Assembly: GCF_004916895.1 (NCBI RefSeq)
Contig: NZ_SNTZ01000004.1
Coordinates: forward strand, 186,001-250,000
Reading direction: 5' to 3'
Source of the DNA: Flagellimonas alvinocaridis
GTDB taxonomy: Bacteria > Bacteroidota > Bacteroidia > Flavobacteriales > Flavobacteriaceae
Length of the DNA stretch: 64,000 nucleotides
The position numbers were made by a program, and so were the translations under genes. This document shows positions 1 through 64,000 of this stretch, piece by piece. Every line of letters starts with the position of its first letter. The first letter of the stretch is position 1. Below the pieces are notes generated by a model that saw nothing but the letters and a program-made list of their open reading frames with translations, did not search any database and was not told the origin of the DNA.

Positions 1-621
1 ACCTTCACCCGCCCATGTAATCAAATCTGCATAATCCAATTCATTGTCTTTGAAAAAGGGGACATTGGTACGGACCGCCTTGGTTTCTTCACCAAACACC
101 TTTTCCACTCTAAAATTCTCATTGATTTGGGTAGTGTCTTTTTCTTTAATGGTCACTCCTGGATGAAAATAAAGGACCGTACCTACAATCAATCCCAACA
201 CCACTTGGCCTATGACCTTAAATCTTCCCTTAAGTCCTTTCTTGTCTTTTTTGAATATTTTGATGTAATCATCCACAAAGCCAATAATGCCCATCCAAAC
301 GGTGGTAACAATCAATAGGATGATATAGATGTTCTTGATATCGGCAAACAGCAACACAGGAAGCAGGGTTGAAATTATGATGATAACCCCTCCCATGGTT
401 GGTGTTCCGGCCTTTTGCTTCTGGCCTTCCAATCCTAAATCACGGACGGTCTCCCCAATTTGTTGTTTTTGAAGAAACAGAATAATGCGTTTTCCATAGA
501 CCATTGCTATCAAAAGAGAGAGCAAGACCGACATGGCCGCACGAAAAGTGTAGAACTGAAAAAGTCCTGCTCCTGGCAGTTGGTATTGTTTCTCTAAGTA
601 TTCAAACAAATAATATAGCAT
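1..621 (-). CDS. mraY: MraY, phospho-N-acetylmuramoyl-pentapeptide transferase (partial)
   Basis: Membrane enzyme that moves phospho-MurNAc-pentapeptide onto undecaprenyl phosphate to give lipid I. The first 207 codons are present. The gene starts at an ATG at 621 and runs off the left edge, so the C-terminal half is missing. Visible family marks are TPTMGG in the first cytoplasmic region and FVDDYIK with its Asp pair, separated by hydrophobic helices. It begins 10 bases after murE stops and is the last visible member of the dcw cluster. The assignment is firm. Confidence 0.96.
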
Positions 622-631
622 GGACTACAAA

Positions 632-2092
632 CTAATTTTGGCTATCCAAAGCCTCTTTAACTTCTTTAAAATCATCAAAATCTACCCTGACACCATTGGT
701 CTCCTGATAGGTTTCGTGTCCTTTTCCGGCCACAAGGATTATATCGTTGGCCACCGCAAGCTTGCAAGCCGTTCTTATGGCCTGTCTCCGGTTTTCAATG
801 GACAGTATTTTTTTGGTGTTCTGGGCCTCAACCCCAGATTCCATATCGGCAATGATGGCCTCTGGGGATTCCGTTCTCGGATTGTCCGAGGTAAAAATGG
901 CCTGATTGCTCATTTCGGATGCGATATGACCCATAACCGGACGCTTAGACTTATCACGGTCACCACCACACCCCACTACGGTGATGACGTTTTCATTTCC
1001 AGTCCTCAATGCATTGATCGTAATCAACACATTTTTTAGTGCGTCCGGAGTATGGGCATAATCAACAATTGCCGTTATTTTATTTTTTGATATGTAGTAT
1101 TGAAACCTTCCATCCACATTTTCCAACTCGCTCATCAAGCGCAAGGTTTCTATTCTTTCCAAGCCCAAAATATCCGCAGTGGCATAAATGGCCAACAGAT
1201 TGTAGGCATTGAAATCCCCTATTAATTTGGACCACAGTTCATTGTCTTCCAGTTTCAACAACTGCCCATTGAACTGTTTTTCCAAAATCTGGGCCCTATA
1301 ATCTGCATAGGATTTTAAGGCGTAGGTATATTTTTTGGCCTTGGTATTCTGTAACATGACCAACCCATTCTTATCATCAATATTCACCAATGCGAAGGCA
1401 CTCTTTGGAAGGCCATCGAACAATTTTTTCTTGGTATCCCGATATTCAGCAAAGGTTTTATGGTAATCCAAATGATCATGTGAAAGATTGGTGAAAATGG
1501 CACCTGCAAAATGGAGTCCTTCAGCTCTTTTTTGATGGATACCATGAGAGCTGACTTCCATAAAACAGAACTCCACACCAATACTATTCATCTGGGATAG
1601 ATACTTATTAATGGTAATCACATCTGGCGTAGTGTGGCTTGTAGCATGCTCGGTATCGTCCACCATAACTTTGATAGTGGAAATAAGCCCTACCTTGAAT
1701 CCCGCTTTTTTGAACAAATTATACAGCAAAGTACTTACCGTGGTCTTTCCATTGGTACCCGTTACCCCTACCAACTTTAGGTTTTTGGAAGGGTTATCAA
1801 AAAAATTGGCAGCCATGATGGCCAATGCACTATTGCAATCAGACACCTTACTATAAGTGACCCCATTGATCAATAACTCTGGAAGCTCCTCACACACGAT
1901 GGCTTTTGCTCCTGAATCAACTGCTTTCTGGATATACTCATGGCCATCTGTAATGGTTCCCCTAACCGCCACAAAGACATCATCCATTTCTACCTTCCTA
2001 GAGTCAAAATGGATTTGGTTCACCAATACGTTGGTGTCGCCACTTACCGCTGAAAGGCTTACTCCATATAATATGTCCTTCAACAACTTCAT
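632..2092 (-). CDS. murE: MurE, UDP-MurNAc-tripeptide (meso-DAP) ligase
   Basis: Cytoplasmic Mur ligase of 486 residues that adds the third amino acid to UDP-MurNAc-L-Ala-D-Glu. The ATP loop GTNGKTT is at residues 112-118. A Lys-rich stretch near 221-223 is where the carbamylated Lys lies in this family. DNPR at 403-406 is the form known for meso-diaminopimelate ligases, as opposed to lysine ligases, so an mDAP wall is expected. The ATG overlaps the ftsI stop by four bases (ATGA), which suggests coupled translation. Confidence 0.96.
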   Translation of the reverse strand: MKLLKDILYGVSLSAVSGDTNVLVNQIHFDSRKVEMDDVFVAVRGTITDGHEYIQKAVDSGAKAIVCEELPELLINGVTYSKVSDCNSALAIMAANFFDNPSKNLKLVGVTGTNGKTTVSTLLYNLFKKAGFKVGLISTIKVMVDDTEHATSHTTPDVITINKYLSQMNSIGVEFCFMEVSSHGIHQKRAEGLHFAGAIFTNLSHDHLDYHKTFAEYRDTKKKLFDGLPKSAFALVNIDDKNGLVMLQNTKAKKYTYALKSYADYRAQILEKQFNGQLLKLEDNELWSKLIGDFNAYNLLAIYATADILGLERIETLRLMSELENVDGRFQYYISKNKITAIVDYAHTPDALKNVLITINALRTGNENVITVVGCGGDRDKSKRPVMGHIASEMSNQAIFTSDNPRTESPEAIIADMESGVEAQNTKKILSIENRRQAIRTACKLAVANDIILVAGKGHETYQETNGVRVDFDDFKEVKEALDSQN

Positions 2093-4098
2093 GAAAGTTC
2101 GAGTACTATTTTTTTAACTTGCTTGATATCTGTGCCTTGCTCAATGGATTGCCCTTTCACCTTTCCATTGCCATGTACCTCCACTTCCAGTCCCAAATTT
2201 TCCAATAAGGAAACTGCGTCCATCCCACTCATTCCCTTCACATTGGGTATGGTGCTGTATTTTTTTTGTGCTTGGGCGTAATACTGTTGGTATTTTTCAT
2301 CCAGTATTTTATGATCTGGGATATTCTCATCCACCTCATCTACCAATGGAGAAATTGCATGTATTTTTTGTGCCATCGACTTAAACACTGGTCCTGACAC
2401 ATCTGCACCATAATACCCAACACTCTTATCGGGCTCGTGAATGATCACAATACAGGAATATTTTGGATTTTCTGCCGGAAAATATCCTGCAAACGTTGAG
2501 ATATAGGCCAGTTTATCTGGGTCTTTGGCTTCATAGTTTTTCTGACAGGTTCCCGTCTTTCCGGCCATGGAAAAGTTTTTGGAGTACAGTTTATGCCCTG
2601 TTCCATAATCTTTCTCGACCACATCCTTCATGAGTTGTTGCATTTTCACCACGGTCTCTTCGGAACAGATGGATGGATTCAACACTTGTCTATCAAACCT
2701 CTTGATTACCTTACTTCCTTCCCTTACTTCCTTGATCAGTCTTGGTTTTACCATTTCGCCGTCATTTGCAATGGCATTATAAAAGGCCAAGGTCTGTAAA
2801 GGAGTTAAGGACACTTCATATCCGTAGGACATCCATCCCAAAGAAATTCCAGACCACCCTTTATCCCCAGGGTATCTAATTACTGGCGCACCTTCTCCTT
2901 TGATGGGAACTCCCAATTTTTTATGAAGTCCCATATTCATCAGGCGGTTCACGAACTTTTCGGGCTGCTCTTTGTAATTTTCATTGATGATTTTGGCAAA
3001 TGCGGTGTTTGATGAAACTGCAAAGGCTTTGGCGGTAGATATCTTACCATAACCTCCCCATTTGGAATCCCTTACCACCCCATCATAAATACGATACCTT
3101 CCTTTTTCCGTATCGATTACCGTACTGGTATCTATGACCTTGTCCTCCAAAGCTGCCACCAAGGACATCAATTTAAAAGTAGAGCCCGGTTCATGGGACT
3201 CTCCAATGGCATAATTTAGTTTTTCGTAATATTTTCCTTCGGAAGTGCGACCAAGGTTTGAAATGGCCTTAACTTCTCCCGTTTTGGTTTCCATAACCAC
3301 CACACAACCGTGGTCTGCTTTATATTTTTCCAACTGGGCCAAAAGTTCATGGTGGGCAATATCCTGAATGTTGATATCAATCGTAGAAACTACATCCAAT
3401 CCATCTTGAGGCTCCACTATATTGTCCAAACCAACGGGTTTCCATTGACCCTTGGCAATTTTTTGCTTCAAACGCTTGCCTTCTTTTCCTCTCAAATACG
3501 GCTCTCCAAAAGCACCATCCAGTCCCACACGGGTATAGTATCCATTTTCATCCACCCTTTCATAGCCAATACTTCTGGCCGCCATTTTGCCCAAAGGATA
3601 CTCCCGAACAACTCGATGTGTCTCCACAAATCCACCTTTGTATGGCCCCAATTTGAACAAAGGGAATTGCTTTATGCGTACATAATCCAGATAATCTACA
3701 TTGCGGGCCACCAATTTATAACGGTTGCCGTTGGCCCTTGCCTTCCTGAACAATTGCCTATAGTAGGAAGATGGCCTATCGAATAATTTTCCCAATGAGT
3801 CGGAGAGTGCAGCCACATTGTTCTGAAAATTTTCTTCAGAAACTGTTTTGGCATCAAACCGAATCTCATATTTAGGCACAGATGCCGCCAACAGACTCCC
3901 ATCTTCTGAATATAGATTTCCTCGGTTGGGTTCTATGGTGAACATTTTTTCAGTCTTGCTCAAAGCAAGTTCTTTATACTCCTCCCCTTTCACCATTTGG
4001 ATATCTACCAACTTCACCACCACGGCAATGGCCAATACACAAAGTCCCCCGGCAACGAGGTACAATCTGTTCATGATATTTTTTTCAGTAATGGCCAC
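2089..4098 (-). CDS. ftsI: FtsI-type penicillin-binding protein with C-terminal PASTA domain
   Basis: Septal peptidoglycan transpeptidase of 669 residues. One membrane helix lies at about 11-32, followed by the PBP dimerisation region and the transpeptidase domain. That domain has the Ser motif STFK at 306-309, SSN at 362-364 and KTGT at 514-517. The last 50 or so residues form one PASTA repeat beginning IPNVKG. The start is GTG at 4098, five bases after the ftsL-like gene; an in-frame ATG at 4074 would leave almost no cytoplasmic tail. It sits in the usual dcw position between ftsL and murE. Confidence 0.94.
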   Translation of the reverse strand: MAITEKNIMNRLYLVAGGLCVLAIAVVVKLVDIQMVKGEEYKELALSKTEKMFTIEPNRGNLYSEDGSLLAASVPKYEIRFDAKTVSEENFQNNVAALSDSLGKLFDRPSSYYRQLFRKARANGNRYKLVARNVDYLDYVRIKQFPLFKLGPYKGGFVETHRVVREYPLGKMAARSIGYERVDENGYYTRVGLDGAFGEPYLRGKEGKRLKQKIAKGQWKPVGLDNIVEPQDGLDVVSTIDINIQDIAHHELLAQLEKYKADHGCVVVMETKTGEVKAISNLGRTSEGKYYEKLNYAIGESHEPGSTFKLMSLVAALEDKVIDTSTVIDTEKGRYRIYDGVVRDSKWGGYGKISTAKAFAVSSNTAFAKIINENYKEQPEKFVNRLMNMGLHKKLGVPIKGEGAPVIRYPGDKGWSGISLGWMSYGYEVSLTPLQTLAFYNAIANDGEMVKPRLIKEVREGSKVIKRFDRQVLNPSICSEETVVKMQQLMKDVVEKDYGTGHKLYSKNFSMAGKTGTCQKNYEAKDPDKLAYISTFAGYFPAENPKYSCIVIIHEPDKSVGYYGADVSGPVFKSMAQKIHAISPLVDEVDENIPDHKILDEKYQQYYAQAQKKYSTIPNVKGMSGMDAVSLLENLGLEVEVHGNGKVKGQSIEQGTDIKQVKKIVLELS

Positions 4099-4103
4099 TG
4101 GTC

Positions 4104-4421
4104 TTATTCTGTTGATTTAACTTTAATCTTTCTCGGTGGGTTCTCGGAGGGCACAAGCCCTTTTTCCGCCACGGTTTTTCTTAAAGTGGACTCCAATTTT
4201 AATTGTTGTACGTGGGAGCGGCCTTCCACAAATTCACTCCGAAGTTTTCGCACTTCTTCGTTCAAAGCAGCTATTTCCAGTACCTTTTTATCAGCATTAT
4301 GGCTACTTGAAATCATCAAGGCAGCCAGAAAAGATGCAAACAGTAAAAACAACCAGTTCTTGGGAGCATCACCGCTTACCAAGAACTTTCCTTTTAATAT
4401 GTCCAACAAACCTTTTCTCAT
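4104..4421 (-). CDS. ftsL: FtsL-like division protein
   Basis: Small bitopic membrane protein of 105 residues between rsmH and ftsI, the standard ftsL position. It has a short basic N-terminus, one hydrophobic segment at about 21-38 and then a heptad-rich charged stretch (about 45-90) consistent with the coiled coil that pairs FtsL with the FtsB role in the divisome. Primary sequence similarity within FtsL is low, so the call rests on topology, size and locus. It starts eight bases after rsmH ends. Confidence 0.85.
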   Translation of the reverse strand: MRKGLLDILKGKFLVSGDAPKNWLFLLFASFLAALMISSSHNADKKVLEIAALNEEVRKLRSEFVEGRSHVQQLKLESTLRKTVAEKGLVPSENPPRKIKVKSTE

Positions 4422-4429
4422 CGTGTCCC

Positions 4430-5332
4430 CTATATTCTTTCCGCTATGCGGAGTTTTGCACTTCTCGCCCTATTGTTCCTTGCTATTTCTTCTGCTGATG
4501 GCACAATGAGTCCTCCCACTTTTTTTAAGGGAACCTCTATATTCCCATAAAAATCCTTTTCAGGTTCTCCTTCAAACTTTCCCGCTCTGATGAAGCGTTT
4601 CACCAATCTATCTTCCAAGGAGTGATAACTGATCATACTCAACCTTCCTCCTTTTTCCAACATATCGGGCACTTGCAACAAAAACTCCTTGAGCACCTCT
4701 ATTTCTTGATTGACTTCAATCCGGATGGCCTGATAAATTTGGGCCAGGATTTTATTTTCTTTCATCTTGGGCAGAAACCGACTCAAGACACCTTTTAATT
4801 CATCCGTGGTCTTTATCGGGGCAACAGACCGGGATACCTCAATAGTTTTTGCAATGGCCTTTGCATTTCGCAATTCGCCATATTGAAACAGTACCGATGC
4901 TAAATCTTCAGGAGAATAGGTATTGACCACCTCGTATGCCGACAACTCGCTGTTCCGGTTCATCCGCATATCCAAATCTGCATTGAAACGAATGGAGAAA
5001 CCGCGTTCAGCCTCATCAAACTGATGGGAGGAAACCCCGAAGTCTGCCAAGATTCCATCAACTTTCCGAATGCCATAGAACTTTAAAAACTGCTTGAGGT
5101 ACCGAAAGTTCTGATTGATCAATTGAAACCTTTCATCATCAATGGCATTCTGCAGGGCATCCTCATCTTGATCAAATGCAAACAACTTCCCTTCCTCTCC
5201 CAGTCTTTTCAATATTTCCTTGGAGTGTCCGCCACCACCAAAGGTGACATCCACATACACCCCATCATGCTTTATGTTCAATCCGTCCACCGACTCGTGC
5301 AACAGCACTGGATTATGGTACGGACTACTCAT
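4430..5332 (-). CDS. rsmH: RsmH, 16S rRNA C1402 N4-methyltransferase
   Basis: SAM-dependent methyltransferase that modifies 16S rRNA (formerly MraW), 300 residues. The N-terminus MSSPYHNPVLLHES and the SAM loop VTFGGGGHS are characteristic, as is the late SYHSLEDR motif. I chose ATG 5332 over an upstream in-frame TTG at 5341. This start overlaps the end of mraZ by eight bases, so the two genes are probably translationally coupled. Confidence 0.95.
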   Translation of the reverse strand: MSSPYHNPVLLHESVDGLNIKHDGVYVDVTFGGGGHSKEILKRLGEEGKLFAFDQDEDALQNAIDDERFQLINQNFRYLKQFLKFYGIRKVDGILADFGVSSHQFDEAERGFSIRFNADLDMRMNRNSELSAYEVVNTYSPEDLASVLFQYGELRNAKAIAKTIEVSRSVAPIKTTDELKGVLSRFLPKMKENKILAQIYQAIRIEVNQEIEVLKEFLLQVPDMLEKGGRLSMISYHSLEDRLVKRFIRAGKFEGEPEKDFYGNIEVPLKKVGGLIVPSAEEIARNNRARSAKLRIAERI

Positions 5333-5780
5333 CGTCTGCAAAGATCTCTTCCGCTAGATCGGCATAATCCTTCTCACCCTCGGCCAAGACTTTTTCGTAC
5401 TTGTCCTTATCCCAAATCTCTATCTTATCGAAAACCGCATTGAGCACAACTTCTTTTTCAATTCCGGCGTAGTCCACCAAGTTTTTGGGTATCTGCAACC
5501 TTCCCGAATCCCCATCAATTGCCACTTCTTTCATACCCGCCACGAAGTTCCTCACGAAGGCATCGTACTTACGGTTGATCTTGCTCTTCTTCATAACTTT
5601 CTGCATCAAAACATCAAATTCCTGCTTGGGATACAATTCCAAACATTGCTGAAAAACAGATCGCTTGATGACAAACCCATCCTTCAAAACAGGCAATAGC
5701 TGATTCTTCAAGGAAATAGGCAGTAAAACCCTTCCTTTTGAATCTGCTTTACAATCATGTTGTCCGATGATATGGGTCAC
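5325..5780 (-). CDS. mraZ: MraZ, transcriptional regulator of the dcw cluster
   Basis: First gene of the cluster, 151 residues. It has two SpoVT/AbrB-like halves, each with a DxKGR-type motif (the first is DSKGR at about 13-17; the second is degenerate, DSGRLQIP). MraZ proteins form rings that bind short direct repeats in their own promoter. The start is GTG at 5780; no ATG fits the conserved N-terminus. The candidate operator lies 50-90 bases upstream. It overlaps rsmH. Confidence 0.93.
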   Translation of the reverse strand: MTHIIGQHDCKADSKGRVLLPISLKNQLLPVLKDGFVIKRSVFQQCLELYPKQEFDVLMQKVMKKSKINRKYDAFVRNFVAGMKEVAIDGDSGRLQIPKNLVDYAGIEKEVVLNAVFDKIEIWDKDKYEKVLAEGEKDYADLAEEIFADDE

Positions 5781-5809
5781 TAGAAATCAATTGGTTACTT
5801 AATACAACT

Positions 5810-5817
5810 CAAATATA
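5810..5817 (-). promoter_or_regulatory. -7 element for mraZ
   Basis: TATATTTG on the minus strand matches the Bacteroidota -7 consensus TAnnTTTG. It lies about 30 bases before the GTG start and just downstream of the MraZ-like repeats, which would cover the -33 region. No clean -33 TTG is seen at the expected spacing. Confidence 0.55.
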
Positions 5818-5826
5818 TTGATTTTA

Positions 5827-5874
5827 TTTCCACATTTCTCCACTTAAAGACACTTTTGTTAATAAATTCCCCAC
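5827..5874 (-). promoter_or_regulatory. candidate MraZ operator (10-bp direct repeats)
   Basis: Read on the minus strand, GTG-containing words recur in register: AAAGTGTCTT, TAAGTGGAGA and AATGTGGAAA occupy consecutive 10-bp units (5856-5827). A fourth, AAAGTGGGG, lies about 21 bp further upstream (near 5874). MraZ of other bacteria binds three or so TGGGN- or AAAGTG-type repeats at 10-bp spacing, so position and period both fit autoregulation. The match was made by eye. Confidence 0.7.
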
Positions 5875-6011
5875 TTTTTGATTAAAAGCCCACAATTTGC
5901 ACCCAAATGCACTCCCAATAAAAATGCACCTTAGGTCTTCAGCTAGTGCTTGAATTAAAAAAACATGATTTAGAGATAACATAACCTGGATTTTGTGTTA
6001 TATGAAATGCC

Positions 6012-6019
6012 TATATTTG
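6012..6019 (+). promoter_or_regulatory. -7 element for the 6042 operon
   Basis: TATATTTG lies 22 bases before the ATG at 6042. A TTTG at 5992-5995 could be the -33 element, but the 16-base gap is shorter than usual. It would give a leader of only about 15 bases. Confidence 0.5.
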
Positions 6020-6041
6020 CCCCTCGACCAACTGACTATTG

Positions 6042-6806
6042 ATGGAAGAGCATATAATCAAGGATGGCAAATACCGATACATAGAAATGGGTGAAGGCAC
6101 CCCTATGATCATCCTACATGGTCTCATGGGGGGGTTGAGCAACTTCCAAGGTGTATCCGACTATTTTCCGTCAAAGGGCTATCAGGTATTGATTCCCGAA
6201 CTTCCCATTTATGAAATGCCCCTGCTTAAAACCACGGTAAAGAACTTTGCCAAGTTTTTGGAGGAGTTCATCGAGTTCAAAAAGCTTAAGGATGTAATTT
6301 TATTGGGAAATTCCCTTGGGGGACATATTGGTTTATTGCACACCAAAATGTACCCTGAAATGGTCAAGGCGCTGGTCATCACAGGCAGCTCCGGTCTCTA
6401 TGAGAGTGCCATGGGCGATGGTTACCCGAAACGTGGCGATTACGAGTTTATAAAAAAGAAGGCCCAAGATGTCTTCTATGACCCCGAAGTGGCCACCAAG
6501 GAAATTGTGGACGAAGTGTTCGCCACGGTGAACGACCGCATGAAATTGGTAAAGACCCTTGCCATTGCCAAAAGCGCCATTCGACATAACATGTCCAAGG
6601 ACCTTCCCCATATGGACACACCCACCTGTATTATCTGGGGTGAAAACGATACGGTAACCCCTCCCAACGTAGCCAAGGAATTCCATGAGCTACTACCCGA
6701 CTCCGACCTGTTTTGGATTGAAAAATGTGGGCATGCCCCCATGATGGAACATCCAGAGGACTTTAACCGCATTCTTGAGGCTTGGTTGAAAAAGCGTAAC
6801 TTCTAA
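6042..6806 (+). CDS. alpha/beta-fold hydrolase
   Basis: Serine hydrolase of 254 residues with the alpha/beta fold. It has the oxyanion HG motif (LHGLMGG), the nucleophile elbow GNSLGG, the acidic residue in GENDTV and the late His in CGHAPMMEHPE. No signal peptide is present, so it is cytoplasmic; the substrate cannot be read. I start at ATG 6042; a TTG one codon earlier is less likely. It ends two bases before engB starts, so the two are probably co-transcribed from the promoter at 6012. Confidence 0.88.
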   Translation: MEEHIIKDGKYRYIEMGEGTPMIILHGLMGGLSNFQGVSDYFPSKGYQVLIPELPIYEMPLLKTTVKNFAKFLEEFIEFKKLKDVILLGNSLGGHIGLLHTKMYPEMVKALVITGSSGLYESAMGDGYPKRGDYEFIKKKAQDVFYDPEVATKEIVDEVFATVNDRMKLVKTLAIAKSAIRHNMSKDLPHMDTPTCIIWGENDTVTPPNVAKEFHELLPDSDLFWIEKCGHAPMMEHPEDFNRILEAWLKKRNF

Positions 6807-6808
6807 GC

Positions 6809-7423
6809 ATGAAAATTACTTCTGCGGAATTTATCATGAGCAACTCCAGTGTGGCCAAGTGCCCCAATGAACCGTTGCCCGAATATGCCTTTATTGGACG
6901 GTCCAATGTTGGAAAATCGTCCTTGATCAACATGTTGGTAGACCGCAAAGGCTTGGCCAAAACTTCAGGGAAACCCGGAAAGACACAACTCATCAACCAC
7001 TTTAAGATCAACAACAATTGGTTTTTGGTGGATTTGCCCGGATATGGCTATGCAAGGGTCTCCAAAAAGGACAAAAAGACCTTTCAAAAGTATATTACCG
7101 AATATTTTCAGAAAAGAAAACAGCTGGTCTGTGGTTTTGTTTTGGTGGACATTCGACACGACCCCCAACCCATTGACCTTGAGTTTATGGAATGGCTGGG
7201 AACCAATCAGATTCCTTTTGCCATAATTTTCACCAAAGCGGACAAGCTTAAACCCAATGTGATAGAGAAACAGGCCAACACTTATCTCCAAAAGTTACTG
7301 GACAGCGCATGGGAAGAAGTCCCTCCACATTTTACCACCTCATCTTCAAACCGGATGGGACGTGAGGAACTGTTGGGATTCATTGATCAAATCAATCAGG
7401 ATTTTTTCAGTAACAATTCATAG
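6809..7423 (+). CDS. engB: EngB/YihA ribosome-biogenesis GTPase
   Basis: GTPase of 204 residues needed for large-subunit assembly in other bacteria. The motifs are G1 GRSNVGKSS, G3 DLPGYGYA and G4 TKADK, all in the order and spacing of the TrmE-Era-EngA-EngB family. Length is normal. It follows the hydrolase gene by two bases and no terminator is evident before the pirin gene. Confidence 0.95.
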   Translation: MKITSAEFIMSNSSVAKCPNEPLPEYAFIGRSNVGKSSLINMLVDRKGLAKTSGKPGKTQLINHFKINNNWFLVDLPGYGYARVSKKDKKTFQKYITEYFQKRKQLVCGFVLVDIRHDPQPIDLEFMEWLGTNQIPFAIIFTKADKLKPNVIEKQANTYLQKLLDSAWEEVPPHFTTSSSNRMGREELLGFIDQINQDFFSNNS

Positions 7424-7526
7424 CCGTTTCCATCCATTCTCCTTATGCAAGTTCTGTAAGTCAACTTTGCCTTTTACGACTTATTTTGGATAACTGAGTA
7501 TTTAATAAATCAAGAAGGTTAACACC

Positions 7527-8252
7527 ATGAAAACCGTATTGCACAAAGCAGCCACAAGAGGCCACGCCGACCACGGTTGGCTCAACAGTCACCATACATT
7601 TAGCTTTGCAGGCTACCAAAATCCAGAGCGGATGCATTTTGGAGTACTCCGTGTTTTGAACGATGATCAGGTTGCGGCCGGAAAGGGCTTCGGCACCCAC
7701 CCCCATGACAACATGGAGATCATTTCCATTCCCTTGGAAGGCGATTTGGAGCACAAGGACAGTATGGGGAACACCACTACCATCAAAGAGGGCGATGTAC
7801 AGATAATGAGTGCCGGAACCGGGATTTTTCATAGCGAATACAATAAAAATGATGACAGGGACGTGAAGTTTCTCCAAATCTGGGTATTTCCCAACAAACG
7901 AAATGTGGAGCCCCGATACGACCAAATTTCCATTCGGGATATCGCCAAGGAGAATGCTTTCTATCAAGTGCTTTCACCCAACCCTAAAGACGATGGCGTT
8001 TGGGCACACCAAGACGCTTGGTTCCATTTGGGGAGATTTGAACCCAATTCCTCGGATACCTATACTTTAAAAAAGGAGGGGAATGGTGTTTACGTCTTTG
8101 TTTTGGAAGGTGAAGTTGAAATCAACGGACAGCGGTTGGAGAAACGCGATGGCTTTGGTCTATGGGAAACCAATTCTTTTGACCTTACCGCCCTAACAGA
8201 TAGCAGGGTACTATTGATGGAAGTCCCCATGGCTCTTGAAGCCATAGGATAA
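7527..8252 (+). CDS. pirin family protein (YhaK/YhhW-like bicupin)
   Basis: Protein of 241 residues with two cupin halves. The N-terminal one carries the pirin metal ligands in FGTHPHDNMEIIS and a later conserved His in FHSEYN. Bacterial relatives bind iron or another metal, and some show quercetin dioxygenase activity; the natural role is unsettled. It starts at ATG 7527 after a 103-base gap and ends just before a strong palindromic terminator at 8273. Confidence 0.92.
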   Translation: MKTVLHKAATRGHADHGWLNSHHTFSFAGYQNPERMHFGVLRVLNDDQVAAGKGFGTHPHDNMEIISIPLEGDLEHKDSMGNTTTIKEGDVQIMSAGTGIFHSEYNKNDDRDVKFLQIWVFPNKRNVEPRYDQISIRDIAKENAFYQVLSPNPKDDGVWAHQDAWFHLGRFEPNSSDTYTLKKEGNGVYVFVLEGEVEINGQRLEKRDGFGLWETNSFDLTALTDSRVLLMEVPMALEAIG

Positions 8253-8265
8253 TTTACAAGACCAC

Positions 8266-8664
8266 TTAACCACGCCCCTTTAAAGGGGCGTTTTTTATGC
8301 GTTGCTCCACCAAGGCGACCAACTCACGGGCCGTTTGAAGCTGGTTCAGTTCATCCGTGGCAATAAACACTTCCAAATCCATTTGGCTTTCCAACAAGAC
8401 AATGGGAAATGTGAACTTGGCCCCAAACTTACTGGCATATTGCTTTTTGAACTCGTTTTTATGTAAAAACTCTAATTGCCCACCTCTCTCCTTTCGGAAT
8501 TTTTTCCAGACCCTGTTCTCTGAAACCAAGCCATAGGTGATGTCGCAGAGGTTGCACTCATAGGTAGACGGACTAAACACCTTGTGCATGCTGTCCAAAA
8601 TGGCATTTCGGGTGCCTGAATCGGCATTGTAGACCAACAAAAGTCTTGGCATTTCGCTTTTCAT
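8266..8664 (-). CDS. conserved hypothetical protein, 132 aa
   Basis: I do not assign a function. The protein begins MPRLLLVYNAD after a short lead, has the pair CNLC at about residues 38-41 and an even mix of helix and strand. It resembles small conserved proteins of flavobacteria and cyanobacteria that some databases label GTPase without P-loop support; no P-loop is present here. The CxxC could be redox-active or bind metal. Its last codons (LKGRG) are encoded by the terminator palindrome of the convergent pirin gene. Confidence 0.75.
   Translation of the reverse strand: MKSEMPRLLLVYNADSGTRNAILDSMHKVFSPSTYECNLCDITYGLVSENRVWKKFRKERGGQLEFLHKNEFKKQYASKFGAKFTFPIVLLESQMDLEVFIATDELNQLQTARELVALVEQRIKNAPLKGRG
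8273..8296 (+). terminator. rho-independent terminator of the pirin gene, inside the opposing gene
   Basis: The 18-bp perfect palindrome CGCCCCTTTAAAGGGGCG at 8273-8290 is followed by six T on the plus strand. It ends transcription of the pirin gene. The same bases encode the last residues of the convergent 132-residue gene. Confidence 0.85.
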
Positions 8665-8691
8665 AGTTTAGATTCCAATGCACCTGAAAAA

Positions 8692-8721
8692 TTGCAGGTC
8701 TTCACATTTGTCGGTATTTTG
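8692..8721 (+). promoter_or_regulatory. promoter of the 8748 membrane-protein gene
   Basis: TTG at 8692-8694, a 19-base spacer, then GTATTTTG at 8714-8721, one mismatch from TAnnTTTG. Spacing is ideal for Bacteroidota. It decides the start: a GTG at 8721 falls inside the promoter, so ATG 8748 is the better start. Confidence 0.55.
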
Positions 8722-8747
8722 TGTTTCTTTATACAACAAACCAAGTT

Positions 8748-9248
8748 ATGAAAAACACCGCCACCTCTATCACCCCCAATAGCTTTATCAAAACCTTATC
8801 CTTTTTGCACATGGGTATCATGGCCGGCCCAGTAGTTTTGGGCATCTTCTTTTACACCCAGGTGCAAAATCCCCATTTGGATTTTTCAGATTCGGGAGAT
8901 GTGTTTTTGGCTATCATTCCCCTCATAGCCATCACCGGTATTTTTCTGGGAGGTTTTATTTTCAAGAAAATGATCGGCAGCATTCCAAAAGACCTTGGTC
9001 TACGCCAAAAACTGGCTCGGTTTCAAACTGCCAGTATCATCAAATATGCTTTTCTGGAAGGTCCTGCCTTGTTCAGCATCGTGATTTTCCAAAATACCCA
9101 AAACCTTGCCCACTTGATTATTGCCGCCTTTTTGATTTTCTATCTTTTTCTACAAAAACCTACAAAAGATAAGGTGGAACGTCATCTTGACCTTTTGGGA
9201 GAAGAAAAAGCAAAATTTAACCGATACGATCAACCTCTGAGTGAATAA
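8748..9248 (+). CDS. small integral membrane protein, 166 aa
   Basis: Unrecognised membrane protein with four hydrophobic segments (about 22-42, 55-75, 100-118 and 124-140) and a charged C-terminal tail. No catalytic motif stands out. The four-helix layout matches small uncharacterised inner-membrane proteins common in Bacteroidota. It is transcribed alone between two minus-strand genes, with its own promoter at 8692-8721. It ends four bases before the convergent gldC stop. Confidence 0.75.
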   Translation: MKNTATSITPNSFIKTLSFLHMGIMAGPVVLGIFFYTQVQNPHLDFSDSGDVFLAIIPLIAITGIFLGGFIFKKMIGSIPKDLGLRQKLARFQTASIIKYAFLEGPALFSIVIFQNTQNLAHLIIAAFLIFYLFLQKPTKDKVERHLDLLGEEKAKFNRYDQPLSE

Positions 9249-9251
9249 TTC

Positions 9252-9584
9252 CTATTTCAACTCCATTTTCTCGGCGAAATAATCACAAAAATCCTTCATA
9301 GTCGCCGTCATTTTTTCATCTTGGGTAGCTTTCATAAAAGTATCCGCCATGGTCATCAAGGTTTGATGGAAAAACAGCTTCATTTCATCCACCGGCATAT
9401 CCTTGGTCCAAAGATCAATCTTTAAGGACTCTTTGTTCTTACTGTCCCAAACGGACAGCATCATGGCTTTGGCCTCCTCATTTTCTATACCGCCATCCTG
9501 TGCCGACCATCTGAGCTCTTCGGGAACCCTGTTCTCATCCAATCCTACCGTTAATTTTATTTCCGAAGTATGTTCTACTGCCAT
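9252..9584 (-). CDS. gldC: GldC, gliding motility protein
   Basis: Soluble protein of 110 residues, matching GldC in length and in its N-terminal SEIKLTVGLDENRVPE stretch. In Flavobacterium, GldC helps efficient gliding and is thought to support GldB; its biochemical role is unknown. The ATG follows the gldB stop directly (TAA then ATG), so the pair is one transcript. No signal peptide is seen. Confidence 0.93.
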   Translation of the reverse strand: MAVEHTSEIKLTVGLDENRVPEELRWSAQDGGIENEEAKAMMLSVWDSKNKESLKIDLWTKDMPVDEMKLFFHQTLMTMADTFMKATQDEKMTATMKDFCDYFAEKMELK

Positions 9585-10562
9585 TTATTTTCTGGGTTTG
9601 TAATTTGATTTTTTCAATAGTTCGTCGGCCGGCATATCCAAAAGTTGTTGGAGACCAACAGAATTGTTTTCCATAAAGGCCCTCACAATCTGCCATCCCA
9701 TGTAGCGACCCAATCGCCCTGGGGATTCATTGTCCAGTTCTAGACCAAATTTGGAAAAGGGTGCCGGGTCCAAAAACTTTCTATCCAATTGGGAGTCGGT
9801 ACTATAGAGCAGTTCGCGCTCTACAAAATACCGCCACATCTGTTCTTCATTTGCCGTGGCCCAATCCATTTGGTCTTGGGTATATCCAATTTTTTGTGCA
9901 TCCGTATTGGCTGGAAGCAATCTATCCTTTAGATATAGTTCCTTGCCATAATACACCATTCTCGAAAGAAAGCTTCTATTTCTGGGATAGTTGAGCACTT
10001 TCTTGGCAAAGGCACTGGCTACATCCGAGGCCAAGTACTGTTTATCCAATCCTGCCGAAATGTAGCGTTGGATGCCTTCATAAAAATGATGGTCCTGTCC
10101 CAAATAATTGTCCAATCCTACCAACAAAAGGGTATCTGTGAGGATAATACGGTCATTGTAGCGTACATCTGAAGTAAGGGTCACTACTTTAGGCACCACA
10201 ACATTGGGAAAATAATATTTAATGTGTTTAAAAAGGGATTCCAAGCTCTCGGCTTCCTGCTCAAAACTTCCAAATGCCTTATCCACTTCCCCTGAAAGTT
10301 CAACTTGAAGGGTATCGGTCAACTTGGCCACCCATATGCTGTCCGAAAACTGCGCTGGGAACAAATATGGATATTTGGATTTTAACTTTGGGATATCCAG
10401 GGGCTTTGCTTCTGCAAACTCACGATCAAACCGAAACACTTCAAGATCAATGGGAATATTGGCAATTTCCTCCTCACGCTTATCGGTTTCCTTGCATCCC
10501 AACGTTAATAAAAGAGAACCACACAAAATGTAAAAAAGAAAGTATTTAGGCAAGCACTTCAT
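9585..10562 (-). CDS. gldB: GldB, gliding motility lipoprotein
   Basis: Lipoprotein of 325 residues essential for gliding in Flavobacterium, where it stabilises the GldK-N/SprA secretion and motility machinery. The N-terminus has a hydrophobic h-region and a Cys at residue 23 (TLGC), taken as the lipidated residue. I start at ATG 10562. An open frame continues upstream to 10655 but would run into nadE and destroy the signal peptide. It is followed directly by gldC and diverges from nadE, a flavobacterial arrangement. Confidence 0.93.
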   Translation of the reverse strand: MKCLPKYFLFYILCGSLLLTLGCKETDKREEEIANIPIDLEVFRFDREFAEAKPLDIPKLKSKYPYLFPAQFSDSIWVAKLTDTLQVELSGEVDKAFGSFEQEAESLESLFKHIKYYFPNVVVPKVVTLTSDVRYNDRIILTDTLLLVGLDNYLGQDHHFYEGIQRYISAGLDKQYLASDVASAFAKKVLNYPRNRSFLSRMVYYGKELYLKDRLLPANTDAQKIGYTQDQMDWATANEEQMWRYFVERELLYSTDSQLDRKFLDPAPFSKFGLELDNESPGRLGRYMGWQIVRAFMENNSVGLQQLLDMPADELLKKSNYKPRK

Positions 10563-10595
10563 TTTTAAGGTAGCAGGGTTTAAATTTACAGGGCA

Positions 10596-10603
10596 CAAAG
10601 GTA
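10596..10603 (-). promoter_or_regulatory. -7 element for gldBC
   Basis: TACCTTTG on the minus strand fits TAnnTTTG and lies 34 bases before the gldB ATG. It supports the short gldB start. A -33 TTG at normal spacing was not found. Confidence 0.5.
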
Positions 10604-10628
10604 ATTTATTGAATCTAATTAGTACGAT

Positions 10629-11417
10629 ATGCAAACAGAAAAGGTAATAGACCATATAGTAAATTGGCTCAGGGAATATGCCACTAATGCCAAATGCAAG
10701 GGTTTTGTAATTGGTGTTTCTGGTGGAATAGACTCAGCTGTGACCTCTACCCTATGCGCCAAAACCGGGCTTGACCTTTTGTGTTTGGAGATGCCTATTC
10801 ACCAAGGTGAAAATCAGGTGACCCGTGCAGATCGGCATATTGACTGGCTCATGGAAAATTTTTCCAATGTATCTCGTCAACCTGTAAACCTGACCCCTGT
10901 CTTTGACAGTCTGGTAGCTGCCTTCCCAAAGGTTGAAAACGAAGAGGAAAGGTTTATGTCCCTTGCCAACACGCGTGCACGCCTACGCATGACCACCTTA
11001 TACTACTTTGCTGCTTTAGAAGGATACCTTGTGGCCGGAACAGGTAACAAAGTTGAGGATTTTGGTGTTGGCTTCTATACCAAATACGGTGATGGTGGGG
11101 TTGACCTGAGCCCAATTGCCGACCTCTTAAAAACAGAGGTCTATGAGTTGGGGCGGGTACTTGGAGTAAACCAAGATATTATGGATGCCGCTCCCACGGA
11201 TGGCCTATGGGGAGATAGCCGTACCGACGAAGATCAAATTGGGGCCTCTTATCCAGAATTGGAGTGGGCCATGAAAATGGATGACCAAGGAAAAATTGCA
11301 GCTGATTTCTCTGGTAGGGAAAAAGAAGTTTTCTCCATTTATGAAAGATTCAATACGGCCAACAAGCACAAGATGATTCCCATACCTATTTGTGAGATTC
11401 CAGAACAATTAAAGTGA
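10629..11417 (+). CDS. nadE: NadE, NAD+ synthase (ammonia-dependent type)
   Basis: Cytoplasmic enzyme of 262 residues that amidates deamido-NAD in the last step of NAD synthesis. The PP-loop SGGIDSA is at about 30-36 and KVEDFGVGFYTKYGDGGVD is the NaAD/ATP pocket. No glutaminase domain is present, so it uses ammonia. It is transcribed divergently from gldB, with 66 bases between them. A hairpin at 11452 probably ends the transcript. Confidence 0.95.
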   Translation: MQTEKVIDHIVNWLREYATNAKCKGFVIGVSGGIDSAVTSTLCAKTGLDLLCLEMPIHQGENQVTRADRHIDWLMENFSNVSRQPVNLTPVFDSLVAAFPKVENEEERFMSLANTRARLRMTTLYYFAALEGYLVAGTGNKVEDFGVGFYTKYGDGGVDLSPIADLLKTEVYELGRVLGVNQDIMDAAPTDGLWGDSRTDEDQIGASYPELEWAMKMDDQGKIAADFSGREKEVFSIYERFNTANKHKMIPIPICEIPEQLK

Positions 11418-11451
11418 CCTTTTGACCAAGAAAACCCAATTTAAGACGAAA

Positions 11452-11476
11452 AAAACCATAGAAATTCTATGGTTTT
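11452..11476 (+). terminator. hairpin after nadE
   Basis: AAAACCATAG and CTATGGTTTT pair around a five-base loop. The 3' arm ends in T4. The opposite strand has a longer T run, so it could stop traffic both ways. Confidence 0.6.
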
Positions 11477-11583
11477 AAGAAAAAAATTACAGTTTTACGT
11501 CATCAAATTGTTATCTTGCCTGCCATACCGTGTAGGTAAATAAGTCACTAACTAACCAAATAATTGGACTAAACTCAAACCGA

Positions 11584-12213
11584 ATGATAAAAGTATTGAT
11601 TGCCGACAATCACCCGATTGTTAGGCTTGGCATCAAACAAGTGCTTGAATCCAGCCAAGATATTGAAATCATTGCCGATGTTTCTACAACATCTGAATTA
11701 TTTGAGGCCCTCGCCAAGGTTACCCCAGATGTGGTGATGTTGGAAATGGACATTCCTGAAATTAACGGAATTGCCACCTTGAGGAAAATGAAGTTGGAGT
11801 TCCCTGACATTAAGACACTCATGTACAGTGGACAATCAGAAGATGTATATGCCCTTAGCACCATACGTGCCGGAGCATTTGGCTACCTGTCAAAAACAGC
11901 CGATTTGGATTACATCATCTCTGCAGTGAAAAAAGTAAGCGAAGGCAACATGTTCATCACCAATGAATTGGCCCAACGCCTTGCTTTTGATGAAGGCACA
12001 CAAAAACCACGTAGGTTCTTTAGAAAGCTATCCTCCAGAGAGGTGGAAGTATTAAAGCTTTTGGCCAGTGGAAAACGTAACAAAGAGGTAGCCGAAGGGC
12101 TCAATCTAAATGAAAAAACAGTAAGCACCTACAAGGCCCGTTTAATGAAAAAGTTAAATGTGGACAACTTGGTGGATCTACTGCAACAAGCTAAAGCTTT
12201 AGAACTTTATTAA
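11584..12213 (+). CDS. NarL/LuxR-type response regulator with Glu at the phospho-acceptor site
   Basis: Protein of 209 residues: receiver domain at about 1-118 and LuxR-type HTH at about 145-205 (SSREVEVLKLLASG, then NLNEKTVSTYKARL). The segment DVVMLEMDIPEINGI aligns with the usual DVVLLDxxMP, putting Glu54 (GAA at 11743-11745) where the phosphorylated Asp belongs. The second acidic residue of the Asp pocket is Asn9. Ser82 and Lys104 are kept. No histidine kinase is nearby. Phosphorylation-independent action is inferred. A terminator follows at 12243. Confidence 0.9.
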   Translation: MIKVLIADNHPIVRLGIKQVLESSQDIEIIADVSTTSELFEALAKVTPDVVMLEMDIPEINGIATLRKMKLEFPDIKTLMYSGQSEDVYALSTIRAGAFGYLSKTADLDYIISAVKKVSEGNMFITNELAQRLAFDEGTQKPRRFFRKLSSREVEVLKLLASGKRNKEVAEGLNLNEKTVSTYKARLMKKLNVDNLVDLLQQAKALELY

Positions 12214-12242
12214 ATAACCAACCCAAACAAACTAAAGCTGGT

Positions 12243-12269
12243 AAATCCTGGGCATTTGTCCAGGATTTT
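12243..12269 (+). terminator. terminator of the response-regulator gene
   Basis: AAATCCTGG and CCAGGATTT pair around an eight-base loop, and TTTTCTGTTT follows on the plus strand. It lies between this gene and the convergent dnaG stop at 12274. Confidence 0.75.
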
Positions 12270-12273
12270 CTGT

Positions 12274-14247
12274 TTAGGACAACACCCTATTCAATTTGGC
12301 GTTCAACAACTTGTTCAATTGCAGGTAGTTCATGATTTCCTCTAAAACCTCACTATTGTCCCCATTGTTGCCCTCAGTATGCTCCTGCAGTTTTTGAATC
12401 CGGTTTTTGATTAGGTTGCATCGCAAGGTCAAAATGGTTTCACCTACGAGCTGTGCCACTCCGGTTTGTTTTTCTTTCGGATAGATGTCCTTTCGTTCCC
12501 AATCGTGCAAGGTGTACTGTTCCTCTTCCATTAAAATGGAGGATACTTCGGAAATGATATCTTGGTCCAATTCAGACAAAAAGGTATTCACTGCAAAATC
12601 CTCATTCTCATTCAAACTTTCAATGAGTTTGTAGTAAATGGCTCTAAACTGTTCGTTGGTAAGTTCAATTTCATCTTCCTGAAGGTCCAAATAGACTTTT
12701 TCATACACTTTGGCCTCTATAATTTCAGGCTCTAGAACCAGCTCTCCTTCTTCGTTCTCTTTCAACACCAAGTCCTCAAACTCTTGCTTCTGGTTTCCGT
12801 AGAGCAGTAGCATCTCAATAATCTTGCGCTCCAGTTCATATTGAACATCGACCTTTTCGACCACAGGGTCATTTTTAACCACTTCAAAGGCTTTCTGTTC
12901 CTGTTTGTATGCTTTATTTACCTCCGTCGCCAATTTCTTATCAATCTGGGCCAAGGTATTGTAGAGCACAGCTTCGGAAATCGCCATTATTTTGGCACAC
13001 TCCTGAATATAGATTTCTTTTTTGATACGGTCTGGTATCTTACTGATACTGTTTACAATATCCCGAACTGTATCGGCCCGTTTTATAGGATCGTTGGCCG
13101 CTTCTTTTGTTAAAATGGAAGCCTTAAACTGGATAAAATCCTTGCCATTCTCCTCCAAATAGAGCACCAAATCCTCATAGGTATTGTTCTTTGCAAAACT
13201 ATCAGGGTCTTCACCATCAGGAAAGGTGCAGACCTTAACATTCATGCCCTGTTCCAAAATAAGGTCTATGCCTCGCAGAGATGCGCGCAAACCTGCCGCA
13301 TCGCCATCAAAAAGTACGGTAATGTTCTTGGTAAGCCTATTGATCAATCGAATCTGTTCCGGCGTAAGGGCAGTTCCACTGGAGGACACCACATTTTCAA
13401 CACCCCGCTGGTACATCTGGATGACATCGGTATAGCCTTCAACCAAAAAACAATTGTCTTCCTTGGCTATGGCCTGCTTGGCAAAGTATATCCCGTAAAG
13501 TACCTTGCTCTTGTGATAAATCTCGCTTTCTGGCGAATTGAGGTACTTGGCCGCCTTTTTATCGCTGGTAAGAATACGACCGCCAAATCCCAATACCCGG
13601 CCACTCATGGAGTGTATGGGAAACATCACCCTTCCCTTGAATCTATCGAACTTCTTGGTTTCTCCGCCAGTCTGCTCCTTAACAATGGTGAGTCCAGTTT
13701 TTTCCAGAAATTCCAATTGATAACCTTCTTCCATGGCCGACTTTGTAAAAGCCTCCCACTCATCCAAACTATATCCCAGTCCAAACTTCCTTATGGTCTC
13801 ATCGGTAAAACCGCGCTCCTTAAAATAGCTGAGCCCTATGGCTTTTCCTGGTTCACTTTCCCAAAGGGTTTTGGTAAAATATTTTTGTGCGTATTCCGAG
13901 ACCAGATACATGCTCTCCCGTTCATTGGCCTGTTCTTTTTGTTCATCGGTCTGCTCGGTCTCCTCTATTTCAATATTATATTTTTTGGCCAAGTACTTAA
14001 TGGCTTCAGGGTAGGTAAAATGTTCGTGCTCCATGAGAAAGGCCACCACATTGCCCCCTTTGCCACTACTGAAATCTTTCCAAATTTGCTTTACGGGACT
14101 GACCATAAAACTTGGGGTGCGTTCATCCGTAAAGGGGCTCAATCCCTTAAAATTGGACCCTGATTTCTTCAACTGTACAAAATCCCCAATCACTTCCTCT
14201 ACCCGGGAAGTTTCATATACCTGATCTATGGTGGTTTTTGAAATCAA
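12274..14247 (-). CDS. dnaG: DnaG primase lacking the zinc ligands
   Basis: Replication primase of 657 residues: N-terminal zinc-finger-like domain (1-100), TOPRIM catalytic core (EGYTD, then FDGDAAG) and a C-terminal DnaB-interaction region. In E. coli the ligands are C40, H43, C61 and C64. Here the equivalent residues are S37, T40, D58 and S61 (LSPFT and WKDFSSG), so no zinc can bind in the normal way. The fold marks TPSF and GKGGNVV remain. The start is TTG at 14247, giving the conserved MISK N-terminus. Confidence 0.95.
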   Translation of the reverse strand: MISKTTIDQVYETSRVEEVIGDFVQLKKSGSNFKGLSPFTDERTPSFMVSPVKQIWKDFSSGKGGNVVAFLMEHEHFTYPEAIKYLAKKYNIEIEETEQTDEQKEQANERESMYLVSEYAQKYFTKTLWESEPGKAIGLSYFKERGFTDETIRKFGLGYSLDEWEAFTKSAMEEGYQLEFLEKTGLTIVKEQTGGETKKFDRFKGRVMFPIHSMSGRVLGFGGRILTSDKKAAKYLNSPESEIYHKSKVLYGIYFAKQAIAKEDNCFLVEGYTDVIQMYQRGVENVVSSSGTALTPEQIRLINRLTKNITVLFDGDAAGLRASLRGIDLILEQGMNVKVCTFPDGEDPDSFAKNNTYEDLVLYLEENGKDFIQFKASILTKEAANDPIKRADTVRDIVNSISKIPDRIKKEIYIQECAKIMAISEAVLYNTLAQIDKKLATEVNKAYKQEQKAFEVVKNDPVVEKVDVQYELERKIIEMLLLYGNQKQEFEDLVLKENEEGELVLEPEIIEAKVYEKVYLDLQEDEIELTNEQFRAIYYKLIESLNENEDFAVNTFLSELDQDIISEVSSILMEEEQYTLHDWERKDIYPKEKQTGVAQLVGETILTLRCNLIKNRIQKLQEHTEGNNGDNSEVLEEIMNYLQLNKLLNAKLNRVLS

Positions 14248-14393
14248 TGGAATTACTCTTTGCAGCCTTTAAAGGTAGCTAAAAAACAATTTTTCGATGA
14301 ATTGCGCCCAAAGATTTCGTATCTTATAAGTATCAGGTAACCTCTGTGTTCCCAATGAACCCTAAAACACTACTTTCATATTTATAAACCGTC

Positions 14394-14702
14394 ATGAAAC
14401 ATTACCATTTTGACACTCTCTCCGAGGCTGTGAATACCTTGAGTCAAGAAGGGTACAAAGAAGATTTTGAGGCTGAAGACGATTGTATCAGGGCACTATA
14501 TTCCAAAAAAGAATACCAGCCCAACGAGCTTATCATCTTGGCTTCGTATCGTTTTGAAGGCATGACCAACCCTAGTGACCAAGCCACGGTTTTTGCCATT
14601 AAGGCCAACGATGGTGTGCTGGGCACCATGGTTATGTCCAACAGTGCAGAACACAATCAAAATGTGGATTTGATCCAAAAAATTCCTTCCAATAGACAAT
14701 AA
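14394..14702 (+). CDS. conserved hypothetical protein, 102 aa
   Basis: Small soluble protein with the conserved YRFEGMTNPSD segment near residues 54-64. Relatives across Bacteroidota are often named phosphoribosylpyrophosphate synthetase, but this protein is far too short and has no PRPP-binding motif, so I reject that name. Function is unknown. It stands alone, starting 146 bases after the divergent dnaG start and ending four bases before the convergent oxygenase stop. Confidence 0.78.
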   Translation: MKHYHFDTLSEAVNTLSQEGYKEDFEAEDDCIRALYSKKEYQPNELIILASYRFEGMTNPSDQATVFAIKANDGVLGTMVMSNSAEHNQNVDLIQKIPSNRQ

Positions 14703-14705
14703 GCC

Positions 14706-15335
14706 CTATCCAAAAAACTGACCAAGAGCAGAGGGCTGGTACAATAACCATCCGGTTAAACTAAACCTACTTTTATGGGCTTCCAGTACGGCGTGGGGCA
14801 CCTTGGCGCTTTTAAACATGACACATCTGCCCGCAATGGGCTCCACTAAAAACGATTCATTGTCGTTTTCAAAAATTTCCAGTTCACCCCCATCTCCTTT
14901 TTGCCAACCTTCATTGAGATAGATCACCACGGAGATCATCCGGTTATTCCGATTTTCAAATTGATCTAAATGCTTATCGTAATGTCCCCCGGATGGATAG
15001 TGGGCCAAATGGAATTCGTATCCGGAAAGACTTAAAAAACAATAGCGGTTGAACATGTGAATCACCTCATCGACCAGGTTCCAAAGTTCTTGGATATTGG
15101 CATCTCTTTTTCTATCCAACCAATAGGTAAAATCGCCCCGAACATTATTGTCAACATGCTTGTCCATATCCGTGCCAATGCCGGCCTCCTTAAAAACAGG
15201 AAGCTTATCAAGAAAAAAAGACCGGATTTCGGCATAGAGATCATCCCGAAGAAAATGATCAATAATCACATAATCCTTATCAGAGATATCATCCATCCAG
15301 GACAACCAATTCTCTATACTATGATAGGCTTTCAA
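14706..15335 (-). CDS. 2-oxoglutarate/Fe(II) dioxygenase, prolyl-4-hydroxylase type
   Basis: Soluble oxygenase of 209 residues. The iron triad is visible as HYDKHLD (HxD pair around residues 128-134) and the distal His in VPHAVL. The 2-oxoglutarate Arg lies in HKSRFSLTGW. The substrate is unknown. The open frame begins with TTG 15335; ATG 15296 (MDDISDKDYV) is an equally good start and would give 196 residues. Bacterial relatives hydroxylate proteins or small molecules. Confidence 0.86.
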   Translation of the reverse strand: MKAYHSIENWLSWMDDISDKDYVIIDHFLRDDLYAEIRSFFLDKLPVFKEAGIGTDMDKHVDNNVRGDFTYWLDRKRDANIQELWNLVDEVIHMFNRYCFLSLSGYEFHLAHYPSGGHYDKHLDQFENRNNRMISVVIYLNEGWQKGDGGELEIFENDNESFLVEPIAGRCVMFKSAKVPHAVLEAHKSRFSLTGWLLYQPSALGQFFG

Positions 15336-15444
15336 CTTTTTTCAAAATGTGTGCGAATGTAGAAAATATTTAAAAGCGTAGTTTTATTTTATTTGGTAAG
15401 GTATTTGATTTTCTTTTCAGGTCATCCCCAGAAAACAGTTTATC

Positions 15445-15795
15445 ATGAAAAATACGATTCCAATTCTCATATTCATACTAATCAACCAAGATCTACAGGC
15501 CCAAAAGGTGTTCCAAACCAACGCTGAATACAAGGCAGACATAACAGTGGTCGAAGTTGACCAAGAATATAAAGCCGATCTTTTGGTTTATAAAGTAGAT
15601 CGGGACTACAAAGCAAGTGGTAATGAAGGGCGTTGGTTTTTTACGGATAGGGAGTACCAGGCCGACTTTGCCATTTTCTTTGTGGAAAGGGAATATCAGG
15701 CAGATATAAAGGTGTTCATTGTTGATTCGGGTTATAAGGCAGGTTGGCGTGAAGAATCGTTAAAAAATGAAATTGAACGACTGATTAACGAGTAA
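15445..15795 (+). CDS. secreted repeat protein, DUF6150 type
   Basis: Exported protein of 116 residues. A signal peptide of about 20 residues is followed by tandem 11-16-residue repeats ending EYKAD, EYKAD, DYKAS, EYQAD, EYQAD and GYKAG, separated by alternating hydrophobic strands such as ITVVEVD and IKVFIVD. The regular pattern suggests a small beta solenoid or stacked sheet. The repeats resemble DUF6150. Function is unknown, and no partner gene is evident beyond the zinc-ribbon gene downstream, which has its own promoter. Confidence 0.8.
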   Translation: MKNTIPILIFILINQDLQAQKVFQTNAEYKADITVVEVDQEYKADLLVYKVDRDYKASGNEGRWFFTDREYQADFAIFFVEREYQADIKVFIVDSGYKAGWREESLKNEIERLINE

Positions 15796-15806
15796 TGCAA
15801 ACGTGG

Positions 15807-15814
15807 TATCTTTG
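15807..15814 (+). promoter_or_regulatory. -7 element for the zinc-ribbon gene
   Basis: TATCTTTG fits TAnnTTTG and lies 18 bases before ATG 15833. It makes the upstream GTG at 15803 an impossible start. Confidence 0.5.
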
Positions 15815-15832
15815 CGGTGTAAAATGTATTGT

Positions 15833-16081
15833 ATGATTCTTTTCTTCGGAACAAAACCTGGAAAAAAAGAGACCAAAATATTAAGGAATGTTACCTGTAC
15901 ACATTGTCAGCAAACAGGAACTCTTACAGCTGTTCAGCAATCCAATAAAGCCCATATATTTTGGATTTCCGTTTTTACCATAAACAATACCAGTTATGTA
16001 GAGTGCTCGCACTGCAAACGGATCTATTACAAAGAAGAGTTTACCCCAGAGATGGAACAAGCATTGATTTCTTCAAGATAG
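15833..16081 (+). CDS. zinc-ribbon family protein, 82 aa
   Basis: Small protein with two CxxC pairs, CTHC near residue 21 and CSHC near residue 58, typical of a zinc ribbon. The stretch between them is hydrophobic and aromatic. The N-terminus MILFFGTKPGKK is typical of this family, which is why I start at 15833; an ATG at 15824 is also in frame. The role is unknown. It converges on the polyprenyl synthase gene across a spacer that holds one REP-like hairpin. Confidence 0.78.
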   Translation: MILFFGTKPGKKETKILRNVTCTHCQQTGTLTAVQQSNKAHIFWISVFTINNTSYVECSHCKRIYYKEEFTPEMEQALISSR

Positions 16082-16120
16082 AGGCTCTTGGAAAATCGTG
16101 TAAAGCTTATTTTTATCATT

Positions 16121-16136
16121 CTCGACTGCGCTCGAA
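16121..16136. repeat. REP-like hairpin, copy A
   Basis: CTCGACTGCGCTCGAA, followed by CTGACA. The arms CTCGA and TCGA(A) pair around a six-base loop. Near-identical copies are at 41611 and 56929. It lies in the convergent spacer between 16081 and 16191. Confidence 0.7.
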
Positions 16137-16190
16137 CTGACAACTGAATGAATTTGAGTTTGAGCTTGAACTTGTCCTCTGATACGAACA

Positions 16191-17165
16191 CTACTTTTTA
16201 CGATCTACCACGTAGTTCACCATCAGAGTAAGGGATGCTTTGTAGTCTGAATCAGGGTAATTGTCCAACAAAGCAAGGGCTTGGTCCTTAAACTCCAACA
16301 TTTTTTCCACGGCATATTCCAGACCGCCCATTTCCTTCACGTAGGCGATGACTTCTTTTACCCTTTTCTTATCCTTGTTGTGTTTTTTGATGGAATTGAT
16401 CAGCCAACTTTTTTTCTCCTTATTACTTTGATTAAGCGCATAGATTAAAGGAAGGGTCATTTTTTGTTCCTTGATATCGATACCTGTGGGTTTTCCAATT
16501 TTTTCCGCACCGTAATCAAAGAGATCATCTTTTATCTGGAACGCCATTCCACATAACTCCCCAAACTTTCGGAAAGTTTCCACCTCTTCGGAATCGGGGC
16601 GGACGGAACAGGCTCCCATACTGCAGCAAGCCGCGATCAAGGTGGCCGTCTTTTGCCGTATGATATCGTAATAAACCTCTTCTGTAATATCCAAAAGTCG
16701 AGCTTTCTCAATTTGTAAAAGCTCTCCTTCACTCATATCCCGAACCGCATTGGAAATAATATGCAACAAATCGTAATCCTTGTTTTCCAAGGCCACCAAA
16801 AGTCCTTTAGAAAACAGGAAATCGCCTACCAAAACGGCAATTTTGTTCTTCCATAAGGCATTGATGGAGAAAAACCCACGCCTTTTATTGCTATCGTCCA
16901 CCACATCATCATGGACCAAACTGGCCGTATGGATCAACTCAATGATGGATGCACCACAATAGGTCCTTTCATTGACTTCGCCATTGAGCAATTTAGCGGT
17001 AAGAAACACGAACATGGGCCGCATCTGCTTGCCCTTTCGGTTAACAATGTAATAGGTAATCCTATTGAACAAAGCTACTTTGGACGACATGGATTTCAGA
17101 AACTTCTCCTCAAAAAGTTCCATTTCGTCTTCAATAGGCTCCCTAATCTGAGAAACGATTTTCAA
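16191..17165 (-). CDS. ispB: trans-polyprenyl diphosphate synthase (IspB type)
   Basis: Isoprenoid chain-elongating enzyme of 324 residues, likely making the side chain of menaquinone. The first Asp-rich motif is HDDVVDD and the second is IKDDLFDYG; both bind diphosphate through magnesium. The chain length cannot be read with confidence. The start is TTG at 17165, giving MKIVSQIREPI, the conserved flavobacterial N-terminus; no ATG fits. The upstream spacer carries a heptamer tandem repeat. Confidence 0.92.
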   Translation of the reverse strand: MKIVSQIREPIEDEMELFEEKFLKSMSSKVALFNRITYYIVNRKGKQMRPMFVFLTAKLLNGEVNERTYCGASIIELIHTASLVHDDVVDDSNKRRGFFSINALWKNKIAVLVGDFLFSKGLLVALENKDYDLLHIISNAVRDMSEGELLQIEKARLLDITEEVYYDIIRQKTATLIAACCSMGACSVRPDSEEVETFRKFGELCGMAFQIKDDLFDYGAEKIGKPTGIDIKEQKMTLPLIYALNQSNKEKKSWLINSIKKHNKDKKRVKEVIAYVKEMGGLEYAVEKMLEFKDQALALLDNYPDSDYKASLTLMVNYVVDRKK

Positions 17166-17375
17166 CGCGTTGGGTTTGGCTAATTTATTTTAAAACCCTA
17201 AAAGTAGCGAAAATGCGAGAGTTGGTCATAGGATGATGTAAGTTTTAGGACAGATGAACCAAATGCTCGATGATTGGTTGCGTATGGTTAATGGTTTTTA
17301 GTTCATCGTTATTGGGTGGTCGCTTCTTCAACTTTGAACATTGAGCTTGAGTATTGAACTTGGGTTTGGGTAAAA

Positions 17376-17424
17376 GGTGAAGGGTGAAGGGTGAAGGGTG
17401 AAGGGTGAAGGGTGAAGGGTGAAA
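17376..17424. repeat. heptanucleotide tandem repeat (GGTGAAG), about 7 copies
   Basis: Six perfect GGTGAAG units and a seventh ending GGTGAAA. It lies in the 296-base spacer between the rlmN stop and the polyprenyl synthase start. The rest of the spacer holds no gene; it contains GAACTTG/GAGCTTGA-like words similar to those at 16155-16175. Confidence 0.95.
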
Positions 17425-17461
17425 AAATATAGTTTACTGAAAATTGGCCATTGTTAATTGA

Positions 17462-18502
17462 TTATTGCTTATTGGCCAACTGCCCACAAGCGGCATCAAT
17501 ATCCTTTCCTCTGGACCGGCGTACAGTAACGGTAATTCCATTTTTCTCCAAGGTACGCTGGTACATATCCACTGCGGCACTTGAAGCTTGTTGAAATTCG
17601 CCATCATCAATGGGGTTGTATTCAATCAGGTTGACTTTAGACGGGGCGAACCTGCAAAACTTGACCAAGGCATCGGCAGCTTCTTGGGTATCGTTAATTC
17701 CCTCCCAGACCACATACTCATAGGTAATCCTACTTTTGGTCTTACCGTACCAATATTCCAAAGCCTCTCTTAAATCGGCCAAAGAAAATGTGGCATTGAA
17801 GGGCATTATGGAAGTTCGAACCTCATCAATGGCGGAATGCAGGGAAACCGCCAAGCCAAACTTCACCTCCTCATCAGCCATTTTCTTAATCATCTTGGGA
17901 ACCCCCGATGTGGAAACCGTAATTCTTTTTGGGGACATGCCCAATCCTTCAGGTGAAGTAATCATGTCTATGGCCTTCAACACATTGTTGTAGTTCATAA
18001 GTGGTTCTCCCATTCCCATAAAGACAATATTGCTCAGGGGTCGATCAAAATACAATCGACTTTCATTATCTATAGCCACCACTTGGTCGTAAATCTCATC
18101 CGGATTGAGGTTGCGCATGCGCTTCATCCGTGCCGTAGCACAGAACCTACAGTCCAAACTACATCCTACCTGACTGGATACACAGGCTGTGGTTCGGGTT
18201 TCCGTAGGAATAAGTACTGATTCCACAATCAAGCCATCATGGAGGCGCACCGCATTTTTTATGGTTCCGTCCGAGCTTCGTTGCATTTGGTCTACCCTGA
18301 TGTGATTGATCACAAAGTGCTCTTCCAGCATTTGCCGGGTTTCTTTGGAAACATTGGTCATGGCCTCAAAGGTGTGCGCCGATTTCTGCCAGAGCCACTC
18401 ATACACCTGATTGCCCCGGAAAGCTTTATCGCCACGTTCCACGAAAAAATTCCGCAGTTGTTCCTTGGTCAAGGCCCGTATGTCTTTCTTCTTTGTTTCC
18501 AC
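17462..18502 (-). CDS. rlmN: RlmN, 23S rRNA A2503/tRNA A37 C2-methyltransferase
   Basis: Radical-SAM methyltransferase of 346 residues. The cluster motif CSLDCRFC supplies C114, C118 and C121. The methyl-carrying and resolving Cys residues are in the SxxGCSL region and near the C-terminus (DAACGQL). The start is GTG 18502; no better start is seen. It lies downstream of queA, but the strong terminator at 18521-18556 separates them, so it probably has its own promoter in the short gap. Confidence 0.94.
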   Translation of the reverse strand: METKKKDIRALTKEQLRNFFVERGDKAFRGNQVYEWLWQKSAHTFEAMTNVSKETRQMLEEHFVINHIRVDQMQRSSDGTIKNAVRLHDGLIVESVLIPTETRTTACVSSQVGCSLDCRFCATARMKRMRNLNPDEIYDQVVAIDNESRLYFDRPLSNIVFMGMGEPLMNYNNVLKAIDMITSPEGLGMSPKRITVSTSGVPKMIKKMADEEVKFGLAVSLHSAIDEVRTSIMPFNATFSLADLREALEYWYGKTKSRITYEYVVWEGINDTQEAADALVKFCRFAPSKVNLIEYNPIDDGEFQQASSAAVDMYQRTLEKNGITVTVRRSRGKDIDAACGQLANKQ

Positions 18503-18520
18503 AGTTTAAAGATAATCAAG

Positions 18521-18556
18521 AAAAAAATCCCGCTGGTTGTTGAACCAAACGGGATT
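18521..18556 (-). terminator. rho-independent terminator of queA
   Basis: On the minus strand AATCCCG (18556-18550) and CGGGATT (18532-18526) pair, with an inner GGTT/AACC stem, followed by T7. It sits 23 bases after the queA stop. Confidence 0.88.
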
Positions 18557-18578
18557 CTTATCTATTTTAAGTTTTATC

Positions 18579-19628
18579 CTAAAGGATAAGCATGGCATCT
18601 CCGTAAGAGTAAAAACGGTACCCTTCCAAAATGGCCTGCTTGTATGCTTTCTTTATCAGGTCATGACCTGCAAACGCAGATACCATCATCAACAAGGTCG
18701 ACTTTGGCAAATGGAAGTTGGTGATCATGCAATTGGCTATACTAAAATCGTAAGGGGGGAAAATGAACTTGTTGGTCCATCCCTCAAAAGTATTGAGCGT
18801 GTGCTCAGATGAAACCGCACTCTCCAAGGCCCGCATTACCGTAGTCCCCACGGCACAGACTTTTCTCTTGTCGTCCTTGGCCGAATTTACCACTTCGGTA
18901 GCTTTTTCATCGATGACCAACTCCTCGCTGTCCATTTTGTGCTTGGACAAATCCTCCACCTCAACCGGGTTGAAGGTTCCCAGACCAACGTGAAGGGTCA
19001 CTTCGGCAAAATCGATTCCCTTGATTTCCAAACGTTTCAACAAGTGCTTGGAAAAGTGCAATCCGGCTGTAGGGGCCGCAACGGCTCCTTCATATTTGGC
19101 ATAGATGGTCTGGTATCTTTCCTCATCCTCTGGCTCAACATTTCTTTTGATGTATTTGGGAAGTGGTGTTTCTCCCAATTCACGGAGTTTTCTCCTGAAA
19201 TCGGTATAGGAACCATCATACAAAAAGCGCAACGTTCTCCCTCTGGAAGTTGTATTGTCGATGACCTCTGCCACCAAACTTTCATCCTCGCCAAAATAAA
19301 GTTTGTTCCCAATTCGGATTTTCCTGGCCGGGTCTACCAGAACATCCCACAACCTTTGTTCTTGATTAAGCTCTCTGAGCAAAAAAACTTCAATACGGGC
19401 ACCGGTCTTCTCTTTGTTTCCATAAAGTCGTGCAGGAAAGACCTTGGTATTGTTCAGGACCATTACATCACCTTCATCAAAATAATCGATCAGGTCCTTA
19501 AACATTTTGTGTTCAATTTTTCCAGTGTCCCTATGAACTACCATCAGTTTGGATTCATCCCTGTTTTCAGCAGGATATTCGGCCAATAATTCCTTGGGTA
19601 GTTCAAAGTTGAAGTTTGATAATTTCAT
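18579..19628 (-). CDS. queA: QueA, SAM:tRNA ribosyltransferase-isomerase
   Basis: Enzyme of 349 residues that builds epoxyqueuosine on tRNA from SAM. The N-terminus [17 protein letters not shown] and the segment [11 protein letters not shown] are family marks, as is [20 protein letters not shown] near the end. The start is ATG 19628. It is a single transcription unit with a strong terminator at 18521. Confidence 0.95.
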
Positions 19629-19714
19629 TTAAGCTTTTTTTCGATTTTTTTAAGAGCGGCAAATATACAACCTCACCATAGGGGATGTCAAGTAATTTGG
19701 TGATTAAATGCCCA

Positions 19715-20944
19715 TTACAGTTCGGCAACCTCAAAACCTAGGGTGCCTAGGTCGTTCCAAAAATCTGGATAGGATTTGGAAACCACCTCGGCATCATTGA
19801 CCTTAAAGGAAGTTTTAACCGCCAAGGGACCAAAGGCCATGGCCATTCTGTGATCGTTGTACGTATCTACCGCCACACCCGATTTCAGACTTGATGTAGG
19901 TTGCAATGTTAGGCTCTCGGCATCAATATCCACTTTTGCACCAAACTTGGACAGTTCGGTTTGCATGGCAGCCAAACGGTCGGTCTCTTTTATGGGGAGG
20001 GTATGCAATCCCGTAAGATGGCAACCCATTCCCAACCCCAAACAAGTAACAGATATGGTTTGGGCTGTATCGGGCGCATTGGACAGATCGTATTCTACAT
20101 GTTGAGGGATTTCATCCGAGGTTTTTGTCAAGGTAATGGTATGGTCACCAAAGGTAGTCTCCACCCCAAAATCTTTATAGATTTTAGCCATAACACTATC
20201 ACCTTGGAGTGAGTTCTTTTTGTAGGACGACAATTGGATTTTCGTCCCCACTTCACAAAGCGCCACAATGCTGTAAAAATAACTGGCCGAACTCCAGTCC
20301 GATTCCACCACAAGAGTGGTATCCTGAACCATATCTTTTGGTTCTACCTTAATCGTGTTTCCTTCAAAGGACGTGGTGACACCTATCTGTTCCAAAAGAG
20401 ACAAGGTCATTTTGATGTAGGGCACGGAAGTGATCTTTCCCACAAGATTCAATTCCAATCCATTTTTTAGGCTGGGTGCAATCAAAAGCAGGGATGAAAT
20501 GTACTGACTACTGATGTTGGCCGGCAAGGAAACCTTGTCCTTTTCCAATTTTTTCCCAGATATTTTTATGGGAGGATATCCTTCTTCCTTCACATATTCA
20601 ATACTCGCCCCCAGACTTCTCAGAGCTTCTACCAAAACTTTTATGGGACGTTCCTGCATACGCTGGGAACCTGTCAATATGACTTCTTTGCCTTCTTGCG
20701 AAGCAAAATAGCCCGTTAAAAACCGCATTGCGGTGCCTGCATGGTGGATATCCACTTCCCCACTAACCTTCTTCAACCCTTTTTGCATGACTTCACCGTC
20801 ATCAGAATTGGAAAGGTTTTCAATCCTTACATTGGGAAAAAGGGCCTGAAGCAACAAAGATCGGTTGGTCTCGCTTTTAGAACCTGTAATCTGAATGGTT
20901 TTTTGAAGTTTTCTGTCTTGTGGGGTGCTAAGTTGAAGTCTCAA
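19715..20944 (-). CDS. aroA: AroA, EPSP synthase
   Basis: Shikimate-pathway enzyme of 409 residues that joins PEP to shikimate 3-phosphate. Visible marks are GSKSETNRSLLL near the N-terminus, HAGTAMRFLT near residues 68-77, and the late DTYNDHRMAMAFG. The start is TTG 20944, which gives the expected short N-terminus (MRLQLSTPQ). It is unlinked to the other aromatic genes at 27381-31304. No leader-type regulation is visible in the 70-base gap upstream. Confidence 0.95.
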   Translation of the reverse strand: MRLQLSTPQDRKLQKTIQITGSKSETNRSLLLQALFPNVRIENLSNSDDGEVMQKGLKKVSGEVDIHHAGTAMRFLTGYFASQEGKEVILTGSQRMQERPIKVLVEALRSLGASIEYVKEEGYPPIKISGKKLEKDKVSLPANISSQYISSLLLIAPSLKNGLELNLVGKITSVPYIKMTLSLLEQIGVTTSFEGNTIKVEPKDMVQDTTLVVESDWSSASYFYSIVALCEVGTKIQLSSYKKNSLQGDSVMAKIYKDFGVETTFGDHTITLTKTSDEIPQHVEYDLSNAPDTAQTISVTCLGLGMGCHLTGLHTLPIKETDRLAAMQTELSKFGAKVDIDAESLTLQPTSSLKSGVAVDTYNDHRMAMAFGPLAVKTSFKVNDAEVVSKSYPDFWNDLGTLGFEVAEL

Positions 20945-21014
20945 AACTGCTTTGGTTTGAATGAATCTCCAAAGCTAGAAAAAACGTACCTAATGGCCGT
21001 TTAGCCACGCAACT

Positions 21015-21341
21015 TTATTTAAGCTTTTTGTTGTTTTGATGACGATCGTGATCCCGCTTGGTCTTTAACTCCAGTTTTTTATCAAAAGCTTCTTGAAGAT
21101 CTATTCCAGTTTGGTTGGCCAAGCAAAGTACTACAAAAAGCACGTCGGCCAATTCTTCTCCAAGATCCTTGGCCTTGTCAGATTCTTTTTCGCTCTGTTC
21201 CCCATAGCGTCGGGCAATAATCCGGGCCACCTCCCCTACTTCTTCCGTAAGTTGGGCCATATTGGTGAGCTCATTAAAATAACGAACCCCATGGTTCTTG
21301 ATCCATTCGTCTACGGCTAGTTGGGCGTTCTGTATATTCAC
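21015..21341 (-). CDS. MazG-like nucleotide pyrophosphohydrolase
   Basis: Small all-alpha NTP pyrophosphohydrolase of 108 residues. The metal motif is clear: EEVGE near residue 33, then GEELADVL near residue 62 (EExxE...ExxD form). Such proteins clear non-canonical nucleotides. The start is GTG 21341, giving MNIQNAQLAVDEWI; no ATG is available. It lies 70 bases upstream of aroA on the same strand and may be co-transcribed with it. Confidence 0.9.
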   Translation of the reverse strand: MNIQNAQLAVDEWIKNHGVRYFNELTNMAQLTEEVGEVARIIARRYGEQSEKESDKAKDLGEELADVLFVVLCLANQTGIDLQEAFDKKLELKTKRDHDRHQNNKKLK

Positions 21342-21455
21342 AATGATGTTGTTTAGGTTACCAAATATTCTTGCACAAATTTAATACGCTCTGGACTAAT
21401 CTTGTAATTTTTCCAGCACCAAGTAGCTTTGGTTCTAAATATTTACGTGTTCTAA

Positions 21456-23396
21456 TCAAATTCTTGACAAAACCACCTTCTCCGACTCTTTTTCAACCAC
21501 TTGCCGATAAAATTCCTTCAGTCCCAAATAATAACTTGGAGGAAAAATAGCTGTATTCATTCTCATTTCCACACGAACATTAATAAAGTTTTGATTAGTG
21601 GAAATGTTGTATTTAAATTGCCCCAAATTATCTGGGAGTACCATGGCAAAGGGCTCTGGCAAGTGCTCTACTTTATATCCTTCTGGAATATTTATGGTAA
21701 TCAAGTATTTATCTTCCCAAGGAAATCCATAATCTATCGGATATTCCCTTTTTTCTGATTTGAACGGATTCTCACCCATGGCAAGGTGAAACATGGGAGA
21801 GAGATATAATTTCCCTGAAATGGATTCAAATGCGTCTTCTTTGTAAAAGTTAAAATTCTGCACTATCGGTTTATCCAAATTTAGATTGTTCTGCATATTG
21901 TACTCAGAAATTTCAATATCCCCCATTTCTTTTTCCAAATTCCCAAGAAACGATTCCTCTGTTCCTTTGTTATATCGGTTTCTAAAAACAAGTGCGTTGT
22001 GATTGGTATACTGTTGCCTACACTTGGCCTCCATAGATCCGTCTTCATTAAGTTCAACCGTCATAGTTATGGCATCCATAGAGCTTTTCTTGGGCATCAG
22101 GTCAATTTCTTCAGAATTCCCATTTTCAGAAATCATTCTTCCATACCAATTCAATGTCCTGGTAGGCAATATATCCATGGTACTAAAGGCATTGGTCGCA
22201 TCAAACAAATGATATTCCCCATTTATTTTGCTGACAGCTATCACGTAGTTATACCCCTGCAGGGTTGGGAAAAGTGGAATACCATTGTCCCGCGTGCTCA
22301 CCAAGACAGGATATGCAGGAACATTGGCATGGTTGAGCATTGATACCAACATTAGGTTTATGTCGGCACAGTTTCCTGTTCCTTCTTTGTACGCCTTTTT
22401 GGTGCCCTCGTCCGAAGTGTATCCCACAAAGGAGTTCCATTTGACCTTCTCCTTAACAAATGCCAATATCCTTTTGGCCTTTTCATGTGGGTCACTTGCT
22501 CCCTGCAAGACCATATTTAGTTCTTCTTCAAAATAATTGCTTTTTTTCATTTCGTCTCCAAAAGAACTGTACTCGTAAACTGTCTTTGCCACATCATCCC
22601 ATGTTTTGGAATAAACATCATAGGTGGATCCGGGGATTTCCAAGGATTTTATCTCAAAAGTAACTCCAGACCTGAAATTGATTATGTTGGATACAAAGCT
22701 TTCATTCTTTAAAGCGGGTATATCCTGTAGGTTATAAGAAACCTTTGTCACCTCCATACCCAAGCTTGCATCCCTATTTTGATCTACTTTTGGCGCCAGA
22801 AGAAGAAACCCTTTTTGTCTTTGGTTGAACTTAAAATATTCTGGAATTCTCATTTCGGCTTCCAACCTTTTAATGGGAACAAAATGCTGAAATACAAATT
22901 CATCTATACTTTGCACAAAAGGCGAAGTTATCTTATATTGATACTCCACAACGGAACCTGCTTTCACGTTGGGCATGGTAAATTTTACTTGGTTCCTGTT
23001 TTTGGATTGTTTCGACTTGAAGATGCTCCCTTTATCTAGTTTTGTCTCAATTACTTTATCTCCCTCCAGTGTATAGGTATAGCCTTTTATTGAAGTTGCC
23101 TTTTCATCGCTGGCACCGCTCTCATAAAGATTAATTGCCTTTGTGGCATAATCAAATCCGTCAGCATTATAGATTTTTATCCGTTCATGCACCTCCGTCA
23201 CAAGTTCGAGTCCTATTGCACTATTGTAGGTATAGTAAGATTGCCGCTTTTTTAACAGATAAGCAGCGGGAGCTGAAGTATCTTTGGCATAGGTGGTTTC
23301 CAAAAGTTCTTCTTTGGATACTTTTCCAAATTTTAAGTCTTGTCCTTGCATATGGACAGAAACCAAGGCAATCAGTATCGTAAGTATTCGAATCAT
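21456..23396 (-). CDS. DUF3857/transglutaminase-like exported protein, 646 aa
   Basis: Exported protein with a signal peptide (about 1-18), a DUF3857 beta domain (about 40-200), a transglutaminase-like core (about 270-400) and a C-terminal beta domain. The catalytic Cys is in GTGNCADIN. The usual His position reads NYVIAVS, so it is Tyr; the Asp is in LFDATN. This form is common in Bacteroidota and its chemistry is unknown. Its ATG overlaps the stop of the paralogue upstream by four bases, so the two are translated together. Confidence 0.87.
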   Translation of the reverse strand: MIRILTILIALVSVHMQGQDLKFGKVSKEELLETTYAKDTSAPAAYLLKKRQSYYTYNSAIGLELVTEVHERIKIYNADGFDYATKAINLYESGASDEKATSIKGYTYTLEGDKVIETKLDKGSIFKSKQSKNRNQVKFTMPNVKAGSVVEYQYKITSPFVQSIDEFVFQHFVPIKRLEAEMRIPEYFKFNQRQKGFLLLAPKVDQNRDASLGMEVTKVSYNLQDIPALKNESFVSNIINFRSGVTFEIKSLEIPGSTYDVYSKTWDDVAKTVYEYSSFGDEMKKSNYFEEELNMVLQGASDPHEKAKRILAFVKEKVKWNSFVGYTSDEGTKKAYKEGTGNCADINLMLVSMLNHANVPAYPVLVSTRDNGIPLFPTLQGYNYVIAVSKINGEYHLFDATNAFSTMDILPTRTLNWYGRMISENGNSEEIDLMPKKSSMDAITMTVELNEDGSMEAKCRQQYTNHNALVFRNRYNKGTEESFLGNLEKEMGDIEISEYNMQNNLNLDKPIVQNFNFYKEDAFESISGKLYLSPMFHLAMGENPFKSEKREYPIDYGFPWEDKYLITINIPEGYKVEHLPEPFAMVLPDNLGQFKYNISTNQNFINVRVEMRMNTAIFPPSYYLGLKEFYRQVVEKESEKVVLSRI

Positions 23397-25300
23397 AAGT
23401 CTCTACGTTTTAAAACAATTTTTTGGTTATCTAACTTGGCAACGTTCCTTCTAAAGGATCTATACTTGTTGTAGTCCTCTTTTGGGTAATGTCCTTTTTT
23501 TATGAGTAGTTTCCTTTTATACAACAACTCCGTATCACTCTTTTTATGAACCTCTAATTCGTATGTTCCAAATCTGGTTTCTTCGGTATGCTTCTCTGGC
23601 AAAAAAGTGAAAGAAAAATTTTGGGGTAACTGAATGATAAATTCATCCTCATCCAAATACCCTCTCTGTATAACAAATGATTGCTTTCTGTTTCGATATC
23701 TGGGCGGCACAAAAGAATTGTTGTCCAACGGATTTAAAGTGAGTAAATAATCCTCCCCATTTTTAGAAACAAAATCATGTGCTTTTAGCTGAATTTCTTC
23801 AGTAAAAACTACATCTTCTCTATTATTTGCAAAGCTGTAACCTGTTACGCTTAATCCATTGATGTTCCCCCAAAACTTTTTGTAATATTCAATGACATCT
23901 TCCTTTTTGTCTCGCTCCAATCCAAAATGATCATCATAGCGCACTCCCATGGTCTCAATTGTAACCTTGGCTTCAAGGGAAAGATCTTCAAGAATTTTAT
24001 AAGTGGAACGAATTTTCTTAAGGTTTTGCTCATTTAAATAGGACGTGGTAGTTACAATTTCACCACCGTCGGGTTTTACTACCAAAACCTTTCTATCGTC
24101 TGTAAAATCGCCTATAAACCCAAAGGGGTGTACCTGGGATGTACAATCTATCCAAAAATATTCTCCTTTGTAAGGGATGGCCACAATAGCATGGTTGCCT
24201 TGCGATAGATCGGCAAAACCCTCTTTAAAGTCAACCTTGGTACCTCCAGCCTCAACCACAACATAGTACGATTCTACCCCAACTGCTTTCAGCAAAGCCA
24301 TTGTATAATTTGAAAGTCCCTTACAATCCCCATATTTCACCCTATCCACCTCAATGGCGCTTATAGGTTGAAAGCCCCCTATTCCAATCTGCACACTAAT
24401 ATATCTGGTATTGTCCTGCATGTACTGGTAGACAATCTTTGCCTTCTCAATATCATCATCCACCCCTTGTACAAGTTCTTTTACTTTTTGTATGGTAGCG
24501 TCCTCCAAGTTTGTACGACCTGCTAAAAGCTCTTTTTGTATCCAGAGCCCCAAATCTTTCCAGTTGCCCACCTTGGCATTGAACCCTTTGTAGTGAAAGT
24601 TGGGCAATCGAACCGACAATTTAGGACAGATTGCATTAAACGATGGGCTTAGGCTTTCAGCAACCATGGCTGGGATATTTGTCCCAGTATAGCTTATTGT
24701 TCCTTGGTTCTCATTCTTTTCAAAAACAATATCGGAAAGATTTTCCTCCTCAATAATGGGTTTTAAATCATTGGAAAGGTAACTGATAGCATAGCTACTT
24801 TGCTCTACGCTGATACCATATCCCGATAAAAAATACCATGGAGGCAAAATGCCGGTATCAGAGGTTTCAATCTCATAACTAAATTCCAATGTATATGGGT
24901 ATTGAACGGGCACATATCTGTAATATAGTAATCTATCGTCCAAATAGAGGGAAAAGCCATCTACTGCGGCTATATCGCTAAAATCTCTGCGCTTGATCCG
25001 TTGAATTTCATTCCCCGAGGCATCATAGACCACGGCCTCAATTTTCTTGATTTTCTTCTCCTTATCATAAAATGCTCTTGTTCGAGCAAAGGCGTCACCA
25101 GATTTGTTCAGTACCGTAACCACCTGTTTTGCCGAATAGGTCATCTTATCCATAGCATCAATGCGGATATCCATCTCGTCAAGTCGACCCACTGCATTGG
25201 CATTCTCCATAAGCTCTTCAGGAATAGTATGATAGCTGTAATTCTGGGAAAATGAAAAATGGACGCTAAGGATCAGGAGACATACTGGAAATATTCGCAT
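23393..25300 (-). CDS. DUF3857/transglutaminase-like exported protein, 635 aa
   Basis: Paralogue of the next gene, with the same layout: signal peptide (about 1-19, cut near SFSQ), DUF3857, transglutaminase core and C-terminal beta domain. Here the full catalytic set is present: Cys in YGDCKGLS, His in GNHAIVAI and Asp in FWIDCTS. One partner thus keeps the triad and the other has lost the His. First gene of a two-gene operon; the ATG at 25300 is clear. Substrates are unknown; an envelope location is expected. Confidence 0.88.
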   Translation of the reverse strand: MRIFPVCLLILSVHFSFSQNYSYHTIPEELMENANAVGRLDEMDIRIDAMDKMTYSAKQVVTVLNKSGDAFARTRAFYDKEKKIKKIEAVVYDASGNEIQRIKRRDFSDIAAVDGFSLYLDDRLLYYRYVPVQYPYTLEFSYEIETSDTGILPPWYFLSGYGISVEQSSYAISYLSNDLKPIIEEENLSDIVFEKNENQGTISYTGTNIPAMVAESLSPSFNAICPKLSVRLPNFHYKGFNAKVGNWKDLGLWIQKELLAGRTNLEDATIQKVKELVQGVDDDIEKAKIVYQYMQDNTRYISVQIGIGGFQPISAIEVDRVKYGDCKGLSNYTMALLKAVGVESYYVVVEAGGTKVDFKEGFADLSQGNHAIVAIPYKGEYFWIDCTSQVHPFGFIGDFTDDRKVLVVKPDGGEIVTTTSYLNEQNLKKIRSTYKILEDLSLEAKVTIETMGVRYDDHFGLERDKKEDVIEYYKKFWGNINGLSVTGYSFANNREDVVFTEEIQLKAHDFVSKNGEDYLLTLNPLDNNSFVPPRYRNRKQSFVIQRGYLDEDEFIIQLPQNFSFTFLPEKHTEETRFGTYELEVHKKSDTELLYKRKLLIKKGHYPKEDYNKYRSFRRNVAKLDNQKIVLKRRDL

Positions 25301-25380
25301 TGTAAGATTGGTCGGTTATTTAATAACAGCAATATGACCAATTTCTTACAAAAACAAAAAACTAAATCGACAAAAAACCG

Positions 25381-25833
25381 CTATTCCCTGTTTTTGGTAT
25401 CGATAATTATAGTCACAGGACCATCGTTCAAGAGTTCTACTTTCATGTCGGCACCGAAGATACCCGTACCCACTTCCTTACCAAGTTCTTTCTCCATTTT
25501 TTCAACAAACTCTTCATAGATTGGAATGGCCACATCGGGTTTTGAAGCTTTAATGTAGGATGGCCTATTTCCTTTTTTGGTCAGGGCGTGCAAGGTAAAT
25601 TGACTGACCACGATGACATCTCCCCCAACATCCAATACAGACAGGTTCATCACATCGTCCTCATCATTAAAAATACGAAGGTTGGCCACTTTTTTTGACA
25701 ACCATTCAACATCCTCTTTTCCATCCTCATCTTCAATCCCCAATAGTATCAGAAGGCCTTGGCCAATACTGGATATCTTTTCCCCTTCCACGGTAACACT
25801 TGCTTTGGATACTCGCTGTATAACTGCTCTCAT
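25381..25833 (-). CDS. dtd: Dtd, D-aminoacyl-tRNA deacylase
   Basis: Homodimeric editing enzyme of 150 residues that removes D-amino acids from tRNA. Both active-site motifs are present: SQFTL with KKGNRPSY near residues 78-93, and the GPVT motif (NDGPVTIIID) near the C-terminus. The ATG overlaps the rsgA stop by one base (TAATG), so the two are coupled. Confidence 0.95.
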   Translation of the reverse strand: MRAVIQRVSKASVTVEGEKISSIGQGLLILLGIEDEDGKEDVEWLSKKVANLRIFNDEDDVMNLSVLDVGGDVIVVSQFTLHALTKKGNRPSYIKASKPDVAIPIYEEFVEKMEKELGKEVGTGIFGADMKVELLNDGPVTIIIDTKNRE

Positions 25834-26768
25834 TATCTTTCTCTATATGTATCTTCCTCCCCAGTAATCATTTGCACATAGCTCCTATATCTGCTCCAAG
25901 CAATTTCATTGTTTTCCAACGCTTCTTTTATAGCGCATTTGGGTTCGTCCATATGAAGGCAATTATTGAACTTGCACTCTGATTTCAACTCAAAGAATTC
26001 AGGAAAATAATCCCCTATTTCATCCGGTTCCATATCCACTATACCAAATCCTTTGATTCCTGGAGTATCTATGATCCTAGCACCAAATGACAAATCGTAC
26101 ATTTCAGCAAAAGTGGTGGTATGCTGCCCTTGTAAGTGTTGCTCCGAAATTTCTGCCGTCTTCAAGTGAAGTCCGGGTTCCAAGGCATTTACCAATGTTG
26201 ACTTTCCTACGCCGGAATGACCCGCGAACATACTCGTCCTATCTATCATCAAATTCTTTACTTGGTCCACGTTCTTCCCTTCCTTGGCAGCAATCTCCAG
26301 ACATGTATATCCAATCTGCCTATATAGATTCACCAAATAACTTACCTCCACAGTCTCATCATCATCATACACATCCATCTTATTGAACAATAGCACTACG
26401 GGGATGTCATATGCTTCAGCAGTGACCAGAAATCGATCTATAAAACTGGTGAAAGTAGTAGGATTGTTCAGCGTGACCAACAAAAAAACTTGGTCAAGAT
26501 TTGTTGCTATGATGTGGGTCTGCTTGGAAAGTTTTACCGATTTCCGAATGATATAGTTCTTTCTTTCGCCTATCTCAGAAATAACCCCCACTGCTTCATC
26601 CCCAATGTTTTCCAAAGAAAATGTAACCTGGTCACCTACGGCAATAGGATTGGTACTTTTTATGCCTTGAGTACGGAACTTACCCTTTATTCTACATTCG
26701 TGAAAAAGACCATCCTCCGCCTTCACGGTGTACCAACTTCCAGTGGATTTATAGACAGTTCCTTTCAC
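25833..26768 (-). CDS. rsgA: RsgA, small-subunit biogenesis GTPase
   Basis: Circularly permuted GTPase of 311 residues that checks 30S maturation. An OB-fold domain comes first, then G4 NKMD, G1 GHSGVGKST and G3 DTPG in permuted order. The C-terminal zinc-binding part has Cys and His in CKFNNCLHMDEPKC. The start is GTG at 26768. It is the first gene of the rsgA-dtd operon and diverges from the exported-protein gene at 26862. Confidence 0.95.
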   Translation of the reverse strand: MKGTVYKSTGSWYTVKAEDGLFHECRIKGKFRTQGIKSTNPIAVGDQVTFSLENIGDEAVGVISEIGERKNYIIRKSVKLSKQTHIIATNLDQVFLLVTLNNPTTFTSFIDRFLVTAEAYDIPVVLLFNKMDVYDDDETVEVSYLVNLYRQIGYTCLEIAAKEGKNVDQVKNLMIDRTSMFAGHSGVGKSTLVNALEPGLHLKTAEISEQHLQGQHTTTFAEMYDLSFGARIIDTPGIKGFGIVDMEPDEIGDYFPEFFELKSECKFNNCLHMDEPKCAIKEALENNEIAWSRYRSYVQMITGEEDTYRER

Positions 26769-26820
26769 TATTTGTTCATATTTCTCTGCAAAGAAACAAT
26801 AATCCTTGTTCTTGTACGTA

Positions 26821-26828
26821 TATCTTTG
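26821..26828 (+). promoter_or_regulatory. -7 element for the 26862 gene
   Basis: TATCTTTG fits TAnnTTTG, 33 bases before the ATG. TTG triplets upstream are too close to serve as -33 elements. Confidence 0.5.
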
Positions 26829-26861
26829 TTTACAGTTTTAACAATCAATAACGTAACCATT

Positions 26862-27302
26862 ATGAAAAAAATCTTTTTTACCGCTGCGATTGCCCTTGCT
26901 TCGTTATTCTCCATGAATGCCCAAGAATACAAGGTAATCACCAGTGTAGAATCCATCGTACCCAATGGTTTGGGTAGATCTAGAATCATCAATGCCCTTG
27001 AGGATAAGGATTATAGGGAATACACCAGTGTACAAACGGAAGAGGACAACACTAGGAACAAATCGGATAGAAGTGATATCCGTGTAAAGAATTTTGAGGA
27101 GACCAAATTATTGAACTTCTACAACCTAGGTGGTATCCGTTTCCAGAACATTGCCGCCAATGATGCCATGATCACTTCCATGATCAATGATATGATTGCC
27201 AATGGATGGGAGCTTGCTTTTGTAGTAAGTGGTGTGGAAAGTGAAGGAGGAAAAGGCGATGGCCAAGGTATCTTCATTACCCGATACATCTTTAGGAAAT
27301 AA
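26862..27302 (+). CDS. exported hypothetical protein, 146 aa
   Basis: The protein has a clear signal peptide (MKKIFFTAAIALASLFSMNA, cut before QEYK) and a compact alpha/beta body with no known motif. The C-terminal part (NGWELAFVVSG, ITRYIFRK) resembles DUF4177-like small domains, but I would not name it on that. I start at ATG 26862; the open frame extends upstream to 26490, across the rsgA promoter, without a start that would keep the signal peptide. It ends at a bidirectional terminator. Confidence 0.82.
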   Translation: MKKIFFTAAIALASLFSMNAQEYKVITSVESIVPNGLGRSRIINALEDKDYREYTSVQTEEDNTRNKSDRSDIRVKNFEETKLLNFYNLGGIRFQNIAANDAMITSMINDMIANGWELAFVVSGVESEGGKGDGQGIFITRYIFRK

Positions 27303-27325
27303 TTCCCAAGAACTATTCCTTTAAA

Positions 27326-27355
27326 GAAAAGGCCCAACAAATGTTGGGCCTTTTT
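27326..27355. terminator. bidirectional terminator
   Basis: AAAGGCCCAAC and GTTGGGCCTTT pair around AAAT, with T5 on the plus side and TTTTCTTT on the minus side. It serves both the exported-protein gene and the pheA-aroG operon. Confidence 0.88.
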
Positions 27356-27380
27356 CATATTCATTTGTACACTTTTCACC

Positions 27381-28463
27381 TTAAGAATTGATAATCTTCT
27401 CTTGGTGATTAATGGATTCTTGGTGAATGGCCTTGAACATTCTCAACACAAACTCCTCGCTCAATCCACGTTGCTCGCCTTCCAAGATCATATTGCCCAA
27501 AATGGCATTCCAACGGTTGCTTTGCAATACAGCAACGTTTTTCTGCTTTTTTAATTCGCCAATACCATCGGATACCTTCATACGCTTACCCAAAAGGTCA
27601 ATCAATTGATTATCCAATATATCTATTTGCGCTCTCAGGTTGCTCAAATTATTGTTGTACTCTGCCTCCTCATCGGTTTCTTTTCTGATGCGCAAGTCTT
27701 TCATGATTTGTATCAATGTTTTGGGTGTTACCTGCTGAGCTGCATCACTCCATGCATTGTCTGGATCACAATGGGTCTCAATGATCAACCCATCAAAATT
27801 CAAATCCAAAGCGGTTTGCGATACATCAAAAATCATATCCCGCTTACCTGTAATATGGCTAGGGTCGTTAATGATGGGCAAATCTGGAAACTTGGTCTGT
27901 AGTTCTATTGCCAACTGCCATTCCGGAATGTTTCGGTACTTGGTTTTTTCGTAGGTTGAAAATCCACGGTGGATTACCCCCAACTTTTTAATATCCGCAG
28001 AGTATAAACGCTCTACAGCTCCCAACCAAAGTGAAAGATCAGGGTTTACAGGATTTTTCACCAATACAATCTTATCGGTTCCTTTGAGGGCATCTGCAAT
28101 CTCCTGTACAATGAACGGACTCACGGTAGATCGTGCTCCTATCCAAAGCAGGTCAATGTCATGTTCCAAGGCCAAGTCCACATGGGCTTTGTTGGCCACT
28201 TCGGTAGCCGTTTTTAAACCCGTTTCCTCCTTTACTTTTTGCAACCACTTGAGGCCAATGGCACCTACGCCCTCAAAATTTCCGGGCCGGGTTCTTGGTT
28301 TCCAAATACCGGAACGAAAGTAGTTTACATCCGTATCCTTAAGCTCATGTGCTATCTTAAGCACCTGCTCTTCGGTTTCGGCACTGCAGGGTCCTGCAAT
28401 GACCAAGGGATGCGACAGGTTCATGTCATCCAACCATTTCCTCATTTGCTTACTGTTTTCCAT
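27381..28463 (-). CDS. bifunctional DAHP synthase (type I-beta)/chorismate mutase (AroQ)
   Basis: Two-domain enzyme of 360 residues. Residues 1-260 are a type I-beta DAHP/KDO8P synthase (AGPCSAE at 23-29, the GIWKPRTRP segment, INDPSHITG), the first step of the shikimate pathway. Residues 270-355 are an AroQ chorismate mutase (LRAQIDILDNQLIDLLGKRM). The CM domain probably also acts as the feedback sensor, as in other CM-linked synthases. Last gene of the operon, one base after tyrA. Confidence 0.94.
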   Translation of the reverse strand: MENSKQMRKWLDDMNLSHPLVIAGPCSAETEEQVLKIAHELKDTDVNYFRSGIWKPRTRPGNFEGVGAIGLKWLQKVKEETGLKTATEVANKAHVDLALEHDIDLLWIGARSTVSPFIVQEIADALKGTDKIVLVKNPVNPDLSLWLGAVERLYSADIKKLGVIHRGFSTYEKTKYRNIPEWQLAIELQTKFPDLPIINDPSHITGKRDMIFDVSQTALDLNFDGLIIETHCDPDNAWSDAAQQVTPKTLIQIMKDLRIRKETDEEAEYNNNLSNLRAQIDILDNQLIDLLGKRMKVSDGIGELKKQKNVAVLQSNRWNAILGNMILEGEQRGLSEEFVLRMFKAIHQESINHQEKIINS

Positions 28464-28464
28464 A

Positions 28465-29331
28465 CTATGTTCTGTTTTTTGTGAGTGGAATTCCTTTTAA
28501 TATTTGTTTTATCTTATTCGTATCGCTCATCTCTGTATACACCTTATCATAATCTTGGTCCAACAGAAGTTGTTTAAAATTTTCAAGGTTTTGGATGTAC
28601 TCCTCCAAAGTTTCGACCACATTGTCCCTATTCTGCTCAAAAATGGGGGTCCACATGTCCGGGGAACTTTTGGCCAAACGCACCGTGCTCTCAAAACCAC
28701 TTCCCGCCATGTCAAAAATATCGCGTTCGTTCTTTTCTTTCTCAATTACCGTTTTTCCCAACATAAATGAGCTGATATGTGACAAATGCGATACATAGGC
28801 AATATGCTTGTCATGGGCCTCTGGATTCATGTACCGAATGCGCATTTGCATCTTTTGAAAAATGTCCAATGCCTTTTCCTGAAGCTTGAAGGCCGTTTTT
28901 TCAACCTCACATATAATATTGGTCTTTCCTTCGTACAAACCATTTATAGCTGCGGAAGGTCCAGAAAATTCCGTTCCCGCAATGGGGTGGCATGCCATAT
29001 AATTTCTCCGCTTGGGGTGTTCCGCCACCGATTCGCAAATCAAGCGTTTGGTGGATCCCGCATCCATAACAACCGTTTCATCCCCCACAACATCCAAAAT
29101 CTTGGGCAATTCATGTACCAAAGCGTTCACAGGAATGCTCACATAGACCACATCGGCCAAGGCCAAAACCCCATAATCCCCTTTTTCATCTATAAGGTTC
29201 AGTTCCAAGGCCTCATCCAAATGGGAATCGCTTTTATCAATCCCAATAATATGGGCCTCTGGAAACAATTGCTTTACATCTTTGGCAAAAGAACCTCCGA
29301 TCAACCCTATTCCTATGACGACTACGTTCAT
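28465..29331 (-). CDS. tyrA: TyrA, prephenate dehydrogenase
   Basis: NAD(P)-dependent enzyme of 288 residues that makes 4-hydroxyphenylpyruvate for tyrosine. The Rossmann loop is GIGLIGGSFA at the N-terminus; the catalytic His is in ACHPIAGTE and a second active-site segment is HISSFMLG. No ACT or CM domain is attached. It follows the aminotransferase by three bases. Confidence 0.93.
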   Translation of the reverse strand: MNVVVIGIGLIGGSFAKDVKQLFPEAHIIGIDKSDSHLDEALELNLIDEKGDYGVLALADVVYVSIPVNALVHELPKILDVVGDETVVMDAGSTKRLICESVAEHPKRRNYMACHPIAGTEFSGPSAAINGLYEGKTNIICEVEKTAFKLQEKALDIFQKMQMRIRYMNPEAHDKHIAYVSHLSHISSFMLGKTVIEKEKNERDIFDMAGSGFESTVRLAKSSPDMWTPIFEQNRDNVVETLEEYIQNLENFKQLLLDQDYDKVYTEMSDTNKIKQILKGIPLTKNRT

Positions 29332-29334
29332 TTC

Positions 29335-30477
29335 TTAAAATCTTTCTATGGCTTCTTTGATTTTTTCCTCTTTCACACAAAGCGAAAAACGGATATATCC
29401 CTCTCCATTGCTCCCAAATATGGTACCTGGAGCAATAAAGATGTTTTTGTCATACAACACTTCATCCACAAATGCTTCCGAAGATGGAGCGCCTTCCGGT
29501 AGTTTGCACCACACGAACATACCCACTGCGTCTTCGCTATATTTACAACCCAATTTATCCGCTAGTTGGAACATGAGCTTTCGTCTCTTGGTATATACCT
29601 TGTCCAATTCCGCGAACCATTCCGGACCACTCTGCAATGCCGCTATGGCCCCTTTTTGAATACCGTAGAACATACCGGAGTCCATATTGCTCTTTACTTT
29701 GAGCACCGCATTGATGTTCTCCGGACTTCCCAACACCATTCCTACTCGCCACCCGGCCATATTGAATGTTTTGCTCAAACTGTTCAGTTCCAAAGTGCAA
29801 TCCAAGGCCCCTTCTATGGATAAAATACTGGTGGGGTTGCTGGACAACACAAAACTGTAAGGATTGTCATTGACCAATAAAATATCTTTCGCCTTGGCAA
29901 AATCAACCAAGGATGTCAATTGTTCCAAAGTGGCCGTTGCCCCTGTGGGCATGTGTGGATAACTTACCCACATCAGCTTTACTTTGGACAAATCTTCCTT
30001 GGAAAGTGCCTCTAGGTCTGGAAACCAACCATTCTCTTCGGAAAGATTGTAGGTTCTTGGAACGGCTTCCACCAATCGGGTCACCGAACCATAGGTAGGG
30101 TATCCCGGATTGGGCAAGAGCACCTCATCGCCCACATTCAAGAATGCCATACTAATATGCATGATCCCTTCCTTGGAGCCCATCAAAGGCAAAACCCCAT
30201 TGGCTGAATCTATACGTACCCCAAATTTTTGCTGATAGAACGCTGCAATGGCAGCCCTCAGTTCTGGCAAGCCTTGATAACTTTGGTATTGGTGCGCACC
30301 AGCGTCTGTTATGGAATCCCTTAAAGTGGTCAACACCTCTGGTGATGGAGCCAAATCAGGACTTCCAATACCCATGTTTATAATAGGCTTGCCCTGGGCC
30401 ATAAGTTCCCGTACCTCTCTTAATTTTCTTGAGAAGTAGTATTCCTGAACACTATTCAGTCTATTTGCGGTGATCAT
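29335..30477 (-). CDS. class I/II aminotransferase, probably aromatic
   Basis: PLP enzyme of 380 residues in the aspartate-aminotransferase fold. The PLP Lys is in NSLSKTFNMAGWR; NPGYPTYGSV and the late FIRFSL-like Arg segment are also visible. Its place between pheA and tyrA makes it the likely transaminase for phenylpyruvate and 4-hydroxyphenylpyruvate. This is inferred from context; sequence alone would also allow another amino acid. The ATG overlaps the pheA stop by four bases. Confidence 0.9.
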   Translation of the reverse strand: MITANRLNSVQEYYFSRKLREVRELMAQGKPIINMGIGSPDLAPSPEVLTTLRDSITDAGAHQYQSYQGLPELRAAIAAFYQQKFGVRIDSANGVLPLMGSKEGIMHISMAFLNVGDEVLLPNPGYPTYGSVTRLVEAVPRTYNLSEENGWFPDLEALSKEDLSKVKLMWVSYPHMPTGATATLEQLTSLVDFAKAKDILLVNDNPYSFVLSSNPTSILSIEGALDCTLELNSLSKTFNMAGWRVGMVLGSPENINAVLKVKSNMDSGMFYGIQKGAIAALQSGPEWFAELDKVYTKRRKLMFQLADKLGCKYSEDAVGMFVWCKLPEGAPSSEAFVDEVLYDKNIFIAPGTIFGSNGEGYIRFSLCVKEEKIKEAIERF

Positions 30478-31304
30478 ATCAACAATGCATTTTTATATTC
30501 GCCCAAGACCCTAAAATCTTCGGACATGATATCCAACAACGACTTTGCCTTGGCAAAGTGCCCATACTTCTCAAAAGTGACATCCACAAAAAAAGCGTAC
30601 TTCCATGGGGTCTCAATGACCGGAAGGGATTGGATCTTGGTGAGGTTGAGGTTACAATCACTCATAACGTTCAACACCGTGGCCAAACTTCCTCTTTTAT
30701 GGTCGGTAATGAACCGTAGCGAAGCCTTATTGATTTCCTCTTTGGGCAAGACTTTGTTTTTCTTTTTCAAGATGATAAAACGGGTAGCGTTATTTTTAAT
30801 CGTCTGGATTTCAGATGCAATAATGTCCAAACCGTAAAGTTCAGCGGCCATCTTGGGTGCTATTGCAGCAATATGGGTCAATTGGTTTTCCTTGATCCGT
30901 TTTGCGGTTTCCGCCGTATCCACACTTTCCACCAGTTTTATTTGGGGGTACTCCTTAAAAAACTCCTTGCACTGCAATAAAGCCATCGGATGCGAGTGTA
31001 CTTCATTGATATCTTCCATGGAACCACCTTTGAGTACCATAAGATTATGGTGTATGCTCAGATAGTGTTCTCCAATAATGTGCATATTGTTGTGGTACAC
31101 CAAATTATAATTTGGTATGATGGACCCTGCTATGGAATTTTCTATGGCCATAACCCCTTTGTCCGCTGTACCATCTTGTAAATGGTCAATTATTGCATCA
31201 AAGGATAAACATTCCAATAATTCAATGTCGTCTCCAAAAAAATCCTTGGCTACCTGATGGTGGTTGGACCCCTTAATTCCCTGAATGGCTACTTTTAAAC
31301 CCAT
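30474..31304 (-). CDS. pheA: PheA, prephenate dehydratase with ACT domain
   Basis: Enzyme of 276 residues that makes phenylpyruvate. Residues 1-180 are the dehydratase (GIKGSNHHQVA, IENSIAGSI, TRFIIL); residues 195-270 are an ACT domain (GSLATVLNVMSDCNLNLTKIQS) that in the family binds phenylalanine as inhibitor. First structural gene of pheA-aminotransferase-tyrA-DAHPS/CM. The ATG at 31304 lies three bases after the T run of a leader terminator, so expression should depend on read-through of the attenuator at 31308-31436. Confidence 0.94.
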   Translation of the reverse strand: MGLKVAIQGIKGSNHHQVAKDFFGDDIELLECLSFDAIIDHLQDGTADKGVMAIENSIAGSIIPNYNLVYHNNMHIIGEHYLSIHHNLMVLKGGSMEDINEVHSHPMALLQCKEFFKEYPQIKLVESVDTAETAKRIKENQLTHIAAIAPKMAAELYGLDIIASEIQTIKNNATRFIILKKKNKVLPKEEINKASLRFITDHKRGSLATVLNVMSDCNLNLTKIQSLPVIETPWKYAFFVDVTFEKYGHFAKAKSLLDIMSEDFRVLGEYKNALLI

Positions 31305-31307
31305 GGC

Positions 31308-31336
31308 AAAAAAAAAGCCCCGATTTTATCGGGACT
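31308..31336 (-). terminator. attenuator terminator before pheA
   Basis: On the minus strand AGTCCCGAT (31336-31328) pairs with ATCGGGGCT (31324-31316) around a three-base loop. The nine-bp stem has one G-U pair. A run of eight T follows (31315-31308), then the pheA ATG at 31304. The structure is an intrinsic terminator placed to stop transcription before the operon. Confidence 0.9.
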
Positions 31337-31378
31337 TTATCATGTTAATATACTTTAAGCGTATCTACAATAGTCCCG
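31330..31378 (-). promoter_or_regulatory. predicted antiterminator pairing of the pheA leader
   Basis: CGGGACT at 31378-31372 is perfectly complementary to AGTCCCG at 31336-31330, the 5' arm of the terminator. The two pairings are mutually exclusive. The upstream segment lies inside the last codons of the leader peptide (T20-G21-L22), so a ribosome at the leader stop codon would cover it. Confidence 0.8.
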
Positions 31379-31436
31379 TTCCTCCTTGAAAAAAGAAGTA
31401 AAAATAAAAACGGTTCCAGAAATACGTCGTTGTCAT
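31365..31436 (-). CDS. Phe/Tyr-rich attenuation leader peptide (pheL-like)
   Basis: Open frame of 23 codons from ATG 31436 to TAG 31365. Residues 5-16 read YFWNRFYFYFFF: six Phe, three Tyr and one Trp among twelve. The frame ends 61 bases before pheA and overlaps the antiterminator arm. A run of control codons for the very amino acids made by the operon, followed by competing hairpins and a terminator, is the layout of pheL/trpL-type attenuation. Ribosome stalling at the Phe/Tyr codons would leave 31372-31378 free and permit read-through. No Shine-Dalgarno is visible, as is usual in this phylum. Confidence 0.88.
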   Translation of the reverse strand: MTTTYFWNRFYFYFFFQGGTGLL

Positions 31437-31485
31437 TCGTGATAAATATGCAGCTAATATAGGCATTCAAACCAAAACGAACAGC

Positions 31486-31562
31486 AAAGCTTCATTTTTT
31501 TTCGATTTTTGCCGAAAAACCATTTTTTGTTGCATTTCGATTTAAAAAAAGCTTCATTTTTT
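31486..31562. repeat. 15-bp direct repeat in the pheA/gldA spacer
   Basis: AAAGCTTCATTTTTT occurs at 31486-31500 and again at 31548-31562, 62 bases apart. On the minus strand each copy contains ATGAAGCTT. The downstream copy opens a 13-codon frame (31495-31454) with residues CCSFWFECLY. The rest of the 374-base spacer holds the attenuator and the gldA promoter. Confidence 0.7.
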
Positions 31563-31651
31563 GACAAATTCTATTTTTTCCCGTTTGGGCGGATTGTACA
31601 AAACTGGCTTCAAAAAAAGCCTACTACATCTTATGGAAACGTCTAAAGATG

Positions 31652-31659
31652 TATTTTTG
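31652..31659 (+). promoter_or_regulatory. -7 element for gldA
   Basis: TATTTTTG fits TAnnTTTG and lies 20 bases before the gldA ATG. Confidence 0.5.
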
Positions 31660-31678
31660 AGACTTAAATAACGTAAGC

Positions 31679-32572
31679 ATGTCCATCACTGTTCAGAACG
31701 TTTCCAAAAGCTTTGGCCCGCAAAAAGCCTTGAACAATGTTTCCTTCTCCATTCAAAAAGGAGAGATTGTAGGGTTCTTGGGACCAAACGGTGCGGGAAA
31801 ATCCACAATGATGCGCATCTTGACCACTTATTATAAACCAGACAGCGGAAATGCAGAAGTAAACGGTTTCGATATACTGAAATCGGAAACCGATGTACAG
31901 AAAAGCATAGGATACCTTCCCGAGCACAATCCACTCTATCTGGAAATGTATGTAAAGGAGTACCTATCCTTTAATGCCGATGTATACCACGTATCCAAGA
32001 ATAAGGTACAGGAAGTTATTGAACAAACAGGATTGGGCCCTGAAGCCCACAAAAAAATTGGTCAGCTTTCCAAAGGATACCGTCAACGTGTGGGACTGGC
32101 AGCTGCATTGCTCCATAACCCTGAGGTATTGATTTTGGACGAACCTACTACTGGCCTTGATCCCAATCAATTGATAGAGATTCGAAAACTGATTCGGGAA
32201 ATTGGAAAAGAAAAGACCATTCTCCTGTCTACCCATATCATGAAAGAGGTAGAAGCGGTTTGTGATCGGGTCATCATTATCAACAAAGGTAAACTTGTTG
32301 CGGATAAGAAGTTGGAGGAGCTGCGCACATCAGAGGAGCAAATTATCGAAGTTGAGTTTGATTTTCGGGTAGAGGAACAATTGCTTATGCAGCTGCCGAA
32401 TGTTTCCAATGTCATGAATGTAGGAGGTTTTGTTTATGAAATCAGTTTTAACACCTCAACCGATATGCGTCCTGCGGTATTTGATTTTGCCCACGACAAT
32501 CAATTAAAAACCTTGCAACTTAGCCGAAAGAACAAAAATCTGGAAAGTCTGTTCACCGAACTTACCCGCTAA
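31679..32572 (+). CDS. gldA: GldA, ATP-binding subunit of the gliding ABC transporter
   Basis: ABC ATPase of 297 residues: Walker A GPNGAGKST at about 36-44, signature LSKGYRQRVG, Walker B VLILDEPTTGLD and the switch His in STHIM. The C-terminal 80 residues are the GldA-type extension. In Flavobacterium it works with the membrane proteins GldF and GldG, which are not in this window. It is divergent from the pheA operon and overlaps the convergent haemoglobin gene by four bases. Confidence 0.93.
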   Translation: MSITVQNVSKSFGPQKALNNVSFSIQKGEIVGFLGPNGAGKSTMMRILTTYYKPDSGNAEVNGFDILKSETDVQKSIGYLPEHNPLYLEMYVKEYLSFNADVYHVSKNKVQEVIEQTGLGPEAHKKIGQLSKGYRQRVGLAAALLHNPEVLILDEPTTGLDPNQLIEIRKLIREIGKEKTILLSTHIMKEVEAVCDRVIIINKGKLVADKKLEELRTSEEQIIEVEFDFRVEEQLLMQLPNVSNVMNVGGFVYEISFNTSTDMRPAVFDFAHDNQLKTLQLSRKNKNLESLFTELTR

Positions 32573-32985
32573 TCTTTGGATTGATTGAGTACACCGTCCC
32601 TTTTTCGCTGTTCAAAAATGGTGATGAACATACGAACACTGATGTTTCTGGCCCGCTGCTTGGCCTTCTCCGCATTTGGACCAATAAAATACGTATCCAA
32701 AGTAGCTATCCAATGGCGTAGCCATATTCCAAAATGATAATCGGTTATGGAATACCCCTTTTCCTTATCCAACTCAGCATGCACCAACAAGGGGTTCCCT
32801 TTATATTTTTGGACAAAGAATAAATTGGTTTCCCAAAAATCGGTCAGTTTTTCCATGTGTTCGGGCCAGTCCGTAATGGTAGTATTAAAAAAATGTCCTA
32901 TCTCGGCATCGGCGCGAACTTTCTCATAGAAACGGTGTACCAATTTTGAAACATCCTCCCTGTTTTCAATATCTTGTTTTCGCAT
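32569..32985 (-). CDS. group III truncated haemoglobin
   Basis: Haem protein of 138 residues. The proximal-His segment YHFGIWLRHW and the sequence LTDFWETNLF with YKGNPLLVHAEL fit group III truncated globins. These bind oxygen, NO or nitrite; the role in flavobacteria is unsettled. I start at ATG 32985 (MRKQDIENRED), eight bases after the marR stop; a longer frame from 33018 would overlap that gene. Context points to control by the adjacent MarR protein. Confidence 0.9.
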   Translation of the reverse strand: MRKQDIENREDVSKLVHRFYEKVRADAEIGHFFNTTITDWPEHMEKLTDFWETNLFFVQKYKGNPLLVHAELDKEKGYSITDYHFGIWLRHWIATLDTYFIGPNAEKAKQRARNISVRMFITIFEQRKRDGVLNQSKD

Positions 32986-32992
32986 AGGTGAT

Positions 32993-33598
32993 CTAAGCTT
33001 TTTCTTGGAATTCATCACAATCCAAGCGGATATCGGAATGCCTTAACTTTCTTTCCAGTAAGCGACAATAGTGACCGGTGCCATCTTTTGTATAAAATTT
33101 ACAGGCAAAACAAGTTCGTTGCACCGTTAGGATTCCCTGCTGGTTCAACTGATAAATAAGGTTGCCCAAGGTCTTGAACAGCGTTTCCTTTTCACCGTTG
33201 GATACGCTCTCCAATTGCGATGCCAAGGGGTTGGCAAAATCTTCGGTTTGCGCTACCATTTGCTTTCCCTTGTCCGACAAGAAAATGGAGTAACTCCTAC
33301 TATCTTCAGAAGAGTGGTCCTTTGTGATAAGACCTTTTCTTTCCAAAACTTTAATGGCATCGCTAATAGTTGGCTTTGTTACATTGAATTCCTTGGCCAA
33401 AAAACTAACATTGTTGTAGCCTGTTTTGTGATAGGCCACAAAAATCAGGATTTGAATTTGAATGGGGCTAAGCCCCAAACTTTTGGCTTTTTCCCATAAC
33501 AATACTTTAAAAGCTTGGGAAATGCGCTCTAGGCCTGCCACAATTTTGCTGGAAACATCTTGCTGCTGCTGTTTTGTATCAAAAATACTTTTCTTCAT
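32993..33598 (-). CDS. MarR-family regulator with a C-terminal four-cysteine motif
   Basis: Winged-helix regulator of 201 residues. The MarR domain covers about 15-145, with the recognition region FLAKEFNVTKPTISDAIKVL. Beyond it comes a Cys tail: C163-x2-C166-x11-C178-x15-C194, set in TCFACKF, HYCRLL and RLDCDEF. Four such Cys could hold an Fe-S cluster or zinc and make the protein a redox or NO sensor; this is inferred. I start at ATG 33598; a TTG three codons earlier is unlikely. The palindrome TTAGCAATCCTAA overlaps its -7 element. Confidence 0.9.
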   Translation of the reverse strand: MKKSIFDTKQQQQDVSSKIVAGLERISQAFKVLLWEKAKSLGLSPIQIQILIFVAYHKTGYNNVSFLAKEFNVTKPTISDAIKVLERKGLITKDHSSEDSRSYSIFLSDKGKQMVAQTEDFANPLASQLESVSNGEKETLFKTLGNLIYQLNQQGILTVQRTCFACKFYTKDGTGHYCRLLERKLRHSDIRLDCDEFQEKA

Positions 33599-33632
33599 AA
33601 AAAACAATGCCTGCCAAAGGCTTTTCGACAGG

Positions 33633-33650
33633 CAAAGTTAGCAATCCTAA
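33633..33650 (-). promoter_or_regulatory. marR promoter -7 with operator A
   Basis: TAACTTTG (33640-33633, minus) is a perfect TAnnTTTG. It overlaps TTAGCAATCCTAA (33638-33650), which differs by two bases from the palindromes at 34658 and 34962. The overlap suggests direct autorepression. A GCCTG/CAGGC inverted repeat at 33609-33633 lies in the leader. Confidence 0.65.
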
Positions 33651-33655
33651 TTAAA

Positions 33656-33928
33656 TTAGGTGCAATTTTCCATTTCAATAATATAATATCCTTTTTCTTG
33701 GATTTTCAAGGCCACTTCATCTGGCACAGCTTGTATATGGCAAAACCTACATTCTTCAGTGGATAATTGTCCTGTCCCGAAAGGTTTGGTTTCTAAATAC
33801 TCCCTACCATAGGAAAAAATGGTAATGGTATCCTGCAACGTACTGGGCACTAAAATATCAAAGTGCATGGTATTCCCATCCATACGATGTACATAGGTAT
33901 CCCAAACAGAAACTTTCATGGTATTCAT
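33656..33928 (-). CDS. DUF2024 family protein
   Basis: Small protein of 90 residues. VSVWDTYV near the start, HFDILVP, TEECRFCHI and GYYIIEMENC near the end match DUF2024. Structures of the family show an alpha/beta fold but no known function. The CRFC pair and final Cys are conserved and could bind metal. The ATG overlaps the stop of the exported-protein gene by four bases, so the two are one operon under operator B. Confidence 0.87.
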   Translation of the reverse strand: MNTMKVSVWDTYVHRMDGNTMHFDILVPSTLQDTITIFSYGREYLETKPFGTGQLSTEECRFCHIQAVPDEVALKIQEKGYYIIEMENCT

Positions 33929-34647
33929 CTAACAGAATAAGGTAGTGACAAGTCCCCACTGGCAACACTAAAAACTTGATACACCCCCAGCATGGGCTTG
34001 TTATCAATGCTCGTGTTCACCTTCATGAAAGCGGCTACACCATCATACTTAAAATCCGTTCTATTGTTCATACGATATTTGGGTACTACAACCTTAATGG
34101 TTTGCCGTTTAGTGATCACAGGATATCCTGGTGAATCCATATACATAGGCATTCCGGGATTGGTTGGAGGCAGTACTACAGTTTCATCCGCTTTTTTGAA
34201 CTGTTTTACCGACAACCCTCCCGGTACACGTTTGTCCTCAGTCAAAATTACCCAATGGGGATGCCAAACAATACCATCATTGGTATAATTGGCATCATTG
34301 TTTTCGTCCCAGAGAGGCGTGTCGTCAAAATCTGGATGCGATGTTAGGGCCAAAGCCACAATCCCATCTGTATTTCCAAAACCAACATCCGTGGATTTCA
34401 AACTTGTGGGAAAAACATAACCTAAAACGGGTGCACCATCCAACTGTCCGTTTGGCACGGGCACCGTATTACCTGCTTGACCTTTGACCATTACTTCCCA
34501 TACTAGGACACCCAAATCTGGGTCATGGGAAATTTGTACGGACTGGATAGCAAAATCATCGGTATCATAATTGCTTTCTTGAGCAATGGAATCATGGATA
34601 AAACCACAAACTGCAATACCAAGTATAATCGTTCGAAACATTTTCAT
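33925..34647 (-). CDS. exported hypothetical protein, 240 aa
   Basis: The protein has a signal peptide (about 1-22, cut near SIAQE) and a beta-rich body with Asp-rich segments (HPDFDDTPLWDENNDANY) that could bind calcium or another metal, then VWHPHWVILTEDKRVPGG, where paired His residues stand out. I do not recognise the family with confidence. It is co-transcribed with the DUF2024 gene, and the palindrome TTAGGATTCCTAA is 11 bases before its ATG. Confidence 0.8.
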   Translation of the reverse strand: MKMFRTIILGIAVCGFIHDSIAQESNYDTDDFAIQSVQISHDPDLGVLVWEVMVKGQAGNTVPVPNGQLDGAPVLGYVFPTSLKSTDVGFGNTDGIVALALTSHPDFDDTPLWDENNDANYTNDGIVWHPHWVILTEDKRVPGGLSVKQFKKADETVVLPPTNPGMPMYMDSPGYPVITKRQTIKVVVPKYRMNNRTDFKYDGVAAFMKVNTSIDNKPMLGVYQVFSVASGDLSLPYSVR

Positions 34648-34657
34648 TTTTATAAAT

Positions 34658-34670
34658 TTAGGATTCCTAA
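34658..34670 (-). promoter_or_regulatory. operator B (13-bp palindrome)
   Basis: TTAGGATTCCTAA is a perfect palindrome around a central T. It lies just upstream of a weak -7 (TAAATTTA on the minus strand) and of the exported-protein gene. Confidence 0.65.
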
Positions 34671-34684
34671 CTATTAAATTCAGA

Positions 34685-34918
34685 CTAAGACTTTACATCT
34701 TCCATAGAAGCTCCAAAGTTGATATGTAATACATGCCCGTTGGGCGTCACCAAAGCAGGAACCGATTTAACACCAAAATCCTCAGCCACTGGAATTTGGT
34801 CTTTTTCTTCACCTAAATGAACGATATGCAGGTTTTCAATTCCCACTAAATCAAGGATTTCACTTTCAGCTCCTACACATACAGGGCAGCCTGCATGATA
34901 AAAAATTGCTTTACTCAT
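34685..34918 (-). CDS. small thioredoxin/glutaredoxin-like protein
   Basis: Redox protein of 77 residues with the active-site motif CPVC at about 11-14 and the cis-Pro segment SVPALV. No signal peptide is present, so it is cytoplasmic. I start at ATG 34918 (MSKAIFYHAGCPVC); an open frame continues upstream to 35032 but crosses the promoter. It heads the transcript toward the exported-protein and DUF2024 genes, though operator B between them suggests a second promoter. Confidence 0.87.
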   Translation of the reverse strand: MSKAIFYHAGCPVCVGAESEILDLVGIENLHIVHLGEEKDQIPVAEDFGVKSVPALVTPNGHVLHINFGASMEDVKS

Positions 34919-34952
34919 TTTATTTATTTTAAGTTGTAGCACTATTGCTATA

Positions 34953-34974
34953 CAAATATAGTTAGGATTCCTTA
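34953..34974 (-). promoter_or_regulatory. thioredoxin-gene promoter with operator C
   Basis: The -7 TATATTTG (34960-34953, minus) is directly preceded by TTAGGATTCCTTA (34962-34974), which shares the 11-mer TTAGGATTCCT with operator B. A repressor here would block the -33/-7 spacer. Confidence 0.65.
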
Positions 34975-35110
34975 TAATAAAAATTATAACTCTATTTTTT
35001 TGCTTTTCATCCGACCAATAATATATGGCCACACAGGTAAACCACCCCCTTTGAAACTAGCTTCCACAACAAAATATGGTACTTTTACGGTTGGAAACAA
35101 AAGCAACCTC

Positions 35111-36559
35111 ATGAAGAAGAATCGTTCCCAACTGGAACTTACGAAAGAAGAAATGACCTCCTATGGCTATCAGATTATTGATGCCATAGTGGAGCACCAT
35201 GATACCCAAAAGGAAAAATTACCCGTAGCCTTGGGATCAAGGGAAGAAATGGACTCCCTCTTTTTAGAAGAAGCACCCGAAATGGGCACCGAACCTACCG
35301 AAGTACTTGATTTTGTATTGGAAAAGGTCATGACGAAGAGCACACTCATGTCGCACCCCAAATCATATTCCTTTGTTCCCGGTCCCAGCAACTATATCAG
35401 CGCCATGGCCGATGCCCTTGCCACGGGATACAACATTTTCTCTGGGGGATGGGCAGCTTCCCCGGCCGCAGCGGAGTTGGAAATCGTTACCATTCAATGG
35501 TTGCTGAAGATTTTTGGCTTTCCGAAGAAAAAAGGAGGCGGTATTTTCACCAGTGGGGGCTCCATGGCCAATCTAACTGCCCTGACCACTGCCCGAAGAA
35601 TCAAATGTGGGGATGATTTTTCCAAAGCGATCATTTATCTCTCGGACCAAGCCCATTCCTCCAATATCAAGGCCATTCGCGTATTGGGGTTCAAAAAAGA
35701 ACAGATCCGCATCATCCCCACAGATAGTGAGTTTAAATTTTCGGTAAACAAACTCAAGAACTGTATTGCCAAAGACCGATTGGAAGGTCTTATGCCCTTC
35801 TGCCTAATCGCCACTTCGGGGACTACCAATACGGGTACGGTAGACCCCCTTTCCGAGTTGGCGGCCATCTGTAAAAAGGAAGATATCTGGTTTCATATCG
35901 ATGGCGCTTACGGCGCAGCGGCTATCTTATCAAAAACAGGAAAATCTTTGATGAAGGGCATCGAAAAAGCAGATTCGCTTACTGTAGATCCCCACAAATG
36001 GTTTTATCAACCCTATGAAATGGGCTGTTTATTGGTCCGCAACCACAAATATCTGAGCCACACCTTTACCGAAAAGCCTGAATACTTGAGGGACATTGAG
36101 GGGAACACGTCTGAAATCAACTTTTACGATCACGGTATCCAGTTGACCCGAAGGTTTAGGGCACTCAAGTTTTACATGTCTCTAAAGACCTTTGGTCTCA
36201 AAGAATTCCGGAATGCCATCACCTATAACATTGAGCTTGCCGAGGCCACAGAGGGTATTTTACGCAAGAGCAAACGTTGGGAAGTAGTTTTTCCGGCTAC
36301 TTTGGCCGTCATCAATTTTAGGTACAATCCCATTTCCAAAAGGTATACCGACAAGGAACTGGATGGCATCAACCAGTACATTTCTGAAAAAGTGGTGTCC
36401 TCCAGAAAGGCTTTACTGGTCACCACCATCCTCCACGGACAGGTGGTATTGCGGATGTGTTTGATCAACCCCAGAACCACCTTGGATGATGTAAAGGAAA
36501 CCCTGGAACTCTGTGGAGGCTTTGCTACAGAAATAGAGGAAAAATTGGCAAAAGGATAG
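35111..36559 (+). CDS. group II PLP-dependent decarboxylase (aromatic/glutamate/aspartate type)
   Basis: Amino-acid decarboxylase of 482 residues. The PLP Lys is K296 in VDPHKWFYQP and the pyridine-binding Asp is D264 in HIDGAYGAA; TSGGSMANLTAL binds the phosphate. Group II includes Dopa, tyrosine, glutamate and 2,4-diaminobutyrate decarboxylases, and I cannot choose among these from sequence. I start at ATG 35111; the frame is open upstream but without a likely start. It diverges from the thioredoxin-like gene and may share operator C. Confidence 0.9.
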   Translation: MKKNRSQLELTKEEMTSYGYQIIDAIVEHHDTQKEKLPVALGSREEMDSLFLEEAPEMGTEPTEVLDFVLEKVMTKSTLMSHPKSYSFVPGPSNYISAMADALATGYNIFSGGWAASPAAAELEIVTIQWLLKIFGFPKKKGGGIFTSGGSMANLTALTTARRIKCGDDFSKAIIYLSDQAHSSNIKAIRVLGFKKEQIRIIPTDSEFKFSVNKLKNCIAKDRLEGLMPFCLIATSGTTNTGTVDPLSELAAICKKEDIWFHIDGAYGAAAILSKTGKSLMKGIEKADSLTVDPHKWFYQPYEMGCLLVRNHKYLSHTFTEKPEYLRDIEGNTSEINFYDHGIQLTRRFRALKFYMSLKTFGLKEFRNAITYNIELAEATEGILRKSKRWEVVFPATLAVINFRYNPISKRYTDKELDGINQYISEKVVSSRKALLVTTILHGQVVLRMCLINPRTTLDDVKETLELCGGFATEIEEKLAKG

Positions 36560-36563
36560 AGTT

Positions 36564-38894
36564 TTAGTTGATCCTATCCAGATTCTCATCCACATCCTTG
36601 TTTTTAAATGTATTGGATGCAGTTCCTCCAAAGCTATATTTTAGGGCCACTGCCATTTCGCGCCCGTCTGCGTAATAGGTTCCATGGGCCTCCACTCCGT
36701 TGATGGAATAGCTTTCCCCATAGTTCATGGCTTTGGTTATATCGTTGAACCGCAGGGCACATTGCAGTTTTTCAAATAAAGTGGTGGTCACAGAGGCATT
36801 CAGCACTACCATCCCATTTCTTTCAATGATACCCTCTTTTCGTTGGGTCAAAGCATACCCTCCTACAGAAACGATGGTATCTTTCATTACTCTCAACTGT
36901 TGATCGGTGTAGACGTATAGATAGGGTTTGGCCTTGGCGAACATCGCAGATGAATCCTTGATTTTGTTGTAGGTCATGCTCACTGAATTGGTCGAAGACC
37001 AAATTTTATGGAAAAATGGCACTGTCAATCCAAGATAATACCCCGATTCCTCATCCAGGTTATTCTCGGCCAGCAAGGCAGCCGAATCATTTTCTTTGTA
37101 CCCTATCATAAAATATCTGGGGTTCTTATTCGTGTAGATACCCCCGAAGACGGACGTCTTCCCTATCTGAAGATTTGTGGAAATTTCATTGGTAATCGTA
37201 GGTATCAAATCCACATTGTTCCCTGCTTCCAAAAAGGGGTTTATGAACACCCTCACGGAACTGGTTCGGGAAAAATTGGGCCGATTGATGTTTCTGGAGT
37301 AGTTTAACGAAAGAGTTTTGGTACTGTCTATGGTAAAATTCAAGCCCACTTTGGGAAAAACCCGGGTATTTTCACGTTCAACCAAAGGTTGCAGGTCCTT
37401 TTCAAGCTGGCCCTCAACTTGATTATACTCCACCCTGGCTCCCAGATTGAACTTGAACTTCTCCCCAAAACTTGATGCCGCATTTGCATAAATGGCATAA
37501 AGACTTTCTTTATAATCGTAGTTGGTAACGTTCTCATTGGCTGATTCAGGTTGATCAATCTGACTGAACGCATCAGCTTTGGCCTCGTTCCAGCTTGTCC
37601 CGAAATCCAATTGCAAATTTTCGGAAATCACCTGTTCAAAATCCAAACGGGCCGCCAAGGATTCAATTTTATAATCCTGGTTTCTGGTTTGGTCCAGTAC
37701 CAAGCCTTCATCATTGTAGTCGTTTGCAATATCCGTTAGCAGCTTTTGATCAAAAGAGGAATATTGGATTCCCGTAAAAAGGTTCAAGTTTTCAGTAAGC
37801 CTTTTGTTGAAATTGAAGTTGGCACTAAAATAATCCCTCCGGTTATCATTCTCCGTTTCAGACGTGATTTCATTAGTCTCACCCCCACTTTGAAGAACCG
37901 TGTTGGTTTCAAAACCCGCATCATCGGTTTGACGGCGAAAAATGGTATTCAAAGAAATATAGTCGTTGGTGTTGATGGGATAATAGAATCCCAGTCCACT
38001 ATTGATTTGCATCCTCTTGTTATCCGGGATGAGCACCAAATAATCGGAACGGATATTCTCCGCAGGAATGACAAATGCAAAGGTATTACTCTCCCATTGG
38101 CCAATGGTATTGTAATTAAGATTTCCCCGAAGGTTCCATTTTCCGTTGGAATGATTCCCATTGGTGCTGATATAGTTGTTGGTGTTTTGTCTGAAAGAAA
38201 GTGTTTCACCCAACGTTACTGTGGTGCCTTTGTCATTATTTTTCCTAAGCTGAATCAAAATCACCGCCCGCCCCTCAGCTTCATACTTTGGCGAAGGATT
38301 GTTGATAAGCTCGATACTTTCAATGGAGTCTACCGATAAGGCAGCAAACTCCCCAAAACTAATTCTTTGATTGCCCAGATAGATTAAGGGTGTTCCTTTC
38401 ATAAGGACCGAAATGGACTCCCTATTTGGTGAAACCTGAACATTGGGGAGTTTCATCAATACCTCCAGAGGGTCTACCATGGCTGAAAAAACAGGATTCT
38501 GTACATCAATCTTAAAATTTCCATTGGTGTTGGTAATCGGATTCTTGGATGCCACCACTTCGACATTTTCCAGGTCGGTGGTCTCTTCCTCCAGTTGAAT
38601 TACCACTTCCAACGAACCATGGAGCGCATATTCATTGGAGAATGTGGTATATCCCAAGGCGGAGATTTCCAATAGGTATTCGCCCTTGGGCACCTCTTTA
38701 AAAGCAAAATTTCCCTGTACCAATGTAGTATAGGATACCAACTCCCTAGTTTCGGGAACCAAGAGCAACACATCCCCGATGTCCACCGGGACCTTGTTCC
38801 TATCCAAAACCTTTCCCTTTAGAGAAATCTGTTCTTGCCCTTGTAAAAATTGCACCCCAAGAAGCACCCACCAAATTGCATGTTTCAATACCAT
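36564..38894 (-). CDS. outer-membrane beta-barrel receptor (TonB-dependent type)
   Basis: Outer-membrane protein of 776 residues. Signal peptide (about 1-20, cut near LQGQ), a carboxypeptidase-regulatory-like beta domain (about 25-105), a plug-like region (QNPVFSAMVDPLEVLMKLPNVQV and following) and a long C-terminal barrel. No TonB box is obvious. Such proteins take up peptides, siderophores or glycans; the ligand is unknown and no SusD partner is present. I start at ATG 38894; a TTG at 38909 is less likely. A membrane-bound LuxR regulator lies directly upstream. Confidence 0.88.
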   Translation of the reverse strand: MVLKHAIWWVLLGVQFLQGQEQISLKGKVLDRNKVPVDIGDVLLLVPETRELVSYTTLVQGNFAFKEVPKGEYLLEISALGYTTFSNEYALHGSLEVVIQLEEETTDLENVEVVASKNPITNTNGNFKIDVQNPVFSAMVDPLEVLMKLPNVQVSPNRESISVLMKGTPLIYLGNQRISFGEFAALSVDSIESIELINNPSPKYEAEGRAVILIQLRKNNDKGTTVTLGETLSFRQNTNNYISTNGNHSNGKWNLRGNLNYNTIGQWESNTFAFVIPAENIRSDYLVLIPDNKRMQINSGLGFYYPINTNDYISLNTIFRRQTDDAGFETNTVLQSGGETNEITSETENDNRRDYFSANFNFNKRLTENLNLFTGIQYSSFDQKLLTDIANDYNDEGLVLDQTRNQDYKIESLAARLDFEQVISENLQLDFGTSWNEAKADAFSQIDQPESANENVTNYDYKESLYAIYANAASSFGEKFKFNLGARVEYNQVEGQLEKDLQPLVERENTRVFPKVGLNFTIDSTKTLSLNYSRNINRPNFSRTSSVRVFINPFLEAGNNVDLIPTITNEISTNLQIGKTSVFGGIYTNKNPRYFMIGYKENDSAALLAENNLDEESGYYLGLTVPFFHKIWSSTNSVSMTYNKIKDSSAMFAKAKPYLYVYTDQQLRVMKDTIVSVGGYALTQRKEGIIERNGMVVLNASVTTTLFEKLQCALRFNDITKAMNYGESYSINGVEAHGTYYADGREMAVALKYSFGGTASNTFKNKDVDENLDRIN

Positions 38895-38953
38895 CTGTTT
38901 TTGAGACAAAAAAAGCTTGCAAAAGATTTGATGTAAAGAATTTGGGGTACGGT

Positions 38954-39688
38954 TTAGGTGCTAGTACCCGTACTATTTTTTAGAAGTTCCTGCCTTCCGG
39001 TGACATTGAGCTTGCCATAGATACTGGTAATATGGCTTTTAACGGTGCTCAAGCTTATAAATAGCTCGTTGGCAATTTCTTTATTGCTCTTTCCCTGCAC
39101 AATAAGACCATGTACCAAAGTCTCCTGCTTGCTCAATTGGGGAGTGGCCCCTTTTTTCCGCTTCGAATACTGGAACCACATGGCCAAACCTAGAAAAAGT
39201 ACCAGTAAAGCAAGACCCATATTCAGCCCTCTACTCCACTGTAACTCCCGCCCAAGGGCATCCTGATTCAGGTAAGCCAATTTCTCTTCAAGGAAACGGT
39301 ATTCCAATGGCGCGATATCACTTTCCTTAAAATCCGTAAGCAACGAGGTGTAGTATGCTATATTTTCAGCAATATCCCTGTCCAAAAGATTCTTTTGGTC
39401 CAGAACCTTGATGGCGACCAGTTTCACCTTTAAAATATTCAGGGAATCCCGGGCATATCCTGCCAATTGGCTTTCTTTTTCCTTGGTCGATAAGGTGGAA
39501 GCCTCCAACTGATCCTCAAAATATTTGAACTTTTTCCATTCTTGGGTGCTTAAGCCATCAGAAAGGCTATCTTTTTCAACCTCAATCTGTTCCAAGGAAA
39601 ACTTTGACTCATTGGCATAGGAAGAAGAAATCGCCAAAAGCAAAAAAGCTCCGGTGAACAGGCGTATAAATTTCAAGATCCTTCTCAT
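38954..39688 (-). CDS. membrane-tethered LuxR-type transcription factor
   Basis: Protein of 244 residues with an unusual order: signal sequence (about 8-25), extracytoplasmic helical region rich in Glu and Lys (about 28-148), one membrane helix (about 152-167, GLNMGLALLVLFLGLAMWF) and a cytoplasmic LuxR HTH (about 180-240, with GKSNKEIANELFISLSTVKSHI). It could pass an envelope signal straight to DNA without a kinase. It lies 59 bases upstream of the outer-membrane receptor gene, its likely target. Confidence 0.88.
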   Translation of the reverse strand: MRRILKFIRLFTGAFLLLAISSSYANESKFSLEQIEVEKDSLSDGLSTQEWKKFKYFEDQLEASTLSTKEKESQLAGYARDSLNILKVKLVAIKVLDQKNLLDRDIAENIAYYTSLLTDFKESDIAPLEYRFLEEKLAYLNQDALGRELQWSRGLNMGLALLVLFLGLAMWFQYSKRKKGATPQLSKQETLVHGLIVQGKSNKEIANELFISLSTVKSHITSIYGKLNVTGRQELLKNSTGTST

Positions 39689-39710
39689 TTGGAATAAATT
39701 TCAGCAAAAA

Positions 39711-40784
39711 TCATAAGCTTCGCAAATCCAAAATGGCTGTAATGGCATCATCCAAAGTCTGCTGCACCTTGGGATCGGTACAATTGATCAACACAGAAAC
39801 TACCACTTTGTCATTAGGATATACGTAAAAGTTAGTATATGCCCCAACGCTGCTTCCCACATGGCCCACAAAGGGTCTACCTTGGGCGTCTTGGCTCACT
39901 TGGAAGCCCAAACCATAGTAGGTGGACTCTCCATTGACTTCTTGTGCGGTCAAGAGCATATCATAGGTTTCCTTTTGAAGTAGTTTTTGGTCCAGAATGG
40001 CTTGTCCCAATCGAGCTACATCCTCGCTAGTAGATAAATACCCTCCACCGGCCAACTTATAGAAATTATCCACCTCAACGGCCTTTTTAAAACACAAAGC
40101 AGTCTTGGTATACCATTGGGCCGAAGTATCAGTGTCGCCTGTTTTTGGAGGGAATGTATGCAGCATCCCCAGCGGATGCAGTACTTTTTGTTCCACATAA
40201 TCCTCAAAGGGCATACCGCAAGCCCCTTGCATGGCCAAAGAGAGCAATACAAAGTCAAAACTATTGTACAGATACCCCTTTCCCGGCTCAAAGACCAAGG
40301 GATCATCCTGAAACACACTAATGCTATCCTTAATTCCAAAAGGCCGGTTCAGGGCATATTCCTTTCCGCGATAGCCACGAATACCCGCCGTATGACTTGC
40401 CAATTGGCGCAAGGTGAAATCATACTTTTTCCTTGGAAAATAAGGTACGTAGGTATAGAACGAATCGTCCAAATTCAGAATTCCCTCCTCCACCATCTTG
40501 CCCAAAGCCAATCCGGTAATGCATTTGGAAATACTGGCAATACGAAACAAAGTATTCTTGGGGTCTACCAAAGTTTTCTGTTCCATACGGGCATAACCAT
40601 ATCCCTTCTGGAGTATGGGACTGCCGTTTTCAAGAATGGTAACGGCCATACCGGGAATTTTCCCTTCCACAGCCAAGTTGTGAAAGAGTGCATCCGCTCT
40701 TTCCCATCCTTGGAGCCCCTCAATGGATTTGACCTTGGGGCCTGAATAGAATAGTTTTTTTAAATACGTGAACACAGACTTCAA
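39711..40784 (-). CDS. serine hydrolase, beta-lactamase class C/PBP4 type
   Basis: Enzyme of 357 residues. The nucleophile motif SxxK is S84-K87 (IASISK), a YLYNS segment stands in the second-motif position, and HVGSS is the third motif. Family members are esterases, D-peptidases or lactamases; the substrate is unknown. No clear signal peptide is present. The start is uncertain: the frame opens with TTG 40784, and a GTG at 40775 is the only near alternative. A 14-bp palindrome lies 15 bases upstream. Confidence 0.85.
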   Translation of the reverse strand: MKSVFTYLKKLFYSGPKVKSIEGLQGWERADALFHNLAVEGKIPGMAVTILENGSPILQKGYGYARMEQKTLVDPKNTLFRIASISKCITGLALGKMVEEGILNLDDSFYTYVPYFPRKKYDFTLRQLASHTAGIRGYRGKEYALNRPFGIKDSISVFQDDPLVFEPGKGYLYNSFDFVLLSLAMQGACGMPFEDYVEQKVLHPLGMLHTFPPKTGDTDTSAQWYTKTALCFKKAVEVDNFYKLAGGGYLSTSEDVARLGQAILDQKLLQKETYDMLLTAQEVNGESTYYGLGFQVSQDAQGRPFVGHVGSSVGAYTNFYVYPNDKVVVSVLINCTDPKVQQTLDDAITAILDLRSL

Positions 40785-40798
40785 AGGTCTAGGTTTGA

Positions 40799-40812
40799 TA
40801 CTTTCGAAAGTA
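40799..40812. repeat. 14-bp perfect palindrome upstream of the serine hydrolase
   Basis: TACTTTCGAAAGTA is its own reverse complement. It lies between the GIN-lipoprotein stop and the hydrolase start. It could be an operator; no T run follows, so a terminator is unlikely. Confidence 0.5.
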
Positions 40813-40863
40813 ATGAGAAATTAGGTGGCATCCATGGATTTTCCCATAAGTTGAAGCCAAATA

Positions 40864-41670
40864 TCAATCCTTGAAGATCAATCGACCATTGAAGAGTTCC
40901 TCCACCTCAATCTCTGGAGGGTGGTTTACACTGATCACATCACCTGTCCCACTAATTGTCCCACTGATGCGTTGTTGTGGGTTGACAAAAACATCATTTG
41001 AGCCTCTATGGTTAAGGCTTACACGTTGAGCTACAAGGTTCTCCGCTTCTATTCTCGAGTCCCCAGCGGCAATGGTTACATTAAAATCAGTGGTAGTCCC
41101 TACCAACTTAAAATAGGCAATGCCATTTACCACAATGCTGACCCTTTCGGCATCCAACTGCAGATCAAAGGAACCATCCGTGGTCTCGGTTTCCGGATTA
41201 TTGAAACTTTCGGTAATCAAGGATAGGTTTGGATATTGCAAGAGTCCATCACTGGAAATCAAGAGTCCCGTACTGCTCCGTATTTCAGTAATATTGGGCG
41301 ATGTTACATAAACGGTGGTCAAACCATACTTTCGAACATAATTGCAGCTGTTTTCGTTTCGTACAATGAGTCGATTGTCCTTGACCTCTACTGATACATC
41401 ACTCTGAAGGAACTCCCCCGTTTCAATTTCAACACGTTGTTCCTCACCTTGTTTGAGCACCACATTGAGATTTTCAAAAACCGTAATGGTACTGAATTCG
41501 GGCAGATCCACGGTCAAACGGACCGTATCCCCTGCATTTTGAAAACAATCGGGCACATTGTCCCCATTGCAGGAAAGCAACAACAGTAGAAGTAGCGCAA
41601 CGCAAGACCTCTCGACTGCGCTCGAGGTGACATTCTTGCTTCTTTTATATCTTCTCGCAATTTCCATCAT
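40864..41670 (-). CDS. GIN-domain (DUF2807) lipoprotein with a REP-derived N-terminus
   Basis: Protein of 268 residues. A hydrophobic run LLLLLLLSC ends at a lipobox Cys near residue 34, followed by a DUF2807 beta-solenoid of auto-transporter-like strands (FENLNVVLKQGEEQRVEIETG and onward). The residues before the hydrophobic run, KNVTSSAVERS, are encoded by a copy of the REP-like hairpin (41611-41626 and flank). Without it no start would give a proper signal peptide, so the repeat has become part of the n-region. It lies three bases after the PagL-like gene's stop. Confidence 0.85.
   Translation of the reverse strand: MMEIARRYKRSKNVTSSAVERSCVALLLLLLLSCNGDNVPDCFQNAGDTVRLTVDLPEFSTITVFENLNVVLKQGEEQRVEIETGEFLQSDVSVEVKDNRLIVRNENSCNYVRKYGLTTVYVTSPNITEIRSSTGLLISSDGLLQYPNLSLITESFNNPETETTDGSFDLQLDAERVSIVVNGIAYFKLVGTTTDFNVTIAAGDSRIEAENLVAQRVSLNHRGSNDVFVNPQQRISGTISGTGDVISVNHPPEIEVEELFNGRLIFKD
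41611..41626. repeat. REP-like hairpin, copy B (inside coding sequence)
   Basis: CTCGACTGCGCTCGAG, followed by GTGACATTC. The arms CTCGA and TCGAG pair around CTGCGC. It is identical to copy A for 15 of 16 bases and lies in the first codons of the GIN-lipoprotein gene. Confidence 0.75.
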
Positions 41671-41672
41671 CC

Positions 41673-42773
41673 CTATAATCTAATCCCGATTCCAAATTCC
41701 ACTGCTTCTGCCTTTGCCCCGTGCGATTTTAAGGTCACGGCACCAAATAGCTTGTCTCCAAAGTACCGTTTTAACCCTACACGATTGTATACCTGACCTT
41801 CAAAATCGAAGGGATAATATACATAGTATCCCAATTGGGCCACTACGCTCATTTTGTTGATAAAGAGTTCATGACCTACAAATACACCCACACGCTTGAA
41901 ATCGGTATCCGGGGCCACATCCATTTCGGGAAAGGAAGTGGATTGAAACCGAATCAATTCCTTCAAAAAGTTGGAAAAGAACACATCTGTTCCCAGTTGC
42001 AGGGCACTTTTGTTGCCCAACCGCTTATCAGCATAGGCGGACAAAATCCAAAAGCCATACTGTCCCGAGTTGATTACATCACTCTCGTTCACACCACCGC
42101 GCAGTACAAAATTATATCGGATGGGCTCAACAATCTTCTCTTGAGGTCTTGGTTCTTGAAACTCAAAGGTTTCACCACCATCCAAATCATAGGTGAGTCC
42201 AAAATTCAGAGCCATGGTATTGGTAGAGGTATTGGGCGCCTTAAAATTGGCGTTGGAATAATGGATTAGGGAAATCCCTGCTTTGAATCCCAGTCCGGCC
42301 AATAGATTTTCTTTGTGATAATTGAACATGACCATGGTGGAACTCAACAAATGGCTTCCGTAGGCATTGTTCCTAAAATTTGCGGCCTTGTCATATGGGT
42401 TGGTGTTATAGGCCACCCCTTGCCCTATCCGAAATTGTAGGTTTCTCCTTAAAAAATAGAAATTGTAGTGGGCATACAACCCAAAGTGCTTGCCCAAGGT
42501 AGGATTGTTCATGTCCTGATACACAAACGAAAAGCCCGTATCAGGATACCCTAAACTGGCCTCCCAATCCTCATGTCCAAAACGTTTTCGGTTGAATCCC
42601 AAAATAATCCCTCCGGGATGGGCCGTAATCAAATGTGAAATATCCGGGTTGTGCAATAAAATGGAACCATAGAACTGACTGGCGTCCAGCACATACTTCT
42701 TGGGAGTCTCCCCTTTTTGGGAAAATCCAAAATAACCACAGAAAACAATAACCAAAAAAAGTAGGTGCCTCAT
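41673..42773 (-). CDS. PagL-like acyloxyacyl hydrolase, outer membrane
   Basis: Exported protein of 366 residues: signal peptide (about 1-18, cut at FSQK) and a barrel-like series of amphipathic strands. The segment LIHYSNANFKAPN carries the His-Ser-Asn arrangement of lipid A deacylases of the PagL group. A role in trimming lipid A acyl chains is therefore likely but not proven. It overlaps none of its neighbours and is probably co-transcribed with the GIN lipoprotein downstream. Confidence 0.82.
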   Translation of the reverse strand: MRHLLFLVIVFCGYFGFSQKGETPKKYVLDASQFYGSILLHNPDISHLITAHPGGIILGFNRKRFGHEDWEASLGYPDTGFSFVYQDMNNPTLGKHFGLYAHYNFYFLRRNLQFRIGQGVAYNTNPYDKAANFRNNAYGSHLLSSTMVMFNYHKENLLAGLGFKAGISLIHYSNANFKAPNTSTNTMALNFGLTYDLDGGETFEFQEPRPQEKIVEPIRYNFVLRGGVNESDVINSGQYGFWILSAYADKRLGNKSALQLGTDVFFSNFLKELIRFQSTSFPEMDVAPDTDFKRVGVFVGHELFINKMSVVAQLGYYVYYPFDFEGQVYNRVGLKRYFGDKLFGAVTLKSHGAKAEAVEFGIGIRL

Positions 42774-42792
42774 GGGCCGCTAAAGTAGGAAA

Positions 42793-43746
42793 TTAAAATA
42801 CCTCCTTGGCAACTGCCTTGATATTATCCGATTTCCCCATAGAATAATAGTGCAAAACTGGCACTCCCGCTTCCTTGAGTTCCTTGGATTGTTGAATACA
42901 CCATTCCACACCCACTTGGCGCACGTCTTTGTTGGTCTTGCAGGCATCCACGGCATCCACCAAATCCTGCGGAATGTCCACCCGAAACACTTGGGGCAAC
43001 AATTGCAAGTGCCTTTTGACGGCAATGGGCTTAATTCCAGGAATAATGGGCACATTGATTCCCATCTCCCGCGCCGCCTCCACAAAGGCAAAGAATTTTT
43101 GATTGTCAAAAAACATTTGTGTCACCACATAATCTGCGCCCAAGTCCACTTTTTCCTTCAATCGCCTCAAATCCGATTGCAAGGAAGGGGCTTCCATGTG
43201 TTTTTCCGGATACCCGGCCACTCCAATACAGAAACTGGCACAGTCATCGGTTTCTATGACCTCGTGCAAATAGTTTCCACCGTTGATGTCATGAATCTGC
43301 TTTACCAACTCTGACGCATATTGATGGCCTCCCCGTGTTGGGGCAAAATACTTTTCCTCCTTCATGGCGTCACCTCGTAGCGCCATCACATTTTCTATTC
43401 CCAAATAATGACAGTCCACCAATAGGTATTCGGTCTCCTCTTTGGTAAAACCTCCACAAAGCACATGGGGTACGGTATCCACATCATATTTGTGTTTGAT
43501 GGATGCACAGATGCCCAAAGTCCCGGGACGCATCCGGGTCAGTTTTTTATCGAGCAGCCCATCGCGGTCAATGTATACGTACTCCTCCCGCGAGGTGGTC
43601 ACATCAATGAACGGAGGTTTGAACTCCATCAAGGGATCAATGTTATCGTACAGCTCCTGAATGCTCTTCCCTTTTACCGGAGGGATGATCTCAAAACTAA
43701 AAAGGGTTTTCCCTTTTGCCTTTTTAATATGGTCGGTTACTTTCAT
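42793..43746 (-). CDS. metF: MetF, methylenetetrahydrofolate reductase
   Basis: Flavoenzyme of 317 residues that makes methyl-THF for MetH. The N-terminus KTLFSFEIIPPVKG and the segments VTTSREEY, MALRGD and VGVAGYPEKH are typical. I start at ATG 43746; the open frame reaches 43791 but that adds a non-conserved tail over the upstream spacer. It is the last gene of the riboswitch-controlled met operon, separated from metH by the four-helix-bundle gene. Confidence 0.94.
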   Translation of the reverse strand: MKVTDHIKKAKGKTLFSFEIIPPVKGKSIQELYDNIDPLMEFKPPFIDVTTSREEYVYIDRDGLLDKKLTRMRPGTLGICASIKHKYDVDTVPHVLCGGFTKEETEYLLVDCHYLGIENVMALRGDAMKEEKYFAPTRGGHQYASELVKQIHDINGGNYLHEVIETDDCASFCIGVAGYPEKHMEAPSLQSDLRRLKEKVDLGADYVVTQMFFDNQKFFAFVEAAREMGINVPIIPGIKPIAVKRHLQLLPQVFRVDIPQDLVDAVDACKTNKDVRQVGVEWCIQQSKELKEAGVPVLHYYSMGKSDNIKAVAKEVF

Positions 43747-43768
43747 TGAAATTAGTTGTCTGTTTTTT

Positions 43769-44160
43769 GTTGTTTGTTGATAGCCATTCACAACTTTGAA
43801 TAATAATTGATAAAGCCATTCAACAACTTTTTACACGTTTTGATTTCGGAAAGAAGAAACTTCAATCCGGATTCATTCAAGTATTTTTGGTCAAAAGCTA
43901 GATAAAGTTGCGTTTCCAGTTCGTATAAGGAACCTCTGGCTATATGCAAAAATTGGATTGTATCTGCCGGAGTTCGCCTACCACATCCCTCTGCGATATT
44001 TGAAGGAACCGATATGCTGCTCCTTCTCATTTGATTCGCCAATCCATATTTTTCTTCTGCAGGAAAGGATTTGGTCAAATCATATGTTGAATTGACAAGC
44101 TTTCGGGACGCTATCCAAACATCTAAATCCGTATACTCCATAATACAATCAACAAATAAC
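43769..44160. repeat. inverted repeats bracketing the four-helix-bundle gene
   Basis: GTTGTTTGTTGAT at 43769-43781 and ATCAACAAATAAC at 44148-44160 are inverted copies with one mismatch in 13. They enclose a 392-bp segment that holds only the four-helix-bundle gene, between metH and metF. Confidence 0.55.
43788..44141 (-). CDS. four-helix-bundle protein (23S rRNA IVS type)
   Basis: Protein of 117 residues. LDVWIASRKLVNSTYDLTKSFP, GLANQMRRSSISVPSNIAEG and the LYELETQLYLA segment match the S23/IVS four-helix-bundle family. In some bacteria these are encoded in intervening sequences of 23S rRNA genes; many stand-alone copies exist and their role is unknown. Here it interrupts a met operon and is flanked by short inverted repeats, which suggests that it arrived as a unit. 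Confidence 0.9.
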   Translation of the reverse strand: MEYTDLDVWIASRKLVNSTYDLTKSFPAEEKYGLANQMRRSSISVPSNIAEGCGRRTPADTIQFLHIARGSLYELETQLYLAFDQKYLNESGLKFLLSEIKTCKKLLNGFINYYSKL

Positions 44161-44177
44161 CATCAACTATTGATTTT

Positions 44178-46874
44178 TTAGCCTTCAACTATGTTGGGAG
44201 CCAGCCATTTTTGGGCTTTCTCCAATTCAATATTCTTTCGTTTTGCAAAATCCTCCACTTGATCTTGCTCTATTTTTCCCAATCCGAAATATTTTGCCTT
44301 CGGATGTGCAAAATAATAACCACTTACACTCGCTGCAGGCCACATGGCCAAACTTTCGGTAAGTTCCACCCCTATTTTCTCCTTGACCCCCAATAATTCC
44401 CAAATGGTAAGCTTCTCCAAATGGTCTGGGCAGGCCGGATATCCCGGTGCAGGTCGGATTCCTAAGTACTTTTCCTCAATAAGTTCATCGTTGGACAGGG
44501 ATTCTGCGGCAGCATAGCCCCAGAATTTGGTTCGCACCTCTCTATGCAGATATTCCGCAAAGGCCTCTGCCAAACGATCGGCAATGGCTTTGATCATAAT
44601 GGAGTTGTAATCATCATGCTTTTTCTCAAAATCAGCCGCAAGTTCTTGGGTCCCAAAACCGGTGGAGACGCAAAAACAGCCCATATAATCCTGCAGGCCA
44701 CTATCCTTGGGAGCGATAAAATCCGCAAGGGCAATGTTGGGCACCCCATCCCTCTTTTTGAGCTGTTGCCGAAGGGTCCTGAACATGGTTGTATCGTTCC
44801 CTTCCGCACTAGAACCATCCAGTGACCCTGTCTGAAGCTCAATATCATCGTCATTCACCTGATTGGCCGGAAACAAGCCAAAGATGGCCTTGGCGGTCAA
44901 CCATTTTTCATCAAACACCTTCTTAAGCATGACCTGGGCATCCTTAAAAAGTTCCGTGGCCTGTTCCCCTACAACCTTATCGGTTAGGATATCCGGATAT
45001 TTTCCATGTAATCCCCAGCTTCGGAAAAAGGGACTCCAATCTATAAACTCTTTCAATTTTTTCAGGTCGAAATCCTCCCAGACCTCAATACCAAGTTGCT
45101 TGGGAACCACAATATCCTTTAAATCCCAATCGATTTGGAGTTTGTTCTTTCGGGCTTCCTCCAAGCTCAAATAGGTTTTCTGTTTGGACCTTCCCAAAAA
45201 CTTGTCCCTAAAGCTTTCATAATCCAATTTGATGGACTTTTTGTAGGCATCCGAGGTTTCGGTCTGCAACAAATCGCCCACCACGGTCACTGCCCGCGAA
45301 GCATCATTGACATGGACCACCGCATTACTGTAAACGGGATCAATCTTAACCGCGGTATGGGCCTTACTGGTAGTGGCCCCACCAATCAAAAGGGGAACTT
45401 CAAAATCTTGTCGTTCCATTTCCTTGGCCAAAAAGACCATCTCATCCAATGACGGTGTGATCAATCCACTCAAGCCAATAATATCTACTTGTTCCTCTTT
45501 CGCCTTATTGATAATTTTTTCAGGCGGCACCATAACGCCCATATCCACAATCTCATAATTGTTGCAGGCCAGTACCACACTAACAATGTTCTTTCCAATA
45601 TCATGGACATCCCCTTTCACGGTGGCCATCAATATTTTTCCGGCCGCCTTGGCATTGGCATCCTTGGACGCCTCAATATATGGGGTAAGGTAGGCCACTG
45701 CTCTTTTCATCACCCGGGCCGATTTTACCACCTGGGGCAAAAACATTTTTCCGCTTCCAAACAGATCTCCTACCACATTCATTCCCGTCATCAGGTTGCC
45801 CTCAATCACCTCCAAAGGTCTTTTGGCATTTTGACGGGCTTCCTCTACGTCTTCAACAATGTATTGATCTATTCCCTTCACCAAAGCCCTTGTAATCCTA
45901 TCCTGCAAGGGGTCTTCCCGCCATGACAGGTCCACTTTGCTTTCCTTGGCCGTTCCCACCACGGTTTCGGCAAATTCCAAAAGGCGTTCGGTGGCATCAT
46001 CCCGTCTATCGAGCAAAACATCCTCAACGTGCTCCAAAAGGTCTTTCGGAATATCGTCATACACCTCCAGCATGGCCGGATTTACAATTCCCATGTTCAT
46101 TCCCGCCTTGATGGCATGGAACAAGAAAGCGGAATGCATGGCCTCACGTACAGGGTTGTTCCCACGAAAGGAGAAAGATACATTACTGACCCCTCCACTT
46201 ACACTACAATAAGGTAGGTTCTCACGGACCCATTTGGTGCCTTCGATGAAGTCAAGGGCATTGCGCCTGTGTTCCTCCATTCCCGTTGCCACAGGAAAAA
46301 TATTGAGGTCGAAAATGATATCTTCCGGGGCAAATTTCACTTGGTTGACCAAGATATCGTAGGAACGTTTGGCAATTTCGATTCGGCGTTCATAGGTATC
46401 CGCCTGTCCTACCTCATCAAAAGCCATGACAATTACGGCCGCCCCATAACGCTTGATGAGTTTGGCATGATGTACAAACTCCTCTTCTCCTTCTTTCAGG
46501 CTGATGGAATTGACCACACATTTTCCCTGTACCACTTGGAGACCTGCCTCGATGATCTCCCATTTGGAACTATCGATCATGATAGGAACGCGGGCAATGT
46601 CCGGTTCGGATACGATAAGGTTCAGGAACTTGACCATAGCTGCTTTGCCATCAATCAATCCATCATCCATATTCACATCTATGATCTGTGCTCCTCCCTC
46701 TACCTGATGACGGGCGATCTCTAGGGCTTCATCAAACTTTTCTTCCTTGATAAGCCTAAGAAACCTCTTGGAGCCTGCCACATTGGTTCGCTCCCCCACA
46801 TTGATGAAATTACTTTCCGGGGTAACGACCAACGGTTCCAGACCTGATAGTTTTAAAGCTCTTGTTTGGGCCAT
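44178..46874 (-). CDS. metH: MetH C-terminal polypeptide: folate, B12 and reactivation domains
   Basis: Cobalamin-dependent methionine synthase, second half, 898 residues. The pterin-binding domain ([14 protein letters not shown] at about 26-39) comes first, then the B12 helical and Rossmann domains with the cobalt-ligand motif DVHDIG, then the SAM-binding reactivation domain ([12 protein letters not shown]). The homocysteine domain is encoded separately at 47340-48353; together they make 1235 residues, close to one-piece MetH. A lipoprotein gene sits between the halves. Confidence 0.95.
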
Positions 46875-46885
46875 GTATCTCTTCC

Positions 46886-47356
46886 TTACTTGATCCTAAT
46901 ATATTTTTCCACAATATGCCGCTTTATACCGGCTTCGGGTACATCCTCAACCCCAGATTGAATCAAGGTATCTCCCTTGATCTCCACATTGAAAGTAAAC
47001 TCGTGCCCCCTTATTTCCTTCACACCCACATAATCCAATCGTTCTTTGTAGGTGTCCCCATCCAAGCTGTACGTTCCTCCACCGCCATAAAATCCATCTG
47101 CGGTATCCTTCACTTGATTGAAAAAGGCAAAATGGTCCTCATTCAAAATCTTTACGAACTCGGTATTGGACAAATCCTTTACTTCCAAGGAGTCCTCGGT
47201 CTTTACCTCACCATAGACCAGTTTCCATGTGCCCATGATACCTTTCCCTTCTTCGATCGGAGTTGAAATGGTATCTTCGGCCTTTTCCTTTTTTCCACAG
47301 GAAGCCAAGGTCGCCAAGACCCCTAAAACCATCATTATATTATACATGCGTTTCAT
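46886..47356 (-). CDS. hypothetical lipoprotein between the MetH halves
   Basis: Lipoprotein of 156 residues: signal peptide with lipobox LASC, Cys at residue 20, then a small beta-rich lipocalin-like or DUF-type body starting [10 protein letters not shown]. No link to methionine synthesis is known. It overlaps the end of the upstream MetH gene by 17 bases and ends 11 bases before the second one, so it must be on the same riboswitch-controlled transcript. Confidence 0.82.
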
Positions 47357-48353
47357 GGGTCGGTTTTAATTTTCTGGGTGAATATTGTTTGGTCAATTCT
47401 ACAATTGCTTTGATGTGCTCCGGCGTAGTACCACAGCACCCCCCCACAATGTTCACCAATCCTTTTTCCAAATACTCTTTGATCTGTGATGCCATTTGCT
47501 CCGGGGTTTCATCATATTCCCCAAAGGCATTGGGCAAACCGGCATTTGGATGGGCCGATGTGGCAAAGTCCGACTTGGCCGAAATCACTTCCAAGTGCGG
47601 AACCAACTGTTTGGCCCCCAAGGCACAGTTAAAGCCAACTGACAAAATGGGGATATGGGAAACCGAAATCAAAAAAGCCTCGGCGGTCTGTCCGGATAAG
47701 GTCCGCCCTGAAGCATCCGTAATGGTTCCACTGACCATGATAGGCACATCGATATTACGTTCGTCCTTAACTTCTTCTATGGCAAAAAGTGCCGCTTTGG
47801 CATTGAGGGTATCAAAAATAGTCTCAACCAGCAACAAATCCGAACCCCCATCCAACAAGGCTTCCACCTGTTGTTTGTAGGCTTCACGTAATTCATCAAA
47901 GGAAATGGCCCTAAAACCCGGGTCATTCACATCGGGCGACATGCTGGCCGTTTTATTGGTGGGACCTATACTCCCAGCCACAAATCTGGGTTTATGGGGT
48001 TCCTTGGCGGTAAACTCGTTGGCCACTTCCTTGGCAATCCGGGCCGACTCGAAATTGAGCTCGTACACCAAATCTTCCATGTGGTAATCGGCCATGGCGA
48101 TGGTAGTCCCGGAAAACGTATTGGTTTCCACGATATCGGCGCCTGCCTCAAAATATTTGCGATGGATGTCCGCTATGGCCTGAGGTTGGGTCAAGGACAA
48201 CAAATCGTTGTTTCCCTTTAAAGGATATTCCCAATCCTTGAAACGCTCCCCCCTAAAATCCTCTTCCTCGAACTTATACCGCTGCAACATGGTACCCATG
48301 GCACCATCCAGCACTAAAATGCGTTTTTGTAAAATGTCTTCAATCTTTTCCAT
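47340..48353 (-). CDS. metH: MetH N-terminal polypeptide: homocysteine-binding domain
   Basis: Homocysteine S-methyltransferase domain as a free protein of 337 residues. It has the zinc Cys pair in [12 protein letters not shown] and an upstream zinc Cys in [18 protein letters not shown] at the N-terminus and ETNTFSGT are typical of MetH. It should dock with the 898-residue polypeptide downstream to form working methionine synthase. First gene of the operon, 75 bases after the SAM-I aptamer. Confidence 0.94.
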
Positions 48354-48427
48354 ACTACATAACTTCCCCTATGCAGGAAATAAAATGGTATCAAGAAAAT
48401 ATGGAAATACAACAGGAATGTATTTTT

Positions 48428-48589
48428 GTTATCCTTCCCTTACCATGGTCGGTTTTCCTTCCATGAGTTCCCAAAACATACCAAAACACGTTCAGCACAA
48501 TTCAGGACAGGGGTAGAATGTAGCACCTTCTCGAAGTCGAGGGTTGCTAAGGTTTCACAGGGTCCATTCCCTCCACCTTTCTTGATAAC
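48428..48589 (-). promoter_or_regulatory. SAM-I (S-box) riboswitch
   Basis: On the minus strand the conserved core is plain: ATCAAGAAAGGTGGAGGGA, then a TGGACCC/GTGAAACC hairpin, GCAACC (48547-48542), a CTCGACTTCGAG hairpin and AAGGTGCTA (48529-48521). P1 is closed by GTTATC (48589-48584) and GATAAC (48433-48428). All parts are in S-box order. A downstream word CTTGATACC (48395-48387) can pair with the P1 5' strand GGTTATCAAG with one bulge and may be the switching element. High SAM should shut the met operon. Confidence 0.92.
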
Positions 48590-48617
48590 CATTTCAGTTT
48601 ATAAATGAACTAGGGTA

Positions 48618-48649
48618 CAAAATAACGGCACTCCTGACTGAAAAGCAAA
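48618..48649 (-). promoter_or_regulatory. promoter of the met operon
   Basis: TTTG (48649-48646), 20 bases, then TTATTTTG (48625-48618), one mismatch from TAnnTTTG. The predicted start is about 20 bases before the aptamer. Confidence 0.6.
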
Positions 48650-48683
48650 AAAAGAGTCACTAATTTTGGGATTTATGGGCAAT

Positions 48684-48713
48684 AAAAAAGGATTGAGAGA
48701 ACCCAATCCTTTT
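48684..48713 (-). terminator. terminator of the SDR gene
   Basis: AAAAGGATTG and CAATCCTTTT pair around an eight-base loop, and TTATT follows on the minus strand. It separates the SDR gene from the met promoter. Confidence 0.85.
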
Positions 48714-48732
48714 AATGTACCGAAAGCATCCG

Positions 48733-49494
48733 TTATATCATCATTCCACCTGATGCCTCAATGCGTTGACCATTGATCCATTTGGCATCGTCCGTGCATA
48801 AAAAGGCCACCACTCCCCCAATGTCATCGGGCATTCCAACCCTACCTAAAGCCGTAACATTGGCAATAATCGCTCTCTTTTCCTCATCAGTTTTATTGAC
48901 GCCACCTCCGAAATCGGTTTCAATGGCTCCCGGTGCAACCACGTTGGACCTGATTTTTCTTGCTCCCAATTCCTTGGCCTGGTATCTGGTAAGAGCTTCC
49001 ATGGCCGCTTTCAAGGAGCCATAGACCGAAAAACCGGGAAGTGAAAACCGTGCCAAACCACTAGAAATGTTTACGATTCCACCTCCATCCGCCAATAGGG
49101 GCAACAGCTTCTGCGTCAAGAAAAATGCTCCTTTGAAGTGAATGTCCACCAAGGTATCAAACTGTTCCTCCGTGGTTTCACTTATGGTGGCGTTAATACC
49201 AATACCGGCATTGTTGATCAAAAAATCAATTTTTTCCGTCCCAAATTGGGATTTGAGCACTTTCTTGACCTCTTGGACAAAAGCATCAAAACTACCCATA
49301 TCAGCCACATCCAGTTGAAGCGCATGGGCTTTTTGCCTCAATTGTTCCACTTCGTGGACTGTTTTTTGGGCCTCATCCTTATTACTCCGATAGGTCAATA
49401 TCACATCCAACCCCTTTTGGGCCAAACTGATGGCCATATTTTCACCGAGGCCTCTACTGCCCCCGGTCACCAATGCAATCTTTGAATTTCCCAT
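48733..49494 (-). CDS. short-chain dehydrogenase/reductase
   Basis: Classical SDR of 253 residues: cofactor loop TGGSRGLG at about 9-16, NNAGIG, catalytic Ser in NISSGLA and the YGSLK motif (YxxxK). The C-terminal WINGQRIEASGGMMI end is typical. The Arg/Ser after the second strand (TYRSNKDE) suggests NADP. I start at ATG 49494; upstream frame to 49554 is not conserved. An AraC regulator gene lies 84 bases upstream on the same strand and probably controls it. Confidence 0.92.
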   Translation of the reverse strand: MGNSKIALVTGGSRGLGENMAISLAQKGLDVILTYRSNKDEAQKTVHEVEQLRQKAHALQLDVADMGSFDAFVQEVKKVLKSQFGTEKIDFLINNAGIGINATISETTEEQFDTLVDIHFKGAFFLTQKLLPLLADGGGIVNISSGLARFSLPGFSVYGSLKAAMEALTRYQAKELGARKIRSNVVAPGAIETDFGGGVNKTDEEKRAIIANVTALGRVGMPDDIGGVVAFLCTDDAKWINGQRIEASGGMMI

Positions 49495-49578
49495 TTTATA
49501 TGAATTTTTAAGTATGGGACAAAGATCATCCATGCCCTTCCGAAGGAATTGCAACCATCAATCCACTTTTTGTAAAAA

Positions 49579-50496
49579 TCAAACTTTTGCCCCTGCACGG
49601 TAGTGCAAAGGGGATAGTGCGGCGTGTTTTTTGAAGAAATTGGAGAAATGAGCCACTTCCTCAAACCCCAAACTGAAGGCAATCTCGGAAACGTTCCAAT
49701 CCGTATTGTTAAGCAAAATCTTGGCTTCCTCAAAAATTCGGGAATGGATAATGGCAGTCGTGGTACTTCCCGTAGTCTCTTTCAGCACCTTGTTCAGGTG
49801 ATTGGCATGCACCGCCAATCGTTCAGCAAAATCCTGGGCGGTTTTCAAGCCTAATCGCTGTACCGGGGAATTGATAGGAAATTGGCGTTCCAACAGTTCC
49901 ACAAACAGATCCGTGATTCGGGTAGCGGCATTTTTGTTGTTTTCCTGGGCTTGGACGGGATGCAATTTCTGGCCGAGATGCAACAACTCCACCACATAGG
50001 CCCGGATAAGGTCGAACTTATACACGTAGTCCGAAGAAAGTTCCCCATCTATTTTTTTGAAAAGTTGTTCCAATTCAGCGTAATCCTCATCTGAAATATT
50101 GAATATGGGATAGCCCCCTGGCTGAAACAACGGAAGATTATCCAAAATGACCCCACTTTTATCCTTGGAAAGAAAGGTATCGGTAAACACACAGAAGTAT
50201 CCCGATTGAACTTTATCCTGTGGCACATAATGGTACGGAATCTTGGGAGAAGCAAACAAAAGCGCCTTGTTTTCTATATGGATGACCTTGTCTGCATACT
50301 CTGCCCTATTTCTTCCATTGATGAGACTGATCTTAAAATACGAGCGTCTGTCATAGCGCATTTCACCACTTTTAAGGCGAGCTATGTATTCATCAATCTT
50401 AAATACATTGAAATGCCCAATATCCTTTCCTATATTTTCAGGAATGGGCAAACCATGATTGCTATAAAAATCCCGTAAGGTAAAAAGGCTTTGCAT
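49579..50496 (-). CDS. AraC-family transcriptional regulator
   Basis: Regulator of 305 residues. The N-terminal half is a cupin-like sensor and the C-terminal 100 residues are the double HTH (LAVHANHLNKVLKETTG, then WNVSEIAFSLGFEEVAHFSNFFKKH). It lies directly upstream of an SDR gene on the same strand, a frequent pairing in which the regulator responds to the SDR substrate. The inducer is unknown. Confidence 0.9.
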   Translation of the reverse strand: MQSLFTLRDFYSNHGLPIPENIGKDIGHFNVFKIDEYIARLKSGEMRYDRRSYFKISLINGRNRAEYADKVIHIENKALLFASPKIPYHYVPQDKVQSGYFCVFTDTFLSKDKSGVILDNLPLFQPGGYPIFNISDEDYAELEQLFKKIDGELSSDYVYKFDLIRAYVVELLHLGQKLHPVQAQENNKNAATRITDLFVELLERQFPINSPVQRLGLKTAQDFAERLAVHANHLNKVLKETTGSTTTAIIHSRIFEEAKILLNNTDWNVSEIAFSLGFEEVAHFSNFFKKHAALSPLHYRAGAKV

Positions 50497-50524
50497 TGGA
50501 TTGTAAAATTCAAATATACACCAT

Positions 50525-50560
50525 AAAACAAAACACCCTCCAAATGCCTTTTGAAGGGTG
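50525..50560 (-). terminator. terminator of the sulfate-reduction operon
   Basis: On the minus strand CACCCTTCAAA pairs with a TTTGGAGGGTG arm around a short loop, then TTTTGTTTT. It lies 26 bases after the FNR stop. Confidence 0.8.
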
Positions 50561-50585
50561 CCTTTACTTTAGTAATCCGTATCTA

Positions 50586-51647
50586 TTATGAGATACTCTG
50601 TACTACTTCTTTTTTAGCTTCTTTTTTGGATCCATCGAATCCTTCCACACCTCCTACCGTGGTATATTTCATGACGTAGCGCTTATCTGGATTGATAATC
50701 TGATAGGCATACTGGCACATTACGGCCGCTTCATGAAAACCGGACAAAATCAATTTCAACTTACCTTCATAGGTGTTAACATCACCAATGGCAAATACAC
50801 CAGGGATGTTGGTCTGATAATCCTTTGCATTGTTCACCTTGATGGCATTCTTTTCGATCTCCAGTCCCCAATTGCCGATAGGTCCCAGCTTTGGGGACAA
50901 ACCGAACAACGGAATGAAGTAATCGGTTTCCACATAACTTTCTTCCTTGGTCTCATCATTATACTTGATCACGACCGCCTGAAGATCTTCCTTCCCATGG
51001 ATTTCCTTCACCTCAGCTTCGGTGTAGAGTTGGATCTTGCCCAATTTGGCCAATTCCCTCGCTTTTTCCACAGAGTCCAAAGCGCCTCTAAACTCATTTC
51101 TTCGGTGTACCAAAGAAACTTCGGAAGCTACATCGGCCAAGAAAATAGACCAATCCAAAGCGGAATCCCCACCTCCTGAAATGACCACTTTCTTGTTACG
51201 GAACACCTCAGGGTCTTTGATCATATACTCCACCCCTTTACTCTCAAACAAGTTAAGGTTGGCTATCAAAGGTTTTCTAGGCTCAAAAGAACCCAATCCC
51301 CCTGCAATGACCACAACGGGGGCATGGTGCTGGGTACCCTTACTGGTTGTGACAATAAAAGACCCATCCTCTTGCTTGTCCAAAGTTTCGGCACGTTCAC
51401 CCAAGGTAAATCCTGGTTCAAAAGGTTTTATCTGCTCCATCAACTTGCTCACCAAGTCCCCTGCCAAAATCTCGGGATAGGCTGGAATATCGTAAATGGG
51501 TTTTTTTGGATAAATCTCGGAACACTGTCCTCCCGGTTGGGCCAAGGCGTCAATCAAATGACATTTCAGCTTTAGCAAACCTGCTTCAAAAACGGTGAAC
51601 AATCCTGTGGGTCCCGCTCCAATTATAATGATGTCTGTTTTAATCAT
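50586..51647 (-). CDS. ferredoxin:NADP+ reductase, thioredoxin-reductase-like type
   Basis: FAD enzyme of 353 residues: FAD loop GAGPTG at about 11-16, NADPH loop GGGDSALDW and FAIGDVN near the end. The CxxC of thioredoxin reductase is absent, which marks the FNR group (YumC-like). As last gene of the sulfate-reduction operon it most likely supplies reduced ferredoxin to the sulfite reductase encoded two genes upstream. Confidence 0.9.
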   Translation of the reverse strand: MIKTDIIIIGAGPTGLFTVFEAGLLKLKCHLIDALAQPGGQCSEIYPKKPIYDIPAYPEILAGDLVSKLMEQIKPFEPGFTLGERAETLDKQEDGSFIVTTSKGTQHHAPVVVIAGGLGSFEPRKPLIANLNLFESKGVEYMIKDPEVFRNKKVVISGGGDSALDWSIFLADVASEVSLVHRRNEFRGALDSVEKARELAKLGKIQLYTEAEVKEIHGKEDLQAVVIKYNDETKEESYVETDYFIPLFGLSPKLGPIGNWGLEIEKNAIKVNNAKDYQTNIPGVFAIGDVNTYEGKLKLILSGFHEAAVMCQYAYQIINPDKRYVMKYTTVGGVEGFDGSKKEAKKEVVQSIS

Positions 51648-51692
51648 AATACTACTTTTATTCGGTCTTGACGATGGTTTACCAGACCGTTT

Positions 51693-52469
51693 TTACACTT
51701 TTTCAAACAATTCTTTTCCCTTTTCTTGATATGCTTTTTGGATATCCAATATCTGCTGGCGGTGTTGTACCACTTCACCGATCACAATGATAGCCGGATT
51801 GGCCAACTTTTGCTCCCTTACCGTATCTTCAATGCTGGCAACCGTTCCTATCCCCACTCGTTCCTGACTCGTGGTGCCATTCTGGATAATGGCCACGGGA
51901 ACCTGCTGTTTGCCCTCTTGCCTGAAGAGCTTCATGATCTCCCCCAACTTGGACATTCCCATAAGAATGACCACGGTGGCACTTGACTTGGCCGCCAGAG
52001 CCACATCATTGGAGAGTTTGTGCTCTTTGGTGGTTCCGGTAATCACCCAGAAACTTTCGGAAGCTCCTCTTTTGGTCACTGGGATATTCTGTGAAGCAGG
52101 TACGGATACCGAAGATGAAATTCCAGGCACCACGGCCACTTCATGACCATATTGGGCTGCGTATTCCATTTCCTCCGCTCCTCTTCCGAACACGAAAGGG
52201 TCACCCCCTTTTAAACGTACTACATGTAGACCCAAATTGGCTCGTTGTACGATCAATTCATTGATTTGTTCCTGCTGATATCGATAGCATCCTTTTCGTT
52301 TTCCTACGAAAATCTGCTCCGCTTGTGGGGCATATTCCAACAGTTCCTGATCTACCAATGCGTCGAACAGGACAACATCTGCATTTTGAAGGGCCTTGAT
52401 TCCTTTCAGGGTAATCAAATCCACATCACCGGGGCCGGCCCCAACCACTGTCAATTTTCCACTACGCAT
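51693..52469 (-). CDS. cobA: uroporphyrinogen-III C-methyltransferase (CobA/SUMT)
   Basis: SAM-dependent enzyme of 258 residues that makes precorrin-2 for sirohaem. VGAGPGDVDLITLKG opens the protein; GGDPFVFGRG and PGISS follow. It supplies the sirohaem of the sulfite reductase encoded just upstream. I start at ATG 52469, which overlaps the sulfite reductase stop by eight bases; the longer frame to 52562 is not conserved. No CysG dehydrogenase/chelatase domain is attached, so that step must lie elsewhere. Confidence 0.93.
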   Translation of the reverse strand: MRSGKLTVVGAGPGDVDLITLKGIKALQNADVVLFDALVDQELLEYAPQAEQIFVGKRKGCYRYQQEQINELIVQRANLGLHVVRLKGGDPFVFGRGAEEMEYAAQYGHEVAVVPGISSSVSVPASQNIPVTKRGASESFWVITGTTKEHKLSNDVALAAKSSATVVILMGMSKLGEIMKLFRQEGKQQVPVAIIQNGTTSQERVGIGTVASIEDTVREQKLANPAIIVIGEVVQHRQQILDIQKAYQEKGKELFEKV

Positions 52470-54552
52470 GTTGCAATTCCAATTTTCTGAACGCTTCCAA
52501 TCGCTGCAAAACAGTCTTGGCATCTTCCAAGTAGCTTTTGGCAAAGGTTTCAGAGGGTTCATTCTTATTCAGTTGAAGGGCCAAATTATCGAAACCGCCC
52601 TCGAAGGCAATCTTCCCGGATGCTACATAGAGTTCCTCAAAATCCTTGATGATGCTGGAATGGGTATTGGTCTTCACTTTTTCAGAAGTTAGCAACGCCT
52701 TGGCCGAATTCACAATGGACTGGTACGAGTAGTAGATACCGGCCGCCCATTTCCCTTGTTGAATGGCCTCTTCGGCATTCTCTATTTTTTCTTGACTTTC
52801 GAAAAACAACGTAGCCACCAAATCAATCACTACACCGGCACATTCACCAATACCTATCTCTTGTTTGTATTTTTCCTCATTTCCCCAATCGATAAAATCT
52901 TCTGGGGTAAGGTTTTCCACATCGGTGAGCGGCTTTAGGAAATCGTAAAAATAATGCTGGCCTTGTTTTTCATAATATTCTGTATAGGATGCCCCATTTC
53001 CATTGGCCTCGAAATCATCCAAGATCAAACGAAGAGCCTCTGGACCTCTCTTACTAGGTATTTTGGCCACCTTATCGGCAAACTTTCCATTCCCGTTTCC
53101 AAGATTTCCGCCTCCCAATAACACCTGCAAAGCAGGAGCCACCAATTTATCCTTGGTACGAACGGACATCCCCTGGAATCCAATATGGGCCATGTTGTGC
53201 TGTCCACAGGCATTCATACATCCACTGATCTTAATCACCACATCAGGGTTGCTGATATACTGTGGATATTCCGCTTTGATCACGCGCTCCAACTCATCGG
53301 CAATCCCCGTACTACTGGCAATACCTAAATTACAAGTATCGGTACCCGGACATGCGGTGATGTCCAAAGCCTTGTTGTAACCGGCTTCGGCAAAACCTAA
53401 TTTTTGAAGCTCCACATAAAAGAAAGGCACCAACTCTTTCTTCACAAATGGAATCAATATATTTTGTCTTAAGGAAAGTCGTATTTCCCCGGCCGCATAA
53501 TCGCGAACCAATTTTGCCAATTCCCTGGCCTTATCCGTATAGAAATCTCCAAGGAGCACCTTGATACCGACCGCTACATAGTCGTCTTGTTTTTGGGGCA
53601 CCAAGTTGGTGGATTTCCACTGTTCGAATGCTTCTTTGTCCTCGATGGTGATTTCAGGTACCTCTACGTCAGCTACTTTTACCTCAGGATAGTTTTGATA
53701 TTCAATCGGATACGATTTTACAGGTATGGCCAATTGCTCCTCTTCCAAAAGTGCCTTGAAACCATCCAAGCCAATATCCTTCAACAAGAATTTCATACGG
53801 GCCTTGGCACGACTTTTACGTTCCCCATATCTATCAAAAACACGAATCACGCCTTCCATCAAGGGAACTATTTGGTCTACCGGCAAGAATTCATAAAGTT
53901 CATCTGCATGGCGGGGCTGTGAACCCAGTCCACCACCCAACATCACCTTAAAGCCTCTTTCCCCGTTTTGGATTTTGGCAATAAAGCCCAAATCGTGCAT
54001 GTAGGACAGCCCGGTATCTTCATCACTGGATGAAAAAGAAACCTTGAATTTACGGCCCATTTCCTGCCCAATGGGATTTCTTAGGAAGTACTCAAAAATT
54101 CCATGGGCATATGGGGAAACATCAAAAGGTTCGTTGACATCGATGCCCGCGGTTTCACTGGCGGTTACATTCCGAACCGTATTTCCACAGGCTTCACGGA
54201 TGGTGACTTCATCTTTTTCCAGTTGCGCCCAAAGCTCAGGGGTTCTTTCCAAGTCCACGTAGTGGATTTGGATATCCTGACGGGTGGTAATGTGCAACCT
54301 TCCCCTGGAAAACTCATCGGAAACGTCGCAAATCCCCAAAAGCTGATTGGAAGTTACCTTACCATAAGGCAATTTTATCCGTACCATCTGTACCCCGGGC
54401 TGACGTTGTCCGTACACCCCACGGGCCAAACGAAGGCTCCTGAACTTTTCCTCGTCCACTTCACCTCCTTTGAACTGGCGAATTTTTTTCTCCAATTCAA
54501 TGATGTCCTTTTCAACTATCGGGTTCTCTATTTCTGTTCTGAAGCTTTTCAT
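52462..54552 (-). CDS. assimilatory sulfite reductase (sirohaem type) fused to a HEPN domain
   Basis: Protein of 696 residues. Residues 1-510 are a nitrite/sulfite reductase with both substrate and sirohaem repeats; the Fe4S4-sirohaem ligands are C401, C407, C445 and C449 (TACPGTDTC and GCMNAC). Residues 575-690 are a HEPN-like helical domain (YYSYQSIVNSAKALL). No RNase-type RxxxxH is evident in it, so a structural or partner-binding role is likelier. Sulfite is favoured over nitrite because it lies between cysN and cobA in a cys operon. Confidence 0.9.
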   Translation of the reverse strand: MKSFRTEIENPIVEKDIIELEKKIRQFKGGEVDEEKFRSLRLARGVYGQRQPGVQMVRIKLPYGKVTSNQLLGICDVSDEFSRGRLHITTRQDIQIHYVDLERTPELWAQLEKDEVTIREACGNTVRNVTASETAGIDVNEPFDVSPYAHGIFEYFLRNPIGQEMGRKFKVSFSSSDEDTGLSYMHDLGFIAKIQNGERGFKVMLGGGLGSQPRHADELYEFLPVDQIVPLMEGVIRVFDRYGERKSRAKARMKFLLKDIGLDGFKALLEEEQLAIPVKSYPIEYQNYPEVKVADVEVPEITIEDKEAFEQWKSTNLVPQKQDDYVAVGIKVLLGDFYTDKARELAKLVRDYAAGEIRLSLRQNILIPFVKKELVPFFYVELQKLGFAEAGYNKALDITACPGTDTCNLGIASSTGIADELERVIKAEYPQYISNPDVVIKISGCMNACGQHNMAHIGFQGMSVRTKDKLVAPALQVLLGGGNLGNGNGKFADKVAKIPSKRGPEALRLILDDFEANGNGASYTEYYEKQGQHYFYDFLKPLTDVENLTPEDFIDWGNEEKYKQEIGIGECAGVVIDLVATLFFESQEKIENAEEAIQQGKWAAGIYYSYQSIVNSAKALLTSEKVKTNTHSSIIKDFEELYVASGKIAFEGGFDNLALQLNKNEPSETFAKSYLEDAKTVLQRLEAFRKLELQHA

Positions 54553-54561
54553 ATTCTATTT

Positions 54562-54582
54562 TTCCTATCAATTTTATAGGAT
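54562..54582 (-). promoter_or_regulatory. Rrf2-like box before the sulfite reductase gene
   Basis: On the minus strand TCCTAT-AAAATTG-ATAGGA forms a perfect inverted repeat with a seven-base spacer. The right half matches both boxes upstream of DUF2061-cysH. It lies 10 bases before the sulfite reductase ATG, inside the operon. Confidence 0.6.
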
Positions 54583-54634
54583 TTTGTTATAAATCCTCTA
54601 TCCCTTTATGGGGTTTTTAATTCTTATCGTAAAA

Positions 54635-55882
54635 TCAACTGATAAAACCTACTCCAGCGGTAGTGTTGGTTCGACTGTCAATGATAATGAACGAGCCATT
54701 GGTTCGGTGGTCCTTGAACTTGTCATAAAAAATGGGCTTGTTCAATTTGAATCGCACCTTGGCAATATCGTTCATCTGCAAAGTCGTGGCATTCTCTTCA
54801 ATACCGGAGTAATCGGGATGAATCTTATGTTCAATGGCATCCACTTTGGCCAACACCTTGTTCACACCATGTTGCACAATATACTTGCCGCCCGTTGTCA
54901 ACTGGTCGGCATCCATCCAAGATACCGTTGCCGTCAATTGCTTGTCTATGGTAGGCAGGTCATCGGTCTTCACCAACATATCCCCACGGCTTACATTTAC
55001 CTCATCTTCCAAGGTAATGGTCACCGACGAGCGTCTTGGTGCGGTTTGATATTCCTTATCATAAAAGTATATCGCCTTAATTTTGGACCTTGTCATGGAG
55101 GGTAACACCACTACTTCATCGCCAACACTCAGTTCCCCTCCATATACCTTTCCGGCAAATCCACGGAAATCATGGAATTCCTCGGTTTTGGGTCGGATAA
55201 CATATTGTACAGGGAACCTAGGGGTTCCGGTATTGTATATATCCTGAAGATCTAATTCTTCCAAGTGCTCCAATAAGGTTTGACCACTATACCAAGGGGT
55301 GTTTTTGGAATGGTTCACCACATTGTCCCCTTTAAGGGCACTCACAGGAATAAAAGTGATTTTCTGTTCTTGATAATCCCTTTTTCCCATCAACTCCTCA
55401 AAATCGGCTTTGATATCATTGAAGACATCTTCTGAAAAATCGACCAAATCCATCTTGTTGATGGCCACGATCACATCCTTCACCCGCAGTAGGTTATTGA
55501 TGAAAAAGTGTCTATTGGTCTGCTCAATGACCCCTTTTCGGGCATCAATCAAAATAATGGCTGCTTGCGACGTGGAAGCACCGGTAACCATGTTACGGGT
55601 ATATTCCACGTGGCCAGGGGTGTCGGCAATGATATAACTTTTAGACTGTGTTGAAAAGTAGATGTGGGCCACATCAATGGTGATACCCTGCTCCCTTTCA
55701 GCCACCAATCCATCGGTAGCCAAGGAAAAATCCAGATAATCGTATCCTTTTTGTTTGCTGGTACGCTCTATGGCCTCCAATTTATCCTCGGTCAAGGATT
55801 TGGTATCGTAAAGCAAGCGTCCAATCAAGGTACTTTTACCGTCATCTACACTTCCTGCTGTTGCTATTTTTAAAACTTCCAT
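54635..55882 (-). CDS. cysN: CysN, sulfate adenylyltransferase GTPase subunit
   Basis: Large subunit of ATP sulfurylase, 415 residues, an EF-Tu-like GTPase: G1 GSVDDGKST at about 10-18, G3 DTPGHVEYTRNM, G4 NKMD. It couples GTP hydrolysis to APS synthesis with CysD. No APS kinase (CysC) domain is fused. The gene follows cysD by 79 bases, an AT-rich spacer with no gene. Confidence 0.94.
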   Translation of the reverse strand: MEVLKIATAGSVDDGKSTLIGRLLYDTKSLTEDKLEAIERTSKQKGYDYLDFSLATDGLVAEREQGITIDVAHIYFSTQSKSYIIADTPGHVEYTRNMVTGASTSQAAIILIDARKGVIEQTNRHFFINNLLRVKDVIVAINKMDLVDFSEDVFNDIKADFEELMGKRDYQEQKITFIPVSALKGDNVVNHSKNTPWYSGQTLLEHLEELDLQDIYNTGTPRFPVQYVIRPKTEEFHDFRGFAGKVYGGELSVGDEVVVLPSMTRSKIKAIYFYDKEYQTAPRRSSVTITLEDEVNVSRGDMLVKTDDLPTIDKQLTATVSWMDADQLTTGGKYIVQHGVNKVLAKVDAIEHKIHPDYSGIEENATTLQMNDIAKVRFKLNKPIFYDKFKDHRTNGSFIIIDSRTNTTAGVGFIS

Positions 55883-55961
55883 ATTTTGTTGTTCGTTAAC
55901 GGTTGTTTGTTTGTGGTCATCAATATTTCTAAAAACCTACACCTATAAACCATCAACCATT

Positions 55962-56909
55962 TTAAAAGTATCCTTGTTGTTTACGTTTTTCCATGGCGGC
56001 TTCGGAACGTTTGTCATCGATTCGCGCACCTCTTTCCGAGATTTTTGAACTCCTGATCTCTGCCACTACCTTATCAATGGTATCGGCATGGGATTCCACA
56101 GCAGCGGTACAGGACATATCCCCTACCGTTCTAAAACGTACCACTCGCTCTTCCACCTGTTCATCATCGGCCCTAAAAACCACATCATCCTCAGCGGACC
56201 AAATCAGTCCATCCCTTAAGAAGGTGTTCCTCTTATGGGCAAAGTAGATGGAAGGAATCTCAATATTCTCTTTTTGGATATAGCTCCAAACGTCCAACTC
56301 GGTCCAGTTGCTGATAGGAAATACCCTAACATTTTGTCCCATTTCTATTTCACCGTTCAACATATCGAACAGTTCTGGACGTTGGTTTTTCTCATCCCAC
56401 TGGCCAAAATCATCCCGAACGGAAAAAATACGTTCCTTGGCACGGGCTTTTTCCTCATCGCGACGAGCACCGCCAATACAGGCATCGAACTTGAATTCCT
56501 CAATGGCATCCAAAAGGGTTGTGGTCTGCAACATGTTCCTACTGGCATATTTTCCAGTTTCTTCAACAACCTTTCCTTGATCGATGGAATCCTGGACATT
56601 ACGAACGATCAGTTCCACTCCCAATTCTTCTACCAATTTATCCCTAAACTCAATGGTTTCGGGGAAGTTATGGCCGGTATCAATATGCATCAAGGGAAAC
56701 GGAATCTTGGCGGGCCAAAATGCTTTTTGGGCCAATCGGACCAAGGTTATGGAATCCTTTCCTCCCGAGAACAACAGTACGGGTTTTTCAAACTGTGCCG
56801 CAACCTCACGGATAATGTAAATGGCCTCATGCTCCAATGCATTGGCCTTTGGCCTATTGGTCAGGTTTTGGGTTTCTGGTTTTTGCAATTCTTCTGTGAT
56901 CGTGCTCAA
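55962..56909 (-). CDS. cysD: CysD, sulfate adenylyltransferase small subunit
   Basis: ATP-PPase subunit of ATP sulfurylase. PP-loop FSGGKDS and the C-terminal ARIDDKRSEAAMEKRKQQGYF are family marks. The open frame reaches 56981, but the extra residues are encoded by a REP-like hairpin (56929-56944), overlap cysH and are not expected in CysD. I therefore choose TTG 56909 (MSTITEELQKPE), 315 residues, close to the usual 300. No ATG lies between; the longer form cannot be excluded. Confidence 0.88.
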   Translation of the reverse strand: MSTITEELQKPETQNLTNRPKANALEHEAIYIIREVAAQFEKPVLLFSGGKDSITLVRLAQKAFWPAKIPFPLMHIDTGHNFPETIEFRDKLVEELGVELIVRNVQDSIDQGKVVEETGKYASRNMLQTTTLLDAIEEFKFDACIGGARRDEEKARAKERIFSVRDDFGQWDEKNQRPELFDMLNGEIEMGQNVRVFPISNWTELDVWSYIQKENIEIPSIYFAHKRNTFLRDGLIWSAEDDVVFRADDEQVEERVVRFRTVGDMSCTAAVESHADTIDKVVAEIRSSKISERGARIDDKRSEAAMEKRKQQGYF

Positions 56910-56928
56910 TGTCTTGTGTTTATGATTT

Positions 56929-56944
56929 CTCGACTGCTCTCGAG
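56929..56944. repeat. REP-like hairpin, copy C
   Basis: CTCGACTGCTCTCGAG, followed by GTAGA. The arms CTCGA and TCGAG pair around CTGCTC. It sits in the cysH-cysD junction and differs from copy B at one base. Confidence 0.72.
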
Positions 56945-56962
56945 GTAGAATTAGTTTATAAT

Positions 56963-57586
56963 TTAGGTATGCAGACCGCATTCACGGTTCTCCAATACTT
57001 TTGTTGGGTCGAAATATTTATGCTCATTGGGCAATTTGTGCGTGTTGAGATATGCATCCAATTGCGTATCGCTCCAGTGGTAAAATGGACTTACCTTAAG
57101 TACTCCATCCTTGCTCAAGCTCAACACATCCAACGAATCCCGGTGGGCTGTCTGACCTTTGCGTAAATTGGTGAACCACACATCGGGTTGATGCTCTTCC
57201 ATAGCCCTTCTGAAAGGCTCCAACTTCACTTGCTCAGTAAACTCCTTATGTTTTGGGTCATCTATTTGGGGAATTCCCATAACCGCATCCCTATGCGCTG
57301 AAGTCTGCTTGGGCACATATAATTTAATGTTCAATCCCAAGCGAGATATCAACTCTTCCGCATGTTTATAGGTATTTGGGGTATTGTACCCAGTATCACA
57401 CCAAATTACAGGAGTACTCTTGTTTACTTCGGTCACCGCATGAAGAATAGCTACTTCGTAGGGTCTAAAATTAGTAGTGACCACGGATTTTTTCCCATGA
57501 CCAATGGCCCAAGAAATGATTTCCTCTGGCGGAATGCCCTTAAACTGACGGTTCAAATTTTGAATTTCTTCTACTGACAATGCCAT
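56963..57586 (-). CDS. cysH: CysH, phosphoadenylyl/adenylyl-sulfate reductase
   Basis: Reductase of 207 residues that gives sulfite from activated sulfate. The PAPS-type loop region (SVVTTNFRPYE) and WCDTGYNTPNTY are seen, and the catalytic Cys is in the C-terminal ECGLH. The extra Cys pairs that bind Fe4S4 in APS reductases are absent, which points to PAPS as substrate. Yet no APS kinase gene is in this window, so it must lie elsewhere. It follows DUF2061 by 11 bases. Confidence 0.9.
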   Translation of the reverse strand: MALSVEEIQNLNRQFKGIPPEEIISWAIGHGKKSVVTTNFRPYEVAILHAVTEVNKSTPVIWCDTGYNTPNTYKHAEELISRLGLNIKLYVPKQTSAHRDAVMGIPQIDDPKHKEFTEQVKLEPFRRAMEEHQPDVWFTNLRKGQTAHRDSLDVLSLSKDGVLKVSPFYHWSDTQLDAYLNTHKLPNEHKYFDPTKVLENRECGLHT

Positions 57587-57597
57587 ATCATCAAATT

Positions 57598-57864
57598 TTA
57601 TTTACCCCACTTGATTGTATTCCAAATTCTCTCATGAAAAAAATAAAGCACCATTTTGGTAACCAATTCCACTAGACCAATGGAAAAGGCCAAAGACAAG
57701 GTCCCGGTTATGATCCATGAAATAATAATGGTATCCAAAGTACCCACAATCCTCCAACTTATAGATTTTACAATACTACGCTTAGGACTTTCAGAACTAC
57801 TGTCCTTTTTATAAGTAGTAGTCTCTTCTTTGGTCTTGTGAACTATGAGTTGGTCTGCAATCAT
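57598..57864 (-). CDS. DUF2061 membrane protein
   Basis: Small membrane protein of 88 residues with two hydrophobic segments (about 35-55 and 58-75) after a charged N-terminus. SWRIVGTLDTIIISWIITG and KMVLYFFHERIW match DUF2061. Members are often next to sulfate-assimilation genes, and a part in sulfate or sulfite transport has been suggested but not shown. It is the first gene of the operon; an Rrf2-like box ends 13 bases before its ATG. Confidence 0.9.
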   Translation of the reverse strand: MIADQLIVHKTKEETTTYKKDSSSESPKRSIVKSISWRIVGTLDTIIISWIITGTLSLAFSIGLVELVTKMVLYFFHERIWNTIKWGK

Positions 57865-57876
57865 CTGTTATTTTTT

Positions 57877-57976
57877 ATCCTATCGATTTACTAGGGATTT
57901 CAAAAATAGAATTAATTATCAAAGTAAATCGTTAAAATCGATATAAAATTACTTTTATCCTATCGTTTTAGTAGAT
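57877..57976 (-). promoter_or_regulatory. cys operon promoter with two Rrf2-like boxes
   Basis: Two 20-bp sites, 80 bp apart, on the minus strand: ATCTACTAAAACGATAGGAT (57976-57957) and CCCTAGTAAATCGATAGGAT (57896-57877). Both are followed by AAAA. Between them TTACTTTG (57927-57920) is one mismatch from TAnnTTTG. The gene of an Rrf2 protein ends 69 bases upstream. A third, palindromic site is at 54562. Confidence 0.65.
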
Positions 57977-58044
57977 TAATTGGATAACACACCAACTTTT
58001 ATCAATTTATTGATCATTAACTCTAAAAATTAATGGATTTTCAC

Positions 58045-58455
58045 CTATGAAATTAGGTCTGCCAAGGTGTTGTTTCGATAGACTTCCAAAGCACTGTCCC
58101 GCACCTGGAGCATCAACTTGTGCACGGAACATTCTCCTTCGTCAGGACAATCATCACACTTTTCATAAAAATTGAGGCTGACACAGGGAACCATGGCAAT
58201 GGGTCCTTCCAAGACCCGCATTACAGAAGTCATTAAGATATCTTTAGGTTCCTTAATGAGGTAATACCCCCCACCTTTTCCTTTTTTGGAACCCAAAAAA
58301 CCATTTCGTCTGAGGGTAAGCAAAATGCTTTCCAAGAACTTTTGGGAGATGTTCTCATGTTTGGCGATTTCGGCAATCTGAACAGGTTCCTTATCCCCTA
58401 CCGAGGCAAGGTAAGCCAAAGCCTTTAAGCCATATTTTGTCTTCTTGGAGAGCAT
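58045..58455 (-). CDS. Rrf2-family regulator (IscR/CymR-like)
   Basis: Winged-helix regulator of 136 residues with the Rrf2 pattern: YGLKALAYLA at the start, the HTH QIAEIAKHENISQKFLESIL, and GKGGGYYL in the wing. Cys residues at PCVSLNFYEKCDDCPDEGEC could bind an Fe-S cluster as in IscR, or sense cysteine metabolism by a partner as CymR does. Its place between metZ and the sulfate-reduction operon makes sulfur control the likely job. Confidence 0.92.
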   Translation of the reverse strand: MLSKKTKYGLKALAYLASVGDKEPVQIAEIAKHENISQKFLESILLTLRRNGFLGSKKGKGGGYYLIKEPKDILMTSVMRVLEGPIAMVPCVSLNFYEKCDDCPDEGECSVHKLMLQVRDSALEVYRNNTLADLIS

Positions 58456-58513
58456 CCCACGAATATAGCGAAAATTAACAATCCGCTATTCAAAAATATG
58501 GGCCGCATAAGTT

Positions 58514-59686
58514 TTAGCCCAAAGCTTGCTCAATATCCGCAATGATATCCTGTATGTGTTCCAAGCCAACAGAAACCCGTACCGTACCATCCGAAATTCC
58601 AACAGCCTCCCGTTCCTCTTTCGTGAGTTTACTGTGCGTGGTAGATGCAGGGTGCGTGATTATACTTCGCGAATCTCCCAAATTGGCCGACAGGGACAAC
58701 AATTTAATGCTATTGAAAAATCTACGCCCTTCTTCCAGTCCTCCTTTTACCTCAAAGGCCACCACACACCCTCCGGCCTTCATCTGCTTTTTGGCAATCT
58801 CATATTGGGGGTGCGACTTTAAAAACGGATATTTTGCCCATTCTACTTTATCATGTTTCTCTAAATACGTAGCCAATTCCAAAGCATTGGCACAGTGTCT
58901 GTCTACCCGAACAGCCAAAGTTTCCAAGCTTTTGGACAACACCCATGCATTGAACGGAGAAAGGGAAGGCCCGGTTATGCGGGAAAAGCGGTATACTTTG
59001 TCCACCAATTCATGGCTTCCAACAGTAATGCCTGCCAAAACCCTTCCCTGACCATCCATCAATTTGGTTCCAGAATGAATTACCAAATCCGCACCAAATT
59101 TAATGGGCTGTTGCAGATAGGGAGAAGCAAAACAATTATCGATGATAAAAATAAGTCCGTGCTTCTTGGCAATATTTCCCAAAGCTTCCAAGTCCAGCAC
59201 ATCCACACCTGGGTTGGTCGGCGATTCGGCATAAATGATCTTGGTTGTGGGCGTAATCAATGCCTCAATATTGTCCAAATCATTGGCATCAAAATAGCTG
59301 GTGGCAATGTTCCATTTTGGAAAAAACTGCGTGAAAAGACTATGGGTAGACCCAAATATGCTCTTGGAAGAGATGATATGGTCGCCACTATCCAGCAGGG
59401 CAGCCAAGGTTGAGAACACAGCCGCCATACCGGATGCAAAGGCAAAACCACTTTCGGCCCCTTCCATCTTACAAACCTTCTCAATAAACTCAGACGAGTT
59501 TGGATTGGCGTAACGCGAATAAATATTGCGGTCCTTTTCCTCGGCAAAGGAGGCTCTCATGTCCTCTGCATCCTCAAAAACAAAGCTCGAGGTAAGGTAC
59601 ATAGGCACGGAATGTTCCAAAAATTGGGAACGCTCGATTTGCGTTCTGATCGCTTCCGTTTCAAATTGTTTCTTCTGCTCGCTCAT
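58514..59686 (-). CDS. metZ: MetZ-like O-succinyl/O-acetylhomoserine sulfhydrylase
   Basis: PLP enzyme of the Cys/Met family, 390 residues. The PLP Lys is in HSGTKLMDGQGR, with FASGMAAV and the late LSLSANLGDSRSIITHPASTTH. Sequence fits the MetZ group (direct sulfhydrylation) better than cystathionine beta-lyase, though cystathionine gamma-synthase activity cannot be ruled out. The ATG overlaps the stop of the metX fusion by four bases, so substrate supply and use are coupled. Confidence 0.88.
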   Translation of the reverse strand: MSEQKKQFETEAIRTQIERSQFLEHSVPMYLTSSFVFEDAEDMRASFAEEKDRNIYSRYANPNSSEFIEKVCKMEGAESGFAFASGMAAVFSTLAALLDSGDHIISSKSIFGSTHSLFTQFFPKWNIATSYFDANDLDNIEALITPTTKIIYAESPTNPGVDVLDLEALGNIAKKHGLIFIIDNCFASPYLQQPIKFGADLVIHSGTKLMDGQGRVLAGITVGSHELVDKVYRFSRITGPSLSPFNAWVLSKSLETLAVRVDRHCANALELATYLEKHDKVEWAKYPFLKSHPQYEIAKKQMKAGGCVVAFEVKGGLEEGRRFFNSIKLLSLSANLGDSRSIITHPASTTHSKLTKEEREAVGISDGTVRVSVGLEHIQDIIADIEQALG

Positions 59687-62600
59687 ATCTTTTCTGCTAT
59701 TCTTAATATATCACCAAAGACCCCTCTGGCTGTGACCGCAGCCCCAGCTCCAGCTCCTTGGATCACTAATGGGTTTTCCCCATAGGATTCGGTATAGATC
59801 TCAATAATGGAATCGGAACCCTTTACCTGCCCCAACGCACTTTCTTTGGGCACGGACACCAATTTCACCTCCAAAACCCCTTTGTCCTGCTGAAGATCCC
59901 CATGCAAGTCTCCCACATATCGCAGTACATGGTTTCCTTTTTGTGCATTTTTGATGTCCTCATAAACGGCATCCATATCTTCAACCTTCTTCATGAAGGC
60001 ATCGAACTCAAGTGTCCTTAATTCGGTTGGAATCAGATTTTCCACTTCAATATCCGAGAACTCGTTTTGAAGATCCAATTCACGGGCCAAAATCAACAAT
60101 TTTCTACCCACATCGTTGCCTGATAGATCTTCGCGAGGGTCCGGTTCGGTATATCCTTTCTCCATAGCTTCCTTTACAATGGATGAGAATGGGCTATCCT
60201 GTTCTGAAAAGGTATTGAAAATATAGCTCAACGAACCTGAAAACACCCCTTTGATTCGTGTTATGTTCTCTCCGGATAGGTGTAATAGTTTAATGGTATC
60301 GATCAAGGGTAGGCCTGCCCCCACATTGGTCTCGTACAAATACTGCTTTTGGTTCTTGTCCAAACACTTTCGTATGGACTTGTATTTCTCAAAACTCAGC
60401 GTGTTGGCAATTTTATTGGAGGAGACCAAGTCAAAACCATGTTTGATCAAGGTTTCATAGTTCTCCACAAAAGGCTTGCTCGCTGTATTATCAACCGCAA
60501 TGAGGTTCTCCAAGTGATGGGTTTGCGCAAAAGAAACTACACTTTCCATCTGATAGCGGATTCCTTCTTTTTCCAATCTTTTCTTCCAATCAGCACCAAT
60601 TCCCGAAGCATCCAACAGTACTTTTTTGGAGTTGGCTACAGCAAAGACCTTAAGCCCAATCCCTTTTCGTTCTTCTATGCTTTTTTGGGAATCCAATATT
60701 TGGTCGATAAGCGTGCCCCCAACATTGCCATGCCCAAAAATGGCCAGATTCACCTTTTTGGCAATACCAAAAATCTGTCCGTGTATCACATTGATGGCCT
60801 TATGAAGGTCTGATTTTTTCACCACCATACTTACATTCTTGCCCGTAACGGTATTGTTGAAAAGCAAGGGGATCACTTGGTTTTTGACCAGGGCGTTAAA
60901 GGGTTTATGGAAACTGCTCAAATCCATTCCCACAATGGAGATCACAGACACATCCTTGGCCACAGTAATCTGGTTGATGTCTTGCGAAGAGTAATCGGTC
61001 TCAAACTCGGCATCCAAGACCTTCTTGGCTTTTTCAGCTTTGGAAGAATCAACCACCAAACCAATTCCCCTTTCGGAGGAACCTTGGGAAATGATCCCAA
61101 CACTGATATCGTTCTGGCCCAATGTCCTAAAAATCCTGGCATCAATGCCCACTTTGCCCAAAAGACCCCTTCCTTCCAAATTGATGAGGGCCATATTATC
61201 CAAAACCGAAAGGGACTTGATTCCCCCATTTTGGGTTTTCGGACCAATCAGGGTTCCCTCATTGTCATCATTGAACGTATTACAGATACGCAAGGGAATG
61301 TTCTTTTCAATGAGTGGAATTATAGTCTTTGCATGCAGAATGGTCGCCCCAAAGTTGGCCAGTTCGTTCGCTTCGTCATACGATATAACGTCAATCAGCT
61401 TGGCATCGCTCACCAAATCCGGATTGGCCGTAAAAATCCCATCCACATGGGTATAGTTGATGAGTTCCGACGCGTCCAAGAAATTGGCCAACAAAGCAGC
61501 CGAATAATTAGTGCCGTTCCTACCCAAAGTGGTGGTCACCCCTTCCTTATTGGAAGCAATGAAACCGGTCACCACAGGTATGGTATCCGAATCCAAGTCA
61601 TGGAAACAACGGATCACATTTTCTTTGGAAAGACTCTGATCCACTTCAGCATTGCTATAGGTGTCATCGGTCTTGATCAAGCTTCTGGAATCTATCAACT
61701 GGGCCTTTAACCCACCTTCGTTCAGAAGTGCAGCAACGGTCTTGCCTGAAATCAATTCCCCAAAAGACAACAACTCGTCCTTGGTCCTCAAGCTATAATC
61801 CCCGGTAAGGAATACCCCGCTCAATATCTTCTCTATCGATTTGAGTTCTTCTTCAATAGCTACGGAAAAACCATTCTTCTGGTAGGCGGAAAAAGCAGCC
61901 AGAGCTTCATCAAACTCCTCTCCTCTTGCCGCTTTTTCTAGCATGTTCTCCAATTGGTCCGTAGCCTTGCCACGGGCCGAGACCACCACGGCAAAATTCT
62001 CATGGGCGGCCGCCCTTTTGGTGATAATGTTCAGAACCCTTTCAATGCCTTCCCCATTGGCCAAGGACTTCCCTCCAAACTTTAGGACCTTGATGCGCTC
62101 CTGCTTTCCCTTTTTTGGAAAAACGGCTTCCAACAGCTTTTCCAGCTGCTCAAATTCCATTAAAAAAGCATCATGGCCATGCAGTGACTGCACTTCACCA
62201 TAGGTGACATTGGTATTGGCTTGGGCCAATCGCTTAAAGGTTTCCTTGTTTTCCTCTGCCGTAAAGAACAAATCCGAGTTGACCCCGATGATGTGGATCT
62301 TGGTATCACTGTCTTGAAGCGCCTTGAATGCCTCATCCCCATTTCGGGTAATGTCGATCGTCTTCAACAATTGGTTCATCAGCTTATAAGCTGATAGCTG
62401 GAACCGTTCCTGAAGTTTCTTTCCATGGTGCATCAACCAGCTCTCCACATTAAAAACCTGAAGTTCCTCATTGGTACTCCTTTTGAAGCGCTCCTTGAAA
62501 GACTCGGGGGTCCTATAGCAGAGCATGGCATGCATACGGGCATCGTGTACGGGCTGCTTGGAGTTGATCAAAAATTGTTCCTGGATCTGACAGTTGGCAA

Positions 62601-63066
62601 TGAGCCAATCGGTTGACTTCCAATCCGAGGCCACAGGAATCAAATGTTCCGTAATACCTGGGTTAAACGCTGCCATTTCCCAAGCAATCCCCCCACCCAA
62701 AGATCCTCCAATGATGGCGTACAACCGATCTATCTTCAACTGTTGCAACCCCAAAAGAAAAATCCTTGCGATATCCCCGGCCACAAAATCCTTGTAATTG
62801 TCGATTACAAAACCGTCATGACCATTTCCCGGAATGTTGAACGCCAAAATGGTATAGATATCGGTGTTGATGGACTTATCCATACCGATTAAATCGGACC
62901 ACCATCCATGCTCACCGGCCACATTGGAATTTCCGGTAAGGGCATGGTTCACCAAAACAATTGGGGCCGAATACAAGGGCTGCCCAAAAAGCTGATAGGA
63001 TAATTGCAGATCCTGTGTGGTGCCATTCTGTGTGGCGAATTGTGGTATGCTAAGATGCTGTAACAT
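59683..63066 (-). CDS. trifunctional fusion: homoserine O-acetyltransferase (MetX)-aspartokinase-homoserine dehydrogenase
   Basis: Single chain of 1127 residues. Residues 1-320 are an alpha/beta-hydrolase of the MetX group: LTGNSNVAG, nucleophile S122 in GGSLGG, D265 and H298 in HGHDAF. Residues 326-760 are an aspartokinase (VLKFGGKSLANGEG, then RNGTNYSAAL) with two ACT repeats. Residues 765-1127 are homoserine dehydrogenase (FGHGNVGGTLIDQ, VGAGLPLI, DLSGNDVGRKLLILARE). It thus holds the first and last committed steps from aspartate to O-acetylhomoserine. It lies between metY and metZ, which use the product. Confidence 0.93.
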   Translation of the reverse strand: MLQHLSIPQFATQNGTTQDLQLSYQLFGQPLYSAPIVLVNHALTGNSNVAGEHGWWSDLIGMDKSINTDIYTILAFNIPGNGHDGFVIDNYKDFVAGDIARIFLLGLQQLKIDRLYAIIGGSLGGGIAWEMAAFNPGITEHLIPVASDWKSTDWLIANCQIQEQFLINSKQPVHDARMHAMLCYRTPESFKERFKRSTNEELQVFNVESWLMHHGKKLQERFQLSAYKLMNQLLKTIDITRNGDEAFKALQDSDTKIHIIGVNSDLFFTAEENKETFKRLAQANTNVTYGEVQSLHGHDAFLMEFEQLEKLLEAVFPKKGKQERIKVLKFGGKSLANGEGIERVLNIITKRAAAHENFAVVVSARGKATDQLENMLEKAARGEEFDEALAAFSAYQKNGFSVAIEEELKSIEKILSGVFLTGDYSLRTKDELLSFGELISGKTVAALLNEGGLKAQLIDSRSLIKTDDTYSNAEVDQSLSKENVIRCFHDLDSDTIPVVTGFIASNKEGVTTTLGRNGTNYSAALLANFLDASELINYTHVDGIFTANPDLVSDAKLIDVISYDEANELANFGATILHAKTIIPLIEKNIPLRICNTFNDDNEGTLIGPKTQNGGIKSLSVLDNMALINLEGRGLLGKVGIDARIFRTLGQNDISVGIISQGSSERGIGLVVDSSKAEKAKKVLDAEFETDYSSQDINQITVAKDVSVISIVGMDLSSFHKPFNALVKNQVIPLLFNNTVTGKNVSMVVKKSDLHKAINVIHGQIFGIAKKVNLAIFGHGNVGGTLIDQILDSQKSIEERKGIGLKVFAVANSKKVLLDASGIGADWKKRLEKEGIRYQMESVVSFAQTHHLENLIAVDNTASKPFVENYETLIKHGFDLVSSNKIANTLSFEKYKSIRKCLDKNQKQYLYETNVGAGLPLIDTIKLLHLSGENITRIKGVFSGSLSYIFNTFSEQDSPFSSIVKEAMEKGYTEPDPREDLSGNDVGRKLLILARELDLQNEFSDIEVENLIPTELRTLEFDAFMKKVEDMDAVYEDIKNAQKGNHVLRYVGDLHGDLQQDKGVLEVKLVSVPKESALGQVKGSDSIIEIYTESYGENPLVIQGAGAGAAVTARGVFGDILRIAEKI

Positions 63067-63098
63067 GTACGTGTCTGTAATATGCGTGTTCTATTATT

Positions 63099-64000
63099 TT
63101 ACCCAATGGATGCAAAGGCCTGCTCCAAATCGGCTTTTAAATCTTCGATATCCTCAAGACCTACGGACAAACGAATTAAATCTTGGGTCACACCGGCACT
63201 TTCCTGTTGTTCTTCGTTCAATTGTTGGTGCGTGGTGCTGGCTGGGTGTATGATCAAGGATTTGGTATCGCCAATATTCGCCAACAATGAAAATATCTGG
63301 GTGGCATCGGTCAGCTGTTTGGCAGCCTCAAACCCACCTTTTACCCCAAAGGTAACGATTCCACTTTGGCCTTTTGGCAGGTACTCTTTTGCCAAATCAT
63401 TGTATTGGCTACTTTTCAATCCAGGGTAATTGACCCAGGCAACCTCATCCCTACTTTCCAGCCATTCTGCCAATGCCAAGGCATTTTCGCTATGCTGTTT
63501 GATTCGAACAGGCAAGGTTTCCAACCCTTGTAAAATCTGGAAGGCATTGAACGGACTTAAAGCCCCTCCAAAATCCCGCAATCCCTCCAAAATCAATTTA
63601 AAAGTAAAGGCCGCGGCGCCCAAGGCTTCATGGTACACTAAACCGTGGTACCCTGCAGAAGGCTCCGTAAACTCAGGAAATTTTCCATTGGCCCAATCAA
63701 ACGTACCGGCATCGATGATTGCCCCACCCAGGGAGTTCCCCTGGCCACCTATGTATTTGGTCAAAGAATGGATCACCAAATTGGCCCCATGCTCAATCGG
63801 ATTCAACAATCCAGGGGTAGCAACGGTATTGTCCACGATAAAAGGTACTTGTGCGGCTTTGGCTTCTTTGGATATTCCTTTTAAATCGAGCACATCCAAC
63901 TTGGGGTTCCCCAAAGATTCCACAAAGAAGGCACGCGTATTATCTTGAACGGCAGCCGCAAAATTGGAAGGATCGGATGCATCCACAAAGGTAGTGGTAA
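63099..64000 (-). CDS. metY: MetY, O-acetylhomoserine aminocarboxypropyltransferase (partial)
   Basis: The C-terminal 300 or so residues of a PLP enzyme of the Cys/Met family; the N-terminus lies beyond the right edge. Visible marks are VIHSLTKYIGGQGNSLGG with the PLP Lys, the insertion FTEPSAGYHGLVYHE that separates MetY from MetB/MetZ, and SLLANIGDTKSLIIHPASTTHQQL. It makes homocysteine from O-acetylhomoserine and sulfide. The stop precedes the fusion gene by 32 bases. Confidence 0.93.
   Translation of the reverse strand, partial: TTTFVDASDPSNFAAAVQDNTRAFFVESLGNPKLDVLDLKGISKEAKAAQVPFIVDNTVATPGLLNPIEHGANLVIHSLTKYIGGQGNSLGGAIIDAGTFDWANGKFPEFTEPSAGYHGLVYHEALGAAAFTFKLILEGLRDFGGALSPFNAFQILQGLETLPVRIKQHSENALALAEWLESRDEVAWVNYPGLKSSQYNDLAKEYLPKGQSGIVTFGVKGGFEAAKQLTDATQIFSLLANIGDTKSLIIHPASTTHQQLNEEQQESAGVTQDLIRLSVGLEDIEDLKADLEQAFASIG

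Follow-up and report, generated by a model that had tools for sequence, protein, structure and literature searches.

A probable ribosome-mediated attenuator with a Phe- and Tyr-rich leader upstream of the pheA operon of Flagellimonas alvinocaridis and its relatives

The operon for phenylalanine and tyrosine synthesis in Flagellimonas alvinocaridis is preceded by a short, aromatic-rich reading frame, a candidate antiterminator and an intrinsic terminator, which we interpret together, with a probability of roughly 0.93, as a ribosome-mediated transcription attenuator of the pheA-aminotransferase-tyrA-DAHP synthase operon. This is very probably a working attenuator in kind. The sequence itself, its conservation, the covariation of both helices and the spacing of one antiterminator arm (arm 2) from the last aromatic codon support it directly. 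The elements lie in a 64,000-nucleotide stretch of contig NZ_SNTZ01000004.1 (hereafter the window), on whose minus strand we assigned the following features:

31454..31461, minus strand: promoter-like -7 box, TATATTAG, which fits TAnnTT[AT]G (conserved spacing in relatives)
31365..31436, minus strand: leader ORF of 23 codons plus stop, MTTTYFWNRFYFYFFFQGGTGLL (direct reading)
31389..31424, minus strand: aromatic control codons 5-16, YFWNRFYFYFFF (direct reading)
31372..31378, minus strand: antiterminator arm 2, CGGGACT, pairing with 31330-31336 (alignment and arm-swap test)
31330..31336, minus strand: arm 3, AGTCCCG, common to antiterminator and terminator (alignment and arm-swap test)
31308..31338, minus strand: intrinsic terminator with an 11-bp stem and a T tract (direct reading, RNAfold, alignment)
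30474..31304, minus strand: pheA, prephenate dehydratase, 276 aa (Pfam PF00800, 1.6e-60)
29335..30477, minus strand: class I/II aminotransferase, 380 aa (Pfam PF00155, 3.4e-60), with a 4-nt overlap with pheA
28465..29331, minus strand: tyrA, prephenate dehydrogenase, 288 aa (NF006307, 388 bits against a cut-off of 295; PF02153, PF20463)
27381..28463, minus strand: DAHP synthase fused to chorismate mutase, 360 aa (PF00793, 2.6e-37; PF01817, 3.3e-22)

A preliminary description, made from the sequence alone, had placed a pheA operon downstream of the leader; Pfam and NCBIfam matches confirm this gene content, which fits a leader rich in Phe and Tyr codons. The operon covers Phe and Tyr synthesis as well as the entry step of the shared (shikimate) pathway, and its genes overlap by 4 nt or stand 1-3 nt apart. 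The pheA protein is 97% identical to its Flagellimonas olearia counterpart; its ACT match of 21.9 bits falls under the cut-off of 27, and its best NCBIfam match of 200.8 bits under that of 219. The upstream neighbour, gldA, is divergent, so the terminator does not belong to a gene that ends there.

Read directly on the minus strand, the leader ORF opens with an ATG at 31436 and closes with a stop codon at 31367-31365, bearing out the 23-codon frame (31436-31365) with aromatic residues 5-16 that had been described earlier; these residues include 6 Phe, 3 Tyr and 1 Trp. Ten aromatics in 12 residues are unique to this frame (in a 33-codon form) among the 725 ORFs of the whole window (ATG-started, 8-50 codons, each taken from its first ATG), the runner-up having 7. 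When the sequence between gldA and pheA was dinucleotide-shuffled 2000 times, no ORF had more than 8 aromatics, and 8 were reached in 4 shuffles. The leader is thus a short ORF rich in codons for the operon's products, and it is presumably translated.

The promoter-like TAnnTT[AT]G box ends 16-19 nt 5' of the leader ATG in 65 of 80 leaders; of the others, 3 have it at a different distance and 12 lack an exact match. The -7 consensus of F. psychrophilum is TAnnTTTG (PMC9723704). From its position, transcription is predicted to start about 10-12 nt before the leader ATG. A start downstream of 31378, which the preliminary description had held to speak against its proposal, is not what the sequence predicts, the box lying instead upstream of the leader frame. 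The 33-codon form, from an in-frame upstream ATG at 31466, was rejected and the 23-codon version is likely the real one, because ATG 31466 lies upstream of the conserved box (31461-31454). We likewise considered a leaderless start, for which a TTTG-N19-TATTTATC arrangement adjoining the ATG looked promoter-like in the window; the box kept in relatives is TAnnTT[AT]G, 16-19 nt off. A short 5' untranslated region is therefore more likely than a leaderless start.

The leader is widely conserved. Among named genomes we scanned 80 pheA loci (the best 80 of 558 relatives) and found a matching frame upstream of pheA in 79, the exception (L049) being a contig end. These 79 leaders have the form MxxxYF[WFY]N[GR]FYFYFFFKRGTGLL or near it, and all but one of the 80 leader ORFs (the window plus the 79 loci) are 72 nt long, the remaining one being 69 nt through the loss of one codon. 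At codon 7 the triplet varies while its aromatic class is kept (TGG in 69, TTT in 6 and TAT in 4 of 79). We then sampled the window's order, drawing 296 genomes, of which 192 had a pheA match, 70 of these in the window's own family (f1), which, with the class, is to judge from kinship labels presumably Flavobacteriaceae within Bacteroidia. A leader with at least 7 aromatics per 12 residues is present in 69 of the 70 pheA-bearing genomes of the family, window included, and is followed by a terminator in all 69; the sole miss (L090) is without an aromatic leader. Two rows were handled separately: L135 was left out of the terminator set, its full stretch containing both hairpin and T tract, and L161, whose frame lies 254 nt from the gene with its sole terminator-like site 123 nt downstream, was left out of the duplex counts.

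Beyond the family, 122 genomes of the order had a pheA match. Twenty of them, chosen to spread over families, were examined: 7 have a frame with at least 7/12 aromatics plus a terminator, 3 have a weaker frame plus a terminator (L151, L152, L164), and 10 have no accepted leader, the leader being missing in 5/5 examined genomes of family f4, 4/5 of f15 and 1/1 of f11. In the class outside the order, 27 genomes had a match and 26 were examined (G465, the weakest match, was left out); frame and terminator are present in 23, and the misses (L231, L232 and L251, of family f21, genus g97) are without an aromatic-run leader and terminator. Other f21 genomes (L253, L254, L255) have both leader and terminator, and L232 and L251 have in common a short frame with GWPW. 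Outside the class, a leader was found in 3 of 13 genomes examined, these being among the stronger of some 158 matches, and not in the other 10. The same search was applied, as a control, to 120 upstream regions taken from searches for hisG, trpE, ilvD and aspartokinase; 2 frames reached 7/12 aromatics, and neither had a terminator.

Leader peptides diverge strongly among genera, as in MATNRFYFSNNFYFFFSRS (L095), MRTTAVYTYFGFYYFFFSKRNETLYV (L134) and MLQNVWQGFYFYFYYFSKRRGFVSCI (L130). Although leaders were chosen by their total of Phe, Tyr and Trp and not by each residue, all 150 distinct leaders hold at least two Phe and at least two Tyr, so that a joint Phe and Tyr signal is likely. Trp occurs in 86 of the 150, and in 32 of the 81 that lie outside the close clade of the window.

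Arm 2 (CGGGACT) sits inside leader codons 20-22 and is the exact complement of arm 3 (AGTCCCG), which is also the 5' arm of the terminator; direct reading confirmed this complementarity between 31378-31372 and 31336-31330, to which the earlier account had drawn attention. Through the shared arm, antiterminator and terminator are mutually exclusive. The terminator stands between the leader ORF and the first structural gene, with a stem that joins 31338-31328 to 31324-31314, including one G-U pair (RNAfold), and a T tract of nine T (31316-31308), three of them within the stem, which in the window ends 3 nt before the pheA ATG (31304). The preliminary description was right about the presence of this terminator three bases from the pheA ATG, but its nine base pairs and T8 are to be replaced by 11 bp and nine T. 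The fold of 31305-31460 has a z score of -2.32, with 4 of 200 shuffles folding equally well.

We examined both helices in alignment A1 (80 rows, 76 distinct; L049, whose contig begins 155 nt upstream, was dropped). In the terminator helix 99.1% of cells are paired and 6 of 10 tested pairs are doubly changed, a number that 0 of 500 shuffles reach. In the antiterminator helix 97.6% of cells are paired and 2 of 7 pairs are doubly changed, with 23 of 500 shuffles reaching the same number; covariation of the antiterminator within the closest clade is thus modest, because the arms vary little there. Sliding the antiterminator arms by one base lowers pairing to 48-58%. Among genera the terminator arms do vary (AGTCCCG, AGTCTCG, AGCCTCG, AATCCTG, ATCCCGC and GACCGCT among others), and as the close clade alone varies too little, the argument for selection is carried by an arm-swap test. 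In this test, which covered 50 representatives from the order, no two with the same arms, the leader 3' region was paired with the terminator arm. Own duplexes had a mean of -12.5 kcal/mol against -9.2 kcal/mol with swapped arms, and 0 of 10,000 permutations matched the own sum; single swaps equalled or exceeded the own pair in binding in 507 of 2450 cases, because many arms are similar. This fit is the strongest evidence for selection on the competing helix. The check proposed in the preliminary description, conservation of frame and competing helices in relatives, has thus come out in its favour: frame, antiterminator and terminator are kept and the arms covary, and its attenuation logic (a Phe/Tyr leader, an antiterminator sharing an arm with the terminator, and the operon) is well supported by this conservation.

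In the window the hairpin lies near the pheA start codon, its T tract ending 3 nt short of it, and the hairpin could instead act on translation by hiding the pheA start region, with the leader merely coupling translation. We regard this as very unlikely, since the distance from hairpin to pheA ranges from about 6 to 132 nt among leaders (starts taken from the protein match, within some 12 nt) and the hairpin is kept together with its T tract, whereas a hiding hairpin needs no T tract and would not tolerate such a range.

A protector helix of arm 2 with the upstream leader belongs to the classical scheme (PMC1183508, available text); a conserved pairing of this kind (region 1:2) was not found among the distinct leaders (mean z -0.06). 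The minimum free energy fold of the window contains a candidate region 1:2 helix, CCGTTT/GAACGG; it was rejected, as relatives with AACGGTTT at this position cannot form it. In the close clade a local hairpin beside arm 2 (columns 37-45/50-58) is 93.8% paired; it excludes arm 2 and joins pyrimidine-rich to purine-rich codons. We also observed that codons 13-16 are nearly fixed as TAC TTC TTT TTT (74, 79, 78 and 76 of 79), while Phe/Tyr codons vary elsewhere, and that they face the purine-rich codons 17-19 in a possible 9-bp hairpin before arm 2 (window 31379-31400, minus strand; A1 columns 37-58), which is perhaps a polymerase pause.

Across the 150 distinct leaders (180 cases), the median distance from the last aromatic codon to the start of arm 2 is 10 nt (IQR 7-10, sd 4.2), the distance from arm 2 to the stop codon being more variable (sd 7.1). 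As 69 of the 150 leaders form a close clade in which both distances are nearly fixed, the 81 others were analysed apart. In these, the last aromatic codon precedes arm 2 by a median of 9 nt (IQR 7-11, sd 5.4), and arm 2 is separated from the end of the stop codon by a median of 13 nt (IQR 2-17, sd 9.5). The greater mobility of the stop codon bears on a further explanation, namely that the ORF encodes a conserved small protein with a function of its own and is followed by an unrelated terminator. The 23-residue sequence is indeed very alike within the Flagellimonas/Maribacter set; among genera, however, it is mainly aromatic richness that persists while length varies, the last aromatic codon keeps its distance from arm 2 better than the stop codon does, and an unrelated terminator would not carry an arm fitted to the 3' end of the leader. 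We therefore give this explanation even less credence than an effect on translation.

Returning to attenuation, we modelled the ribosome by barring from pairing the A-site codon with the 15 nt behind it and the 11 nt ahead of it, an assumed footprint; the folded transcript ended with arm 3. With the A site at least three codons before the last aromatic codon, the probability of the arm 2:arm 3 helix in the 150 leaders is 0.93-0.97; it is 0.72 with the A site on that codon, and 0.21 and 0.07 when the site has moved on by one and two codons. The values corresponding to these last three positions for the 81 leaders outside the close clade are 0.82, 0.29 and 0.12, and in the window a move from codon 16 to codon 17 lowers the modelled probability from 1.0 to 0.01. 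The sharpness of this switch is partly built in, because the footprint is assumed; its coincidence with the last aromatic codon rests on the spacing found. Without a ribosome the mean probability is 0.72 (0.98 in the window), so the model favours the 2:3 helix. Geometry and the folding model with its assumed footprint agree with the idea that a stalled ribosome would free arm 2 and a later one would cover it, in keeping with the stalled-ribosome logic proposed earlier: the modelled ribosome leaves arm 2 free up to the last aromatic codon and hides it thereafter.

From this arrangement we infer how transcription start, translation, stalling, termination and a response to Phe and Tyr would fit together. 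RNA polymerase would start about 10-12 nt before the leader ATG, with a ribosome trailing it through the 23-codon leader. Scarcity of charged Phe- or Tyr-tRNA (or of Trp-tRNA, for the one codon) would make the ribosome stall within codons 5-16 with its front edge at or before the start of arm 2, and the free arm 2 (CGGGACT) would capture the emerging arm 3 (AGTCCCG), so that no terminator forms and the operon is transcribed. With plentiful charged tRNAs, the ribosome would move beyond codon 16 and cover arm 2, arm 3 would pair with arm 4, and transcription would end at the T tract just before pheA. More tentatively, and with considerable doubt, we suggest that much of the window's class might possess a single-pass Phe and Tyr attenuator without a region 1:2 protector, in which the front edge of the ribosome, about one codon past the last aromatic codon, decides the outcome. 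If this were true, read-through would be the default for a leader that is not translated, and ribosome and polymerase would have to be tightly coupled in bacteria that begin translation without Shine-Dalgarno pairing.

A structured 5' leader with a terminator is also what one would expect of a metabolite- or tRNA-sensing RNA (a riboswitch or T-box) or of a protein-bound leader in which the ORF is incidental. To this we attach almost no weight, as no Rfam family matches the leader at gathering score, the top lax match being Phe_leader, and the consensus fold consists only of the local leader hairpin and the terminator. The covariance model of Phe_leader (RF01859) matches the pheA leader weakly but over the model's whole length, at 29.3 bits (E 0.0041), below its gathering cut-off of 55.

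The kind of control proposed here, attenuation by a translated leader, is textbook. The enterobacterial pheL has a Phe-rich leader ORF and an antiterminator that uses the 5' arm of the terminator, upstream of pheA as here, and its control codons are nearly all Phe. In contrast, the leader described here reads Tyr besides Phe, its operon comprises pheA together with the aminotransferase, tyrA and DAHP synthase, and no region 1:2 helix was detected in it. The pheA operons of E. coli and S. typhimurium are listed among attenuated operons in the available text of PMC1183508; the attenuation theory developed there lets the ribosome on the regulatory codons race RNA polymerase, as we propose, but is applied in that text to the enterobacterial trp and his operons, with no treatment there of a joint Phe and Tyr signal.

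Attenuation is not new for the phylum either. The preliminary description knew of no described case in Bacteroidota, a statement that does not hold: Rfam RF01692 (Bacteroid-trp) is a tryptophan peptide leader RNA of the same phylum and matches this very genome before trpE, and PMC9723704 contains both leader-peptide clues and a conserved element before pheA. The source table of RF01692 is found in PMC2864571, and the available text of PMC6414381 discusses this leader for F. psychrophilum. RF01692 differs from the pheA leader in its Trp codons, its trp operon and its arms, and at gathering score it has no match in the window or in the pheA loci L001, L095 and L234. For F. psychrophilum, the available text of PMC9723704 gives strong indications of leader-peptide attenuation upstream of amino acid operons and describes structured elements before pheA and hisG that are common to other Flavobacteriaceae and have no Rfam match. 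This element concerns the same gene in related bacteria and is conserved among Flavobacteriaceae genera; the leader sequence, the arms, the Tyr content and the spread beyond the family are not given in that text (2021). Leader-peptide-like short ORFs in long 5' untranslated regions are also described for Bacteroides thetaiotaomicron (PMC7366714), the example being the 5' untranslated region of a hypothetical protein, and pheA is absent from the main text. The words Bacteroid-, Flavobacter- and pheA are absent from the main text of PMC2965389, on premature terminators, and no treatment of a Bacteroidota pheA leader was found in the available text of PMC4833913 and PMC1262725. Among the literature matches listed, none is a paper on a Bacteroidota pheA leader peptide, PMC9723704 (supplements aside) being the closest. 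The pheA case is therefore partly anticipated in the literature; what is new here, among the literature matches listed, is the anatomy of the pheA leader, its Phe and Tyr content, the covarying arms, the breadth across other orders and the spacing rule.

Several other leaders and RNAs were noticed along the way. A His-rich leader, MRNKNVHHHFYTCSQAR, precedes hisG in the same genome (L190), and His-rich frames precede hisG in 19 of 30 family loci (L171-L200, threshold 3 of 10), 18 of them with a terminator; the frame without one (L173) looks like chance. Before trpE, the same genome carries the Trp leader MNHRIANTWWWINLLRKS (L209); WWW leader frames with a terminator occur in 15 of 30 trpE loci (L201-L230), and Bacteroid-trp (RF01692) matches all three trpE loci searched (L209, L211, L202). 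In 4 of 29 ilvD loci (L271, L273, L280, L292), Ile/Leu/Val-rich frames followed by a strong terminator-like hairpin are found about 290-360 nt upstream of the gene, the frame in this genome being MKRTILVNGVVIIVPNLE; these are possibly branched-chain attenuators. At the aspartokinase loci L310, L315, L317, L319 and L322 we noted a conserved self-complementary stretch, ACCCCTTTGGGGT, in frames with TTPLG or a similar ending; behind it come an AT-rich segment and a motif resembling CCGTCCG or CCGT, and at those loci the script found no terminator. Elsewhere in the window (44178-48591, minus strand), a SAM riboswitch (RF00162, 55.9 bits) precedes what, by names read from the translations, is an apparent two-part metH: 47340-48353 would encode its N-terminal homocysteine methyltransferase portion and 44178-46874 the remainder, and a lipoprotein-like frame of 156 codons (46886-47356) separates them. 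Two Flavo-1 RNAs (RF01705) flank the L095 pheA region (L095:91-166, minus strand; L095:2704-2781, plus strand).

The tie of the last control codon to arm 2 amounts to a design rule that could be tested with a handful of mutants, and it gives a rule for annotating a leader gene that here has no Rfam 15 match at gathering score. Leader-peptide attenuation works only if the ribosome keeps up with RNA polymerase. The pheA leader, together with the hisG and trpE leaders in part of the family, may thus serve as a natural reporter for transcription-translation coupling without Shine-Dalgarno sites, which are absent in flavobacteria (PMC9723704, available text).
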